Both the position numbers and the translations under genes were made by a program. Below, in pieces: positions 1 to 64,000 of a stretch of DNA of 64,000 nt. Below the pieces are notes generated by a model. That model made no database searches. It had not been told where the DNA came from and saw only the letters and a list, made by a program, of their open reading frames with translations. The first letter of the stretch is position 1, and every line of letters begins with the position of its first letter. The stretch comes from Zeimonas arvi (GTDB taxonomy: Bacteria; Pseudomonadota; Gammaproteobacteria; Burkholderiales; Burkholderiaceae_E). The stretch is taken from positions 682,001-746,000 of the forward strand of contig NZ_VDUY01000001.1 of assembly GCF_008039575.1 (NCBI RefSeq). Direction: 5' to 3'.

Positions 1-1793
1 GCGCGGAATTTCCGGAACGGATCGAAGAGCGCGTTGACCGCCGCGTACCAGGCCTGGTGAGCGGCCGCGTGGGTCAGCTGATACGGTCCGGCGACGTCGC
101 CGGCGGCATAGATGTTCGGGTAGTTGGTCTGCAGGAAACCGTTGGTCTCCACCGTCCGGCCGGCGCGCACGCCCAGGGACTCCAGGCCGAAGCCCTCCAG
201 GTTGGCGGTCCGCCCCACGGCCACGAGCACCACGTCGAAGGGAATCCGCAGTTCGGCATCGCCATCCCGCGCCACCAGGGTCTTCCCGTCCTGCCCGATC
301 TCGAAGCGCGCGGCGGCGTGGCCGGTCAGCACGCGGATGCCCTCCTCGGCAAAGCGCCGCGCCACCAGCTCGGACACCTCCGCATCCTCGCGCGACAGCA
401 GGCGCGGCTGCATCTCGACCAGCGAAACCTGCGAACCGAATCGCGCGAAGGCCTGGGCGAGCTCGCAACCGATCGGGCCGCCGCCGAGCACCAGCAGGCG
501 CTTCGGCAGCTCGCGCAGATCCCAGAGGGTGTCCGAGGTCAGGAAGCCCACTTCGTCGAGACCGGGAATCGGTGGCACGGTCGGTCGTGCGCCGGTCGCG
601 ATCACGATGCTGCGCGTGCTCAGGCGCTGCACGCCACCGTCGCGCCCCGTGACCTCGACCTCCCAGGGCGACACGATCCGGGCGTTGCCCTCGATCACGT
701 CCACCCCCAGCCCGGTGTAGCGCTCCACCGAGTCGTGCGGCTCGATCTGCCGCACCACGCGCCCCACACGGGCCATGACCTCGGCGAAGTCGAGCTCGGC
801 CTGCGCGTCGCGAATCCCGAACTCCCTCGCGCGGCCGATCTGCGACAGGAGCTTCGCGGAGCGGAGCAGCGCCTTGGACGGCACGCATCCGGTGTTCAGG
901 CAGTCGCCGCCCATCCGGTGCCTCTCGACCAGGGTCACTTTCGCGCGCACCGCGGCGGCGATGTAGGCGGTGACCAGACCCGCCGATCCCGCGCCGATGA
1001 CCACCAGGTTGCGATCGAAACGGCGCGGGCGCTGCCAGCGGGCATACACCCGGCGGGCCTGCGCGACTTCGACGAGCTTGCGCGCAAGCAGCGGAAACAG
1101 GCCCAGCAGCGCGAAGGAAAGCAGCAGGCCGGGCGAGACGATGCCCGCCACCGAATCGATGCTCGCCAGGCGGGTGCCGGCATTCACGTAGACCAGCGTG
1201 CCGGGCAGCATGCCGAGCTGGCTGACCCAGTAGAAGGTGCGAGCGCGCAGCGGGGTGAGCCCCATCAGGAGGTTCACCGCGAAGAAGGGGAAGAGCGGCA
1301 CCAGCCTGAGCGTGAGCAGGTAGAACGGGCCGTCCTTCGCGATGCCCTCGTTCACCGCGCGCAAGCGCCCCCCGAAGCGCGACTGCACCCAGTCGCGCAG
1401 CAGCGTTCGCGAGGCGAGAAAGGCGAGCGTGGCGCCGATCGTGGACGCGAACGACACGATCAGCAGGCCCCAGCCAAATCCGAAGACCGCGCCGGCGGCC
1501 AGCGTCATCACCGCGGCGCCGGGCAGCGAGAGCGCGGTGACCGCCACGTACGCGAGGAAGAATGCCGCCGCCGCGGCCAGTGGCCTCGCGGCCCGCCAGG
1601 CCTCGAGCCGGTCCTGCTGCGAAGCGATCGACTCCAGGCTCAGGAATCGATCGAGGTCGAGCCAGAAGTACAGGACAAGCCCGGCAGCGATCGCAAGGAT
1701 CACCGCCCGGCGGCGCGGAGTCACCGACCGGGCCGGCCCTCCTGCCGGCCGATTGACCCGGTCCGGCGGCGCGCCGCCCCGCGGATCCGTCAC
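1..1793 (-). CDS. VTT-domain / pyridine nucleotide-disulfide oxidoreductase fusion (C-terminus off the left edge)
   Basis: The gene starts with GTG at 1793-1791 inside a GTGA overlap with the gor stop, and the frame is still open at base 1, so about 597 residues are visible. Residues about 30-235 are hydrophobic and resemble the TVP38/TMEM64 (VTT, SNARE-associated) membrane domain. A flavoprotein part starts near residue 260 with the FAD motif VVIGAGSAG and continues with the redox disulfide GGDCLNTGCVPSKAL near residues 296-301. The family is usually annotated as mercuric reductase-like or dihydrolipoamide dehydrogenase-like; the paired C-terminal cysteines of a true MerA would lie beyond the window. 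The likely role is a membrane-tethered NAD(P)H-disulfide reductase of unknown substrate. The coupling to gor suggests a thiol or redox-stress function, which is inference. Confidence 0.85.
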   Translation of the reverse strand, partial: MTDPRGGAPPDRVNRPAGGPARSVTPRRRAVILAIAAGLVLYFWLDLDRFLSLESIASQQDRLEAWRAARPLAAAAAFFLAYVAVTALSLPGAAVMTLAAGAVFGFGWGLLIVSFASTIGATLAFLASRTLLRDWVQSRFGGRLRAVNEGIAKDGPFYLLTLRLVPLFPFFAVNLLMGLTPLRARTFYWVSQLGMLPGTLVYVNAGTRLASIDSVAGIVSPGLLLSFALLGLFPLLARKLVEVAQARRVYARWQRPRRFDRNLVVIGAGSAGLVTAYIAAAVRAKVTLVERHRMGGDCLNTGCVPSKALLRSAKLLSQIGRAREFGIRDAQAELDFAEVMARVGRVVRQIEPHDSVERYTGLGVDVIEGNARIVSPWEVEVTGRDGGVQRLSTRSIVIATGARPTVPPIPGLDEVGFLTSDTLWDLRELPKRLLVLGGGPIGCELAQAFARFGSQVSLVEMQPRLLSREDAEVSELVARRFAEEGIRVLTGHAAARFEIGQDGKTLVARDGDAELRIPFDVVLVAVGRTANLEGFGLESLGVRAGRTVETNGFLQTNYPNIYAAGDVAGPYQLTHAAAHQAWYAAVNALFDPFRKFR

Positions 1794-3169
1794 GCCGCCC
1801 TGCCCGGTTCGCGCGCAGGCAGCCGCCGAGACGGCTCGCGCATCAGGACGAACTCCTCGGCGGCGGTGGGATGCACCGCGATCGTCCGGTCGAAGTCGCG
1901 CTTGCTGGCGCCGCAGGTCAGCGCCACCGACAGGCTCTGCACGATCTCCGGCGCATCGGGTCCGAGCATGTGGACACCGAGCACGCGCCCGCTCAGGCCG
2001 TCGGCAATCAGCTTCATGTAGCTGCGCTGCTGGCCGCCCACGAAGGCGGTCTTCATCGGCCGGAACTCGGACTCGTAGACGTCCACCGGGCCGAGCTCGA
2101 CGGCCTGCGACTCGGTGAGGCCCACTGTCCCGATGGGCGGGTCGGTGAACACCGCGGCCGCGACGACCCGGTGGTCGACGCGGGCCGGGCTGGCGCCGAA
2201 CTCGGTGTCGGCGAAGGCGCGTCCCTCGGCAATGGCCACCGGCGTGAGGTTGCGGCGATTGGTGAGGTCGCCGATCGCCCAGATGCCCGGCACGGTGCTC
2301 CGGCTGTCGTGGTCCACCACGACGGCGCCGAAGCGGTCGGTGGCCACCCCCGCCCGGTCCAGCCCGAGGCCCGCGGTGTTCGGCCGTCTTCCGGTGGCAT
2401 TGAGCACCGCGGCCGCGGCGAGCACCGATCCGTCGAGGCGCTCGACCTCGAACCCGCTCGCCACCTTGCGCAGCGATGCGAAGCCCGCGCCCGAAGCGAT
2501 CGCGACGCCGCGCGCGGCCAGCGCGTCCGCGAGCCGCCTGCGCAAGTCCGCGTCGAAGCCGCGCAGCGGCAGCACGTCGCGAAAGGCCAGCGTCACGCGC
2601 GCCCCGAGCCCGGCGAGGATGCTGGCGAATTCCACCGCGATGAAGCCCCCGCCGATCACCAGCAGCGACTCCGGCACTGTGGTCAGGTCGAGGACCTCGT
2701 TCGAGGTCATCGCCAGCTCCAATCCGGGAAAGGCGTCGGCGGCGGGCCGCCCGCCGGTGGCCAGCAGGATGCGCGGCGCGCGGAGCACCTCGCCGTTCAC
2801 CTCGACCTCGCCCGGCCCCTTCAAGCGCGCCCAGCCGGCCCGGCGCTCGACGCCGGACCCGGACAGCAAGTTGCGATAGATCCCCTCGAGCCGGTCGATC
2901 TCGGCCGCCTTGGCCGCCGCCCAGTCCGACATCTCGAATCGGCCGCCGGCATCCCGCCAGCCGTAGCCGCGCGCCTCCTCGAAGGCCTGAGAGAAGCCGG
3001 CGGCATACATCATCAGCTTCTTCGGCACGCAGCCGCGGATCACGCAGGTGCCGCCGACCCGATCGCCCTCGATGACCAGCACCTTCGCGCCATGCGCGGC
3101 GGCGCGGCGCGAAGCGGCCACGCCGCCCGAGCCGGCGCCGATCGTGATCAGGTCGTAGTCCTTGTCCAT
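1790..3169 (-). CDS. gor: Glutathione-disulfide reductase
   Basis: This cytoplasmic flavoenzyme reduces GSSG with NADPH. The sequence shows the FAD-binding start YDLITIGAGSGGVA, the redox disulfide GGTCVIRGCVPKKLM, and a second Rossmann motif VIGGGFIAVEFA. It is followed by two arginines (FRDVLPLRGFD) in the positions that select NADPH in GOR. The C-terminal active-site segment HPTAAEE is present. I chose ATG 3169 because AGAGG lies six bases upstream; GTG 3184 and ATG 3175 are possible longer starts. Length is 459 aa, usual for the family. The stop codon overlaps the GTG of the downstream membrane oxidoreductase, so the two are translationally coupled. Confidence 0.93.
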   Translation of the reverse strand: MDKDYDLITIGAGSGGVAASRRAAAHGAKVLVIEGDRVGGTCVIRGCVPKKLMMYAAGFSQAFEEARGYGWRDAGGRFEMSDWAAAKAAEIDRLEGIYRNLLSGSGVERRAGWARLKGPGEVEVNGEVLRAPRILLATGGRPAADAFPGLELAMTSNEVLDLTTVPESLLVIGGGFIAVEFASILAGLGARVTLAFRDVLPLRGFDADLRRRLADALAARGVAIASGAGFASLRKVASGFEVERLDGSVLAAAAVLNATGRRPNTAGLGLDRAGVATDRFGAVVVDHDSRSTVPGIWAIGDLTNRRNLTPVAIAEGRAFADTEFGASPARVDHRVVAAAVFTDPPIGTVGLTESQAVELGPVDVYESEFRPMKTAFVGGQQRSYMKLIADGLSGRVLGVHMLGPDAPEIVQSLSVALTCGASKRDFDRTIAVHPTAAEEFVLMREPSRRLPAREPGRAA

Positions 3170-3264
3170 GTCCATCCTCTGCACCGAGTCGGATCAAGCA
3201 GTTCGCGCGCCTGCCTGCGGATCGCGCAGCCCGCGCGACTTTCGGCGCAGTGTCTCAGAAATGC

Positions 3265-3301
3265 CGAAAGCCGCGCGACCCTGAAGGCCGCGCGGCTTTC
3301 G
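3265..3301 (-). terminator. 13-bp perfect inverted repeat, likely terminator of the small exported-protein gene
   Basis: CGAAAGCCGCGCG at 3265-3277 is the exact reverse complement of CGCGCGGCTTTCG at 3289-3301, with an 11-base loop. The A/T runs sit inside the outer stem, as in many bidirectional terminators of GC-rich proteobacteria. It lies 20 bases beyond the stop of the minus-strand gene at 3321-3620 and about 95 bases upstream of gor, so it would insulate gor from that gene. The U-tract after the stem is weak. Confidence 0.6.
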
Positions 3302-3320
3302 AATCGGTGACCGGAGGAGG

Positions 3321-3620
3321 TCAGGCCGAGAAGGCCGGCCCGATCGGGTTGCGAATCTCGGCGCCGGCCTGCACTTCGGCGCGCGTGAGCGAACTCGCCT
3401 TCTCGTAGGCCGGGTTCACCTGGACCGGGCCCGCGCTCGACTGGATCAGGAAGGGCTCGGCATTGCCTGCCGGCGCGGCCGAGGTCTGCGCGGGCGCCAC
3501 CACGCCGGCGCCGACCGAACCGGTGACGACCGGGTAGTCGGTCTCGATCAGCTGGGCATTGGCGCCAGCGGCACCGAGGGCGAAGACGGCGGGAACCAGG
3601 ATGCGTGCGAACTTGATCAT
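3321..3620 (-). CDS. Small exported protein with DUF4148-like motif
   Basis: This 99-residue product begins with a clear Sec signal peptide (MIKFARILVPAVFALGAAGANAQ), probably cleaved after ANA. The mature part is about 77 residues, low in charge, and ends with SSLTRAEVQAGAEIRNPIGPAF. The LTRAEV motif resembles the conserved core of DUF4148, a family of small periplasmic proteins abundant in Burkholderiales and without known function. AAGGAGCACGTC upstream of the ATG is a good ribosome-binding site. It is monocistronic, with a hairpin immediately downstream. The family assignment is tentative; the export signal is clear. Confidence 0.8.
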   Translation of the reverse strand: MIKFARILVPAVFALGAAGANAQLIETDYPVVTGSVGAGVVAPAQTSAAPAGNAEPFLIQSSAGPVQVNPAYEKASSLTRAEVQAGAEIRNPIGPAFSA

Positions 3621-3780
3621 GACGTGCTCCTTGAAGCTTTGGTCGGGTCGACAGCACCGCGCTGCCGATGACTGAAGTCTGGGATCACGAATTCACGCAG
3701 GCGTTGCCCGGCCGTGACGATTGGGGATCGAGAAGATAACGAAATCGTCTCGATCGCGGGCTGGCGCTCGCGTGAAGACC

Positions 3781-3867
3781 TGGTGCCGGAGGCGGGAATC
3801 GAACCCGCACGCCCTTTCGGGCACCGGATTTTGAGTCCGGCGCGTCTACCAGTTCCACCACTCCGGC
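3781..3867 (-). tRNA. tRNA-Leu (anticodon CAA)
   Basis: Read on the minus strand, GCCGGAG (3867-3861) pairs with CTCCGGC next to the discriminator A, and CCA is encoded at 3783-3781. The anticodon stem CCGGA/TCCGG encloses the loop CTCAAAA, giving anticodon CAA, which reads UUG codons. A long variable arm (TGCCCGAAAGGGCG region) marks it as a class II tRNA, and the T-arm GGTTCGATTCC is intact. Length is 87 nt including CCA. Confidence 0.95.
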
Positions 3868-3949
3868 AAGGAGCGCCGAGCGAGACGCACGGCGAAGCGG
3901 ACCCGCATTATCTGCAATCGCCCGGCCGCCGGCAAACGGCCGCTCCGGG

Positions 3950-5377
3950 TCAGGCCCGCAGCACGCATTTCTCGTACAGGCCCAGCATCCGGCCGTCGGG
4001 ATCGTACCGGGCCTTCAGCGCCGCGTAGGCCGGCATCGAATAGGCGCGCGCGAACGCCTCGGGCGTGAAGAAACTGTCCGAATAGAGCGACTTGATGCCG
4101 CCCAGCCGCATCACCTCGCGCTCGACCAGCCGATTGAAGTGACCGGCCTCGCGCGGCGAGCCGGTCTCGACCACGTCCCAGAATCCGAAGTTCACGTAGC
4201 GCAGGCCGGGCTCGAGCGGATACAGCGTGAAGCGGCGCCCGCCCTCCGCCGGGCGGATCGGGCAGATCCACACCGGCAGGATGCCGATCTCGCGCAGCAG
4301 GAAGTCGAGAAACCCGGCTGCCCGGTCCAGGGGGATATCGACGTCCTGGATCACCGACTCGGTGAAGCGCCCGCGCAAGCGGGCCAGCGCGCGCGTGATC
4401 CCCAGCCGGGCGTTGGCCCGCATCACGCGGGTGTAAAAGCGCGAGTTCAGCCGCTTGCGCCCGAGCAGCCGCCGCACCACCGGGTTCTGCGCGCCCAGGC
4501 TCCTGGAGCACCAGAACCAGTCGGTGTCCCAGCGCCACAGGTAGTCGTGAACACCCAGGTAGTCGGTCTCCCGCTCGCGCAACGAGCGCCAGTAGATCCG
4601 CTCGAAGCCGTAGTCGCTGGTCCAGGGCGCCTCGCCGACGAAGCGGCCAGCGCTCAGCACCAGGTCCGTGCCGGAGAAGACCACGCCATCGACGAAATCC
4701 GCGTCGCCGTCGCATTGCCTGGCCAGGTCGTCGAAGAAGGCGCGCTGGCCGGCGTGGCGACGGTGCTCGACCCGCACGAAGGGCCGGACCGGAATCGTCT
4801 TCAGCTTCAGCCGGACCGCGTAGCCGAGCGTTCCGTAGGAGTTCGGGAAACCGAAGAACAGGTCGTCGTGCGCGTTGTCGGGCGCGCAGGCGACGACGCT
4901 GCCGTCGGGCAGGAGCACGTCGAAGTCGATCAGCGTGTCGTGGACCAGCCCCTGCCGGAACGAGGTGGCCTCGATGGCGACCCCGGCCACGGCCCCCCCC
5001 ACGGTGATCGTCTTCAACTGCGGCACGACCGCAGGCATCACCCCGTGAGGCAAGGTCGCGTCGACCAGCGACTCGTAGCGGATCGTCCCCTCGACGTCGA
5101 CCCAGCCCGCGGCCGGGTCGATGTCGAGCACGTGCGTGAACTCGTCGAGGTCGAGCCGCCGCTTCGGCCCGGCTGCCCGGTCGCGAAAGAGATTGGACGT
5201 GCGCTTGGACAGGCCCAGCGGCGCCGCCTGCCCTGCGCCGTCGCCCCGCAGACTCGCGACGACCCGTGCCAGCCGCGCCTGGTGGGCCTCGCGCGCCGGC
5301 TGCCCGGCTCGCGGCTCCCGCGCTGCGCGGCCGGTGCCCTCCCGCTCACGGCCAGGGGCCCTTCGCTCAGCGTCCAC
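3950..5377 (-). CDS. FAD-binding oxidoreductase, TmsA/BfaA-like (methyl-branched fatty acid reductase candidate)
   Basis: The protein (about 475 aa) carries an N-terminal FAD_binding_4 domain, with the pyrophosphate-contacting stretch PQLKTITVGGAVAG, and a C-terminal tail ending KARYDPDGRMLGLYEKCVLRA. This layout is seen in the DprE1/24-dehydrocholesterol reductase-like branch. Established knowledge: relatives encoded beside CFA-synthase-like methyltransferases (BfaA, TmsA) reduce a 10-methylene acyl chain to 10-methyl, as in tuberculostearic acid formation. The neighbouring methyltransferase gene overlaps it, which supports that role. GTG 5377, preceded by GAGGGG, is my preferred start and overlaps the upstream gene by 11 bp; in-frame ATGs at 5395 and 5410 and a GTG at 5422 lack a ribosome-binding site. 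Confidence 0.8.
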   Translation of the reverse strand: MDAERRAPGREREGTGRAAREPRAGQPAREAHQARLARVVASLRGDGAGQAAPLGLSKRTSNLFRDRAAGPKRRLDLDEFTHVLDIDPAAGWVDVEGTIRYESLVDATLPHGVMPAVVPQLKTITVGGAVAGVAIEATSFRQGLVHDTLIDFDVLLPDGSVVACAPDNAHDDLFFGFPNSYGTLGYAVRLKLKTIPVRPFVRVEHRRHAGQRAFFDDLARQCDGDADFVDGVVFSGTDLVLSAGRFVGEAPWTSDYGFERIYWRSLRERETDYLGVHDYLWRWDTDWFWCSRSLGAQNPVVRRLLGRKRLNSRFYTRVMRANARLGITRALARLRGRFTESVIQDVDIPLDRAAGFLDFLLREIGILPVWICPIRPAEGGRRFTLYPLEPGLRYVNFGFWDVVETGSPREAGHFNRLVEREVMRLGGIKSLYSDSFFTPEAFARAYSMPAYAALKARYDPDGRMLGLYEKCVLRA

Positions 5378-6614
5378 GGCCGTCCCCTCGGGCATCGCCG
5401 GCGCCCGCATGGAGGAAAGCACGCGCCATCGGGTAGCCGTCGCGCGTGACGTTGCCCTTGCTGAACACGATCTGGAACAGGTGCGTGTAGCCGGCGGGCG
5501 AACGGAACATCTCTGCGCAGCCGATCAGGTAGGTCAGCCAGATCCGGCGGAACCGCTCGTCGAAGCGCGCGGCGTCGAGCGCGCGTATCGCGTGCCAGTG
5601 GCGCTGGAAGCGCCCGGCCCAGGCGTCCAGCGTCAGCGCGTAGTGCCGGCGCAGGTTCTCGATGTCGAGGATCTCCAGCCCGCAGCGCTCCATTTCGACG
5701 ATCACGTCGGCCAGCGAGGGGATCCACCCGCCCGGGAACACGTGCTTGCGGATGAAGAGCTCGGTGTCGTAGCGGCCCACGTGGCCGATGAAGTGCAGCA
5801 TGCCGAGCCCGCCCGGCTTCAGGAAATCGGCGTGCGCCCGCACCACCCCGGCCAGCTGGTCGCGCCCGGCGTGCTCCAGCACGCCGATCGACACCACCTT
5901 GTCGTACTGCGCGTCGACCTCGCGGAAATCTGCCTCGCGCACCCAGAGCCGGTCCCGCAGCCCGCGCCGGGCGATCTCGCCCTGCAGCCACTCGACCTGT
6001 TCGGTGGCCGTGTTCACGCCCACGCCGCTCGCGCCGGTGGTCTGCGCCGCGCGGAACATGAAGCCGCCGAAGCCGCAACCGATGTCGACGAAGCGCTCGC
6101 CCTCGGCGAGCCGGATCTTCCGGCAGACGTGGTCGATCTTGTTGCGCTGCGCCTGCTCGAGCGAAGCCGTCCCTTCCGGCCAGTAGCCGCAGGTGTACAT
6201 CATCAGAGGCTCGTCGAGCCACAGCCGGTAGAAGTCCGCGCCCAGTCCGTAGTGCGCGCGGGCGTTCGCCTTGGCGCGAGCCGGGTCGCGGTTCGAACTT
6301 CGCCATTCGAGCAGGTGGTTCTCGACTTTCGTGACCGCGCGGGACTCCAGCTGCCCGTAGCCGACCGCCCCGGCCGCGAACAGCGCGCCGAGATCGCCCT
6401 GGACTTCGACCTTCCCGTCGAACCAGGCCTCGAGCAGGCCGACGTAGCCCCGGGTGAGCGCGGCGACCAGCGCCGCCTGGCTTCGCACCAGGATCCCGAA
6501 GCGCGGTTCGCCCGGGCCCGTCCGCCAGCGCGTGCCGTCGGGCATGACCACCTCGAACGGCGTGCCGGTCCTTGCCCCGATCGACTCGACGATGCCCTGG
6601 ATCGAGAGTGCCAA
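5367..6614 (-). CDS. CFA-synthase-like SAM methyltransferase (TmsB/BfaB-like candidate)
   Basis: This 415-aa protein belongs to the cyclopropane fatty-acid synthase class of methyltransferases acting on unsaturated phospholipid acyl chains. Visible signatures are [22 protein letters not shown] and the SAM-binding loop [11 protein letters not shown], followed by GVLEHAG and a C-terminal half rich in aromatic residues. It starts with TTG at 6614; an exact AGGAGG lies seven bases upstream. The partner FAD oxidoreductase overlaps its 3' end. In the known Bfa/Tms pair the methyltransferase adds a methylene from SAM to a double bond and the partner reduces it. An ordinary cyclopropane synthase is the main alternative. 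It is divergent from queA. Confidence 0.85.
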
Positions 6615-6679
6615 CGCCCTTCCTCCTGCGGTCCGGCCGCTCCCGGAGCGTGCGCCGGGAAACTCTAGAATGCCAGCCC

Positions 6680-8936
<2,257 letters not shown>

Positions 8937-8967
8937 GCCGCCGGCAGCGGCGCGGTCCGCGCAGGTT

Positions 8968-10557
8968 TCAGCCCGCAGCCCGGGACCAGCGCGACACCCG
9001 TCGCTCGACGAGCGCGAACAGGCCATCCACCAGAAAGGCCAGCGCCGCCGACGGCAGCGCGCCGGCGAGCAGCAGGCGATGATCGTTCAGCGCCAGTCCG
9101 GTGGCGATCCGCTCGCCGAACCCGCCGGCCCCGATGAAGGCGGCGATCGTCGCGGTGCCCACGCAGATGACCGCCGCGGTCCGGACACCCGCCAGGATGG
9201 TCGGCAGGGCGATCGGCAGGTCGACCAGCAAGAGCCGCACACCCGGACGCAGGCCGAGCGCGCCGGCGGCCTCGCGCAGCGCCCCGGGCACCTGCTGCAT
9301 GCCCACGCACGCGTTGCGCACGATCGGCAGCAGCGCGTAGGCGAATAGCGCGATCAGCGCCGGCAGCGCGCCGATCGCGCCGACCGCCGGGATCAGCAGC
9401 GCGAGCAGGGCCAGCGACGGTATCGTCTGCACCGCCCCGACCACGGCCAGCAGCGACGCGCCCAGTCGCGGCCGGAATGCCGCCGCGACCCCGGCCGGCA
9501 CGCCCACCGCCACCGCGGCCAGCACCGCCGCCGCGACCAGGCCGACGTGCTGCGCCGCCAGCCGCCAGAAATCGTCGGCGAAGACCGCATCCGCGATGCC
9601 CGCGCCCCGGCGGACGCCGCCCTCGCCGGCACTGCCCGGCCCCTCCCCCTGCCGCTGTCCCTGGGCCTGCCCCGTGCCCCTTTCCGCTGCCGCGCCGAGG
9701 GCTCCCCGGGCCTGCGATGCCAGGAATCCGGCGGCGATGTCGGCGAACCCGCGGCCGCCCAGTTCTGCCTCGGCGTTCAGCTGGGCCATCCGCCGGGCAT
9801 CGATGCTGCCGGCCAGCGCCTGCAGTGCCGGCCAGGCCTCGGGAAAGCGCGCCGGCACGTCGGTCCGGTGGAGCACCACCGCGTCGTAGCGCGGAAAGTA
9901 GCCGAGATCGTCGCGCAGGACCTTCAGGCGGTACCGGCCGATCTTCGCGTCGGTCGAATAGATGTCGGTCACGTCGATCGTGCCGTCGGCGATCGCCTCG
10001 TAGGCCAGGCCGTGGTCCAGGCCGACCGGGCGGTGCGCGAGGCCGTAGCGCGCCTTCAGCCCCGGCCAGCCGTCGGCCCTGCCGAGAAACTCGTGCGACA
10101 GGCCGAGGCGCAATCCGGGCCGCGACGCGAGGTCGCCGATCGTCTCGAGTCCGGCACCGGCCGCGATGTCGGAGCGGACAGCCAGCGCATAGGTGTTCTC
10201 GAAGCCGAACGAGATCGACGCGGCGAGGCCGAGCGGCGCCAGGGCCCGGTTCACCGCCTCGAGCGAGCCGCTCGCTGCCGGCAGCTTCAGGATCTCGCGC
10301 TCGATCGTGCCGAGGTACTCCGGGTACAGGTCGATGCTGCCGGCCTGCAGCGCAGCGAAGAGGATCGCCGTGTTCCCCAGCCCCGGCCGATGCTCGACCG
10401 GCGCATGGGGCCTGGCCGCCGCGACGAGGATCTCGGCCAGCACGTAGGATTCGGTGAAGCGCTTGGAGCCGACCCGCAGGGTCTCGGCGCACGCGGCCGG
10501 TGCGGCCGCGCCCAACAGGCCCAGGATCGTCGTCCAGGTGGCGATGCAGCCCCGCAT
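8968..10557 (-). CDS. Glycine betaine/choline-type ABC transporter: substrate-binding domain fused to permease
   Basis: The 529-aa protein begins with a signal peptide and an OpuAC/OsmF-like binding domain (residues about 25-275, with the family signature VGSKRFTESYVLAEIL). A low-complexity Gly/Gln/Glu linker follows (about 285-320). The C-terminal half is a permease with several membrane spans and an EAA loop, LREAAGALGLRPGVRLLLVDLPIALP. Such fused proteins import quaternary amines or related compounds, but need an ATPase of the OpuCA type; none is encoded beside it. AAGGA lies six bases before the ATG. It is transcribed against its neighbours and sits between tgt and yajC. The substrate cannot be read from sequence. 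Confidence 0.85.
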   Translation of the reverse strand: MRGCIATWTTILGLLGAAAPAACAETLRVGSKRFTESYVLAEILVAAARPHAPVEHRPGLGNTAILFAALQAGSIDLYPEYLGTIEREILKLPAASGSLEAVNRALAPLGLAASISFGFENTYALAVRSDIAAGAGLETIGDLASRPGLRLGLSHEFLGRADGWPGLKARYGLAHRPVGLDHGLAYEAIADGTIDVTDIYSTDAKIGRYRLKVLRDDLGYFPRYDAVVLHRTDVPARFPEAWPALQALAGSIDARRMAQLNAEAELGGRGFADIAAGFLASQARGALGAAAERGTGQAQGQRQGEGPGSAGEGGVRRGAGIADAVFADDFWRLAAQHVGLVAAAVLAAVAVGVPAGVAAAFRPRLGASLLAVVGAVQTIPSLALLALLIPAVGAIGALPALIALFAYALLPIVRNACVGMQQVPGALREAAGALGLRPGVRLLLVDLPIALPTILAGVRTAAVICVGTATIAAFIGAGGFGERIATGLALNDHRLLLAGALPSAALAFLVDGLFALVERRVSRWSRAAG

Positions 10558-10681
10558 GCGGGTCCTTCAGCTTGCTCGTGAGGGTCGGTGGCCGGACTTC
10601 TCGCCAGCCGGCCGAAGGAGAATAATGGGAGATTGCCTTCGGCGCGCAAAGCGCCAGGCACCGCACGCATGGGAGGCTCAC

Positions 10682-11062
10682 ATGCTCGGCTCCGCTCCGC
10701 TCACCACGATGCTCCCGGTCGTCGACCTCGACCGGGCCCGCCACTTCTACCAGGACCGTCTCGGCCTGACGCCGATCGGCGATACGGCCGACGGCAAGTT
10801 CGCGTTCCAGTGCGGCGGCGCCACGCTGGCCTTGTTCCCCCGGCCCGGCGGCACGAAGGCCGAACACACCGCGGTCAGCTTCCGGGTGCACGACATCGCG
10901 GCCGAGATCGCCGATCTCGAATCGCGCGGCGTCGTGTTCGAAGACTACGACCTGCCGGGCCTGAAGACCGTCGGGCACGTCTGCGTGCTGGGCTCCGAGA
11001 AGGCCGCCTGGTTCAAGGACACCGAGGGCAACTACCTCTGTATTCACGAGGACCTTGCCTGA
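10682..11062 (+). CDS. VOC (glyoxalase/bleomycin-resistance fold) protein
   Basis: This 126-residue cytoplasmic protein has the vicinal-oxygen-chelate pattern: TTMLPVVDLDRARHFYQDRLGL at the start, FAFQCGGATLALFPRP in the middle and AAWFKDTEGNYLCIHE at the end. GGGAGG lies five bases before ATG 10682. Family members bind a metal and act as isomerases, dioxygenases or binding proteins, and this one cannot be assigned to a reaction. It lies between the fused transporter gene (divergent) and yajC, with no evidence that it shares a promoter with yajC. Confidence 0.85.
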   Translation: MLGSAPLTTMLPVVDLDRARHFYQDRLGLTPIGDTADGKFAFQCGGATLALFPRPGGTKAEHTAVSFRVHDIAAEIADLESRGVVFEDYDLPGLKTVGHVCVLGSEKAAWFKDTEGNYLCIHEDLA

Positions 11063-11167
11063 CGGGCTGAGCTCGCGGGGCGACGCGCCGCCCCGCCGCG
11101 CTTGCCGCGGCCCGCGCCGGCCGCGGGGAAGAACACACGGCCCGGAGGGACTCCAGCGGCCGGCAGG

Positions 11168-11173
11168 TATACT
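11168..11173 (+). promoter_or_regulatory. Candidate -10 element (TATACT) for yajC-secD-secF
   Basis: TATACT is a five-of-six match to the sigma-70 -10 consensus, 26 bases before the yajC start, and AAAAAGGAG lies between them. No convincing -35 hexamer is seen at 16-18 bases. The yajC gene is separated from tgt here by unrelated genes, so it needs its own promoter. Confidence 0.4.
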
Positions 11174-11199
11174 TTCGGCCTCGCAAAAAGGAGACTTTC

Positions 11200-11547
11200 G
11201 TGTTCATTTCAACGGCTTACGCACAGGCTGCAGGCGGCGGCGCCGAATCGCAGCTGATCGGTTTCCTGCCGATCATCCTGATGTTCGTGGTGCTCTACTT
11301 CCTGATGATCCGTCCGCAGATGAAGCGCGCGAAGGAGCACAAGACCATGCTCGAGGCCCTGAAGAAGGGCGACGAGGTCGTCACCGCCGGTGGCGTGGTC
11401 GGGCGTGTCATCAAGGTGGGCGAGAGCTACGTGACCCTCGAGGTCGCGCGCAACGAGGGCAAGGGCGGCGAAGCTGCGGTCGAGATGCACTTCCAGAAGT
11501 CGTCCGTGCAGACCCTGCTGCCCAACGGCACGATCAAGGCGATCTGA
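11200..11547 (+). CDS. yajC: Sec translocase accessory protein YajC
   Basis: YajC is a small inner-membrane protein that associates with SecDF. The 115-aa product has a short N-terminus, a single membrane helix (LIGFLPIILMFVVLYFLMIRPQ) and the conserved cytoplasmic domain KALKKGD-like segment EALKKGDEVVTAGGVVGRV. Translation starts at GTG 11200 with AAAAGGAG seven bases upstream. Four bases separate it from secD, so yajC-secD-secF is an operon. In many proteobacteria tgt directly precedes yajC; here two other genes intervene. Confidence 0.95.
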   Translation: MFISTAYAQAAGGGAESQLIGFLPIILMFVVLYFLMIRPQMKRAKEHKTMLEALKKGDEVVTAGGVVGRVIKVGESYVTLEVARNEGKGGEAAVEMHFQKSSVQTLLPNGTIKAI

Positions 11548-11551
11548 GCGC

Positions 11552-13411
11552 ATGAACCGATACCCGGTCTGGAAGTACGCGATCCTGGCCTTCGCGGTCG
11601 TATTCGGCCTGCTGTACACGCTGCCGAACTTCTACGGCGAGGCGCCAGCCATCCAGGTCTCCAGCGGCAAGGCCACGGTCCGGCTCGAGCCGGCCATGGC
11701 GGGCCGGGTGGAAACGGCGCTACGCGAGGCCGGGATCGAACACACCGGGATCTTCACCGACGCCAACTCGATCAAGGTGCGGTTCCGCGACACCGACACG
11801 CAGTTGCGCGCGAAGGACGTCGTCTCCCGCGCACTGAATCCCGACCCGGCAGACCCGACCTGGATCGTGGCGCTGAACCTGCTGTCCAACTCGCCCAACT
11901 GGCTCACCCGCATCGGCGCGCTGCCGATGTACCTGGGCCTGGACCTGCGCGGCGGCGTGCACTTCCTGCTGCAGGTGGACATGAAGGAGGCGCTCGACAA
12001 GCGCATCGAGGCCACCGTCGGCGACCTGCGCACGCTGATGCGCGACAAGAACATCCGGCACGCGGGCATCGCGCGCGTGGGCGACAGCGTCGAGGTGCGC
12101 TTCCGCGACGCGGACACGCGCAATCGCGCGCGCAACCTGATCGCCGACAACCTGACCGACCTGGCCACCGTCGACGCCGGCGAGGGCGAGGCCCTGCGCC
12201 TGGTGGCGAGCTTCAAGCCCGAAGCCGCGCGCCGCATCCAGGACAACGCGCTCAAGCAGAACATCACCACGCTCAGCAACCGGGTCAACGAGCTGGGCGT
12301 GGCAGAACCGGTCATCCAGCAGCAAGGCGCCGACCGCGTCGTGGTCCAGCTGCCGGGCGTGCAGGATACCGCCAAGGCCAAGGACATCCTGGGCCGCACC
12401 GCCACGCTCGAAGTGCGGATGGTGTGCGAGTCCCCGGAGGAGCTGGCCGCGCTGAACGCAGGCACGGTGCCCTTCGGCTGCGAGCGCTACAGCGAGCGGG
12501 GCGGCCGGCCCATCCTGGTGCGCCGGCAGATCATCCTGACCGGCGAGAACCTGAACGACGCCCAGGCCGGCTTCGACGACACCCAGCAGCCGGCCGTGCA
12601 CCTGAACCTCGACGCCAAGGGCGCGCGCATCTTCCGCGACGTCACCCGCGAGAACGTCGGCAAGCGCATGGCCATCCTGCTCTTCGAGAAGGGCAAGGGC
12701 GAGGTCGTCACCGCGCCGGTGATCCGCTCGGAGATCGGCGGAGGCCGCGTGCAGATCAGCGGCGCCATGACCACCCAGGAAGCGAACGACACCGCCCTGC
12801 TGCTGCGCGCCGGCTCGCTGGCCGCCCCGATGGAGATCATCGAGGAGCGCACGATCGGCCCGAGCCTGGGCGCCGAGAACATCGCCAAGGGTTTCAACTC
12901 CACGATGTGGGGCTTCCTGGCGGTGGCGGCCTTCATGTCGATCTACTACATGCTGTTCGGCGTGATCTCGTCGATCGCGCTGTCGGTGAACCTGCTGCTG
13001 CTGGTCGCGCTGCTGTCCCTGCTGCAGGCCACGCTCACGCTGCCCGGCATCGCCGCGATCGCGCTCACGCTGGGCATGGCGATCGACGCCAACGTCCTGA
13101 TCAACGAGCGGGTGCGCGAGGAACTGCGCAACGGCGCCACGCCGCAGGCGGCGATCGCAGCCGGCTACGACCGCGCCTGGGCCACCATCCTCGACTCGAA
13201 CGTGACCTCGCTGATCGCGGGCCTGGCCTTGCTGGTCTTCGGCTCCGGCCCGGTGCGCGGCTTCGCGGTCGTCCACTGCCTGGGCCTGCTCACCTCGATG
13301 TTCTCGGCAGTCTTCTTCTCGCGCGGCCTGGTCAATCTCTGGTACGGCGGCCGCAAGAAGCTCGCGAAGATCTCGATCGGCCAGATCTGGAAACCCGACT
13401 CCGCGGCCTGA
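11552..13411 (+). CDS. secD: Protein translocase subunit SecD
   Basis: SecD is an RND-type inner-membrane protein that uses the proton gradient to assist the periplasmic stage of Sec export. The 619-aa protein has an N-terminal membrane helix (YAILAFAVVFGLLYTLPNFYG), the conserved LGLDLRGGVHFLLQVDM segment, and a large periplasmic region containing NNRVNELGVAEPVIQQQG-like sequence. A five-helix C-terminal bundle includes GMAIDANVLINERVREELR. It overlaps nothing, but lies four bases after yajC and 32 before secF. Length is normal for betaproteobacteria. Confidence 0.96.
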   Translation: MNRYPVWKYAILAFAVVFGLLYTLPNFYGEAPAIQVSSGKATVRLEPAMAGRVETALREAGIEHTGIFTDANSIKVRFRDTDTQLRAKDVVSRALNPDPADPTWIVALNLLSNSPNWLTRIGALPMYLGLDLRGGVHFLLQVDMKEALDKRIEATVGDLRTLMRDKNIRHAGIARVGDSVEVRFRDADTRNRARNLIADNLTDLATVDAGEGEALRLVASFKPEAARRIQDNALKQNITTLSNRVNELGVAEPVIQQQGADRVVVQLPGVQDTAKAKDILGRTATLEVRMVCESPEELAALNAGTVPFGCERYSERGGRPILVRRQIILTGENLNDAQAGFDDTQQPAVHLNLDAKGARIFRDVTRENVGKRMAILLFEKGKGEVVTAPVIRSEIGGGRVQISGAMTTQEANDTALLLRAGSLAAPMEIIEERTIGPSLGAENIAKGFNSTMWGFLAVAAFMSIYYMLFGVISSIALSVNLLLLVALLSLLQATLTLPGIAAIALTLGMAIDANVLINERVREELRNGATPQAAIAAGYDRAWATILDSNVTSLIAGLALLVFGSGPVRGFAVVHCLGLLTSMFSAVFFSRGLVNLWYGGRKKLAKISIGQIWKPDSAA

Positions 13412-13443
13412 GGCGCGGACCAAAGCCTCGAGGCAGCTGAACA

Positions 13444-14385
13444 ATGGAACTTTTCCGGATCCGGCGCGACATCCCGTTCATGCGCCACGCGCTGGTGCTG
13501 AACGCCGTGTCGATCATCACCTTCGTGCTCGCGGTGTTCTTCCTGGCCACCCGCGGGCTTCACCTCTCTATCGAGTTCACCGGCGGCACGGTCATGGAGG
13601 TCGGCTACACGCAGAGCGCCGACCTGGGCAAGATCCGCGAGACCATCGGCGGACTCGGCTACACCGACGCGCAGGTGCAGAACTTCGGCACCTCGCAGGA
13701 CGTCATGATCCGCCTGCCGCTGCGCTCCGAGGCCGGGCAGACCTCGGCCGCGCAGAGCGAGCAGGTGATGGCGGCGCTGAAAGCGGCCGACGCCGGCGCC
13801 GAGCTCAAGCGGGTCGAGTTCGTGGGCCCGCAGATCGGCAAGGAACTGTTCGCCGACGGCGCGATGGCCCTGCTCTTCGTGATCGTGGGCATCATCGCCT
13901 ACCTGGCGATCCGCTTCGAATGGAAGTTCGCGGTGGCGGCCATCATCGCCAACCTGCACGATGTGGTGATCATCCTCGGCTTCTTCGCCTACTTCCAGTG
14001 GGAGTTCTCGCTCTCGGTGCTGGCTGCGGTGCTGGCGGTGCTGGGTTACTCGGTGAACGAGTCGGTCGTCATCTTCGACCGGATCCGCGAATACTTCCGC
14101 AAGTTCCGCAAGATCGGCACCGCGGAGGTGATCGACAAGGCCATCACCAGCACGATCTCGCGGACCATCATCACGCATGGCTCCACGCAGATCATGGTGC
14201 TGTCGATGCTGCTGTTCGGCGGCCCGTCGCTGCACTACTTCGCGGTCGCGCTGACCATCGGCATCCTGTTCGGGATCTACTCGTCGGTGTTCGTGGCCGC
14301 CGCGATCGCGATGTGGCTGGGCGTCACCCGCGAGGACCTGGTCAAGCCGAAGAAGAAGGACGAGGGCGAGCCCGAGCTTCCCTGA
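13444..14385 (+). CDS. secF: Protein translocase subunit SecF
   Basis: SecF completes the SecDF complex. The 313-aa protein has the first helix after RHALVLNAVSIITF, the conserved IEFTGGTVMEVGY, and the C-terminal bundle with VLGYSVNESVVIFDRIREYFRK. A lysine/glutamate-rich tail (KPKKKDEGEPELP) follows. The start ATG at 13444 is preceded by GCAGCTGAACA, a weak ribosome-binding site, consistent with coupling to secD. The stop codon lies inside the first copy of a GC-rich hairpin repeat. Confidence 0.96.
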   Translation: MELFRIRRDIPFMRHALVLNAVSIITFVLAVFFLATRGLHLSIEFTGGTVMEVGYTQSADLGKIRETIGGLGYTDAQVQNFGTSQDVMIRLPLRSEAGQTSAAQSEQVMAALKAADAGAELKRVEFVGPQIGKELFADGAMALLFVIVGIIAYLAIRFEWKFAVAAIIANLHDVVIILGFFAYFQWEFSLSVLAAVLAVLGYSVNESVVIFDRIREYFRKFRKIGTAEVIDKAITSTISRTIITHGSTQIMVLSMLLFGGPSLHYFAVALTIGILFGIYSSVFVAAAIAMWLGVTREDLVKPKKKDEGEPELP

Positions 14386-14422
14386 GGGCGCGCCGCCCCT
14401 CACCTGAGGGCGCGCCGCCCCT
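14381..14422 (+). repeat. Tandem 20-bp repeat of a GC-rich hairpin at the secF stop
   Basis: The unit cctgagggcgcgccgcccct occurs at 14381-14400 and again, identical, at 14403-14422, separated by two bases. Each copy can fold on itself (GAGGGCG against CGCCCCTC). The first copy contains the secF TGA. It may act as a tandem stem-loop terminator or as 3'-end protection for the secDF transcript. There is no U-tract. Confidence 0.6.
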
Positions 14423-14458
14423 CGTCGCAGACGGCGCCACGAGTCGAGGACACCGACG

Positions 14459-15127
14459 ATGCGAGAGGAAACGATTCGGGTCTGGGACCTGCCGACACGC
14501 CTCTTTCACTGGGGCCTGGCAGCCTGCGTGATCGGTTCGCTGGTCACGATCAACCTGGGCGGCAATGCGGTGGCCTGGCATTTCCGCTTCGGCTACGCCA
14601 TCCTCACGCTGCTGATCTTCCGGCTCGCCTGGGGCTTTGTCGGCCCCCGCTACGCGCGCTTCGCGTCCTTCCCGCCGAACCCCATGGCGGCGCTCCGCTA
14701 CCTGCGCGGGCCGGTGCAGGGCGCGCTCGGCCACAGCCCGCTGGGCGCGCTGTCGGTCTATGCATTGCTGCTGTCGCTCGGCTTCCAGGCCTGCACCGGG
14801 CTCTTCGCCAACGACGCGATCATGTGGGACGGCCCGCTGCGCAACACGGTCAGCAATGCCACCAGCGACTGGCTGACGTCGCTGCACAAGACCAACCGGT
14901 ACGTGCTGCTGGGGTTGATCGCACTGCATCTCGGGGCGATCGCCTACTACACGCTGTTCAAGCGCAAGCCGCTGGTGCGGCCCATGATCACCGGCGACGC
15001 GCTGCCGCCGCCCGGCCGGTCGCGCGCACGCGCCTCCGGGGACGGCCTTCGGGAGCGTTCGCTCGCGTCCCTCCTGCTCGCGGCCAGCAGCGGGATCGTC
15101 TGGGCGGTGATCGAACTTCTGCCCTGA
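14459..15127 (+). CDS. Cytochrome b561-like membrane protein
   Basis: The 222-aa protein has four membrane spans and the b-type cytochrome pattern of the Ni/Fe-hydrogenase/cytochrome b561 family. It starts IRVWDLPTRLFHWGLAACV, with a heme-ligand histidine in FHW, and has further helical histidines (VAWHFRFGY, SLHKTNRY, LIALHLGAIAYY). Such proteins carry electrons between the quinone pool and periplasmic cytochromes. In many betaproteobacteria it is encoded next to cytochrome c', as here, although the two genes are convergent. The C-terminal 40 residues are Arg-rich, then hydrophobic. Confidence 0.85.
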   Translation: MREETIRVWDLPTRLFHWGLAACVIGSLVTINLGGNAVAWHFRFGYAILTLLIFRLAWGFVGPRYARFASFPPNPMAALRYLRGPVQGALGHSPLGALSVYALLLSLGFQACTGLFANDAIMWDGPLRNTVSNATSDWLTSLHKTNRYVLLGLIALHLGAIAYYTLFKRKPLVRPMITGDALPPPGRSRARASGDGLRERSLASLLLAASSGIVWAVIELLP

Positions 15128-15128
15128 A

Positions 15129-15173
15129 CCGTCGGGCGCGGGCACGCCCGCCTCGGCGAGCCGCGCCCGACGG
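15129..15173. terminator. 13-bp inverted repeat between convergent cytochrome genes
   Basis: CCGTCGGGCGCGG (15129-15141) is the perfect complement of CCGCGCCCGACGG (15161-15173), with a 19-base loop. It sits between the stops of the cytochrome b561-like and cytochrome c' genes, so it could end transcription from both sides. No U-run is present, so its termination strength is uncertain. Confidence 0.55.
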
Positions 15174-15184
15174 GCCGGGCGGGA

Positions 15185-15643
15185 TTACTGCGCCCGGTAC
15201 TTGTCGTGACAGGCCTTGCAGGCCGACCCCGTGGCGCCCAGCTGCTTGCGAAGGCCATCGAGGCTGCCGACCGCATCCGGGAGCTTGGCCGTCTCGGCCA
15301 TCAGCTTTTCCTGCAAGGACTTGAAATCGTCCGCGTTCTTCCAGGGATCGCCCTTCACGTTGGAGAAACCGCCATCGGAGCCCGGCGTGAAGGCCTCCCA
15401 GGGAAGCTTCGACATGGTCTGGATCAGCTGCGCGGAAGCCTTCGCGGACGCCGCGTCGAAGGGCTTCTCTCCCTTGGCCATGGCCGACAGGCGGCCCATG
15501 TGATTGGCCATCACGGTGAAGGCGGACTGACGGTAGTCGATGGCGTCCTCGGCCTTGGCGAACTGCGCGGCGGCAGGGGTGGCAACCAGGCTGCCGGCGG
15601 CGACGGCCAGGGCCATGGCCGCGACGGCGAGATTCTTGTTCAT
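15185..15643 (-). CDS. Cytochrome c'
   Basis: The 152-aa periplasmic protein begins with a Sec signal peptide ending TPAAAQ, then shows the four-helix cytochrome c' pattern (FAKAEDAIDYRQSAFTVMANHMG) and a C-terminal heme-attachment site CKACHDKYR. Cytochromes c' bind NO and help in nitrosative-stress defence; some take part in electron transfer. AGGAGCGCCCA precedes the ATG. The gene is convergent with a b561-like gene, a pairing that recurs in betaproteobacteria. Length is normal for the class. Confidence 0.94.
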   Translation of the reverse strand: MNKNLAVAAMALAVAAGSLVATPAAAQFAKAEDAIDYRQSAFTVMANHMGRLSAMAKGEKPFDAASAKASAQLIQTMSKLPWEAFTPGSDGGFSNVKGDPWKNADDFKSLQEKLMAETAKLPDAVGSLDGLRKQLGATGSACKACHDKYRAQ

Positions 15644-15684
15644 TGGGCGCTCCTCGTGGGGGTAAGGGATCGGGAAGGAATCCT

Positions 15685-15705
15685 GGGGGCAAACGCATTG
15701 CCCCC
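15685..15705. repeat. 8-bp perfect inverted repeat between purB and cytochrome c'
   Basis: GGGGGCAA (15685-15692) and TTGCCCCC (15698-15705) are perfect complements around ACGCA. The repeat lies 42 bases upstream of the cytochrome c' start and 77 bases after the purB stop, both on the minus strand. It could be a weak terminator for purB or an operator for the cytochrome gene; the absence of a U-tract slightly favours an operator. Confidence 0.4.
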
Positions 15706-15781
15706 TCGGATTATTCCCGAAGGCCGGAACCCGACCAACGGCTTCCCCGCAAGGAGGTCGGATTAACGTCTCGGAACCGGG

Positions 15782-17233
<1,452 letters not shown>

Positions 17234-17261
17234 TTAACCGCGTAAGGCCGTTTGCTATACT
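17234..17261 (+). promoter_or_regulatory. Candidate sigma-70 promoter for the GST-like gene
   Basis: TTAACC (17234-17239) and TATACT (17256-17261) are separated by 16 bases. TATACT matches five of six consensus positions. The predicted start point, near 17268, leaves a leader of about 24 bases before the ATG at 17292. The purB promoter lies back to back in the same interval. Confidence 0.45.
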
Positions 17262-17291
17262 GGATCGCGACCAACCTCCGGCAGCCGCCAG

Positions 17292-17900
17292 ATGAAGCTC
17301 CTCGGATCCATCACCAGCCCTTACGTTCGCAAGGTTCGCGTGGTAATGGCCGAGAAGAGAATCGAGGCCCAGTTCGAGCTGGTCGACATCAATGCCGAGA
17401 ACTCGCCCATCCTGCAGTCCAACCCGCTCGGCAAGATCCCCTGCCTGATCATGGACGACGGCGGGGCGGTCTTCGACTCGCGCGTGATCGTCGAGTACCT
17501 TGACAACCTTACGCCGGTGCATCGGCTGATCCCGCCCAACGGGCGGGCCCGCGTCGAGGTCCGCACCTGGGAGGCCCTGGCCGACGGCCTGCTCGATGCC
17601 GCGCTGCTGGTGCGCGCCGAGCAGACCCAACGCACCGAGGGCCAGCGCAGCCCCGATGTCATCGCCCGGCAGATGGGCAAGATCGAGCGCGCCCTGGCCG
17701 CCATGTCCAGCGGCCTGTCCGACAAGCCCTGGTGCGCCGACGGCAAGTACTCGCTTGCCGACATCGCGGTCGGCTGCGCCCTCGGCTACCTCGACTTCCG
17801 CTTTCCCCAGCTCGGCTGGCGCGCGCAGTTCTCGAACCTGGCCGCGCACGCCGACAAGCTGTTCGCGCGGCCCAGCTTCGCCGAGACGCGCCCCTCCTGA
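17292..17900 (+). CDS. Glutathione S-transferase family protein (YibF-like)
   Basis: The 202-aa protein has a thioredoxin-fold N-terminal domain with the GST start MKLLGSITSPYVRKVRVVMAEK, the cis-proline region NPLGKIPCLIMDDG and the glutathione-contacting DSRVIVEYL. A helical C-terminal domain with YSLADIAVGCALGYLDFR follows. The serine of SPYVRK is the likely catalytic residue. It resembles E. coli YibF, whose substrate is not known. The gene is monocistronic with its own promoter, and no Shine-Dalgarno sequence is seen before the ATG. Confidence 0.9.
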   Translation: MKLLGSITSPYVRKVRVVMAEKRIEAQFELVDINAENSPILQSNPLGKIPCLIMDDGGAVFDSRVIVEYLDNLTPVHRLIPPNGRARVEVRTWEALADGLLDAALLVRAEQTQRTEGQRSPDVIARQMGKIERALAAMSSGLSDKPWCADGKYSLADIAVGCALGYLDFRFPQLGWRAQFSNLAAHADKLFARPSFAETRPS

Positions 17901-17991
17901 ACTTCCGGATGAATCTACTGCGCGGCGCGACCTCGGGACGCTCGCTACGATTTCTTCGGACTTTCCTGAATCCCCTGCGCGGCCCTGCGGA

Positions 17992-19080
17992 TCAGGTGTC
18001 GGCCGAGGCAATGATGCCGCCGCCAAGACAGACCTCTCCCCGATAGAGCACCGCGCTCTGACCCGGCGTGACCGCCCATTGCGGTGAATCGAAAGCCAGC
18101 TTGAAACGGTCGCCGTCGATCGGCTCGAAGGCACAACGCGCGTCGGTCTGGCGGTAGCGTGTCTTGGCGCCCATCGAGCCATCGTCGAGCGGCGGCTCGC
18201 CGGCGATCCAGCTGGCGCTGTCGGCCTCGAGTCGGCGGCTCATCAGCCAGGGGTGGTCGTGGCCCTGCACCACCACCAGCGTGTTGCGGGCCAGGTCCTT
18301 GCGGGCGACGAACCACGGGTCGCCGCTGCCCTCGCGCTGGCCGCCCACGCCCAGGCCCTTGCGCTGGCCCAGCGTGTAGAAGGACAGCCCCAGATGCTTG
18401 CCGACGACGCGGCCGTCGTCGCTCACGATGGGCCCCGGCTTCGTCGGCAGGTAGCGGTTCAGGAACTCGCGGAAGGGCCGCTCGCCGATGAAGCAGATGC
18501 CGGTGGAGTCCTTCTTGGCCGCGTTGGGCAGGCCGATGCGCTGCGCGATCTCGCGCACCTCGCGCTTGTGCAGGTGGCCGATCGGGAACATCGCGCGCGA
18601 AAGCTGCGCCTGCGTGAGCCGGTGCAGGAAGTAGCTCTGGTCCTTGCCGGGGTCCAGTCCGCGCAGCAGCTCGAAGCGCGCCCCGGTCTCGCGCACCCGC
18701 GCATAGTGCCCGGTGGCGATCCGTTCGGCGCCCATCGCGATGGCGTGGTCGAGGAAGGCCTTGAACTTGATCTCGGCATTGCACAGCACGTCCGGATTCG
18801 GCGTGCGGCCGGCCGTGTACTCGCGAAGGAACTCGGCGAACACCCGGTCCTTGTACTCGGCCGAAAAATTGACCGCCTCGAGCTCGACGCCCACGACATC
18901 CGCAGCGGCGGCGGCGTCGATCAGATCCTGCCGGGTGGAACAGTAGTCGCCATCGTCGTCGTCCTCCCAGTTCTTCATGAAGAGGCCGATCACCTCCCAG
19001 CCCTGCTGCTTGAGCAGCCAGGCGGTGACCGACGAATCGACGCCGCCGGACATGCCGACCACGACGCGGCGCGCGCTCAT
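17992..19080 (-). CDS. mnmA: tRNA-specific 2-thiouridylase MnmA
   Basis: MnmA inserts sulfur at position 2 of the wobble uridine in tRNA-Lys, -Glu and -Gln. The 362-aa protein has the ATP-pyrophosphatase loop [18 protein letters not shown], the first catalytic cysteine in [15 protein letters not shown], the second in [17 protein letters not shown] and [18 protein letters not shown]. Its ATG at 19080 overlaps the Nudix stop codon (ATGA), so the two are translationally coupled. Length is normal for the family. Confidence 0.96.
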
Positions 19081-19550
19081 CGCAGGCAGGAAGGGTCGGT
19101 GTGAATCAGCCCGAGCGGGAAGCGCCGGCCGGCGAGCCAGTCGTCCACCGTGCGCATCACCAGCGGGCTGCGGTGCCGCCCGCTCGCCGCCCGGAGCTCG
19201 TCGGCGCTCAGCCAGAGCGCCCTCACGATGCCGGTGTCCAGCACCCTGCCCGGCTCCTCGGCCAGGAAGCGGCAGGCGAAAGCGAAGCGCAGGTAGCTGA
19301 CGTCGAGGCCCAACGCCGGCCGCTGGAAGCGGGTCATGTAGACCCCGACCAGCGCCTCGGGCTCGACCCGGCAGGCGGTTTCTTCGAGCGCCTCGCGGGC
19401 CACCGCCTGCGGCAGCGACTCGCCCGGGTCGAGATGGCCGGCCGGCTGGTTGAGCCGCAGGCCGTCGGGGGTCTCTTCCTCGACGATCAGGAAGCGCCCG
19501 TCGCGCTCGACGACCGCCGCCACCGTGGTGCTGGGCTTCCAGTTGCTCAT
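19077..19550 (-). CDS. nudJ: Nudix hydrolase, NudJ-like (phosphatase of nucleotide/HMP-PP type)
   Basis: The 157-aa protein contains a Nudix box [23 protein letters not shown] near residues 38-60. The canonical Gly before the final hydrophobic residue is Ala here. Its position just upstream of mnmA, and the opening [23 protein letters not shown], match NudJ, which hydrolyses nucleoside tri- and diphosphates and HMP-PP. No Shine-Dalgarno sequence is seen, but TATCCT (minus strand, 19562-19557) ends six bases before the ATG, fitting a leaderless start. Confidence 0.87.
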
Positions 19551-19601
19551 CCGGGGAGGATACCGCAGCCGGGGCGCCCCGGCCGGCCGGCCGATTGGCC
19601 G

Positions 19602-19610
19602 TGGTATAAA
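19602..19610 (+). promoter_or_regulatory. Extended -10 promoter (TGGTATAAA) for the pnt operon
   Basis: TATAAA at 19605-19610 is preceded by TG one base away, the extended -10 form that can work without a good -35. No -35 hexamer is visible in the GC-rich DNA upstream. The predicted start near 19617 places an intrinsic terminator (19621-19646) at the very beginning of the transcript, about 50 bases before pntAA. Confidence 0.55.
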
Positions 19611-19620
19611 GAAGGGTTAA

Positions 19621-19646
19621 GGAGCCCCCAAGGCTCCGTCTTTTTT
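19621..19646 (+). terminator. Intrinsic terminator in the pntAA leader
   Basis: GGAGCC (19621-19626) and GGCTCC (19632-19637) form a six-base-pair stem with loop CCCAA. The downstream GTC is followed by six T (19641-19646), a textbook rho-independent terminator on the plus strand. The genes to its left are on the minus strand for 1.7 kb, so it cannot serve an upstream plus-strand gene; it lies between the pnt promoter and pntAA. It may be an attenuator or the end of a tiny RNA. Confidence 0.7.
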
Positions 19647-19692
19647 CCAACAGATTCTCGAGGCCCCTCGCGGGGCGTCCATGGGAGGATGC

Positions 19693-20808
19693 ATGCGCAT
19701 CGGCGTTCCCGCGGAAACCCGGGCAGGTGAGACCCGGGTCGCCGCCACGGCGGAAACCGTCAAGAAGCTGGTCTCTGCGGGCCACCAGGTCGTCGTCGAG
19801 CACGACGCGGGCCTGCGCGCGAGCCAGACCGACGAGGCCTACACGGCCGCGGGAGCCGTGATCGGCTCGGCCGCAGACGCGCTCGGCGCCGAGCTGGTGC
19901 TCAAGGTGCGCGCGCCCGGCGACCAGGAGCTGGCGGCCATGTCGCGCGGCGCCACGCTGGTCGGCATGCTCGATCCCTTCGATCGCGAGGGCCTGGAGAA
20001 GATCGCCGCCGCCGGCCTGACCGCCTTCGCGCTCGAGGCCGCGCCGCGCACCACGCGCGCTCAGAGCATGGACGTGCTGTCCTCGCAGGCCAACATCGCC
20101 GGCTACAAGGCGGTGCTGCTGGCGGCCAACGTCTATCAACGCTTCTTCCCGATGATGATGACCGCCGCCGGCACCGCCAAGGCGGCGCGGGTGGTCATCC
20201 TGGGTGCCGGCGTGGCCGGGCTGCAGGCGATCGCCACCGCCAAGCGGCTGGGCGCGGTCATCGAGGCCTCCGACGTGCGGCCGGCGGTCAAGGAGCAGGT
20301 CGAGTCGCTGGGCGCCAAGTTCATCGACGTCCCCTTCGAGACCGAGGAAGAGCGCGAGATCGCCCAGGGCGTGGGCGGCTACGCCCGCCCGATGCCCGAG
20401 AGCTGGATGAAACGGCAGGCCGCGCTGGTGGCCGAGCGCATCCGCCAGGCCGACATCGTGATCACCACCGCGCTGATCCCGGGCCGCAAGGCGCCGGTGC
20501 TGGTCACCGAGGAGATGGTCAAGTCGATGAAACCAGGCTCGGTCATCGTGGACATGGCGGTCGAGCGGGGCGGCAACTGCCCGCTCTCCGAGGCGGGCCG
20601 TACCGTGATCAAGCACGGCGTCACGCTGGTCGGCGAGACCAACCTGCCGGCCATGGCGGCGGCGGACGCGTCGGCGCTGTACGCGCGCAACGTGCTCGAC
20701 TTCCTGAAGCTGATCGTCGCCAGGGAAGGCACGCTGAACGTCGACATGGCCGACGACATCGTGGCCGCCTGCCTGATGACCCGCGACGGCCAGCTGCTGC
20801 GCCAGTGA
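19693..20808 (+). CDS. pntAA: NAD(P) transhydrogenase subunit alpha 1 (NAD-binding domain I)
   Basis: In the three-gene type of proton-translocating transhydrogenase this subunit carries the NAD(H)-binding domain I and is soluble. The 371-aa protein starts [21 protein letters not shown] and has the Rossmann motif [22 protein letters not shown]. It also has the mobile-loop region near [19 protein letters not shown] lies four bases before ATG 19693. It is followed by pntAB and pntB, and the domain-II helices normally fused to the alpha subunit in E. coli are encoded separately. Confidence 0.95.
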
Positions 20809-20863
20809 TCCCGTGCGCCGCGGCCCGCCGCGGCGGCAACCCGACAATCACCGAGGATTTCCG

Positions 20864-21184
20864 ATGGAAGCCATCTCTCCCACCATCGTCAACCTGATCA
20901 TCTTCGTGCTGGCCATCTACGTCGGCTACCACGTGGTCTGGAACGTCACGCCGGCGCTTCACACGCCGCTCATGGCGGTCACCAACGCGATCTCGGCCAT
21001 CGTCATCGTCGGCGCGATGCTGGCGGCGGCGCTCACCGAGACCGGCCTGGGCAAGACCATGGGCGTGCTGGCGGTCGCGCTGGCAGCGGTGAACGTCTTC
21101 GGCGGCTTCCTGGTCACGCGCCGGATGCTCGAGATGTTCAAGAAGAAGGAGCCGAAAGCGAAGGCGGCCGAGTCCAGGGCATGA
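20864..21184 (+). CDS. pntAB: NAD(P) transhydrogenase subunit alpha 2 (membrane domain)
   Basis: The 106-aa protein forms part of the proton channel. It has three to four membrane spans (TIVNLIIFVLAIYVGYHVVW; NAISAIVIVGAMLAAALT; VLAVALAAVNVFGGFLVTRRML) and a lysine-rich tail. GAGGATTTCCG precedes the ATG at 20864. Its last codons overlap the following small gene in an ATGA junction. Confidence 0.94.
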   Translation: MEAISPTIVNLIIFVLAIYVGYHVVWNVTPALHTPLMAVTNAISAIVIVGAMLAAALTETGLGKTMGVLAVALAAVNVFGGFLVTRRMLEMFKKKEPKAKAAESRA

Positions 21185-21438
21185 CCCGCAACGGCTTCAT
21201 CCTGCTGATGCTGACCACGGTGGTCGCGATCTTCATCGGCGCCACCGTCGCCGAGCGCTACACCGACGAAGGCTTCGGCAGGACCCTGGTGGTGGGCGCG
21301 ATCGCCGCGGCGATCGTGTTCCCGGTTTCCTGGCTGGCCGAGAAGTTCGGCCTGGTCAAGGGCAAGTTCGATCCCTCCAAGCTCGGAGCGCCGCAGGACG
21401 GCGAAGGCCGCGACCCTCGCGGCGGAGACCAAAAATGA
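21181..21438 (+). CDS. Small two-helix membrane protein inside the pnt operon, function unknown
   Basis: The 85-aa product has a first hydrophobic span (GFILLMLTTVVAIFIGATVA), a second (TLVVGAIAAAIVFPVSWLAE) and a short polar tail ending GEGRDPRGGDQK. It overlaps pntAB at its start and pntB at its end, each by an ATGA junction, so it is made with the transhydrogenase subunits. It is not one of the canonical Pnt subunits. I do not recognise a named family. A role in assembly or as an accessory subunit is inference from position alone. Confidence 0.8.
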   Translation: MTRNGFILLMLTTVVAIFIGATVAERYTDEGFGRTLVVGAIAAAIVFPVSWLAEKFGLVKGKFDPSKLGAPQDGEGRDPRGGDQK

Positions 21439-22865
21439 GCCTGAATCTCGTCGTACTTCTTTATCTCGTCGCCTCGATCTGCTTCATCCAGGCCCTCAAG
21501 GGGCTGTCGCATCCGACCACCTCGCGGCTTGGCAACACCTTCGGCATGGTCGGCATGGCGATCGCCGTGCTCACCACGATCGCGCTGATCGTCAAGCTCT
21601 CGGGCGACGCCGGCGCGCTTGGGCTGGGCTGGGTCGTGCTGGGCGTCGCCATCGGCGGCACCGCGGGCACGCTCATGGCCAAGCGGGTCGAGATGACCAA
21701 GATGCCCGAGCTGGTCGCCTTCATGCACTCGATGATCGGCCTGGCCGCGGTGTTCATCGCGATCGCCGCGGTGGCCGAGCCCTGGGCCTTCGGCATCGCC
21801 GGGAAGGGCCAGCCGATCCCGCTCGGCAACCGGCTCGAACTGTTCATCGGCACCTTCGTCGGCGCGATCACCTTCTCGGGCTCGGTGATCGCCTTCGGAA
21901 AGCTCTCGGGCAAGTACAAGTTCCGCCTGTTCCAGGGCGCGCCGGTGGTGTTCGCCGGCCAGCACATGCTGAACCTGGCGCTTGCGCTGGCCATGCTGGG
22001 CTTCGGCCTGTGGTTCTTCCTGACCCAGCAATGGACCCCGTTCTGGATCATGACCATCCTGGCCTTCGTGCTGGGCGTGCTGATCATCATCCCGATCGGC
22101 GGCGCCGACATGCCGGTGGTGGTGTCGATGCTGAACAGCTACTCGGGCTGGGCGGCGGCCGGCATCGGCTTCTCGCTCAACAACAGCATGCTGATCATCG
22201 CCGGCTCGCTGGTCGGCTCCTCGGGCGCCATCCTCTCGTACATCATGTGCAAGGCGATGAACCGCTCGTTCTTCAACGTGATCCTGGGCGGCTTCGGCGG
22301 CGACGCCGGCGCCGGAGCGGCGGGCGGCGCCATCGAACAGCGCCCGGTCAAGTCGGGTTCGTCCGACGACGCGGCCTTCCTGCTCTCGAACGCCGACAGC
22401 GTGATCATCGTGCCGGGCTATGGCCTGGCGGTGGCGCGCGCCCAGCATCCGCTGAAGGAGCTCACCGACAAGCTGATCGAGCGCGGCATTTCGGTCAAGT
22501 ACGCGATCCACCCCGTGGCGGGGCGCATGCCCGGCCACATGAACGTGCTGCTGGCCGAGGCCGAGGTGCCCTACGACCAGGTCTTCGAGATGGAAGACAT
22601 CAACAGCGAGTTCGGCGACACCGACGTGGTGCTGGTGCTGGGCGCCAACGACGTGGTGAACCCGGCCGCCAAGGACCCGAAGTCGCCGATCGCCGGCATG
22701 CCGATCCTCGAGGCCTACAAGGCCCGCCAGGTCATCGTGAACAAGCGCTCGATGGCCTCCGGCTATGCCGGCCTGGACAACGAGCTGTTCTACATGGACA
22801 AGACCATGATGGTCTTCGGCGACGCCAAGAAGGTGGTCGAGGACATGGTCAAGGCGATCGACTGA
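21435..22865 (+). CDS. pntB: NAD(P) transhydrogenase subunit beta
   Basis: PntB contains about nine membrane helices of domain II and the NADP(H)-binding domain III. The 476-aa protein shows LYLVASICFIQALKGLSHPTT, the conserved GGADMPVVVSMLNSYSGWAAAGIGF, and the NADP-binding segment DSVIIVPGYGLAVARAQHPLKEL. It ends with HMNVLLAEAEVPYDQVFEMEDIN and DVVLVLGANDVVNPAAKDPKSPIAGMPI. The enzyme uses the proton gradient to drive NADPH formation. Length is normal for the beta subunit. Confidence 0.96.
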   Translation: MSLNLVVLLYLVASICFIQALKGLSHPTTSRLGNTFGMVGMAIAVLTTIALIVKLSGDAGALGLGWVVLGVAIGGTAGTLMAKRVEMTKMPELVAFMHSMIGLAAVFIAIAAVAEPWAFGIAGKGQPIPLGNRLELFIGTFVGAITFSGSVIAFGKLSGKYKFRLFQGAPVVFAGQHMLNLALALAMLGFGLWFFLTQQWTPFWIMTILAFVLGVLIIIPIGGADMPVVVSMLNSYSGWAAAGIGFSLNNSMLIIAGSLVGSSGAILSYIMCKAMNRSFFNVILGGFGGDAGAGAAGGAIEQRPVKSGSSDDAAFLLSNADSVIIVPGYGLAVARAQHPLKELTDKLIERGISVKYAIHPVAGRMPGHMNVLLAEAEVPYDQVFEMEDINSEFGDTDVVLVLGANDVVNPAAKDPKSPIAGMPILEAYKARQVIVNKRSMASGYAGLDNELFYMDKTMMVFGDAKKVVEDMVKAID

Positions 22866-22890
22866 CGGGCGCAGCCAGTATCATCGGCCG

Positions 22891-23544
22891 ATGATCTGGC
22901 TGTTCTCCGACATCTTCGCGACCTTCTTCCTGGGCTCCTTCGTGAGCCTGATCACCATCATCAACCCGCCGTCGGCGATCCCGCTGTTCACGTCGCTGAG
23001 CACGCAGCTCGACGACGCCGAAACCGAGAAGCTCGCGCGCCGCGGCGCGCTCTACGCCTTCGCGATCCTCACCGTCAGCCTGTTCGCCGGCAGCCTGATC
23101 CTGAGCACCTTCGGGATCTCCTACGGCGCGCTGCGGATCGCCGGCGGGATCGTGGTCGCGCTGCTGGGCCACAGCATGCTCTTCGGACGCGAACAGGTCC
23201 GCAGCGGCCCGGCCGTCGAGCAGCCCCACAATCCGGCCTTCTTTCCGCTGGCGCTGCCGGGCCTGAGCGGCCCGGGCACGATCGCGGTGGTGATCGGCAT
23301 CTCCACCGAGATCCGGGAACTGGGCGGCTGGGGCGGCGTGGCGATCGCCGGCGCCGGCACCGTGGCCGCGATGGCGGCCACCTGCCTGCTGATCTGGCTC
23401 ACGCTGCGCAGCGCCCGGCAGATTTCGAATAGACTGGGGCGCAGCGGAATCGACGCGATGACTCGCCTGATGGGCTTCCTGCTGATCTGCATCGGCGTGC
23501 AGTTCATCGCCTCGGGCATCCGCACCTTCGTTTCGGGAATCTGA
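22891..23544 (+). CDS. MarC family integral membrane protein
   Basis: The 217-aa protein has six hydrophobic segments and the MarC motifs INPPSAIPLFTSLS near the N-terminus and FFPLALPGLSGPGTIAVVI in the middle. MarC proteins were named from the mar locus, but their transported substrate is unsettled. The ATG at 22891 lacks a Shine-Dalgarno sequence, while TATCAT (22879-22884) ends six bases before it, so it may be read from a leaderless transcript separate from pnt. The next gene starts four bases after its stop. Confidence 0.9.
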   Translation: MIWLFSDIFATFFLGSFVSLITIINPPSAIPLFTSLSTQLDDAETEKLARRGALYAFAILTVSLFAGSLILSTFGISYGALRIAGGIVVALLGHSMLFGREQVRSGPAVEQPHNPAFFPLALPGLSGPGTIAVVIGISTEIRELGGWGGVAIAGAGTVAAMAATCLLIWLTLRSARQISNRLGRSGIDAMTRLMGFLLICIGVQFIASGIRTFVSGI

Positions 23545-23547
23545 AGC

Positions 23548-23895
23548 ATGAGCAACGCGGTCACCCTCCGCACACCGGAGCACGAGTCGCTTCGCAGGTA
23601 CGCGATGCTGGGCTATGCCATGCACCTTTTCGGCCTGGTCTCGATCATCGGCTTCGTGGTGGGCCTGATCATCACCTGGATCAAGCGCGACGATGCCGCC
23701 GGCACCGTCTACTACAGCCACTTCGCCTGGCAGAGCCGCTCGTTCTGGTGGTTCCTGCTGTGGTTCGTGCTGCTGCTGGTGCCGACCTTCATCACCGTCG
23801 GCTTCGTTCCGTTCTTCGTGATCGCCCAGGTCTGGTTCGGCTACAGGATGATCAAGGGATGGATGCGACTGAACGAGGATCGCGAGATCCGCTGA
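23548..23895 (+). CDS. DUF4870-like small membrane protein
   Basis: The 115-aa product has three membrane spans: MHLFGLVSIIGFVVGLIITWI, FWWFLLWFVLLLVPTFITVGF and FFVIAQVWFGYRMIKGW. The segment YYSHFAWQSRSFWW between the first two fits the DUF4870 pattern of short membrane proteins without known function. It starts four bases after marC and overlaps the next gene by 37 bases in a different frame, suggesting a three-gene transcription unit. Confidence 0.82.
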   Translation: MSNAVTLRTPEHESLRRYAMLGYAMHLFGLVSIIGFVVGLIITWIKRDDAAGTVYYSHFAWQSRSFWWFLLWFVLLLVPTFITVGFVPFFVIAQVWFGYRMIKGWMRLNEDREIR

Positions 23896-24581
23896 GACCG
23901 GACCGCCGGCGACTTCTGCTCGCCGGGCTGGCCGTGCTGCCGGCGGCCTGCGCCACGCCCGTGCCGATGCTGCCCCCGCCCGCGGTGGCGCCGCCGCTGC
24001 CGCAGGTGAAGCTCGGCCAGCGCTGGCGCTACGAGACCGTGGACCTGTATCGCGGGGAAGTCGTGGGCGAGCTGCGGGCGCAGGTCACGAGCCTGGACCC
24101 GCTGGTGGTCGCGCTCGCCGACGCGCGCGGCGCGCCGGCAGGCGAAGAGCGCTGGGCGCGCCCCTGGGACGTGCTGGTGGAGCCGGCCTACGACCTGCCG
24201 CAGCACTTCGAGACGCCGGTGCCGCTGCTGCCCGACCGGCTGGAGCCCGGCGCCGGCCGCGACGACGCGACCTGGTACCGGATTCCCGACTCGAGCTTCC
24301 GGCTGTACTGGCGCCAGCGACTGCGCGCGATCGGCTGGGAGCGGGTACGGGTGCCGGCCGGCGAGTTCGTCGCGCTGCGGGTGCAGCGCTACATCGATTT
24401 TCGGCACTGGGACACCTGGCGCGAGCAGCCCTGGCGGATCGACACGCTGTGGCACGCCCCCGAGGTGGGCCGCTGGGTCCAGCGGGAATGGACCGGCGAG
24501 TACCGCTGGCCGGGCCGCCGGCCGGTCACCGCGTACGAGGACCGGATCCGGTGGCGGCTGGTGGAGTGGGCAGCGGGCTGA
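23859..24581 (+). CDS. Predicted lipoprotein of unknown function
   Basis: The 240-aa protein begins with basic residues RPDRRRLLLAGLAVLPAAC, an export signal with a lipobox (LPAAC, cysteine about residue 31). The double arginine suggests possible Tat export. The mature part is rich in Trp, Arg and Tyr (WRYETVDLYRGEVVGELRAQV; RWVQREWTGEYRW), like small envelope beta-sandwich proteins, with no motif I can name. The start at ATG 23859 lies within the preceding gene in another frame, preceded by AAGGG. The end is six bases from the convergent pilY1 stop. Confidence 0.75.
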   Translation: MDATERGSRDPLRPDRRRLLLAGLAVLPAACATPVPMLPPPAVAPPLPQVKLGQRWRYETVDLYRGEVVGELRAQVTSLDPLVVALADARGAPAGEERWARPWDVLVEPAYDLPQHFETPVPLLPDRLEPGAGRDDATWYRIPDSSFRLYWRQRLRAIGWERVRVPAGEFVALRVQRYIDFRHWDTWREQPWRIDTLWHAPEVGRWVQREWTGEYRWPGRRPVTAYEDRIRWRLVEWAAG

Positions 24582-24587
24582 ACCGGT

Positions 24588-27500
24588 TCAGCGCTCGGTT
24601 TCCGGGTACCAGTACAGGCGCTTGCGTTTCGGCGGCACCGTGATCGGCACTTTCGATCCCTCGATGCCGGACTTCTTGGTATTGAAACCGCCGATGATGA
24701 AGGGCACCAGGCGGGTGCCGGTGGTCCCGTCCGGCTTCACGTAGGTCACCGCCACGTTGCCGGTCACCGGGCTCGGCGGAAGGCCACCGCCCAGCAGGAC
24801 CTGCGACTTCGGCGTCTTGCACATCAGCGGCACGCCGTAGACCTTGGCCTCGCCGAGGTTGCCGTTGCAGGAGTTGCCCGTGGAGGAACTCGGCCTGTTG
24901 GTGCTGAAGTAGGTCACTCCGCCCGCGGTGACCGGCGAGTTCACCACCTTCTCGCCTGCCGGGTCCAGGGCGACGTAGCATCCTCGCACTGCGGAAGGGG
25001 TGGTGAAGCTCGACTGCGTCACCACGTCGGTGATCGAGATCGGCGTGAAGGTCGCGGGCAGGCCCTTGGCGGGGTTGTCGTCGAACAGGCTGAAGAAGCG
25101 TTCGTCGGTCGAGGCGTCCAGCGGCTTCTCGCGGTCGCCGGTGCCGACCAGCACCACCGCGTAGTTCTTCGTGACCACCACGTCCGGCGCATAGAAGATC
25201 TTGCGCGCCCCGAGGCTGGCGAAGGTCTTCATCGCCCAGACCCCGGTTCCGCTGGTGGTGCCCGCCTCGAAATCGATCCGGTAGACGTTGCCGCCCAGGT
25301 CGGCGGCATAGCCGCGGTCGACCAGGCCGTCGTAGTCGGTGTCGACCAGTGCGATGTCGGCCACGACGGGACGCGCGGTGGGGAAGTTGGCGAGCACCGT
25401 GCCGGTCTCGGCGTCGAGCACGAGGACCGCATTGCCCATCGTCACCGCGCCCTGCGGCTCCGCGTCCTCGGCGGCTGCGTCGTAGCCGGCGCCCATCACC
25501 AGGACCGGGTTGCTGTAGCCCTTCACCTTGGCCACGCGCGCCTCGGACCAGGTCTGGCCCAGCACGGGGATGTCGGCGTTGGTCTTCTTCCAGCGGAACT
25601 TCGGCGCGGTCGGGTCGGTGACGTCGAAGGAGTAGAGGGCCCGCCCGCCGCGGCGCATCGCGGCGTACAGGTAGACCTTGTCGGTATCGCCGTTGGCGTC
25701 GATCTTCTGGTAGAAGCTCAGCGGCCCGTCGAAGAAGTATCCGCGCGGCGTCGCGGTGCCCCCGAGCGGTGTCGTCGAGAGGCGGATCTTCGGGTCGTTG
25801 TCGCGCAGGCGCTTGAGCTTGTCGAAGCCCTCGGTGGGAACGAAGCTCCAGTACTCGCCTCCGGCAATGGTTCCGTCCGGTCCTGCCTGCGTCTGGTTGC
25901 CGTTCACCGCGTGCAGCATCCCGTCGTTGGCGCCGTAGAAGACCACCACGCCCTTGCTGCCGCCATAGTTCACCACCACCGGTCGGGAGTGCAGGACATC
26001 GCCGTGCACCGAGGGCCGGATCCAGCGAGCGCTGCTGGCGCCCAGCTCGTCGCCTGCGTTGTCCTTGCCGCGGACCCAGTCGATCAGGGCGGCCCGGTCG
26101 GTCGCGTCGGCAACGCCGAGCGCTGCCTGCGTGATCCCGCTGTTCGACGAACCGAACACCGTGCCGGTGGCCGACCCGAGCGTGGAATCGCCCGCGCATC
26201 CGGTGCAGGTGAACACCCTGCGGTTCGGGCCGGAAGTCGACGTCGCGTAGGCCTCGCGCAAGCGCTGCGCCGCGCCGCCCTTCTCGACCACCTGCCCGTC
26301 CGGCGCGTCGCTGGCCGACGGCGGCGTGCCCATCTGCTCGCTCGCCCAGAAGGTGCTGTTCGTGGTCCAGAACGAGACCGCGCTGGGCGCGAAGAAGCCG
26401 GTGGCCGGGTTGATCGCCGGGTTGCCGGCGCCGTCCGCGAGCTGCAACGAGTCCGTGGCCGCGTCGTAGGCGAACTGGTACTGCTTCAGGTTGCCCCGCC
26501 AGCGCGGCGCTGCGGTGGCGTCCGGCCGGAACAGACCCATGAAGATCTGGTTCAGGTAGGTGCCCCGGCTGTTGACCGACACCGGCAGGCTCGCCGACAC
26601 GAAGGCGCTGTCGACGTCGGCCAGCTCCTGGAAGATGTCGAGCAGCGCCGTGGTCAGCTGGTCGGCGCTGCGCGCCTCGTGGAAGTCGCCGCCGCCCTGC
26701 TGGGCCATCGCGCGCAGGAAGTTCAGGTACTGGGCGTCGTTCTTTGCGCCGTCGGTCACGCCGACCGTGTAGGTCGTGATCATCTGGGCGCCTTCCTTGG
26801 TGCTCAGGTCGGCGCTGGCCATGAACTTGGTGTACTCGTCTGCGTAGTTGGCCTGGTCGCTGTTCTTGATGTAGCCGGAGGCGTAGGTGAGCATGGTCGT
26901 GTCGCCGCCCAGGCCAGCGAGCAGCGACTCCGGCTTCGTTCCGCCGACCGGGTCGCCGGGCGAACCGTTGCCGATGAAGATCACGTAGTTTCGGCTGCAG
27001 GAGCCGGCCGCGGGCGACACGTACTTGCCTCCGGAGAAGGCCCGGCCGTCGACCCGCCACATGTCCGAGGCCTTCAGCTGGTCCCCCGCGAAGGGCGCGG
27101 CGCCCGCGTAGTACAGGTAGGCCTCGTGCAGCGCCTTGGCGAAGGCCGGGCTGTCGCTCTTGTCGGCCGGATGCGAGATCGCGCGGATCCGCGCCTTCAT
27201 GTTCGCCTTCTCGGTCGCGGTCACCGGCACGATCGCGATCCTGGGGTAGCCGCCGTCCACCTTGGCCCCCGACGAGCTGAACATCATCAGGCCGACGTTG
27301 TACAGCGCCTCGCCGGTCGGGCCGGTCGGGAGCGCGTCGATCACGTTGTGCAGCGCGCACTTCTCGAGACCGACCTTGGCCGTCGTCTCGGCCGGCCCCT
27401 CCGCCGTCAGGACGCCGTTCTCCTTGTACTTGCAGTTGTGGACCAGCGAGGACTGCCAGTTCGCCGAGTTGTCGAGGACGAGCAGCACGTTCGGCCGGTC

Positions 27501-27629
27501 GGTGCCGCCCACGTTGGCCGAGTAGATGTCGATGTCCTCGGCGCGCGCGCTGCCCGCCGCCGCGACGAGCGCCAGCGCGCCGCACGATGCCATCGTGCCT
27601 GCCAGCCACCTGTGCAGCGATCGGCTCAT
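24588..27629 (-). CDS. pilY1: PilY1/PilC-type pilus tip adhesin
   Basis: The 1013-aa protein has a signal peptide ending SARAED and an N-terminal von Willebrand A-like domain. The MIDAS-type motif reads DNSAN (residues about 53-57), so the third ligand is Asn rather than Ser. The C-terminal half is a PilC beta-propeller (SVHGDVLHSRPVVVNYGG; YGANDGMLHAVNG) with a calcium-loop-like segment DTDYDGLVDRGYAADLGGN, as in Pseudomonas PilY1. PilY1 sits at the pilus tip, aids pilus extension and adhesion and can carry surface sensing. GAGGGAATC precedes the ATG. It is the last gene of the minor-pilin operon. Confidence 0.93.
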   Translation of the reverse strand: MSRSLHRWLAGTMASCGALALVAAAGSARAEDIDIYSANVGGTDRPNVLLVLDNSANWQSSLVHNCKYKENGVLTAEGPAETTAKVGLEKCALHNVIDALPTGPTGEALYNVGLMMFSSSGAKVDGGYPRIAIVPVTATEKANMKARIRAISHPADKSDSPAFAKALHEAYLYYAGAAPFAGDQLKASDMWRVDGRAFSGGKYVSPAAGSCSRNYVIFIGNGSPGDPVGGTKPESLLAGLGGDTTMLTYASGYIKNSDQANYADEYTKFMASADLSTKEGAQMITTYTVGVTDGAKNDAQYLNFLRAMAQQGGGDFHEARSADQLTTALLDIFQELADVDSAFVSASLPVSVNSRGTYLNQIFMGLFRPDATAAPRWRGNLKQYQFAYDAATDSLQLADGAGNPAINPATGFFAPSAVSFWTTNSTFWASEQMGTPPSASDAPDGQVVEKGGAAQRLREAYATSTSGPNRRVFTCTGCAGDSTLGSATGTVFGSSNSGITQAALGVADATDRAALIDWVRGKDNAGDELGASSARWIRPSVHGDVLHSRPVVVNYGGSKGVVVFYGANDGMLHAVNGNQTQAGPDGTIAGGEYWSFVPTEGFDKLKRLRDNDPKIRLSTTPLGGTATPRGYFFDGPLSFYQKIDANGDTDKVYLYAAMRRGGRALYSFDVTDPTAPKFRWKKTNADIPVLGQTWSEARVAKVKGYSNPVLVMGAGYDAAAEDAEPQGAVTMGNAVLVLDAETGTVLANFPTARPVVADIALVDTDYDGLVDRGYAADLGGNVYRIDFEAGTTSGTGVWAMKTFASLGARKIFYAPDVVVTKNYAVVLVGTGDREKPLDASTDERFFSLFDDNPAKGLPATFTPISITDVVTQSSFTTPSAVRGCYVALDPAGEKVVNSPVTAGGVTYFSTNRPSSSTGNSCNGNLGEAKVYGVPLMCKTPKSQVLLGGGLPPSPVTGNVAVTYVKPDGTTGTRLVPFIIGGFNTKKSGIEGSKVPITVPPKRKRLYWYPETER

Positions 27630-27639
27630 GATTCCCTCG

Positions 27640-28212
27640 TCAGTTGCAGAAGTTTTCCGAATCGGTCTCGAGGATCCGCACGCCCACGCCCTGGTTCAGC
27701 GCGACCTGCACGCCGGTGTTCGGCTCCGCGACCTGGGCGCGGATCAGCCACTCGGAGTTCGCGCACATCGACTTGCCCGCCTCGGCGGCCGCATCGGCGC
27801 TGTCGATGCCGGCGGTGCGCGCCACGCCGGAGCCCATGCAGGCCAGGTCGGCCTCGAGGCTCGCGTCGAGCTCGGTCATCCTGATCGGCGCCACCTTCCG
27901 GCAGGCCGGCGCGGGCTGCAGGACCGGCTGCAGGTCGACCAGGCCGTCGCCGTCGATGTCGATGTCGACCGGCGCCGCCGCGACGGCGACGGGATCGGTC
28001 GTGAACAGCGTGTCGCCGATCGTCCGGTCGATCGCGGCCTGCACCGCCGCCTGCGCCTCCTGGCGGGCCTCGGTGTTGCCCACCACCCGGACGTTGGCGG
28101 TGCCTGCGTTGAAGGCCGACACCGAAAGGAAGGTGATCGCGGCCAGCAGGATCAGGGCGATCAGCAGGGAGACGCCGCGCTGGCGCGCGCGCAGGTGAAC
28201 GCCCGGCTTCAT
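27640..28212 (-). CDS. pilX: Type IV pilus minor pilin PilX
   Basis: The 190-aa protein has a basic leader and prepilin cleavage region RQRGVSLLIALILLAAITFL. Processing after Gly gives VSLL as the mature N-terminus, and the fifth residue is not Glu, as is typical of PilX/GspK-type pilins. The C-terminal domain contains several cysteines and ends NFCN. Its ATG overlaps the pilW stop (ATGA) and its stop lies ten bases before pilY1, so it is part of the tip-priming complex with PilV, PilW and PilY1. Confidence 0.88.
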   Translation of the reverse strand: MKPGVHLRARQRGVSLLIALILLAAITFLSVSAFNAGTANVRVVGNTEARQEAQAAVQAAIDRTIGDTLFTTDPVAVAAAPVDIDIDGDGLVDLQPVLQPAPACRKVAPIRMTELDASLEADLACMGSGVARTAGIDSADAAAEAGKSMCANSEWLIRAQVAEPNTGVQVALNQGVGVRILETDSENFCN

Positions 28213-29228
28213 AGCTCCCTCCGCCCCGCCGGGTTGTTCAGGCGGACCACCGTGGCATAGACCCTGCGCTTGAAGCCGTCGTTGAAGGGCCCGACCGTGC
28301 CTGCCAGCCCGAGGTCGTAGACCTTGGTGTCCTGGTAGCCGGCAGTGGCCTCGGTGGTCCGCGACAGCACGTACAGGCGGACCGCCATCACGTTGTTCCA
28401 GTCGCTGGTCCCGGGCAAGGCGTCGACGGTGAGCCGCCACGCGTCGGGAGAGCCGTCATTGTCGGTGTCGAAGCCCAGGTCCAGGCCGATCGCCTCGATG
28501 CCCTCGACCAGTGTGTCCAGCCGCAGCGCGCCGCCCGCCATCTCCACCCGCTTCAGCGACGGAATCGTGTCGGCTCCGCAGTTGCTGCACGAGGCGATGA
28601 AATACGTGCGCTGCATGATCCGGCGCACCGGCGCCAGGGTGGCGCAGTCGAGACTGCGAAGCGTGAAGCTCGAGGCAGCGCCGTCGATCTCCAGCGGCGT
28701 GCCGATCGGGTCGCTCTTGCAGGCGGAGACCTGCACGTAGTCATTGCCTGCGGCCACCGCCGCCGGCGCGATCGCGCTCGTGGACAGGCGACGGATCGCG
28801 AGAGCGGGCGACGCGAAGTTCAGGCTGGAAACCGGGCCCGCAGCGCGGTCCGAAAGGCAGGCCTGCGCGGCGTAGATCGCCTGCATCGGCACGGGCACCC
28901 GCAACGGACTCTCGCTCCAGCCGAGCTGCGCGGCGTCGACCGCGCAGGCCGACGGTGTCGCATACGTGGCGCCGTCAATCTGCACCTCGCCAAAGAAACC
29001 GGCGACCCGCAGCTCCTCGGACAACAGCTCCACCGCATAGCGGCCGCTCTCGATCTGTCTGTTGGACCGGTCGAGCTCGGTGCGCGCCCGGCTGCTGTTC
29101 ACGAACACACCGACGAGCGCCGCAGTGATCGCCAGCGCGATCGCCGACGCGATCATGAGCTCGACGAGCGTCAGGCCGAGCTGCGTGTTCCTGCCGCGCA
29201 TCGCGCGAAGCGGCCTTCCCTTGCGCAT
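28209..29228 (-). CDS. pilW: Type IV pilus minor pilin PilW
   Basis: The 339-aa protein has a class III prepilin signal QLGLTLVELMIASAIALAITAALVG, with cleavage after Gly and Glu at position five. A large C-terminal domain with paired cysteines (ASCSNCGAD) and a DTDNDGSPD stretch follows. Length fits PilW. GGGAG lies eight bases before ATG 29228, and two bases separate it from the pilV stop. In other species PilW works with PilV, PilX and PilY1 to start pilus assembly. Confidence 0.88.
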   Translation of the reverse strand: MRKGRPLRAMRGRNTQLGLTLVELMIASAIALAITAALVGVFVNSSRARTELDRSNRQIESGRYAVELLSEELRVAGFFGEVQIDGATYATPSACAVDAAQLGWSESPLRVPVPMQAIYAAQACLSDRAAGPVSSLNFASPALAIRRLSTSAIAPAAVAAGNDYVQVSACKSDPIGTPLEIDGAASSFTLRSLDCATLAPVRRIMQRTYFIASCSNCGADTIPSLKRVEMAGGALRLDTLVEGIEAIGLDLGFDTDNDGSPDAWRLTVDALPGTSDWNNVMAVRLYVLSRTTEATAGYQDTKVYDLGLAGTVGPFNDGFKRRVYATVVRLNNPAGRREL

Positions 29229-29230
29229 GC

Positions 29231-29788
29231 TCAGGCTCCCAGGTCCGGGACGACGACGACGGTGGTGACTGCCCGCCGCAGGCCCTCGTCGCCGTACTGG
29301 TTGGCGCCGCAGGCGGTATTGGGCGGTCCGCTCGGCACGACCCCCGCCCAGACGACCGCGATCACGTAGGTATCGACTGCCGGGCTGGTGATGCAGGCGC
29401 GCGCCTGCGTCATCGCGCCGACCGCCGCGCCGCCGGCCGTCTCGCCGGCGCCGCGCAAGTTGTTGCCGATCTCGCAGAGGTCCCTGGCGACCGCGTCGAC
29501 CGCGAGGGTGCAATCCGCGACGGTCCCCGTCCCGATGTCGGCGCCCAGGTAGGACACCGCGTTGGCGCGATTCGCGTTGATCCTGGAAGCGATGTCCTCG
29601 AGCAGCGCCAGCGCCTGCGAGCGCTGGTAGGACTCGGCCTCGACCTGGTAGGAGCGGGCCTGCATACCGATCAGGCCCAGGATACCGACCACCGACACGA
29701 CGATCGCGATGAGCACCTCCAGCAGGGCGAAGCCACCCTGCCGCGTCGACGCGGCGCCTGCGTCCGGCGCGATCCGGCGCGCCCTCAC
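29231..29788 (-). CDS. pilV: Type IV pilus minor pilin PilV
   Basis: The 185-aa protein has a prepilin region TRQGGFALLEVLIAIVVSVVGILGLIGMQ, cleaved after the second Gly, with Glu at mature position five. SYQRSQALALLEDIASRINANR, typical of PilV, follows. The start is GTG 29788 in a GTGA overlap with the fimT stop; the frame is open far upstream but without homology. It is the third gene of the pilin operon. Confidence 0.87.
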   Translation of the reverse strand: MRARRIAPDAGAASTRQGGFALLEVLIAIVVSVVGILGLIGMQARSYQVEAESYQRSQALALLEDIASRINANRANAVSYLGADIGTGTVADCTLAVDAVARDLCEIGNNLRGAGETAGGAAVGAMTQARACITSPAVDTYVIAVVWAGVVPSGPPNTACGANQYGDEGLRRAVTTVVVVPDLGA

Positions 29789-30309
29789 GAACAGCCTCCC
29801 ACGTCGCTGCGGGCGCGGCCCAGCGGGTCGATCGACACGCAGCGCTTCTGGCCGTCGTGCGACAAGGCGGTGGAGTCGAGCTGCACGCGCACCGTCCCCC
29901 CCCCGCCGGCAAGCCTGCCATTGCGGTCGTAGGTCAGCGACGACGGCGCATTCGAGATCGCCAGCGCGCCGCCCGCGGGCGAACGCTGTCGCAGCACCGA
30001 ATTGTCGGCGGCCAGCCGGACCTGCCAACCCGTCGTCCAGTCGGCTCCCGATTGCGGCGACACCGTCACGTTTGCACCCCGCTTGAGCGCCTCGTTGCGC
30101 GCGAGCGAGAGATCGGCCATGAGGTCGAAGGCCGCGGAGCGCAGGCGCTGGGATTCGAGCAGGTCGCGCATGCCCGGCACAGCCACCGACAAGAGGATCG
30201 CCATGATGCTGACGGCGGCCAGCATCTCGACCAGCGTGAAGCCGCCGGCGCGCCGCGCGACGAAGCCGCTGCCGCGGCATGCGAAGTCTCCGGCGCGCAT
30301 CCCGCTCAC
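29785..30309 (-). CDS. fimT: GspH/FimT family minor pilin
   Basis: The 174-aa protein has the prepilin motif RAGGFTLVEMLAAVSIMAILLSVAVPGMRDLL and the GspH/FimT beta-domain (SLARNEALKRGANVTVSP; GWQVRLAAD; LTYDRNGRL). FimT-type pilins can bind DNA and affect natural transformation in some species. A start at GTG 30309 makes a GTGA overlap with the upstream pilin stop; ATG 30300 is the alternative. It ends in CS, with a cysteine pair likely closing the C-terminal loop. Confidence 0.88.
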   Translation of the reverse strand: MSGMRAGDFACRGSGFVARRAGGFTLVEMLAAVSIMAILLSVAVPGMRDLLESQRLRSAAFDLMADLSLARNEALKRGANVTVSPQSGADWTTGWQVRLAADNSVLRQRSPAGGALAISNAPSSLTYDRNGRLAGGGGTVRVQLDSTALSHDGQKRCVSIDPLGRARSDVGGCS

Positions 30310-30719
30310 CAGCAGTCTGCCGGCGCCTTCGCGCCGGCTTCGTCGATCGTCAGGGTGCCGCAGGCTTCCGAGGCCTGCTTGCCCTGCGGCGTGGCGGTCA
30401 GCGTGAAGCCGGCAGGCGGCCCTGCGTCGAGCGCGATCGTGATCGTGTAGTTCGCTGCCACGTCGGCGGGCACGCTGGTGCGAAGCCCCGCGACCGTGCC
30501 GGAATAGGCGCGGGTGTCGACAAAGAACTGGTGCTGACGCGAGGCGAGATCGGTCATCACGCCCTGCGCCGCGGCGCGATTCGAGCGCAGCACGTACTGC
30601 ACGTAGGACGGATACGCAACCGACGCCAGGATCGCGACGATCGCCACCGTGATCATCAGCTCGATCAGCGTGAAGCCGGCGATTGCCGGCGTCCTGCGAG
30701 GTCGACTACAGGGGTTCAT
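30306..30719 (-). CDS. pilE: PilE-type type IV (minor) pilin
   Basis: The 137-aa protein has a short basic leader and GFTLIELMITVAIVAILASVAYPSYVQYVLRSNR, cleaved after Gly-15. A small C-terminal domain with a disulfide pair (ACGTL and DCW at the end) follows. It is the first gene of the PilE-FimT-PilV-PilW-PilX-PilY1 operon. AAGAAGG lies about eight bases before the ATG. Whether it is the major pilin or a PilE-like minor pilin cannot be read from this locus; the operon context favours minor pilin. Confidence 0.87.
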   Translation of the reverse strand: MNPCSRPRRTPAIAGFTLIELMITVAIVAILASVAYPSYVQYVLRSNRAAAQGVMTDLASRQHQFFVDTRAYSGTVAGLRTSVPADVAANYTITIALDAGPPAGFTLTATPQGKQASEACGTLTIDEAGAKAPADCW

Positions 30720-30813
30720 CTCGGGCCTTCTTGTCGAATGGCCCGATTGGACTCCGCGGCGCCTCCTGTCGTCCCTTGCGGCCGGACGAGCGGCAGCGCG
30801 GAACCGGTGAACG

Positions 30814-32058
30814 TCAGCCAGGCGCCGCCATCGCCTCGTCCAGCCACTCGATCCAGTGCCGGACCGGGGTGCCGGTGCCGGCCTGCAGGTGGGCCAGGCA
30901 ACCGATGTTGGCCGACAGGATCAGGTCGGGCTTGCCGGCCTGCAGATTGGCGAGCTTGCGCTCGCGCAGCTGCCTGGAGAGCTCGGGCTGCAGCACCGAA
31001 TAGGTGCCGGCCGAACCGCAGCACAGGTGGACATCGGCCACCGGCAAGGGCGGCACGCCCAGCGAGGCCAGCAGCTTCTCGACCGCGCCGCGGATCTGCT
31101 GGCCGTGCTGCAACGTGCAGGGCGGATGGAAGACGACCTTGGGCGCACCGCGGGCGGCCAGCTTGTCGCGCAGGGCGGGCGCCGCCGCGGCGAGCTGCTC
31201 CGGCAGCCACTCGGCGAGATCCCTGGTGAAAGACACGATACGCAGGGCCTTGGGGCCCCACTCGGGGTCGTCGCGCAGCAGGTGGGCGTAGTCCTTGACC
31301 ATGGCCCCGCAGCCGGAAGCGTTGATCACGATCGCCTCGGCGCCGGCCTCGACGTGCGGCCACCAGGCCGCGATGTTGCGCTTCACGTCGGCCAGCGCGC
31401 CGTCGGGGTCGTTCAGGTGCTGGCGGATCGCGCCGCAGCAGCCCGAGCGCGCCTCGACCACCGTCTCGATGCCCAGGCGGTCCAGCACGCGCGCGGTGGC
31501 CGCGTCGATGCCGGGCATCATCGCAGGCTGCGTGCAGCCGTTCAGGATCAGCACCTTGCGCTCGTGCCGGCCGGTCGGCCAGCCGCCGGCGGGCCGGCGC
31601 TCGGGAACCTTGTCGCGCAGTGTGGCCGGCAGCAGCGGGCGCAGCGCCTGCCCCACCCGCATCGCCGGGTCGAACAGCCAGCGACGGGTGAGCCCCTCGC
31701 GCAGCGCGGCGCGCACCAGGCGCTGGCCCAGAGGGCGCCGCACCTGCTTCTCGACCAGCTTGCGTCCCACGTCGACCAGGTGCCCGTAGCGCACGCCGGA
31801 GGGGCAGGTGGTCTCGCAGTTGCGGCAGGTGAGGCAGCGGTCGAGGTGCGACAGCGTGGCGACGGTGGCCGGCTTGCCCTCCACCACCTGCTTGATCAGG
31901 TAGATGCGACCGCGCGGACCGTCGAGCTCGTCCCCGAGCAGCTGGTAGGTCGGGCAGGTGGCGGTGCAAAAGCCGCAATGCACGCACTTGCGCAGGATCG
32001 CTTCGGCCTCGGCCCCGTCGGCGGTGCCTTTCAGCCAGTCGGCGAGATGGGTTTCCAT
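30814..32058 (-). CDS. glcF: Glycolate oxidase iron-sulfur subunit GlcF
   Basis: The 414-aa subunit has two ferredoxin-like clusters, CVHCGFCTATCPTY near residue 25 and CLTCRNCETTCPSG near residue 75. These are followed by the CCG domains (ILNGCTQPAMMPGIDAA; SGCCGAIRQHL; HPPCTLQH; HLCCGSAGTYSVL). With GlcD and GlcE it oxidises glycolate to glyoxylate at the membrane, passing electrons to quinone. Translation starts at ATG 32058, 23 bases after the glcE stop. Confidence 0.96.
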   Translation of the reverse strand: METHLADWLKGTADGAEAEAILRKCVHCGFCTATCPTYQLLGDELDGPRGRIYLIKQVVEGKPATVATLSHLDRCLTCRNCETTCPSGVRYGHLVDVGRKLVEKQVRRPLGQRLVRAALREGLTRRWLFDPAMRVGQALRPLLPATLRDKVPERRPAGGWPTGRHERKVLILNGCTQPAMMPGIDAATARVLDRLGIETVVEARSGCCGAIRQHLNDPDGALADVKRNIAAWWPHVEAGAEAIVINASGCGAMVKDYAHLLRDDPEWGPKALRIVSFTRDLAEWLPEQLAAAAPALRDKLAARGAPKVVFHPPCTLQHGQQIRGAVEKLLASLGVPPLPVADVHLCCGSAGTYSVLQPELSRQLRERKLANLQAGKPDLILSANIGCLAHLQAGTGTPVRHWIEWLDEAMAAPG

Positions 32059-32081
32059 GTTCGGCGTGTTCCCGCTGCGGG

Positions 32082-33215
32082 TCAGAGGTCCGGATACATC
32101 CGGCCCGGGTTGAAGATGCCCCTGGGATCGAACTCGGCCTTCAGGCGGCGATGCAGGGCCAGCAGCGCCGGCGGCAGCGGCGCGAACACGCCGGCCCGGC
32201 GATCGCCGCCTCGGAACAGCGTGGCGTGGCCGCCGACACGGGCCGCGGCCTCGCGGATCGCGGCCGGCTCGGCGTCGGTGCGCCACCAGCGCAACGCGCC
32301 GCCCCACTCGATCAGCTCCTCGCCCGGCAAGGCCAGCGGCGGGGCCACCGAGGGCACCGAGAGGCGCCACAGGGGCAGCGCGCCGGCGCCCTGGCCCGCC
32401 CCGGCCGCCTGTCCTGTCCCGGGCAGTCCGTCGAAGAAGGGCAGGGTCTGCCCGCGCACGGCGCTCCAGAAGCGATGCACCTCACCATCGAGCGGCTGGG
32501 CGCCGTGCTCGCGGGTGAACCACGCGACCGCGGCGTCGACCGCCGCGCGCGCGCCCGCCAGCCGCAAGGCCAGCGTGCCGCCCAGCCAGGCGCTGGCCGA
32601 GATCGGCAAGGGCCGGCCGGACCACTCGTTGAGCATGCGCAGCGCCGCCGGGCGGTCGAGCGCCATGGTCACCGTGGCCGTCGCGGCCGGCTGCGGGAGC
32701 ACCTTCAGTGAAACCTCGGCAACCAGGCCCAGGATGCCCAGCGAGCCGCAGAGCAATCGGGACAGGTCGTAGCCGGCCACGTTCTTCATCACCTGGCCGC
32801 CGAAGTTCAGCGCCCGCCCCTGGGCGTCGAGCATGGCCGCGCCCAGCACGAAGTCGCGCACCGCGCCGGCCGACTGGCGGCCGGGGCCGGAGAGTCCGGC
32901 CGCGATCATGCCGCCGACGGTCGCGCCCGCGCCGAAGGCGGGCGGTTCGAAGGGCAGCCACTGCCCCTTCTCGGCCAGCGCCGCGTCGATCTCGGACAGC
33001 GGCGTGCCGCAACGGGCGGTGATGACCAGCTCGGTCGGCTCATAGGAGACGATGCCGCGGTAATCGCGGGTGTCGAGCACCTCGCCGCGCGGCTCGCAGC
33101 CGTAGAAATCCTTGGTGCCGCCGCCACGGATCCGCAGCGCGCTGCCGGCTTCGGCAGCCGCGCGAATCCGGTCGGCCAGGCGCACCAGCGCGGCCTGCGA
33201 GGGGGAGTCGCTCAT
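32082..33215 (-). CDS. glcE: Glycolate oxidase FAD-binding subunit GlcE
   Basis: The 377-aa protein has a FAD_binding_4 domain (LRIRGGGTKDFYG; FGAGATVGGMIAAGLSGPGRQ; AGAVRDFVLGAAMLDAQGR; GQVMKNVAGYDLSRLL), characteristic of GlcE. It is shorter than GlcD and is its partner subunit. ATG 33215 is four bases downstream of the glcD stop; the ribosome-binding site (CGAGGTTCTGAAACG region) overlaps the end of glcD. The three subunits are encoded in order D-E-F. Confidence 0.95.
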   Translation of the reverse strand: MSDSPSQAALVRLADRIRAAAEAGSALRIRGGGTKDFYGCEPRGEVLDTRDYRGIVSYEPTELVITARCGTPLSEIDAALAEKGQWLPFEPPAFGAGATVGGMIAAGLSGPGRQSAGAVRDFVLGAAMLDAQGRALNFGGQVMKNVAGYDLSRLLCGSLGILGLVAEVSLKVLPQPAATATVTMALDRPAALRMLNEWSGRPLPISASAWLGGTLALRLAGARAAVDAAVAWFTREHGAQPLDGEVHRFWSAVRGQTLPFFDGLPGTGQAAGAGQGAGALPLWRLSVPSVAPPLALPGEELIEWGGALRWWRTDAEPAAIREAAARVGGHATLFRGGDRRAGVFAPLPPALLALHRRLKAEFDPRGIFNPGRMYPDL

Positions 33216-33219
33216 CGTT

Positions 33220-34728
33220 TCAGAACCTCGGCAGGTCGGGGAATGCCAGGCGGCCGGCGTGGACGTGCATCTTTCCGTACTCGGCGCAGCGCGCAAGCGT
33301 GGGAATGCCCTTGCCGGGATTGAGCAGCCCCGGAGGATCGAAGGCGCGCTTGACCGCGAAGAAGGCGGCGCGCTCCTCGGGCGAGAACTGCACGCACATC
33401 GAGTTGATCTTCTCGATGCCCACGCCGTGCTCGCCGGTGACGGTGCCGCCGTATTCCACGCACAGCTCGAGGATCTCGGCGCCGAACAACTCGGCGCGGT
33501 GCCATTCGTCGGGATCGTTCGCGTCGAACAGGATCAGCGGATGCATGTTGCCGTCGCCGGCGTGGAAGACGTTCATGCAGCGCAGGCGGTACTTGTCCTC
33601 CATTGCCGCGATGTCGGCGAGCAGTCGGCCGATGTTCTTGCGCGGGATCGTGCCGTCCATGCAGTAGTAGTCGGGCGACACCCGCCCCGCCGCCGGAAAG
33701 GCGTTCTTGCGGCCGGACCAGAAGAGCAGGCGCTGGGCCTCGGACTCGGAGACCTGGATCCGGGTCGCGCCCGATTCGCGGAGCACCGCTTCCATGCGGA
33801 CGATCTCCTCGGCGACCTCTTCCGGCGTGCCGTCTGACTCTGCCAGCAGGATCGCCGCCGCATCGAGGTCGTAGCCCGCCCGCACGAACTCCTCGACCGC
33901 CACGGTGGCCTTGCGATCCATCATCTCGAGCCCGGCGGGAATGATCCCGGCGGCGATGATGCCGGCCACCGCGTCGCCGGCCTTGACCACGTCGTCGAAC
34001 GAAGCCATGACCACGCGCGCCAGCTGCGGCTTGGGCACCAGCTTGAGCGTGGCCTCCATGGTCACCGCGAGCATGCCCTCGGAGCCGATGACCACCGACA
34101 GCAGGTCCAGCCCCGGCGAATCGAGCGCCTCGCTGCCGAACTCCACCGGCTCGCCGGCCACCGAGTAGCCGCGCACCCGCAGCACGTTGTGGACGGTGAG
34201 GCCGTACTTCAGGCAATGCACGCCGCCTGAATTCTCGGCCAGGTTGCCACCGATCGAGCAGGCGATCTGCGACGACGGGTCCGGCGCGTAATACAGCTCG
34301 TAGGGCGCCGCCGCCTCGGACACCGCCAGGTTGCGCACGCCGGGTTGCACGCGGGCGGTCCGCGCCACCGGGTCGATGGCCAGGATCCGGTTGAACTTGG
34401 CCAGCGACAGCACCACCCCCGCCGCGTGCGGCATCGAGCCGCCGGAGAGACTCGTGCCAGCGCCGCGCGCCACGATCGGCACCTCGAGCTCGTGGCAGGC
34501 CTTCAGGATGCCGACGACCTGCTCCTCGGTCTCGGGCAGGGCCACCACCATCGGCATCTGCCTGAAGGCCGTCAGGGCGTCGCACTCGTAGGGGCGGACG
34601 TCTTCCTCGCGAAAGAGCAGCGCGTGGGGCGGCAGCAGCGCCCTCAGGCGCTCGACGACCTGCTGCTGCCGGCCCGGCGGCGGCGCGGCGGCCAGATCGG
34701 CGAAACGATCTTCGTAGACGGTGTTCAT
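33220..34728 (-). CDS. glcD: Glycolate oxidase FAD-linked subunit GlcD
   Basis: The 502-aa catalytic flavoprotein has FAD-binding motifs VPIVARGAGTSLSGGSMPHA, CSIGGNLAENSGGVHCLKYG and VIGSEGMLAVTMEA. The C-terminal FAD-oxidase domain has HAGDGNMHPLILFD, GTVTGEHGVGIEK and GLLNPGKGIPT. It removes hydride from glycolate in the photorespiration-like or glyoxylate pathway. The ATG at 34728 is chosen by homology (MNTVYEDRFADL); the ribosome-binding site GAGAAT is weak. It is divergent from the EamA gene. Confidence 0.96.
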   Translation of the reverse strand: MNTVYEDRFADLAAAPPPGRQQQVVERLRALLPPHALLFREEDVRPYECDALTAFRQMPMVVALPETEEQVVGILKACHELEVPIVARGAGTSLSGGSMPHAAGVVLSLAKFNRILAIDPVARTARVQPGVRNLAVSEAAAPYELYYAPDPSSQIACSIGGNLAENSGGVHCLKYGLTVHNVLRVRGYSVAGEPVEFGSEALDSPGLDLLSVVIGSEGMLAVTMEATLKLVPKPQLARVVMASFDDVVKAGDAVAGIIAAGIIPAGLEMMDRKATVAVEEFVRAGYDLDAAAILLAESDGTPEEVAEEIVRMEAVLRESGATRIQVSESEAQRLLFWSGRKNAFPAAGRVSPDYYCMDGTIPRKNIGRLLADIAAMEDKYRLRCMNVFHAGDGNMHPLILFDANDPDEWHRAELFGAEILELCVEYGGTVTGEHGVGIEKINSMCVQFSPEERAAFFAVKRAFDPPGLLNPGKGIPTLARCAEYGKMHVHAGRLAFPDLPRF

Positions 34729-34819
34729 GGCTGGATTCTCTCCCGATCCCCGACAGTATCGCCGGAGGCGGCGCCGGGGAAGATACCCGAAGGTCGAAGT
34801 TCTTTTACACTGGCCGGCC

Positions 34820-35758
34820 GTGACGCAGCCTGAATTCCCGCCCACCCGCCGCCTGCAGGGCTACGCGCTGCTCTTCTCCGGCATGGCCCTGGTCGGGACC
34901 TACGTGGCGCTGAGCAAGCCGCTGACCGGCACGTTCCCCGTCTTCCTGCTCGCCTGGCTGCGCTTCGCGATCGCCGCGGTGGCCATGGTCCCCTGGTTGC
35001 GCCGCGAGCCGGGCGAGGTCGCGCTGGATCGCGGCCTGGCCGGCACGATCTTCGTGCAATCGCTGTTCGGCAACTTCCTGTTCTCGATCCTGATGCTGAG
35101 CGGCGTGTCGATGACCTCGGCCGCCGCCGCCGGCGTCATCCTGGCGACACTGCCGGCGGCGGTCGCGCTGCTGTCCTGGCTCGTGCTGCGAGAGCGCCTG
35201 GGCCCGCGTACCTGGGTTGCCGTGGCGCTGGCCGTCGGCGGCGTCACGGTCCTGACCCTCGCCCGCGGCGGCGCGGGGCAGGACGCGCAGTCGCTCGTCG
35301 GCAATCTCCTGGTGCTGGGCTGCGTGTTCTGCGAAGCGGTCTACGTGATTCTCGGCAAGCGCCTGACCGCGAGGTTGTCGGCCAGGCGGATCTCGGCGCT
35401 GCTGAACCTGTGGGGCCTCGCCCTGATGACCCCGCTCGGCCTGTGGCAGGCGGCCGGCTTCGACTTCGGCGCGGTCGGCGCCGGGGCCTGGGCCCTTCTG
35501 CTCTTCTATGCGCTGGCCGCCAGCATGATCTCGACCTGGCTGTGGCTGAGCGGGCTTCGGCACGTTCCGGCCAACCACAGCGGCGTGTTCACGATCGCGA
35601 TGCCCCTGGCCGCGAGCGTGGTCGCGATCGCTTTCCTCGGCGAGTCGCCGGGCCCCGGTCACGCGGTCGCCCTGGTCTGCGCTGCTGTCGGAATCGTGCT
35701 GATCGCGGGCGCCCCGCCCGCCGTTCGTCGGCCCGAGGGTGACCGGGAAGCGGTTTAG
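34820..35758 (+). CDS. EamA/DMT family transporter
   Basis: The 312-aa protein has about ten membrane spans arranged as two EamA repeats (GYALLFSGMALVGTYVALSKPL; AGVILATLPAAVALLSWLVLRERLG; second repeat ending AASVVAIAFLGESPGPGHAVAL). Members export metabolites or amino acids; the substrate is unknown. GTG 34820 is my choice because the frame upstream has no homology. TACACT (34806-34811) ends eight bases before it and there is no Shine-Dalgarno sequence, fitting a leaderless mRNA. Confidence 0.88.
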   Translation: MTQPEFPPTRRLQGYALLFSGMALVGTYVALSKPLTGTFPVFLLAWLRFAIAAVAMVPWLRREPGEVALDRGLAGTIFVQSLFGNFLFSILMLSGVSMTSAAAAGVILATLPAAVALLSWLVLRERLGPRTWVAVALAVGGVTVLTLARGGAGQDAQSLVGNLLVLGCVFCEAVYVILGKRLTARLSARRISALLNLWGLALMTPLGLWQAAGFDFGAVGAGAWALLLFYALAASMISTWLWLSGLRHVPANHSGVFTIAMPLAASVVAIAFLGESPGPGHAVALVCAAVGIVLIAGAPPAVRRPEGDREAV

Positions 35759-35829
35759 GCGGTCCGCCCGACTGGCGTCGCACCTTGACAGCCCCTATCC
35801 TGACAGCGTCGAACGCCAACAATCTCCGA

Positions 35830-38800
35830 ATGCCGATCGTGTCCGGCAAGCTCACACACACGCCCGGCCGGCCAGACGAACCGGTCGACGACGATCACGG
35901 CACGGACTTCACCGTGTTGTTGAATCACTGCGCGCGCGCGTGCCGCGCAAGCGCCGCCGTGCTGGAATGGAACGACGGCAGCGGCACGCGGCTGCGCCAC
36001 GCGGTAGGGCTGCGCGAGGGCGAGGACCCAGCGAAGATCCTCCTTCGCTGTGCGCAGGCCGCGCCGGCGACCCCGGCCGATCCGCTGCCCCGCGCCGCTT
36101 GCGGCCGCCGTCTGCAGCGGGTCTTCTGTGCCCCGGTCCGGTCGTCGACTGACGAATCCGGCGTACTCGCAGTCCTGGATTTCGGCGAAGAGGCGAACGG
36201 CCCCTCCGCGGAACTCGAGAACGCGCGGCGCGACGTGCTCGCGGCCTTCGCCGATCAGGCCGCCGCGCTGCGCGCGCTGCAGCGCCGGCTCGACGGCGCG
36301 GAGCAGCGACTCGTCGAGCGCGACCGCGAGATCGCGCGGCTGGAGCAGCGGGCCGCGCACCTGGCGCTGGCCCAGGCCATTGCGGGGGTCGGCAGCTGGG
36401 AGTATCGCGACAGCGACGGCCGACTGTATTGGAGCGAAGAGACGGCGCGCTTGTTCGGCCTGCCCGCCGCGCCGACCGACCTCCGGTTCGCCGATTTCAT
36501 CGGCCGGGTCCATCCTGACGACCGCCGACGCATGCGGCGAATCCAGAAGCAGGCACTGGCCGGGGGTGGCAACTACGAAGTGAATTACCGGGTCGTGCTC
36601 CCGGACGGCGGCATTCGCCATGTGCACGAGCGCTGCCTGTCGACGCGGTCCGGTGCAGACGCTGTCCACCGGATCGCAGGCACGGTGCGCGACATCACCG
36701 GGCAGGTCGAGGCCGAGAACGAGCGGCGCGCCCTGCTCGCCTCCGAGAGGCGGGCACGCCGGGAAGCGGAAGCGGCGCGCGCGAGCTTCAGCGCGCTCTT
36801 CGAACATGCGCCGGGGCTGTACCTGGTGCTTTCCGCGCCCGACTACCGGATCGTGGCGGTCAGCAACGCCTACCTCGAGGCGACCATGACGCGTCGCGAG
36901 TCGATCGTCGGTCGCCCTGTCCAGGAAGTGTTTCCCGAGGCGCCCGGCGATCGCGACGCCGGCGGTGTGGCAGCGCTGAGCGCCTCGCTCGGCCGGGTCT
37001 GCCGCACCGGACAATCCGACGTGATGGCCATCCAGCGCTATCCGATCCCGCGCCCGGCGTCGCTCGGCGGCGGCTTCGAGACCCGCTACTGGAGCGTGGT
37101 CAACACGCCGGTGCCCGGCCGGGAAGGCACGGTCGCCTACGTGATCCACCGGGTCGAGGACGTCACCGAGCTGACCAACCAGGTCGAGCAATCCGGCGAC
37201 GCCGCGCCGAGTCCGGCCTGGACGCCGGCAGGCGATGGTGGCGTCGCCGCCGAGGTGATCCTGCGGGCCGGCGAGATCTTCCGGATGAACCACCGGATAC
37301 GCAGCAGCGAGCGTCGCTACCGGCGCCTGCTCGCCGATGCGCCGGTGGGTATCGTCACCCTTTCGGCCGACGGGCGGATCGGGGAAGCGAACCGCGCGTT
37401 CTGCACACTGATCGGGCATGACGAGGCAGACCTGCCGCCGATCGGACTGGCGTCGGTGCTGCCCGAGGCCGTGCGAGCACCGATCATCGGCGAACTGGCG
37501 AAGCTCGCCTCGGGCCGGCTCGAACGCTTCTCGACCGACACCCTGATCCTGCGAGGCGCCGGCTCGCAGGCCTGGGTCCGGCTCACGCTGACGGCGATCT
37601 CCGAAGACGATGACGAACCGAGCGAGATCATCGCGATCGTCGAGGACATCGATGCCCGCAAGGCTGCCGAGGAGGGCCTTCGGCGCAGCGAGCAACTCCT
37701 GAAGATCGCCGGCCGCACCGCCTCGCTGGGCGGCTGGGTGTGGGAGCGCGGCTCTGACCTGATCGTATGGTCGGACGAGGCAGCCGCCATTCATGGCGAG
37801 CCCGCGGGCACGCACCCGACGCTGCAGCGGGTCGTCGAGTACTACACGCCCGCATGGCGGAGCGCGATCGAGGCGGCCTTCGTGGCGTGCGCCCGCAACG
37901 GCACGCCCTTCGACGGCGAGTTCGAGATCCTGCGCGCGGACGGCATCGCAGCCTGGGTCCGGTCGACCGGCGAGGCGGTCCGCAACGAGGAAGGCATCGT
38001 CGTCCGGATCCAGGGCGCCTGCCAGGACATCACGCATCGCCGCACCGCCGAGCGCGCGCTGCGCGACAGCGAGGCGCGCTTCCGGGCGGTTGCGCAAGCC
38101 TCGACCGACGTGATCTGGGACTACGATTTCGCGACCCGCTCCGTATGGTGGAACCAGGGAATCGAGACGATCCTCGGCTACCGGCGTGAGGCGCCGGTGG
38201 CCACCACTCGCTGGTGGACCTCGCGAATTCACCCCGACGACCGGAACCGGGTGCTCGAGACGGTCCGTGATGCCATCGCGACCCGGAAGGCGTCGCTGCA
38301 CGGCGAGTACCGGTTCCTTCGGGCGGACGACTCGGTGGCGACGATCGAGGATCGCGTCGTCGTGCTCTACGACGAAGCCGGCGAGCCGCGCCGAATGATC
38401 GGCGGCATGACGGACGTCACCGACGCGCGACGCCGCAACGCGCAGCTTGCCCAGCAGGCGGCGCTGCTCGACGCCGCCCGCGACGCGATCGTCGTGCGCG
38501 ATTTCAAGCGCGGCGTCGTGTACTGGAACCGCGGCGCGGAACGCCTGTACGGATGGAGCGCCGCACAGATGCTCGGGCAGCCGCTGCTGCCGATGATCTA
38601 TCAGGACCAGCGCGAGTACGAGACCGCGTGCCGGCGGGTGGCCGAGGACGGGCAATGGGCCGGCGAACTGCACCAGAAGCGAATCGACGGCATGCCGCTG
38701 ACGATCGAGAGCAGCTGGTCGCTGATGTTCGATGCCGACGGCCAGCCGACCGGCATCATCGCGATCAGCACCGATGCCACCGCGCGCAAGTCCCTCGAGC

Positions 38801-39972
38801 TGCAGCTGCACCAGGCGCAGCGCCTCGAATCCGTCGGGCTGCTGTCGGGCGGCATCGCGCATGACTTCAACAACCTTCTCACGGTGATCGTCGGCAACGC
38901 CGAGCTGCTGGGCGAGGAGATAGCCCAGCAGCCGGCGCTCGAATCCCTGCTGCCGACGGTCGAGATGGTGCTGTCGGCCGCGCAGCGGGGCGCCGAACTG
39001 ACCCGGCAGCTGCTCGCCTTCTCCAGCCGCCAGCCGCTGACCCCACGGGCGGTCTCGATCGAGGACACGCTGCAGGCGATGGACTCGCTGCTGCGTCGCG
39101 CGCTCACGTCCGCGGTCGAGGTGGACCTGGCAAAGACCGCGGGCGACGCGCGCTGGCTCGCCTTCGCCGACCGTGTCCAGCTCGAGGCTGCGATCCTGAA
39201 TCTCTGCGTGAATGCGCGCGACGCGATGCCCGCGGGCGGACGGCTCCGGCTGGCGGTGGAACACTGCCGGATTCTCGATGGCGATGGCGACGGCGCCGCC
39301 GGCACGTCGCTGAACCCGGGCGACTACGTGGTGCTGGTCGTCTCGGATACCGGACAAGGCATCCCGCCCGAGCACCTCGAACGCGTGTTCGACCCGTTCT
39401 TCACCACCAAGGAGACGGGCAAGGGCACCGGCCTCGGGCTGAGCATCGTCTACGGCTTCGCCCGCCAGTCCGGCGGCCGGGTCGCGATCGAATCGTCCGT
39501 CGGCCGCGGGACCACGGTACGCCTCTGGCTCCCGAGAGCCGGCGAGGCCGGGCCTGCCCCCGACATGGCGCTCGCCGAGCAGGAGGTTCCGCGAGGCACC
39601 GAGGCGGTGCTGGTCGTCGAGGACGATCCGCTCGTCCAGGCGCACGCCCGCCGGTTGCTGACGACGCTCGGCTACGAGGTGACCTGCGCGAACGACGCGT
39701 TGCAGGCGCTCGACTGCCTGCGTGGCGACCTGCCGGTCGACCTGCTTTTCACCGACATCGTGATGCCGGGCGGCATCGACGGTCGCCAGCTCGGGCGACA
39801 GGCCAGGACGCTTCGTCCCGGCATCGCCGTGCTCTACACCTCGGGCTACGCGAAATCCAGCGTCGAGGACACCTCGCGGGAAGACGCTCCCGTCATCCTT
39901 CTCCCGAAGCCCTACCGCAAACCGGAACTTGCGGGCATGGTCCGCGCCGCACTGCGGGCCACCCGACCGTGA
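35830..39972 (+). CDS. Hybrid sensor histidine kinase with GAF and about six PAS domains
   Basis: This 1380-aa cytoplasmic protein begins with a GAF-like region (about 25-150) and a short coiled coil. PAS units then start near residues 178, 318, 497, 623, 749 and 879. The kinase core has the phospho-acceptor histidine in [12 protein letters not shown] (H1011), N-box [12 protein letters not shown]1-box DTGQGIP and GTGLGLS. A C-terminal receiver has phospho-acceptor Asp in [11 protein letters not shown] (D1309). No membrane span is visible, so it senses internal signals. I chose ATG 35830; an in-frame TTG at 35785 is less likely. It is followed by a REC-EAL gene, the probable output partner. 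Confidence 0.88.
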
Positions 39973-40005
39973 CCTGACTCGAAGTCCCATGGCGACGAGA
40001 CACAC

Positions 40006-41226
40006 ATGCCGATGACGCCCCCAGGACGCCTGCTGATCCTCGACGACGACCCTGCCGTCGGGCTGACGATCGGCCTGATCGCCAAGCGCGAAGGCTTCGA
40101 CTACCGTACCACGGTGATGGCCGCCGAGTTCTTCGCCGAGTTCGAGCGCTGGCAGCCGACCCACATCGCGCTCGACCTGGTGATGCCGGAGGTGGACGGC
40201 ATCGAGATCCTGCGCCGACTCGGCGCGATCGAGTGCTCGGCCGCGATCATCATCACCAGCGGCGCCGGCTCGAGGGTGCTGGAGGCGGCGCGCCGCTCGG
40301 CATCCGAGCACGGCCTGAACATCGCCGGCGTCGCGGCCAAGCCGTTCAACAGCGCCAGCCTGCGCGCGTTGCTGGAGATCGGCGCGCCAGCGGACTCGGC
40401 CCGCGTCGGGCGCAAGCGCGGTGCGCCGCAGTCCGACCTGGACGTCTCCGAAGGTGCCTTGCGCGCGGCACTGTCGCGCCGCGAGTTCCAGGTCTTCTAC
40501 CAGCCCAGGATCGACTGCGCCACGCAGGTGGTGTCCGGCTTCGAGGCGCTGGTGCGATGGCGGCATCCGGAGCATGGCATCGTCAGCCCGGACCGCTTCA
40601 TCGGCCCCTGCGAACAGCTGGGACTGATCGACAGCCTGACCGAGCAGGTCTTCGACGAGGGTCTGCGCTGGCTTTCGCACAATCTGCCTGCCAGCGACAC
40701 CAGGCTTTCCCTGAACCTGTCGGCCTGCTCGCTGGATGACGACGGGCTCGCCGACCGGATGGAGCAGTGGTGCCGCAAGGCCGGCATCGCCCCGCGCCGG
40801 ATCATCGTCGAACTGACCGAGACCGCCGCGATGAACGATCCGTCGGCGGCCCTCGACCTCCTGACGCGGCTGCGGCTCAAGGGCTTCCACTTGTCGATCG
40901 ACGATTTCGGGGTCGGGCATTCGTCCCTGGTGCAGCTCGCCCGCCTGCCATTCTCGGAGCTCAAGATCGACCGGACATTCGTGGCCGGGGCGATCGAATC
41001 GAGCGAGTCGCAGACCATCTGTCGCGCCGTGATCGGCCTCGGCCACGGCCTGGGCCTGACCGTCACGGCAGAAGGCGTGGAGAACGAGGCCGTCCTCGCC
41101 TTCCTCGCCGCGGCGGGCTGCGACAGCGCCCAGGGCTACCTCTTCGCGCGCCCGATGAGCGGAGACGACACGATCCGTTGGCTCGAGCGCCACACCCAGC
41201 CGGACCGGACCGCGAGAGCGCGCTGA
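40006..41226 (+). CDS. Response regulator with EAL c-di-GMP phosphodiesterase domain
   Basis: The 406-aa protein has a receiver ([13 protein letters not shown]; Asp in [12 protein letters not shown]; Lys in AAKPFN), then an EAL domain from about residue 150. All catalytic signatures look intact: [50 protein letters not shown] and QGYLFARP. It should hydrolyse c-di-GMP to pGpG when the receiver allows it, linking the adjacent PAS kinases to biofilm or motility control. The start is 33 bases after the kinase gene. Confidence 0.93.
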
Positions 41227-41537
41227 ATGAAGGCGCCGCGAGGCTCCGGAGCGATCTGCCTGGTCGAGGACGATTCGCTGGTGCGCGAGTTCACACGGAG
41301 CGTGCTTGTCGATCTCGGCTACTCGGTGCACGATTTCGGCAACGGCGACGATGCCCTGGCGGCGATCGACGCCGGGCTGCCCGCTCCCGGCGCCCCGACC
41401 TGAAGGTGCTCTACGTGTCGGGCTACAGCGAGAACGCGATCATCCATCACGGTCGTCTCGACCCGGGGGTGGAGCTTCTCAGCAAGCCGTTCCGCCGCGT
41501 GGATCTGGCCATGCGACTGCAGAATCTCCTGAGCTGA
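41227..41537 (+). pseudogene. Single-domain receiver gene broken by a frameshifting internal deletion
   Basis: ATG 41227 directly follows the REC-EAL stop. Frame one reads a good receiver N-terminus ([35 protein letters not shown]), then leaves homology and stops at 41401-41403. A second frame from about 41375 continues as the receiver C-terminus ([39 protein letters not shown]), ending at 41537. By comparison with the neighbouring kinase's receiver, about 22 residues that should hold the phospho-acceptor Asp and MPG motif are missing. The lesion is a deletion whose length is not a multiple of three. No functional receiver can be made. Confidence 0.85.
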
Positions 41538-41541
41538 CCCG

Positions 41542-44037
41542 ATGGCATCGCCGCGCAACCTCGCACTGTTCGAGAATCACCGCTGGGAAGACACGCCGCT
41601 CGGCCCCGTCGACCGATGGCCCGCTGCCATGCGCGCGACGGTGCGCACCGTGCTCTCATCCGGCATGCCGATGGCCACCGCCTGGGGGCCGCACCGGGTC
41701 CAGATCTACAACGACGGCTACAACGCGATCTATGGCGACAAGCACCCGGCGGCGTTCGGCGCGCCTGCGGCCGAGTGTTGGGGCGAGATCTGGAGTTTCC
41801 TCGCGCCGGCCATCGACACCATCTTCGACTCGGGCAATACGCTGAACTTCGAGAACACGCTGCTCGCGCTGAGCAAGCATGGCCCGCCAGAGGAGTGCTA
41901 CTTCGACTTCTCCTACAGTCCGGTCTTCGACGAGGACGGGCGAGTGCTCGGCTTCCTGTCGGCAGCGGTGGAAACCACCGCTCGCATCGTGACGGCCAGG
42001 CGGCAGGCGGTGTTCGACGCGATCGCATCGCTGCGCCCGGCGACCGGCGACGTCGCCGATTTCCTCGGCGGACTGCGCGAGGCGCTGGCAAGCAACCAGG
42101 ACGATGCCGCTTCGGCGGCTCTGTACTCGGTCGATCCGGCCAGCGGCCTGCCCGACCGTCTGCTTTGGTCGCTGCGGGCCGACGACGTGCTCCTGGCGGC
42201 GCTGCACGAGGCAGCCCGCGGGCATCGGCTTGCACCGGACCTTCGGACGCCCTCGCCGGCGGCCGTCGCGGTGGCGAGCGGCGGCGGCCCGCGGCAGGCG
42301 GGCCTGTTGCCGGTGCACCGGCGAGACGGCTCGCCGGTGGCGCTGCTGTTGCTCACGCACGGGCCCTACGTGCCGTGGTCGAGCAGTCACCGGCCGTTCT
42401 GCCTCGCGCTGTCCGAACGGCTGCACGTCGCGCTGCACGACTTCGAGGCACGCGAAATGCAGTTGCGCTCGCTCACCATGAGTCTCGACGAGAAGCAGCA
42501 GCTCTACCAGTTCCTGTTCGACAACATCGTCGACGGCGCGATCTACGCGGTCAGCACGGTCACGGACGATCCGCCCGAAACCGTGCTGGCCGCCAACCGG
42601 CAAGCGTGCGCGATGCTCGGCTACGACGAGCGCGAGATCGTCGGACTGCGCCGCGAGCAGCTCGTCTTCGACGACGGCGGCACCTTGTCGGCGGCGGTGC
42701 GCAGGCGGGAGAAGACCGGCGAATTCGTCGGAGAGCTGCGCTTCAGGCACCGCGACGGCCGACCGATCCTCGTCGAGGTTGCGTCGCGGCTGGTCACCAC
42801 CGAGCGCGGCGACATCCGCTCGGTCACCCTGGTGCGCGACATCAGCGCCCGCAAGGCCCTGGAGCGGCGGCATCTCCAGGAGGTTCGCGCCGAAACGATG
42901 TCCCAGATGAGCGCCGGCATCGCGCACGATTTCAACAACCTGCTGACCGTCATCGTCGGCGGCGTCGACCTGATGCGGGGCCGCTTCGAGGCGGGCACCG
43001 TCGAAGCCCAGGTGATGGCTGCGATGCAGCAGGCCGCCGACAAGGCGGCATCGCTGACGCGCGAGCTGCTGAGCTTCACCGGCGTGCAGAACGTGCAGGC
43101 GCACCTCGCCGACATCGCGGCACTGGTGATCGAGACCGAGCAGATGCTGCGGGGCGCGATCGGCGATTCCATCCGGTTGGAACTTCGGCTCGCGCCAGAC
43201 CTTCCGCATTGCCTGGTCGACCCCGCGCTGTTCTCGACCGCCTTGCTGAACCTCGCGCTGAACGCACGCGATGCGATGCCCGAAGGCGGCGTGGTGACGA
43301 TTGCCGCCGACCTGTTCAAGCCGCTGGACCTCGAGCCGGCCCATTCCGTGCCGCCCGCGATGGATCGGCCGCACGTCAGGCTGACGGTGAGCGATACCGG
43401 CCACGGCATTCCTGCCGAACTGCTGGAGCGGATATTCGACCCATTCTTCACGACGAAGCAGACGGGGCTCGGCTCCGGTCTCGGACTGCCGATGGTGCTC
43501 GCCTTCGCGCGCAAGTCCGGCGGCTTCGTCAGGGTCGCCAGCGAGCCTGGCCGGGGCGCGCGCTTCGAGCTGCTGTTGCCGGCGGTCGAAGCCGCCGACA
43601 GCCCGCCCGGGTTGCCTCGCACGGTGCCGGGCACCGGCGCCTCAGGCCAGACCGTGCTGGTCGTCGAGGACAACGACCTGGTCCGCATGCAGGCCATGCG
43701 CATGCTGACCGACGCCGGCTTTCGCTGCATACCGGCGCCCGATGGCCAGAAGGCGCTTTCGATCCTGTCGACCGACATGACGATCGGCATCGTCTTCACC
43801 GACGTGATGATGCCCGGCATGTCCGGCCGCCGGCTGGCCGACGAAGTCCACCGGCAGCGGCCCGGCCTTCCCATCCTGCTGACCACCGGCTACGACGGAG
43901 AGATCCGTGAGCAAGCCGAGCTGGCGGGCGCCCGCTACGAGGTTCTTCCGAAGCCTTACACGCGCGGTGAACTCGTCTCAGCGGTGCTGCGACAGTTCGA
44001 GGCGGCGAGGCGATCTCCCCCCTTCGAACCCCGCTAG
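41542..44037 (+). CDS. PAS-domain hybrid histidine kinase
   Basis: The 831-aa cytoplasmic protein opens with a PAS-like domain common in large bacterial sensor kinases (ENHRWEDTPLGPVDRWPAAMR; VQIYNDGYNAIYGDKHP). A GAF-like middle (about 160-300) and a PAS domain near 315-440 follow. The kinase core has [11 protein letters not shown] (H462), [31 protein letters not shown] and GSGLGLP. A C-terminal receiver has VVEDNDLVR, Asp in FTDVMMPGMSG (D754) and LPKPYTR. It starts five bases after the broken receiver gene, so the four signalling genes probably form one transcription unit. Confidence 0.88.
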   Translation: MASPRNLALFENHRWEDTPLGPVDRWPAAMRATVRTVLSSGMPMATAWGPHRVQIYNDGYNAIYGDKHPAAFGAPAAECWGEIWSFLAPAIDTIFDSGNTLNFENTLLALSKHGPPEECYFDFSYSPVFDEDGRVLGFLSAAVETTARIVTARRQAVFDAIASLRPATGDVADFLGGLREALASNQDDAASAALYSVDPASGLPDRLLWSLRADDVLLAALHEAARGHRLAPDLRTPSPAAVAVASGGGPRQAGLLPVHRRDGSPVALLLLTHGPYVPWSSSHRPFCLALSERLHVALHDFEAREMQLRSLTMSLDEKQQLYQFLFDNIVDGAIYAVSTVTDDPPETVLAANRQACAMLGYDEREIVGLRREQLVFDDGGTLSAAVRRREKTGEFVGELRFRHRDGRPILVEVASRLVTTERGDIRSVTLVRDISARKALERRHLQEVRAETMSQMSAGIAHDFNNLLTVIVGGVDLMRGRFEAGTVEAQVMAAMQQAADKAASLTRELLSFTGVQNVQAHLADIAALVIETEQMLRGAIGDSIRLELRLAPDLPHCLVDPALFSTALLNLALNARDAMPEGGVVTIAADLFKPLDLEPAHSVPPAMDRPHVRLTVSDTGHGIPAELLERIFDPFFTTKQTGLGSGLGLPMVLAFARKSGGFVRVASEPGRGARFELLLPAVEAADSPPGLPRTVPGTGASGQTVLVVEDNDLVRMQAMRMLTDAGFRCIPAPDGQKALSILSTDMTIGIVFTDVMMPGMSGRRLADEVHRQRPGLPILLTTGYDGEIREQAELAGARYEVLPKPYTRGELVSAVLRQFEAARRSPPFEPR

Positions 44038-44106
44038 GGTCGTCGGCATCTCTGCGACGATGCCCGCGGCCGGCCGCCCCGTGCGCTCCTCGACGACCAT
44101 GGAGAT

Positions 44107-44135
44107 TTGACAGCGCCCCGCCCGGTTGGCATCCT
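44107..44135 (+). promoter_or_regulatory. Candidate promoter for the gcv operon
   Basis: TTGACA (44107-44112) is an exact -35 consensus. Seventeen bases on, CATCCT (44130-44135) is a weak -10. The predicted start near 44142 is about a dozen bases upstream of the first glycine aptamer, as expected for a riboswitch transcript. Confidence 0.5.
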
Positions 44136-44153
44136 CCCGCGAGCCGAACAACC

Positions 44154-44361
44154 GCTGTGGAAGAGATCGCGCAGGCCCTGCAGGCCCGCGCGGCGCCGAA
44201 GGTGTATCGCCCCGGAAACTCTCAGGCAAAAGGACTTCAGCGGTTCGGCGCTCTGGAGAGAAGCTGCATCCGGTCGTGACCGGGCCGCGGCTCGCCGAAG
44301 GAAACAGGTGGCGCGGACCACTCCGCGCCGCTGAATGTCTCAGGCAAACGGACAGAGGGGG
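44154..44361 (+). promoter_or_regulatory. Tandem glycine riboswitch (two aptamers)
   Basis: The two aptamers carry the conserved glycine-aptamer segments. The first has GTGGAAGAGATCGCG, GCGCCGAAGGTGTATCGCC and GGAAACTCTCAGGCAAAAGG, and ends near 44243. The second has CTCTGGAGAGAAGCTGC, CTCGCCGAAGGAAACAGGTGG and GAATGTCTCAGGCAAACGGAC, and ends near 44361. The short linker between them is typical of cooperative tandem glycine riboswitches. They lie upstream of gcvH-gcvP-gcvT, which they are known to control in many bacteria, usually turning expression on when glycine is plentiful. Confidence 0.93.
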
Positions 44362-44365
44362 CTGC

Positions 44366-44398
44366 CGGCCGGGTTCTTCCGGCCGCCCTTCGTCTTTT
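44366..44398 (+). terminator. Hairpin plus short T-run, probable riboswitch expression platform
   Basis: GGCCGG (44367-44372) pairs with CCGGCC (44379-44384) around GTTCTT, extended by one C-G pair. A T-rich stretch ending TCTTTT (44393-44398) follows after eight bases. It lies directly after the second aptamer and 57 bases before gcvH. It could act as a glycine-controlled terminator, although the U-tract is set back from the stem. Beyond it, up to 44454, I see only the gcvH ribosome-binding site (GGAG, 44445-44448). Confidence 0.5.
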
Positions 44399-44454
44399 CA
44401 GCCTTCGCCGCACGCGCCCGACCCGCCGACTCGCGAACGCCTCTGGAGCCCGCC

Positions 44455-44841
44455 TTGGACAATCCCGCCGATCTGAAATACACCGCCTCCCACGAGTGGC
44501 TGCGCCGCGAAGGCGACGGCACCGCCACCGTCGGCATCACCGATCACGCCCAGGACGCCCTCGGCGAGCTCGTCTACGTCGAGCTGCCCCAAGTCGGCCG
44601 CCGCGTCGAGCAGGGCGAGGCCTGCGTGGTGGTCGAGTCCACCAAGGCGGCCTCCGACGTCTACGCACCGGTGACCGGCGAGATCGTCGCGGTCAACGAA
44701 GCGCTGGCCGACGCGCCGCAGACGGTCAACGAGGCGCCCTTCGCCGGCGGCTGGCTGTTCCGGATCAGGCCCGACGACGCCGGCCAGATCGACGGTCTGC
44801 TCGACGCCACCGCCTACGCCGCCGGCCCCGGCGCGGCCTGA
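44455..44841 (+). CDS. gcvH: Glycine cleavage system H protein
   Basis: GcvH carries the lipoyl arm that shuttles the aminomethyl group. The 128-aa protein shows [34 protein letters not shown] and the lipoylation site [15 protein letters not shown] (lysine about residue 64). TTG 44455, with GGAG six bases upstream, gives the normal length; the frame is open upstream through the riboswitch, but that part has no homology. gcvP follows after 23 bases. Confidence 0.94.
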
Positions 44842-44864
44842 CCCTCCGCAGGAGCGACTCCTCC

Positions 44865-47863
<2,999 letters not shown>

Positions 47864-47867
<4 letters not shown>

Positions 47868-49000
47868 CCGACACCCGACGCGTCCCGCTCGATGCGATGC
47901 ACCGCGCCGCCGGCGCAAAGATGGGCCCGTTCGCCGGCTGGGAGATGCCGATCCAGTACCCGTCGGGGCTCAAGGCCGAGCATCAGCACACACGCGAGGC
48001 CGCGAGCCTCTTCGACGTCTCGCACATGGGCCAGCTGCGCGTGACCGCCGCCGACGGCCGGGCCGCGACGCTGCACGCCCAGCTCGAGGCGGCGTTGCCG
48101 GTGGACTTCGAGGACTGGGCCAGCGGCCAGCAGAAGTACTCGTACCTGCTCAACGACGCCGGCGGCATCGAGGACGACCTGATGCTGGTCCACCTCACCG
48201 ACGGCCGGCACGCCGAGGTCCGGATCGTGGTCAACGCCGGCAACCGCGACGCAGACCTGAAGTGGTTCCACCGTCACTGCCCGAAGCTGCACTTCGAATG
48301 GGTGCCGGCGGCGCTGCTGGCGCTGCAGGGCCCGGGCGCGGAGCAGGCGCTCGCGGCGCTCGACCCGCAGGCCGCTTCGCTGCGCTTCATGCAGGCGGCC
48401 GCGCTGAAGCTGCTCGGCGCCGACTGCTTCGCCACCCGGTCGGGCTACACCGGCGAGGACGGCTACGAGATCTCGATCCCGGTCGAGGCGGCCGAGGCGA
48501 TCGCCGCCCGCCTGCTCGAGATCGACGAGGTCAGGTGGGCCGGACTGGGCGCGCGCGACACGCTGCGGCTCGAGGCCGGCCTGCCGCTGCACGGCAGCGA
48601 CATCGGTCCGCAGACCTCGCCGGTGGAAGCCGGACTGGCCTTCGCGATCCCGAAGTCGCGGCGGCCCGGCGGTCCGAAGGCCGGAGGCTTCCCTGGAGCC
48701 GAGACGGTCCTGAGGCAGTTTGCCGAGGGCGCGCACCGCAAGCTGGTCGGCCTGGTCTCGCACGACCCGGTGCCGATCCGGGCGCACAGCGCGATCGTCG
48801 ACGCACACGAGCGCCAGATCGGCGAAGTCAGCAGCGGCACCGTGTCGCCCACGCTGGGCCACCCGGTGATGCTGGCGTGGCTCGAACGCCAGGCCATCGA
48901 GCATGAAGCCACCGCGCCGCTTCGCGCCGTGGTGCGCGACAAGCGGCCGGCGGTTCAGGTCACCTCCTTGCCCTTCGTGCCCAAGCGCTACAAACGCTGA
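47864..49000 (+). CDS. gcvT: Aminomethyltransferase, glycine cleavage T protein
   Basis: GcvT transfers the methylene from the H-protein arm to tetrahydrofolate and releases ammonia. The 378-aa protein has [43 protein letters not shown] and [20 protein letters not shown], plus the C-terminal barrel with [27 protein letters not shown] precedes the ATG inside the gcvP 3' end. The gene order H-P-T differs from the common T-H-P order. Confidence 0.95.
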
Positions 49001-49006
49001 GAAGCC

Positions 49007-49035
49007 TTGAGCGGCCGGGGTTCTATGGCTAGACT
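49007..49035 (+). promoter_or_regulatory. Candidate sigma-70 promoter for the aap operon
   Basis: TTGAGC (49007-49012) and TAGACT (49030-49035) are separated by exactly 17 bases, each matching four of six consensus positions. The predicted start near 49042 leaves a leader of about 60 bases before aapJ. It overlaps nothing and begins six bases after the gcvT stop. Confidence 0.5.
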
Positions 49036-49101
49036 TCGCCCCGTAGCAACGAAACGAGCACGCCTCCCCCGGGCGTGACCGACAACGAACGGAGACGAAG
49101 C

Positions 49102-50129
49102 ATGGCACGACGATTCCTGATCGGCTTGGCGGCTTGCGCCGCGCTGCTGGCCCCCACCCTCGCCTCGGCCGGCCCCACCCTCGACGCGATCAAGGAGCGC
49201 GGCTCGCTGCGCTGCGCGGTCAATACCGGCCTGCTCGGCTTCTCGGCGCCAGACAGCAAGGGGCGCTGGAACGGCATCGACGCCGACTTCTGCCGCGCGG
49301 TGGCCGCCGCGATCCTGGGCGACCCGGAGAAGGTGCAGTTCGTCGCCACCAACGCCCAGAACCGGTTCACCGTGCTGCAGGCCGGCGAGGCCGACATGCT
49401 GTCGCGCAACACCACCTGGACCTCGTCGCGCGACGCGACGCTGGGCTCGGTGTTCACCGGCGTGCTCTTCTACGATGGCCAGGGCTTCATGGTGCCCAAG
49501 AAGCTCGGCGTGAAGAGCGCCAAGGAGCTCGACGGCGCCACGGTCTGCGTGCAGCCGGGCACCAGCCGGGCACCACCACCGAGCTGAACGTCAGCGACTA
49601 CTTCCGCTCGAACAAGATGAACTTCAAGCCGGTGGTGATCGCCGAGCTGAACCAGATCGAGCAGGCCTTCTTCGCCGGCCGCTGCGACGTCTACACCACG
49701 GACATCTCGGGCCTGGCGGCCACGCGTCTCAAGGCGCCCAACAAGGACGACTACGTGATCCTGCCCGACGCGATCTCCAAGGAGCCGCTGGGCCCGATGG
49801 TCCGCCGCGGCGACTGGGAGTTCTTCAACATCGTCAAGTGGACGCTGTTCGGTCTGCTCGAGGCCGAGGAGATGGGCGTCACCTCGGCCAACGTCGAGGC
49901 GAAGAAGGGCGAGGCCGCGAACAATCCGCCGCTGCAGCGCCTGCTGGGCCTGTCGGGCGACACCGGCAAGAGCATCGGCCTGGACAACGACTGGCTGATC
50001 CGCGCCGTCAAGGCGGTGGGCAACTACGGCGAGATGTACGAGCGCAACATCGGGCCGCTGGGCATCCAGCGCGGCCTGAATGCGCAGTGGACCAAGGGCG
50101 GGCTGATGTACGCGCCGCCGATCCGCTGA
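49102..50129 (+). pseudogene. aapJ: General L-amino-acid ABC transporter binding protein AapJ, frameshifted
   Basis: The gene starts at ATG 49102 (GGAGACGAAGC upstream) with a signal peptide ending LASA. It continues as an AapJ-type binding protein (TLDAIKERGSLRCAVNTGLLGFS; RNTTWTSSRDATLGSVF; GATVCVQPGT). At 49553-49574 an 11-bp tandem duplication shifts the frame, giving SRAPPPS and a stop at 49585-49587. The other frame resumes at PGTTTELNVSDYF and runs to YAPPIR at 50129. Removing one copy restores a 338-aa protein of normal length with no other lesion. It is followed by intact aapQMP genes. Confidence 0.9.
49553..49574 (+). repeat. 11-bp tandem duplication that disrupts aapJ
   Basis: AGCCGGGCACC occurs twice in a row (49553-49563 and 49564-49574), followed by ACCACCGAGCTG. 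A single copy would read VQPGTTTELN, the expected protein sequence. The second copy adds 11 bases and shifts translation. Slipped-strand replication can create such repeats, and can also delete them. Confidence 0.9.
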
Positions 50130-50223
50130 TCGGTCCCTTCGGGTTCGGGGGACCCGGCCCGGCCTTGCCGGCCCGGATCCCTCCGTCGCACGCTCGCCCG
50201 GTCCTGGCCCAGGAGTCCGCCCC

Positions 50224-51366
50224 ATGCTCTCCAACGAGCGCGCACGCGGCATCTTCTACCAGTTGCTGTTGCTGGCCGCCGTCTTCGGGGTCGGCTGGTA
50301 CCTGATCGGCAACACGCTGCACAACCTGTCGACCCGGCAGATCCAGGTCGGCTTCGATTTCCTCGGCCGCGAGGCCGGCTTCGAGATCGCCGAGTCGCAG
50401 ATCGCCTACGCGCCGAGCGACTCCTATTTCCGCGCCTTCCTGGTCGGGCTGTTCAACACGCTGCACGTCGCGCTGCTGGGCATCGTGCTGGCCACCGCGA
50501 TCGGCACGCTGGTGGGCGTGGCGCGGCTGTCCACGAACTGGCTGATGTCCCGCCTCGCCTCGGCCTACGTCGAGACGATGCGCAACATTCCGCTGCTGCT
50601 GCAGCTCTTCGTCTGGTACGGCCTGTTCACCGAGCTGATGCCCCCGGTGCGCCAGGCGATCGACCTGGGCGGCGGGATCTTCGTCACCCAGCGCGGCCTC
50701 TACTATCCCTGGCCCGAGCCGCACGCGGCATGGCCTGCGGCTGGCTGGGCGCTGCTCGCAGGCATCGCGCTGGCCCTGGCCTGGCGCGCCCGGGCGAAGC
50801 GGGTGCGGGATCGCACCGGCCGGCAGCTTCCGGTCGGCCTGCCGATGGCGCTGCTGGTGCTGGGCCTGCCGCTGGCCGCCTGGGCGGCCCTGGGCGCGCC
50901 GACCTCGCTGGTCTACCCTGAGCTGCGCGGCTTCAACTTCCGCGGCGGCAAGGTGCTGTCGCCCGAGTTCCTCGCGCTGCTGATCGGCCTGTCGACCTAC
51001 ACCGCGGCTTTCGTGGCCGAGATCGTGCGGGCGGGCATCCTGGCGGTGGATCGCGGCCAGGGCGAGGCCGCGATGTCGCTGGGCCTGAACCGCGGCCAGG
51101 AGTTGCGGCTGGTCACGCTGCCGCAGGCGCTGCGCGTGATCATCCCGCCGATGACCAGCCAGTACCTGAACCTGACCAAGAACTCGTCGCTGGCGGTGGC
51201 GATCGGCTATCCGGACCTGGTCGCGGTCGCCAACACCACGATGAACCAGACCGGCCAGGCGATCGAGGCGATCGCGATCCTGATGGCGGTCTATCTGAGC
51301 ATCAGCCTGCTGATCTCGCTGTTCATGAACTGGTACAACAACCGCGTCCGGCTGGTGGAGCGCTGA
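50224..51366 (+). CDS. aapQ: Amino-acid ABC transporter permease AapQ
   Basis: The 380-aa inner-membrane subunit has a long first periplasmic part (FDFLGREAGFEIAESQIAYAPSDSYFRAFLVGLFNTL) and a large insert between early helices, both typical of AapQ. The EAA loop is GEAAMSLGLNRGQELRLVTLPQALRVIIPP. AGGAGTCCGCCCC precedes the ATG. It pairs with AapM to form the membrane channel of the general L-amino-acid importer. Confidence 0.94.
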   Translation: MLSNERARGIFYQLLLLAAVFGVGWYLIGNTLHNLSTRQIQVGFDFLGREAGFEIAESQIAYAPSDSYFRAFLVGLFNTLHVALLGIVLATAIGTLVGVARLSTNWLMSRLASAYVETMRNIPLLLQLFVWYGLFTELMPPVRQAIDLGGGIFVTQRGLYYPWPEPHAAWPAAGWALLAGIALALAWRARAKRVRDRTGRQLPVGLPMALLVLGLPLAAWAALGAPTSLVYPELRGFNFRGGKVLSPEFLALLIGLSTYTAAFVAEIVRAGILAVDRGQGEAAMSLGLNRGQELRLVTLPQALRVIIPPMTSQYLNLTKNSSLAVAIGYPDLVAVANTTMNQTGQAIEAIAILMAVYLSISLLISLFMNWYNNRVRLVER

Positions 51367-51369
51367 GCG

Positions 51370-52506
51370 ATGACCGGACCCGCCGCCAGCACGCCAGACC
51401 CCGGCTCGCCCGGCGCGGGCCCGCGCGTCCCCGGCGCGCCGCCCGCACTGTCCCGCGGCCCGTTCGCCTGGATGCGGACGAACCTGTTCGCCACCCCCTT
51501 CGACACCGCCCTCACCATCCTGCTGCTGGCCGCACTGGCCTGGATCGTCCCGAAGGCCTCGGGGTGGCTGTTCTTCGACGCGGTGTGGGGAAACCAACCG
51601 CTCTCGGCCTGCGACGCGGTGCGCGGCCAGGGCGCCTGCTGGGCGGTGGTCTGGGAGAAGTTCCGCTTCATGATGTTCGGCGTCTACCCCTTTGACGAGC
51701 AGTGGCGCCCGGCGATCGCGATCTTCGTGCTCTCCGGCCTGCTGGTGGTCTCGGCCTTCCGCGCCTTCTGGAACCGACGGCTGGCGGTCGTCTGGACGAT
51801 CGGCCTGGCGCTGACCTTCTGGCTGATGGGCGGCGGCCTGGGGCTCGCGCCGGTGCGCACCGAGCAGTGGGGCGGGCTGCCGGTCACGCTGATCCTGGCG
51901 ATATTCGGCGTGGCCTTCGCCTTTCCGCTGGGCGTGCTGCTCGCGCTGGGCCGGAGGTCGAGCCTGCCGCTGGTGCGGGCCTTCTGCGTGGTCTACATCG
52001 AGGTGATCCGGGGCGTGCCGCTGATCACCGTCCTGTTCATGGCGTCGGTGATGTTCTCGCTGTTCATGCCCGAGGGCATGCGCATCGAGCAACTGCTGCG
52101 CGCGCAGATCGCGATCATCCTGTTCGTGGCGGCCTACCTGGCCGAGGCGGTGCGCGGCGGGCTGCAGGCAGTGCCCCGGGGGCAGTACGAGGCAGCCGAG
52201 GCGCTCGGCCTGCCCTACTGGAAGTCCACGGGGCTGATCGTGCTGCCGCAGGCGCTGCGCATCTCGATCCCGCCGATCGTCAACAGCTTCATCTCGCTGT
52301 TCAAGGACACGTCGCTGGTGGTGATCATCGGCATCTACGACTTCGCCTACGCGGTGAAGAAATCGGTGGAGACCGACTTCTCATGGAAGAAGTACTTCAT
52401 CGAGGCCTTCCTGTTCTCGATCGTCGTGTACTGGATCTACTGCTTCGCGATGTCGAAGTACAGCCAGAAGCTGGAGCGCGATTTCGCGCGCGGCCACCAG
52501 CGCTGA
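51370..52506 (+). CDS. aapM: Amino-acid ABC transporter permease AapM
   Basis: The 378-aa permease begins four bases after aapQ. It has a Pro/Ala-rich N-terminus, then membrane spans ([31 protein letters not shown]) and the EAA loop [30 protein letters not shown]. The C-terminus is helical ([30 protein letters not shown]). Size and layout match AapM rather than HisM. aapP follows after 22 bases. Confidence 0.94.
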
Positions 52507-52528
52507 GATCCGCAGCCGGAGCCCTCGA

Positions 52529-53335
52529 GTGAACCCGATGAACCCGTCGAACCCGAACCCAGCCGCCGGCGCCGCCGCGCAGCCGAACGAGGCGGGCGGC
52601 CCGCCGGCCATCGTCATCGAGAAGCTGAACAAGTGGTTCGGCGAGTTCCACGTGCTCGAGGACATCGACCTGACGGTGGCCCGCGGCGAGCGCATCGTGA
52701 TCTGCGGGCCGTCGGGCTCGGGCAAGTCCACGCTGATCCGCTGCATCAACCGGCTCGAGCCGCACCAGAAGGGGCGGATCGTGGTCAATGGCACCGAACT
52801 GACCGACAACCTGAAGCACATCGACCAGGTCCGCTCCGATGTCGGCATGGTCTTCCAGCACTTCAACCTGTTCCCTCACCTGACCGTGCTCGACAACTGC
52901 ACGCTCGCGCCGATCTGGGTGCGCAAGAAGCCGCGAGCCGAGGCCGAGGCCACCGCGATGAAGTTCCTGGAGCGGGTACGCATCGCCGACCAGGCGCAGA
53001 AGTACCCCGGCCAGCTGTCGGGCGGCCAGCAGCAGCGGGTGGCGATCGCCCGCGCGCTTTGCATGACGCCCTCGATCATGCTGTTCGACGAACCCACCTC
53101 GGCGCTGGACCCGGAGATGGTCAAGGAGGTGCTCGACACGATGATCATGCTGGCCGGCGAGGGCATGACCATGCTCTGCGTGACCCACGAGATGGGCTTC
53201 GCGCGGGCGGTGGCCGACCGGGTGATCTTCATGGACCGCGGCGAGATCGTCGAGCAGAACGCGCCGGGCCCCTTCTTCGACGACCCGCAGAACGAGCGGA
53301 CCCGGCAGTTCCTCAGCCAGATCCTGCACCGCTAG
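52529..53335 (+). CDS. aapP: Amino-acid ABC transporter ATP-binding protein AapP
   Basis: The 268-aa ATPase has Walker [12 protein letters not shown]-loop [13 protein letters not shown], the signature [15 protein letters not shown], Walker [14 protein letters not shown] and the switch [13 protein letters not shown]. It carries an N-terminal Asn/Pro/Ala extension of about 25 residues. GTG 52529 is preceded by GGAG; ATG 52538 is the alternative. Its TAG stop is shared, through the palindrome CTAG, with the stop of the convergent hemerythrin gene. Confidence 0.95.
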
Positions 53336-53874
53336 ATGTGCGCGACGACCTTGTCGAGCGCGTGCCGCAGGTGAAGGGTGAGCCCCAGGGCCGCCTGGTC
53401 GTTGGGCTTCAGGATCCGCTCCGAAAGCGGCAGCCAGACGCGCTCCTCGAAGTGCGCATGCTCGGCGTAGGAGCGGCACAGGCGATCGACCGCCTTGGTG
53501 TCGATGTCGGCCGTCTTGCCGCGCGCGAAGTTCTTCATCGCGGGCTCCAGTCCGGCCCACAAGGCCTCGAGCTCGCGGTGCTCCCGGGTGAGGCGCGCGA
53601 TCAGCGAGTCGACCAGCTGGCGCTCGTCGCCGGGCGCGGCGCTGCGCGCCACCGCCGGAAACAGCGCCTCTTCTTCCTCGGCGTGGTGCTCGAACACCGC
53701 ATCGCGCACGAAGCGCACCATGCCGTCGGCGAACTGGCGGGCCGCCGGCAGGTCTGCCGGATCGGCGAGCAGTTGCGGCAAGCGCTTCAGGCGCTCGAAG
53801 CGCGACAGGATGCCGGCGTGGCAATTCGAGAAGCCGGCGATCGGCCCCTCTTGCTGGGATGACTTGGCGCTCAT
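53332..53874 (-). CDS. Hemerythrin HHE-domain protein
   Basis: The 180-aa protein has the helical HHE pattern with likely iron ligands in [40 protein letters not shown] and [15 protein letters not shown]. Such proteins bind a di-iron centre and can sense or carry O2, or protect against oxidative and nitrosative stress. No other domain is attached. The stop is shared with aapP. I see no clear ribosome-binding site before the ATG. Confidence 0.9.
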
Positions 53875-53965
53875 GGTGTGCGGGCCCGAACGAGGAACTC
53901 GGGCCAGTCTGGGCGCATGAGGGCGGCGGGGTCTTGACGCAAGACAAGCCCCCGCACCGGCGCCC

Positions 53966-55381
53966 TCAGTCTAGGCGGAAGATCTTGCCCGGATTCAGGA
54001 TGTTGTCGGGATCGAGCGCCCGCTTGATCCGCCGCATCAGGTCGATCGCGTCGGCGCCCGCCTCTTCCTCGAGGAAGCCGATCTTGTGCAGGCCCACGCC
54101 GTGCTCGCCGGTGCAGGTGCCGTCCATCGACTGCGCGAGCCTGACGATCTCGTCGTTCAGGCGCTCGGCCTCCTCGGCCTCTTGGGCGTCGTCCGGATCG
54201 ATCAGCAGCACCGCGTGGAAATTGCCGTCGCCGACGTGGCCCAGCAGCATGGTCGGGAACTTCGCGGTGTCCAGGATGCGCCGCGCGCCGCTGATCGAGT
54301 CGGCCAGCCGGGAGATCGGCACGCAGGTGTCGGTCGAGATCGCCCGGCAGCCCGGCCGCATCTGCAGGCAGGCGAAATAGGCGTTGTGGCGGGCGTTCCA
54401 GAGCCGGGTGCGATCCTCGGGGCGGCTCGCCCACTCGAAGTCCTGGCCACCGTGCTCGCGGGCCAGCTGCTGGACCAGCTCGGCCTGCTCCTTGACCGAA
54501 GACTCGGTGCCGTGGAACTCGAAAAACAAGGTCGGGGCCTCGCGCAGCGTGGTCTTGCTGTGCGCGTTGATCGCGCGGATCGTCTGGTCGCAGAGGAACT
54601 CGCTGCGGGCGACCGGCACGCCGAGCTGGATGGTCTGGATCACCGTGTCGACCGCGTCGGCCATGGTCGGGAAGTTGACCACCGCGGCCGACACCGCCTC
54701 GGGCACCGGGTAGAGCTTGACCGTGACCTCGGTGATCACGCCCAGCGTGCCCTCGGAGCCGATGAAGAGCCGCGTGAGGTCGTAGCCGGCGCTGGATTTC
54801 TTGGCGCGGGTGGCGGTGCGGATCACCTTGCCGTCGGCGGTGACCACGGTGAGCCCCAGCACGTTCTCCTTCATCGTGCCGTAACGGACCGCGTTGGTGC
54901 CCGAGGCGCGGGTGGCGCTCATGCCGCCGAGGCTGGCGTCCGCGCCCGGATCGATCGGGAAGAACAGCCCGGTGCTCTTGAGCTCCTCGTTGAGCTGCTT
55001 GCGGGTCACGCCGGCCTGCACGGTCACCGTGAGGTCTTCGGCGTTGACCGCCAGCACCTTGTTCATCTGCGACAGGTCGATCGACACCCCGCCCTGCACC
55101 GCCAGCAGATGCCCTTCCAGCGACGAGCCCACGCCGAAGGGAATCAGCGGGACCTTGTCCTGCGCGCACAGGCGCACCACCTCGGCGACCTCCTCGGTGC
55201 TGTGGGCGTAGACGACCGCGTCGGGCGGGATCGCCGGGAACGGCGACTCGTCGCGGCCGTGGTGGTCGCGCACTGCCTGGGCGGTGCTGAAACGCTCGCC
55301 GAAGCGCGCGCGCAGCGCGGCGATCATGGCGTCGGGCAAGGGGCGGCGCAGCGCGTCGCTGAAGGCGTAGGGGTGGTTCAT
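53966..55381 (-). CDS. FAD-linked D-lactate dehydrogenase (cytochrome)-like oxidase
   Basis: The 471-aa protein has a FAD_binding_4 domain (KVPLIPFGVGSSLEGHLLAVQGGVSIDL; DASLGGMSATRASGTNAVRYGTM; FIGSEGTLGVITEVTVKLYP) and a FAD-oxidase C-terminal domain (LLGHVGDGNFHAVLLID; GTCTGEHGVGLHKIGFL; NILNPGKIFRLD). The order of motifs fits D-lactate dehydrogenase (cytochrome) rather than GlcD. It probably feeds electrons from D-lactate or another 2-hydroxyacid into the respiratory chain. GGAG precedes ATG 55381, 32 bases after the porin stop, suggesting one operon with the porin. Confidence 0.88.
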   Translation of the reverse strand: MNHPYAFSDALRRPLPDAMIAALRARFGERFSTAQAVRDHHGRDESPFPAIPPDAVVYAHSTEEVAEVVRLCAQDKVPLIPFGVGSSLEGHLLAVQGGVSIDLSQMNKVLAVNAEDLTVTVQAGVTRKQLNEELKSTGLFFPIDPGADASLGGMSATRASGTNAVRYGTMKENVLGLTVVTADGKVIRTATRAKKSSAGYDLTRLFIGSEGTLGVITEVTVKLYPVPEAVSAAVVNFPTMADAVDTVIQTIQLGVPVARSEFLCDQTIRAINAHSKTTLREAPTLFFEFHGTESSVKEQAELVQQLAREHGGQDFEWASRPEDRTRLWNARHNAYFACLQMRPGCRAISTDTCVPISRLADSISGARRILDTAKFPTMLLGHVGDGNFHAVLLIDPDDAQEAEEAERLNDEIVRLAQSMDGTCTGEHGVGLHKIGFLEEEAGADAIDLMRRIKRALDPDNILNPGKIFRLD

Positions 55382-55413
55382 GTCGGTGACTCCGGATGTG
55401 CGATGGGCGCCGC

Positions 55414-56478
55414 TCAGAAGCGATGCCGCATGCCCACGGCAATGACCCGTTCCGTCGGGCCTGCCGGAGATTTCAGCGCGTCGCGGTAGAGCATGGCGTA
55501 GAGATCGGTGCGCTTCGAGAGCAGGTGGTCGTAGCCCAGCGCCCAGCCGTCGCGCTTCTCGGAAGACAGCGGGTCGGCGTCCTCGATCTTCGAGTTCGCC
55601 CACGAGGCGAGGAGCTTTCCCGGGCCGAGCGGCACCGAGGCGCCGAGCTGCCAGGTGCGGACATCGACCTCGGTGGCCGGGCCCGCGCCGCTGTCGGCGA
55701 TGTCCTGGTACTGCGCGAAAAGCTTCGCGGCCTTCAGGTCGTAGCTCGCGCCCAGCAGCCAGGCCTTCTGCTCGCGGCCGTCGCCCGGCGCGAGGGTGCC
55801 CGACAGGTCGATCGAGCGGTACGCCAGCGAGGCGGCAAACGGCCCCGAGCCGTAGTGGATCACGCCGTCGAAGGCCCTGCCCCGCTTGCGGTCGGGCTGC
55901 GTGCCCCGCTCCTCGCCGGCCGACCACAGCAGGTCGCTGCGCCAGGGGCCGCGGCCCGCGGTCTGCAGCCGGATCGAGTTGCTCATGCCGGTGTCGCCGG
56001 CCAGCGTCCCGCGAAACGTGTGCGCGATCATCGGCCCGAAGACGAAGGAGTCCGCCAGCGGGTTGAACTCGAGCAGCGACACGAAGTAGGGCGCGGTGTT
56101 CCTGCCGAAGGTCGTGCGGCCGAACCCGCCCTCGAAACCGACCGCCGCGCTGCGCGCCCAGAAGGCGTCGCCGTCGAAGCGCCCGGCCGCGCCGGTGTCG
56201 TTGCGCAGGAAGGCCTCGAGCTGGAACACCGCCTTCAGCCCGCCGCCCAGGTCCTCGGCGCCCGCGACGCCGACGAAGGAGGTCTGCATGCCGCCCGAGT
56301 CGACCACGGTCCGCGAGACGGCCGGCGCGCCGGGCGACTCGGTCCGGATCGACCCGGCGAAGCCGTCGATCACGCCGTAGACGGTGGTATGCTGCGCGAA
56401 CGCCGGACCGGCAAGCAGGCCGCCGGCGAGACAGGCGCTTGCGAGCAGGATGTGTCGGGACGGGGCGGGCATCGGCAT
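55414..56478 (-). CDS. Outer-membrane porin, Burkholderiales type
   Basis: The 354-aa protein has a signal peptide ending GPAFAQ, then the trimeric-porin start HTTVYGVIDGFAGS. FVGVAGAEDLGGGLKAVFQLEAFL and ARSAAVGFEGGFGRTTFGRN follow, and the C-terminus is the aromatic AVGMRHRF, needed for outer-membrane insertion. The segment NTAPYFVSLLEFNPLADSF is in the place of the pore-constricting loop. TAAGAT (minus strand, about 56523-56518) is a likely -10 element. A downstream 2-hydroxyacid oxidase suggests the porin admits its substrate, which is inference. Confidence 0.92.
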   Translation of the reverse strand: MPMPAPSRHILLASACLAGGLLAGPAFAQHTTVYGVIDGFAGSIRTESPGAPAVSRTVVDSGGMQTSFVGVAGAEDLGGGLKAVFQLEAFLRNDTGAAGRFDGDAFWARSAAVGFEGGFGRTTFGRNTAPYFVSLLEFNPLADSFVFGPMIAHTFRGTLAGDTGMSNSIRLQTAGRGPWRSDLLWSAGEERGTQPDRKRGRAFDGVIHYGSGPFAASLAYRSIDLSGTLAPGDGREQKAWLLGASYDLKAAKLFAQYQDIADSGAGPATEVDVRTWQLGASVPLGPGKLLASWANSKIEDADPLSSEKRDGWALGYDHLLSKRTDLYAMLYRDALKSPAGPTERVIAVGMRHRF

Positions 56479-56573
56479 GTCGGGGGTCGGCGAGTCGGGT
56501 GTCGGCGAAGGCCCTCGATCTTAGCCGACCCGGCGCCCAGGCCAAAGGCGAAAGGCCCTGACGCCGGCGCCCT

Positions 56574-56597
56574 GCCCGCAGGCTTTAAACTGCGGGC
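56574..56597. repeat. 8-bp inverted repeat overlapping a -10-like box upstream of the cobalamin adenosyltransferase
   Basis: GCCCGCAG (56574-56581) and CTGCGGGC (56590-56597) are perfect complements around GCTTTAAA. The plus-strand -10-like hexamer TAAACT (56586-56591) overlaps the repeat, and the adenosyltransferase ATG is 25 bases beyond it. The arrangement looks like a repressor operator sitting on a promoter; a short hairpin in the leader is the alternative. Confidence 0.45.
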
Positions 56598-56621
56598 TTT
56601 CCCCCGAGCAGGACCAAGGAG

Positions 56622-57179
56622 ATGGGACACCGACTCTCGCGCATCGCCACCCGCACCGGCGACGACGGCACCACCGGGCTGGGCGACGGCAGCCGAACCG
56701 GCAAGGACAGCCTGCGGATCGCCGCGATCGGCGAGGTCGACGAGCTGAACTCGACGATCGGCCTGCTGCTCGCCGAGGCCGTGCCCGACGCGATCCGCGA
56801 CCAGCTGATCGCCATCCAGCACGACCTGTTCGACCTGGGCGGCGAGTTGTGCATCCCGGGTTTCGAGAACGTGCACGAGGCGCAGGTCGCGAAGCTCGAC
56901 GCGCTGCTGGAGGAACACAACGCCGCGCTGCCGCGGCTGCAGGAGTTCATCCTGCCCGGAGGCGCGCGCACCGCCGCGATCGCCCACGTGGCGCGCACCG
57001 TGTGCCGGCGGGCCGAGCGCGCCGTGGTGTCGCTGGGCCGCGAGGAGACGCTGCGTCCGGTGTGCCGTCAATACCTGAACCGGCTGTCCGATCTGCTCTT
57101 CGTGCTGGCGCGGGTGCTCAACCGCGAGGCGGGCTGCGGCGACGTGCTCTGGCAGAAGGACCGCGTCAAGGGCGGCTGA
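56622..57179 (+). CDS. Cob(I)yrinic acid a,c-diamide adenosyltransferase, PduO type
   Basis: The 185-aa enzyme adds the adenosyl group of ATP to reduced cobalamin. The ATP-binding N-terminus IATRTGDDGTTGLGDGSRTGKDSLR, DELNSTIGLLLAE, the catalytic region HVARTVCRRAERAVVSL and YLNRLSDLLFVLARVLNRE are all present. CCAAGGAG lies directly before the ATG. The gene is monocistronic and convergent with the cyclic-nucleotide-binding gene. No other cobalamin gene is in the window. Confidence 0.94.
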   Translation: MGHRLSRIATRTGDDGTTGLGDGSRTGKDSLRIAAIGEVDELNSTIGLLLAEAVPDAIRDQLIAIQHDLFDLGGELCIPGFENVHEAQVAKLDALLEEHNAALPRLQEFILPGGARTAAIAHVARTVCRRAERAVVSLGREETLRPVCRQYLNRLSDLLFVLARVLNREAGCGDVLWQKDRVKGG

Positions 57180-57184
57180 GCGCG

Positions 57185-57219
57185 CAAGGCGTGAAGAGAT
57201 CGGATCCCTTCACACCTTG
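57185..57219. terminator. Imperfect inverted repeat between convergent genes
   Basis: CAAGGCGTGAAG (57185-57196) and CTTCACACCTTG (57208-57219) pair except for one C/A mismatch, with an 11-base loop. It fills the 40-base gap between two convergent stops and touches the stop of the cyclic-nucleotide-binding gene. It is likely a bidirectional terminator, without a clear U-run. Confidence 0.55.
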
Positions 57220-57810
57220 TCAGGTGTCGCGCGCGGCTTCCAGGTAGGACACCAGCTTGGCGCTGGTCTGGCGAAGCCGGTCGGAGAGCAGCTGGACCAG
57301 CTTCAGCAGGATCTTGTTGCCGAGCTCGGGCTCCTCGGAGAGCACCAGCATCAGCGAGTCGCGCGAGAGCACCGCCAGCCGGCAGTTCTCGAGCGTGACG
57401 CAGGAGGCGAAGCGCGGCTCGCCGTCGAACATCGACATCTCGCCCAGTGCGTGGCCCACATGGGCCACCGCGATCCGGGAGGGATAGTTGTAGCGATTGC
57501 GACGCAGGACGTCGATCATGCCGTCCATCAGCAGCATCATGAAGTCGCCAGGCTCGCCCTCGTTGATGATGGTGACCCCGGGCGGCGCCTCGTAGACGTA
57601 CATGAAGCCGCCCAGCTTGCGGGTTTCCTCGATCTCGAGACCTGAAAAGAGCGGCGTGCGCGACATCAGCCGGTGGATCTCCTCGGCGTAGTCGTTGGCG
57701 CGGCCGACCGGCACCAGCCCCAGCGCGGTCAGGCGCTCGTGGGGCGTGCGCCGCCCGGCGCCCGCCGTGGCGGCCGCCTGGTCCTGGGGCGCGGCATTCG
57801 TCGTCTGCAT
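57220..57810 (-). CDS. Cyclic nucleotide-binding domain protein without DNA-binding domain
   Basis: The 196-aa protein has one cNMP-binding beta-roll (TPLFSGLEIEETRKLGGFMYVYEAPPGVTIINEGEPGDFMMLLMDG; VGHALGEMSMFDGEPRFASCVTLENC), including the phosphate-cassette region GEMSMFDGEPRFAS. It ends after the C-helix (NKILLKLVQLLSDRLRQTSAKLV) with no helix-turn-helix. It is therefore not a CRP-type regulator by itself. GGAGG lies five bases before ATG 57810; a GTG at 57816 is too close to it. It follows aroG after about 50 bases on the same strand, so co-transcription is possible. Confidence 0.9.
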   Translation of the reverse strand: MQTTNAAPQDQAAATAGAGRRTPHERLTALGLVPVGRANDYAEEIHRLMSRTPLFSGLEIEETRKLGGFMYVYEAPPGVTIINEGEPGDFMMLLMDGMIDVLRRNRYNYPSRIAVAHVGHALGEMSMFDGEPRFASCVTLENCRLAVLSRDSLMLVLSEEPELGNKILLKLVQLLSDRLRQTSAKLVSYLEAARDT

Positions 57811-57860
57811 TTCCACCTCCGGAAGCAGGCCCGAAGTCTATAGGACGAATCAGATACCGG

Positions 57861-58925
57861 TCATTCGTCGACGGCAAGCCTGCGCTGACGAACGGCATCG
57901 GCCAGGTGCTCGAGAATCGAGACCGTGTCCTCCCAGCCGATGCAGCCGTCGGTGATGCTCTGGCCGTAGGTCAGCGCCTTGCCGGGCACCAGGTCCTGGC
58001 GGCCGGCGTTCAGGTGGCTCTCGACCATCACCCCGAAGATCCGCATGTCGCCGGCGGCGAGCTGCGTGGCGACGTCCTTCAGCACCGGGATCTGGTTCTC
58101 GGGCTTCTTCTGGCTGTTGCCGTGGCTGGCGTCGATCATCAGCCGGCAGGCCAGCGCGGCGGCCGCGGCCTCCTTGCAGGCGGCATCGACACTCGCCGCG
58201 TCGTAGTTCGGCGCCTTGCCGCCGCGCAGGATCATGTGACAGTCCTCGTTGCCGTTGGTCGACACGATGGCCGAGTGTCCGCCCTTGGTCACCGACAGGA
58301 AATGGTGGGGCTGCGAGGCCGCCTTGATGGCGTCGAGCGCGATCTTCAGGTTGCCGTCGGTGCCGTTCTTGAAGCCCACCGGGCAGGACAGCCCCGAGGC
58401 GAGTTCGCGATGCACCTGCGACTCGGTGGTGCGCGCACCGATGGCGCCCCAGGCGATCAGGTCGGCGATGTACTGCGGGGTGATCATGTCGAGGAACTCG
58501 GTGCCGCAGGGCAGCCCCATCTCGTTGATGTCCAGCAGCAGCGAGCGGGCGGTGCGCAGCCCCTTGTTGATGTTGAAGGTGTCGTCGAGATCCGGGTCGT
58601 TGATCAACCCCTTCCAGCCCACCGTGGTGCGCGGCTTCTCGAAATAGACCCGCATCACGATCTCGAGGTCGTCCTTCAGGCGTTCGCGGACCGCCACCAG
58701 GCGCTGCGCGTACTCGAGCGCCGCCTTCGAGTCGTGGATCGAGCAGGGCCCCACGACGACCAGCAGCCGGTCGTCCATCGAATGCAGGATGCGGTGGGTC
58801 GCCTGACGCGAAGCGTAGGTCGTGGCCGCCGCGCGATCGCCGATCGGGTACTCGCGAAGCAGGTGGGAGGGCGGCGCGAGCTCCTTGATCTCGCGGATCC
58901 GGACATCATCGGTGGTGACGGTCAT
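57861..58925 (-). CDS. aroG: 3-deoxy-7-phosphoheptulonate synthase (class I DAHP synthase)
   Basis: AroG condenses PEP and erythrose-4-phosphate in the first step of aromatic amino-acid synthesis. The 354-aa protein shows REIKELAPPSHLLREYPI, VVVGPCSIHDSKAALEYA, MRVYFEKPRTTVGWKGLINDP, GARTTESQVHRELASGLSCPVGFKNGTDG and DASHGNSQKKPENQ. This is the AroF/G/H type, normally feedback-inhibited by an aromatic amino acid. I chose ATG 58925; the frame is open upstream only because it reads through the attenuator hairpin. It is preceded by a Phe-rich leader peptide and terminator, so transcription attenuation by tRNA-Phe charging is predicted. Confidence 0.96.
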   Translation of the reverse strand: MTVTTDDVRIREIKELAPPSHLLREYPIGDRAAATTYASRQATHRILHSMDDRLLVVVGPCSIHDSKAALEYAQRLVAVRERLKDDLEIVMRVYFEKPRTTVGWKGLINDPDLDDTFNINKGLRTARSLLLDINEMGLPCGTEFLDMITPQYIADLIAWGAIGARTTESQVHRELASGLSCPVGFKNGTDGNLKIALDAIKAASQPHHFLSVTKGGHSAIVSTNGNEDCHMILRGGKAPNYDAASVDAACKEAAAAALACRLMIDASHGNSQKKPENQIPVLKDVATQLAAGDMRIFGVMVESHLNAGRQDLVPGKALTYGQSITDGCIGWEDTVSILEHLADAVRQRRLAVDE

Positions 58926-58983
58926 GACGGGCCTTCGTTGACGGCTTGGTTGATCGGGGTCTTCGGATCCGGCGAGACGGTGC

Positions 58984-59012
58984 AAAAAAAAACCGCCGGG
59001 CTCGCCGGCGGT
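58984..59012 (-). terminator. Intrinsic terminator (attenuator) in the aroG leader
   Basis: On the minus strand ACCGCCGG (59012-59005) pairs perfectly with CCGGCGGT (58999-58992) around CGAGC, and eight further T follow (58991-58984). It lies 30 bases after the leader-peptide stop and 58 bases before the aroG ATG. Upstream, CGGCGG (59071-59066) can pair with CCGCCG of the terminator's first arm (59011-59006), forming the competing antiterminator. Confidence 0.9.
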
Positions 59013-59041
59013 CTTCATCGGATTCGGTTCAGTCCTGCTGT

Positions 59042-59125
59042 CTACGAACGCGCTCCCGACTCGTCCCGCCGCGGGCGGAAAAAGCCGAAAAAATAAAAAA
59101 AGTAGAACGCGATGCGGTGCAACAT
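59042..59125 (-). CDS. aroG leader peptide (Phe-rich attenuator peptide)
   Basis: ATG 59125 opens a 27-codon frame ending in TAG at 59044-59042. Residues 7-16 are FYFFYFFGFF: seven Phe and two Tyr in ten residues, in a genome where such AT-rich codons are rare. The last Phe codon (59080-59078) runs straight into CCGCC (59078-59074), which pairs with GGCGG (59070-59066). A ribosome stalled for charged tRNA-Phe would free GGCGG to form the antiterminator. There is no Shine-Dalgarno sequence; the promoter's -10 box ends nine bases before the ATG, so translation may be leaderless. The layout is that of pheA-type leader peptides, here in front of aroG. Confidence 0.9.
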   Translation of the reverse strand: MLHRIAFYFFYFFGFFRPRRDESGARS

Positions 59126-59134
59126 GACGAATCG

Positions 59135-59163
59135 AGTGTATGCCTTAGCCTGCCGCCGCGCAA
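59135..59163 (-). promoter_or_regulatory. Candidate promoter for the aroG leader
   Basis: On the minus strand TTGCGC (59163-59158) and TACACT (59140-59135) are separated by 17 bases. TACACT matches four of six -10 positions; the -35 keeps only TTG. The predicted start, around 59128, is a few bases from the leader-peptide ATG. It begins 20 bases after the stop of the DUF748 gene. Confidence 0.5.
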
Positions 59164-59182
59164 GTCGGGGCGCGCCAGTCGG

Positions 59183-62100
59183 TCACTTCAGGGTCATCTC
59201 GACGCCGACCGCCGGCCTGTCCTCGGCCTCCCCGGTCGACGTCGGCGCGGTCACGAACAGGCGCCCCGGGTCGACCTTGCCCGCCCCGGCCAGCCAGTCC
59301 TTGGCGGCCTGCGCCCGCCGGTTGGCCAGCTCGCGCAAGGCGCCGTCGGGAAGCGCCACCGCGGCGACCAGCTCCTGCTGCATCCTGTAGGCCGGCGGTC
59401 GGTCTTTCTCGGCCGGGGCCGGCACGCGCCCCATCAGCCAGGCCTGCGCCAGCAGCACGGGCCGCTGGGTCTCGGTGATCGGCTGCTTCTCGTCGGTGCC
59501 GTCCAGGGCCTTGCGGATGCGCTTGAGCCGCGCCTCGAGCTGCGCCTGCTGCATCGCCATCCGGTCGACGGCAGTGGCGCGCCCGGCGATGTCGAGCTTC
59601 AGGCCCGGCCGCTCGGCCAGCGCCTTGGCCAGCGAGCCCAGCCGCTCGCGCGCCTTGTCGCCGAGCGCCACGTCGGCAGGCGCGAAGTCCAGCGTGGACA
59701 GCTCCTCGCCCGCGCCGCCCACCAGCCCGGCGATCAGCGAGAACGGCGCAGTGACCGCCTTGACGATCAGGTTGCCGATGATGCGCAGCACGATGCCGGC
59801 CACGCTGAACTGCGGGTCGTCGAGCGAGCCGCTGATCGGCAGCTGCACGTCGATGACGCCGTTGCGGTCCTTGAGCAGCGACACCGCGAACAGCACCGGC
59901 AGCTTCAGCGCGTCGGGGCTGTCGACCGGCTCGCCGAAGCTCAGCTGGTCGAGCACGATCTTGTTCTGGGCGGTGAGCTGGCCGGACTCGACCCGGTACT
60001 CGACGCTGGCCGACAGCTTGCCCTTCTGGATGCCGTAGCCGACGTACTTGCCCGAATAGGGCGAGAGCGCCGGCAGGTCGATGTCGTGGGCGTCGGCGCG
60101 CACGTCGAGAAAGAGCGGCTCGCCGATCGGATCGATGCGGCCGGCGATCTTCACCGAGCCGGTGTTGTCGATGCGCCCGTCGAGCGACAGCTCGGCCGGC
60201 TGGCCGGCGCGCATCTCGCCGACCGACCCCCGCAGGCCGGTCAGGTTGGCCGAGTAGTTGGGCTTGATGAAGTAGTCGCTGAAATCGATGTTGCTGTCGG
60301 CCACCTGGATGCGGCCGATGCGCAGCGGCGGCGGATCGGTCTTGGGCAGCGCAGCGCTGCGCGCGGGCGCGGCATCGGCCCCGCCCATCGGCGGACCGTC
60401 GTCGGCGCGCGGCGCGTCGCCGGCGGCTGCCGTGCCGCCTGCCGCCGCGGCGCCGGGCGCATCGCCCCCGGGCGCCCCGCCGCCCTCGCGGTCGACCACG
60501 TCTTGCAGGTTGAAGCGGCCGTTGGGCTGGATGACCAGCCGGGACCGCAAGCCGTCGATCTCGATGTCGCCGAGATCGACGAACAAGGGCGAAAGCGTCA
60601 CCCTGGTGGACGAGAGGCGGAGCGACTTCCAGCCGAGCAGGTCTGCCGGGTCGGCGCCCTCCCGGACCATCTCGGCGGGGATGGCGGCCGCGGCCTCGCC
60701 CTTGAGCCGCGCATTCAGGTCGGCCACCGAGACAGCGCCCTGCCACTGGCCGCGCGGCGCGCCATCGGCGCCGAAGTCGAGCTGAAGCTTGCCGTCGGCC
60801 GACAAGGCGCCCGAGACCAGATTCGCGTTGACCGCGGGCGGCAGCCAGGCCTGGGCCGCCGGAATCGGCAGCGCGCGGGCCTGCAGCGCCAGCGCGAGCG
60901 CGCCCGTGGTCGGCACCACGGTTCCGCGGGCGGACAGCCGCCCGCCCTTGTCGACGCGCACCGCGACCGACACCGGCACGGGCGAAGTCCCGTCGGTGGC
61001 AAGGCCCTGCGCCTCGATCGCAATGCCGCCCAGGCGAAGCGGCGGGTGCCGCTGGCCACCCGCCGGCGCATAGGCGAGCTCGACCTCGGCGCCCGTGACC
61101 GCAAGCTTGCCGATCGTGGCCTGCCAGGCGGCATCGTCGCGCCCGTCCCGAGCGGCGCCCCTGCCCTGCCTGCCGGCGTCGGCCGAACCTGCCGAGGCGG
61201 ACCTCCCGGCTTCGCCCGCCCCACCGTCGCGCCACCAGCCGGCCGCATCGAGCGCGCCGCGGGCATCGCGCCTGAGCGCCAGCTTGCCGCCGTCGAGCAG
61301 CGCCGAGTCGAGGGTCACCCGGCGCTTGCCCGGGTCCACGCCGACGCCCTGGACCTCGAGCTTGCCGATGCGCGCCACCTCGCGGGCGGCGTCGGCCAGG
61401 ACCAGCGAATCCACGCGCAGGCGCCCGTCGTTCAGCTGCCAGCCGATCGCCTCGGCCTGGCTTGCGCCCGCCTCCGGCTTCGCGCCCGCGTTCCCACCCC
61501 CTTCCGTCGCCTGGCCGGACCGGACCCGGTAACGCGTCGAAACCGCCAGCTTGCCCTCGCGCACTTTCAGCGCGAGCGCCGGGCCGGCGAGCCAGGCCCA
61601 GCGTGCGACCGAAATCTCGTCGAGCGAAGCCTCGCCGTCCATCGCGAACGGCGCGATACTGAGCTTCGCGTTCGCGGCCAGGACCTCGCCGTCGGCGGTC
61701 CGGCCCGAAAACTTCAGCTGCGCCGGCTGCTGCTGCGGCAGCCCGAAGCCGTCCAGCGCGATGTCGAAGGGCGCAAGCGCGACCCGCAGCGGCTGCGGCG
61801 TGAAGGCCTGGTCGTCGAAGGCCAGCCGCCCATGGTCGATGGCGATCGTGGCGATTGACCAGGCGAAGCCGCTCCCGTCGGCGGCGGTCGCGCCCTGTGC
61901 GGCCCGCCGCTCGAGCGCCGAGAGGACCGGGTCGAGGAAACGCGCCTCGCCGCTGCGCCGCCCGATCGCGATCTCCGGCCGCGACACCGCCAGCCGGTCG
62001 ATCGACAGCCGCGACGCGATCAGGTCGAAGTCGATGCCGGTGGCCTCGGCCGCGGGCAGCTTCAGCAGCGGCCGGTCGTCGGGCTGCCGCAGCTCCACGC

Positions 62101-63061
62101 CGCCCAGCGATCCGCTGCCGCGCACCGTGACCGCCGCCGGCGCCGACTCGGGCGCCCGGAAGCCCAGGGTGAGCTCGCTGGCCAGCTCGGCGGACACCAG
62201 CTTCACCGGCAGCGGTTCGGGCAGATGCGGCAGCAGCCGGGTCAGGTCGAAGGACTGGAGCGAGACCTGCAGCTCGCCGGTGGGTTCTGCCGCGAACGGC
62301 AGCATCCGGCCGCGGGCGCGGATCGGCGCACCATCGAGCGTGGCCTCGAAGCCCGGCTCGACCTCGATCGCCTGGTCCACCGGCAGGCTCGACGCGAAAG
62401 GTACGCGCAGGCCGATGTCGGTCACCGCGTGGCGGGCATCGAGCTTGCGATCGTCCAGGCCCACGCTGCCACCGGAGAGCTCGATGTTCGCCACCGAAAA
62501 GCGGAAAGGCCCGGCGTCTTCCTGCGGCGCCTCGGGCCCGCGGGCGCCGAGCCGCTCGACGATGTCGGCGCCGTCGTAGACACCCTCGGCATCGCGCGCC
62601 ACGAACACCGCGGGCTCGGCGAGCTTCAGGCGCTCCAGCACCGGCGCGAGGCGCCGGAGCGAACGCCAGGACAGGTCGGCCTCCAGCAAGGCCAGCCGGG
62701 CATGACTGCGGGCCGGGCCGCCGGCGCTGCCGTCGCTCTGCTCGCCCACCGTCAGCCCGTGCAGGCGGAAGACCAGCGCATAGGGCTCGATCTCGATTCG
62801 TTCGACGCTGGCTGGCCGCCCGGTCAGCTCGGCCAGCTGGCTGGCGATGGCGTCGCGCAGCAGGCCCGGCGCGACGAAGCGCAGCACGATGCCCCAGAGC
62901 GCGACGAGCGCCACGACGATCGCCAGCGCCCTGAACCAGCGGCTGCGCAGCCAGCCGCGGCGAGCGGGCGCTGCCGGAGGCTCGGCCGAGGAGGCCCCTT
63001 CGCCGACGGGCGACGCCGGCGCGGCGGCCGGCCCGGGCTTGCCGTCAGGCGGTGCCGCCAA
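59183..63061 (-). CDS. Giant DUF748/AsmA-like envelope protein
   Basis: The 1292-aa protein has a Pro/Ala-rich cytoplasmic N-terminus, one membrane helix ([27 protein letters not shown], about 43-69), then [25 protein letters not shown], the usual entry of DUF748. The long periplasmic beta-rich body has internal low-complexity linkers (about 570-630 and 820-870). The C-terminal part ([26 protein letters not shown]) resembles an OmpA-like tail. AsmA-like proteins of this shape are thought to move lipids across the periplasm; the exact role here is unknown. TTG 63061, with GAGGGG upstream, overlaps the tldD stop by 17 bases. Confidence 0.85.
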
Positions 63062-64000
63062 CGGTGAGCCCCTCGATCCGCAGCGTGGGCTGGCCCACGC
63101 CGACCGGCACGCTCTGGCCGTCCTTCCCGCAGACGCCCACGCCCGGATCCATGCTCATGTCGTTGCCGATCATGGTGACGCGGGTCAGCGCATCCGGACC
63201 GTTGCCGATGATGGTGGCGCCCTTGACGGGGTACTGCAGCTTGCCGTTCTCGACCCACCAGGCCTCGGAGGCCGAGAACACGAACTTGCCGTTGGTGATG
63301 TCGACCTGGCCGCCGCCGAAGTTCACCGCGTAGAGCCCGCGGTCGATCGACGCGACGATCTCGGCCGGATCGCGGTCGCCGTTGAGCATCAGCGTGTTGG
63401 TCATGCGCGGCATCGGCAGGTGCGCGAAGGACTCGCGCCGGCCGTTGCCGGTGGCCGGCACCTTCATCAGCCGGGCGTTCAGCGAATCCTGCATGTAGCC
63501 GCGCAGGATGCCGTCCTCGATCAGCACGTTGCGCTGCGTGGCGTTGCCTTCGTCGTCGATGTTCAGCGAGCCGCGCCGATCGGGAATGGTGCCGTCGTCG
63601 ACCACGGTGACGCCCCGGGCTGCCACCCGCTCGCCGATGCGGCCCGAGAACACCGAGGAGCCTTTGCGATTGAAGTCGCCCTCGAGGCCGTGGCCCACCG
63701 CCTCGTGCAGCAGGATGCCGGGCCAACCCGGGCCGAGCACCACGGTCATCGTGCCGGCCGGCGCCGGGCGCGACTCCAGGTTGGTCAGCGCCGCGTGCAC
63801 CGCGTCGTCCACGTAGCGCGCGATGACGGCGTCGTCGAAGTAGGACAGGTCGAAGCGCCCGCCGCCGCCGCCGTGGCCCTGCTCGCGGCGGCCGCCCTGC
63901 TCGGCGATCACCGTGACGGACAGCCGCACCAGCGGCCGCACGTCGGCAGCGATCAGGCCGTCGGATCGAGCCACCAGCACGACGTCGTACTCGGCGGCCA
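63045..64000 (-). CDS. tldD: Metalloprotease TldD (N-terminus off the right edge)
   Basis: The frame is open at the right edge, so about 317 C-terminal residues are visible. The zinc motif [17 protein letters not shown] is intact, with HEAVGH supplying the ligands. [51 protein letters not shown] and the C-terminal [36 protein letters not shown] also match TldD. With TldE/PmbA it degrades unfolded or modified peptides. The TldD stop overlaps the start of the DUF748 gene. Confidence 0.95.

Follow-up and report, generated by a model that had tools for sequence, protein, structure and literature searches.

The DNA upstream of aroG, the gene for a DAHP synthase, with which aromatic amino acid synthesis begins, in Zeimonas arvi very probably carries a ribosome-mediated transcription attenuator that would sense charged tRNA-Phe, and possibly tRNA-Tyr, and control aroG, as judged from sequence comparison and modelled RNA folds. 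The region was analyzed within a window of 64,000 nt (NZ_VDUY01000001.1, positions 682,001 to 746,000), and all positions given below refer to this window. The parts of the element are present, they are conserved together with aroG, the 1:2 and 2:3 pairings covary, and modelled ribosome stalling frees arm 2. With the conservation, the observation moved from a plausible reading to a strong one, and comparison of related leaders supports the core claim of an attenuator with mutually exclusive 1:2, 2:3 and 3:4 pairings. Attenuation by amino acid leader peptides is a textbook mechanism. Three features of its class were found here: a short ORF rich in codons for the end product, an intrinsic terminator between the leader ORF and aroG, and an antiterminator that is exclusive with the terminator and backed by covariation.

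The leader and its surroundings in the window

The initial annotation had described a promoter-like pair, a 27-codon ORF with the run FYFFYFFGFF, four GC segments and a T run, and every coordinate it gave was correct (Table 1). Folding of the leader RNA (58984–59134) yielded -60.6 kcal/mol (z -3.15), and none of 200 shuffles was equally stable. The fold contained the 3:4 terminator plus the 1:2 hairpin. A generic consensus scan of positions 58700–59400 returned no promoter and no terminator, which speaks against these two elements.

Table 1. Features of the aroG leader and its target gene in the window.
Feature	Position	Strand	Basis
-35-like TTGCGC	59158..59163	-	Sequence; TTGC-starting hexamers 16–19 nt before the -10-like site recur upstream of related leaders
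-10-like TACACT, 17-nt spacer from TTGCGC, 9 nt before the leader ATG	59135..59140	-	Sequence
Putative transcription start, about 3 nt before the ATG	59126..59130	-	Usual -10 to +1 spacing
Leader ORF MLHRIAFYFFYFFGFFRPRRDESGARS, 27 codons, ATG at 59125, stop TAG 59044–59042	59042..59125	-	Sequence/translation
Control codons, residues 7–16 FYFFYFFGFF (7 Phe, 2 Tyr, 1 Gly)	59078..59107	-	Translation
Helix 1:2, outer 5' arm	59104..59111	-	Ribosome-free fold; own-versus-swapped pairing energy
Helix 1:2, outer 3' arm	59049..59056	-	Ribosome-free fold; own-versus-swapped pairing energy
Helix 1:2, inner 5' arm; its tip CCGCC (59074–59078) is segment 1 of the initial annotation	59074..59087	-	Fold
Helix 1:2, inner 3' arm; includes the arm 2 core GGCGG (59066–59070)	59057..59070	-	Fold; core found in each of the three frames in related leaders
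Antiterminator extension, arm 2 side GTCGGG	59055..59060	-	Nascent fold with stalled ribosome (pairs with 59017–59022); swap tests
Antiterminator extension, linker side TCCGAT	59017..59022	-	Nascent fold with stalled ribosome; swap tests
Arm 3 ACCGCCGG, antiterminator 3' side and terminator 5' side	59005..59012	-	Sequence; CCGCC invariant in the 44-sequence alignment
Arm 4 CCGGCGGT, terminator 3' side	58992..58999	-	Sequence, fold
Terminator T run, eight further T	58984..58991	-	Sequence
aroG, DAHP synthase, 354 aa	57861..58925	-	Pfam, NCBIfam, solved relatives

The leader region lies between a DUF748 gene on the same strand, ending at 59183, and aroG. The downstream gene belongs to Pfam DAHP_synth_1 and scored 587 bits against the NCBIfam AroG equivalog NF006723 (cut-off 568). 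Its product also exceeded the threshold set for the Trp-sensitive AroH model (511.6; cut-off 463). Since the AroG and AroH cut-offs were both passed, the model scores do not fix the feedback type of this DAHP synthase. Among proteins of solved structure, its best relatives are DAHP synthases, several of them titled Phe-regulated or Phe-sensitive, and the alignment to solved AroG chains starts at most 3 residues from the 58925 start. An in-frame ATG in the linker (59016–59018, minus strand) lengthens the mechanical aroG ORF to 385 aa, which then runs across the terminator, and a gene caller could place the aroG start there. A recurrent ACCGAAT stretch was observed in the linker before arm 3, both in the window (59021–59028, minus strand) and in relatives. 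The genome encodes a second DAHP synthase that is 60% identical, at which the covariance model described below found no attenuator element. Among the matches listed, the nearest named locus was that of a Lautropia metagenome assembly, with an AroG that is 99% identical. Elsewhere in the window, a pair of neighbouring glycine riboswitch aptamers (Rfam RF00504; 52.6 and 37.3 bits) is located at 44148–44357 on the plus strand.

With regard to the promoter, 42 non-redundant upstream regions (of 62) were examined. In 29 of them, a TANNNT ended 6–10 nt ahead of the leader start codon, and the other 25 distances up to 29 nt held eight TANNNT sites in all. In a second set, TANNNT was found 6–10 nt before the start codon in 40 of 82 cases, and the remaining 35 distances up to 39 nt accounted for 32 sites. 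About a third to a half of the leaders are without TANNNT at 6–10 nt. A Shine-Dalgarno-like stretch was present in 3 of the 42 leader upstream regions. The usual gap between a -10 box and the transcription start is six bases, and a -10 box 6–10 nt from the ATG would, with this spacing, make transcription begin on the ATG itself or a few bases upstream, so that the leader mRNA may be close to leaderless.

Distribution of the leader and its control codons

Conservation was assessed in the best 80 AroG loci of at least 573 candidates. A single script searched for an ORF of 12–45 codons with at least four F/Y/W in eight residues, followed by a hairpin with a T run. Leader ORF and terminator were found together in 62 of the 80 loci. 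With the script unchanged, random windows taken from these loci gave both in 1 of 3269 cases, and dinucleotide shuffles in 5 of 1240. Thus, the leader peptide and competing arms, on which the initial annotation had built its reading, are conserved in relatives. Named carriers include strains of Bordetella, Achromobacter, Pigmentiphaga, Burkholderia, Massilia, Parvibium and Quisquiliibacterium. Neither leader ORF nor terminator was found in 17 of the 80 loci, which counts against the attenuator reading. A peptide without hairpin occurred in none of the 80, and in one locus (L007) the terminator was present and the contig end cuts off the region before the peptide start.

A covariance model was built from an alignment (A1) of 44 leaders, i.e., the 46 distinct peptides minus L013 and L049, with the window replacing L003. 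It recovered the held-out leaders L013, L049 and L007, and none of the 17 element-negative loci fell below E 0.1 (L052 reached 0.15). Within the order Burkholderiales, 112 of 399 genomes were matched (114 matches), and under strict filters no match was obtained in the other 287. A DAHP synthase gene adjoined 107 of the 114 matches. In 104 of these 107 second-set loci, an aromatic ORF was present at most 450 nt upstream of the DAHP synthase gene, in 93 of them with a terminator by the script rule; for 11 loci the script failed to detect the terminator, and for three it detected neither part. The second leader set excludes first-set peptides and is not fully independent, having been found with the first-set model, and its counts include one peptide (L168) that looks like a wrong ORF.

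Three of the remaining seven matches, all from one genus, are aromatic leaders with a terminator before an unknown ORF, and the other four look like chance. In the three loci (L182, L190 and L192; bases about 300–450 in leader orientation), an aromatic leader, e.g., MNTFSAVFNAYFYWYRSSRRLQGASLH, and a terminator precede an ORF of about 200 aa. The ORF of L190, the one scanned of the three, had no Pfam or NCBIfam match. The ORF behind these leaders is perhaps an aromatic-responsive gene of unassigned function. At the level of the wider class, the model matched 8 of 370 genomes, three of which belong to the order, including that of the window itself. Four of the five class genomes outside the order have aromatic leaders before an AroG relative (L198, L199, L200 and L201). 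Three of these leader ends (PKPLAEEGLRSP, PKPPAEEGVRAF) are similar to leader ends from Bordetella and Achromobacter, a sequence likeness that suggests transfer or old ancestry.

Phe was present in all 46 distinct peptides, Tyr in 45 and Trp in 14 (229, 92 and 16 of 1203 residues, respectively). The 91 peptides of the second set contained Phe in 91, Tyr in 84 and Trp in 41 cases. Together, F, Y and W accounted for 28.0% of the leader residues as compared to 4.5% of the AroG residues of the 46 loci, and the ratio of TTT to TTC was 167:62 in the leaders versus 71:240 in AroG of the same loci (Fisher P 6e-32). The occurrence of Phe in all leaders, the enrichment of F/Y/W and the preference for TTT in leaders point to Phe as the foremost amino acid read by the leader. 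Near-constant Tyr does not by itself show a response to Tyr. For the comparable C. glutamicum aroF leader with Phe-Tyr-Phe, Tyr availability was reported in excerpts of PMC11802643 to be without effect, and this weakens the Tyr part of the reading.

Pairing, folding and the proposed switch

The arm 2 core GGCGG was exact in 59 of 62 leaders and occurred in all three ORF frames. Among 85 new peptides, it was found in frames 2, 0 and 1 in 58, 14 and 5 cases, respectively, and was absent in eight. Since arm 2 occurs in all three peptide reading frames, it is kept as RNA and not as peptide. At the first pair beyond the 2:3 core, the 41 distinct arm sets showed T-A in 22, C-G in 14, T-G in one and no pair in four cases. 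At the same flanking position in the second set (n = 64), T-A was observed in 28 and C-G in 13, with at least 19 unpaired.

Own partners were then compared with partners swapped between loci. As swapping takes no account of relatedness, the following counts are not formal probabilities: own partners paired better than swapped ones for the full 2:3 helix (-25.79 versus a swapped mean of -21.97; 0 of 5000; 36 of 62 leaders), for the 2:3 extension without the core (-10.73 versus -8.83; 0 of 5000; 36 of 62 leaders) and for the outer 1:2 helix (-12.63 versus a swapped mean of -10.97 kcal/mol; 1 of 5000; 35 of 48 distinct arm pairs). The ranks of the own partners in the outer helix spanned 0 to 33 among 34 swaps, which counts against clean support for 1:2. 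In the second set (64 non-redundant of 86, six without recognisable core having been removed first), 0 of 5000 was obtained for 2:3, for its extension and for the outer 1:2 helix alike, and a reversed-linker control gave 4617 of 5000, relatedness again being ignored. Pairing of the linker with the bases that follow arm 2 was likewise stronger within a locus than between loci. Thus, the competing pairings proposed in the initial annotation covary in relatives: for 1:2 and 2:3, both sequence sets showed stronger pairing within a locus than after swapping.

The extent of both helices had to be revised. Segment 1 (CCGCC) forms just the tip of a longer helix, which also joins the first leader codons to the stretch before the stop codon. 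CCGCC:GGCGG as the entire 1:2 helix was replaced by this longer helix on the basis of the folds and the outer-helix swap test. The short 2:3 core likewise belongs to a longer antiterminator that reaches into the linker before arm 3.

We infer how the leader would be transcribed, translated and terminated, in which order it would fold, and how it would respond to amino acids. RNA polymerase would start just before the leader ATG, and a ribosome would follow on the short ORF. If aminoacyl-tRNA is ample, the ribosome would clear the Phe/Tyr run and depart. Helix 1:2 would then hold arm 2, arms 3 and 4 would form the terminator, and transcription would end at about 58984. If Phe, and perhaps Tyr, is short, the ribosome would stall in the run and block helix 1:2. 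Under these conditions, arm 2 and the bases after it would base-pair to the linker plus arm 3 while arm 4 has yet to be synthesized, the terminator would not form in time, and aroG would be transcribed.

With a ribosome modelled on each aromatic codon and the RNA made through arm 3, 2:3 was obtained at 316 of 333 positions; 11 of the others were without 2:3, and at six the footprint covered arm 2. With both flanks free and the ribosome mid-run, 2:3 formed in 44 of 46 leaders. The complete leader without ribosome folded into 3:4 in all 46. For the window, the fold before arm 4 was made gave 1:2 if the RNA was free and 2:3 if the ribosome was stalled, as the model requires. Ribosome-free RNA through arm 3 preferred 2:3 in 32 of 46 leaders, which did not include the window or L003. 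With a ribosome on the stop codon, 2:3 persisted in 33 of 46, which counts against a simple switch. In the complete leader with a stalled ribosome, 3:4 was obtained again in 37 of 46, and the complete leader of the window gave 3:4 at every tested stall that leaves arm 2 free. Equilibrium folds had been expected to separate the starved from the fed state, and they do not. Because they fail to split the states cleanly, the switch must rest on the order and timing of folding, and kinetics would have to decide in many leaders.

Alternative explanations and known attenuators

The window hairpin lies after the same-strand DUF748 gene, and it could serve as the terminator of that gene only, with the aromatic ORF arising by chance from a T-rich stretch. 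This is barely credible, given that peptide and hairpin track aroG and that a DUF748 relative was found upstream of the element in only 4 of 56 loci. Four other scanned loci have four different upstream genes, namely TldD, M81/MlrC, a divergent E1 dehydrogenase (L041) and a chemotaxis receptor. The variability of the upstream genes rests on the DUF748 scan of 56 loci and the Pfam scan of these four, since clustering by longest open frame is noisy owing to antisense frames that stay open in GC-rich DNA, and its strand counts are unusable except for L041, a real gene by Pfam. The frequency of both parts at AroG loci relative to random windows and the covariation of arm 2 with arm 3 also speak against a mere upstream terminator.

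The sensor could instead be a site in the leader that binds a metabolite or protein, riboswitch-like or as a repressor site, with the ORF being incidental. The leader is indeed structured, and E. coli DAHP synthase genes are under repressors according to excerpts of PMC11802643. Such a sensor is nevertheless highly improbable, as no Rfam family reached its gathering score at the window leader or in 20 related loci, and as the best-kept features are the aromatic-rich ORF and the pairing arms, which occur in all three frames. Binding of a metabolite or protein may be an added layer on the attenuator. It is just as improbable that the leader peptide acts as a TnaC-like nascent-chain arrest sensor of the free aromatic amino acid and not as a codon counter: arrest peptides have fixed residues, and the run varies in Phe/Tyr/Trp and in length among relatives. 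The precedent for this sensor is TnaC, on which free Trp stalls ribosomes, as described in excerpts of PMC8429421.

As a probable ribosome-mediated attenuator, the aroG leader resembles E. coli pheL-pheA, with a Phe-rich leader ORF, a long 1:2 hairpin that includes the Phe codons, and a GC terminator. In the same kind of fold test, E. coli pheL gave 1:2 when free and 2:3 when stalled, with arm 2 released. The aroG leader differs from pheL in its target, which is aroG and not pheA/pheST, in its Tyr and sometimes Trp codons, in the location of arm 2, which lies inside the ORF and not after the stop codon, and in the -10 box close to the ATG. The window leader scored 18.1 bits against Rfam RF01859 Phe_leader (gathering score 55), and the aroG covariance model found E. 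coli pheL at its exact place with 29.1 bits (E 1.5e-4 in 86,554 bases). The two leaders may be distantly related or may have converged.

For C. glutamicum aroR-aroF (Neshat et al. 2014), excerpts of PMC11802643 and PMC4046766 describe a Phe-Tyr-Phe leader before a DAHP synthase gene and an enhanced transcription of aroF under Phe limitation. By description alone, this system is like the aroG leader in that an aromatic leader peptide stands ahead of a DAHP synthase gene. C. glutamicum is an actinobacterium, and three aromatic residues are named there, as compared to nine of ten in the window run. Sinorhizobium meliloti trpL (rnTrpL/peTrpL) is unlike the aroG leader in its Trp codons and its target trpE(G), according to excerpts of PMC7298713. 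According to the same source, transcription of trpL begins at the ATG of its leader ORF, whereas for the aroG leader we infer a similar start, and trans action of leader RNA and peptide is described for trpL.

In the open literature searched, no description of an attenuator of betaproteobacterial aroG was found, nor anything on an aroG leader peptide in Bordetella; comparative attenuation surveys of about 2004, for instance, may contain an earlier report. On its sequence features, the leader looks like a widespread, uncatalogued Burkholderiales RNA family of a known attenuator kind. It is unlikely that one family, placed on the first enzyme common to the pathway, reads the tRNAs for Phe, Tyr and, in many lineages, Trp from a leaderless ORF and that the terminated RNA or the peptide also acts in trans, as described for rhizobial trpL. 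If this all-three-tRNA reading were true, the leaderless ORF would allow the first ribosome to enter as soon as the RNA emerges.

The proposed attenuator would give Burkholderiales a clear mechanism for controlling entry into aromatic amino acid synthesis, and 107 of the 399 Burkholderiales genomes sampled carry the element next to a DAHP synthase gene. Its mixed Phe/Tyr/Trp codons raise the question of how an attenuator weighs several amino acids, and the ATG-proximal promoter raises that of how leaderless translation is coupled to transcription. Beside C. glutamicum, Burkholderiales would be the second lineage with a Phe/Tyr leader on DAHP synthase.
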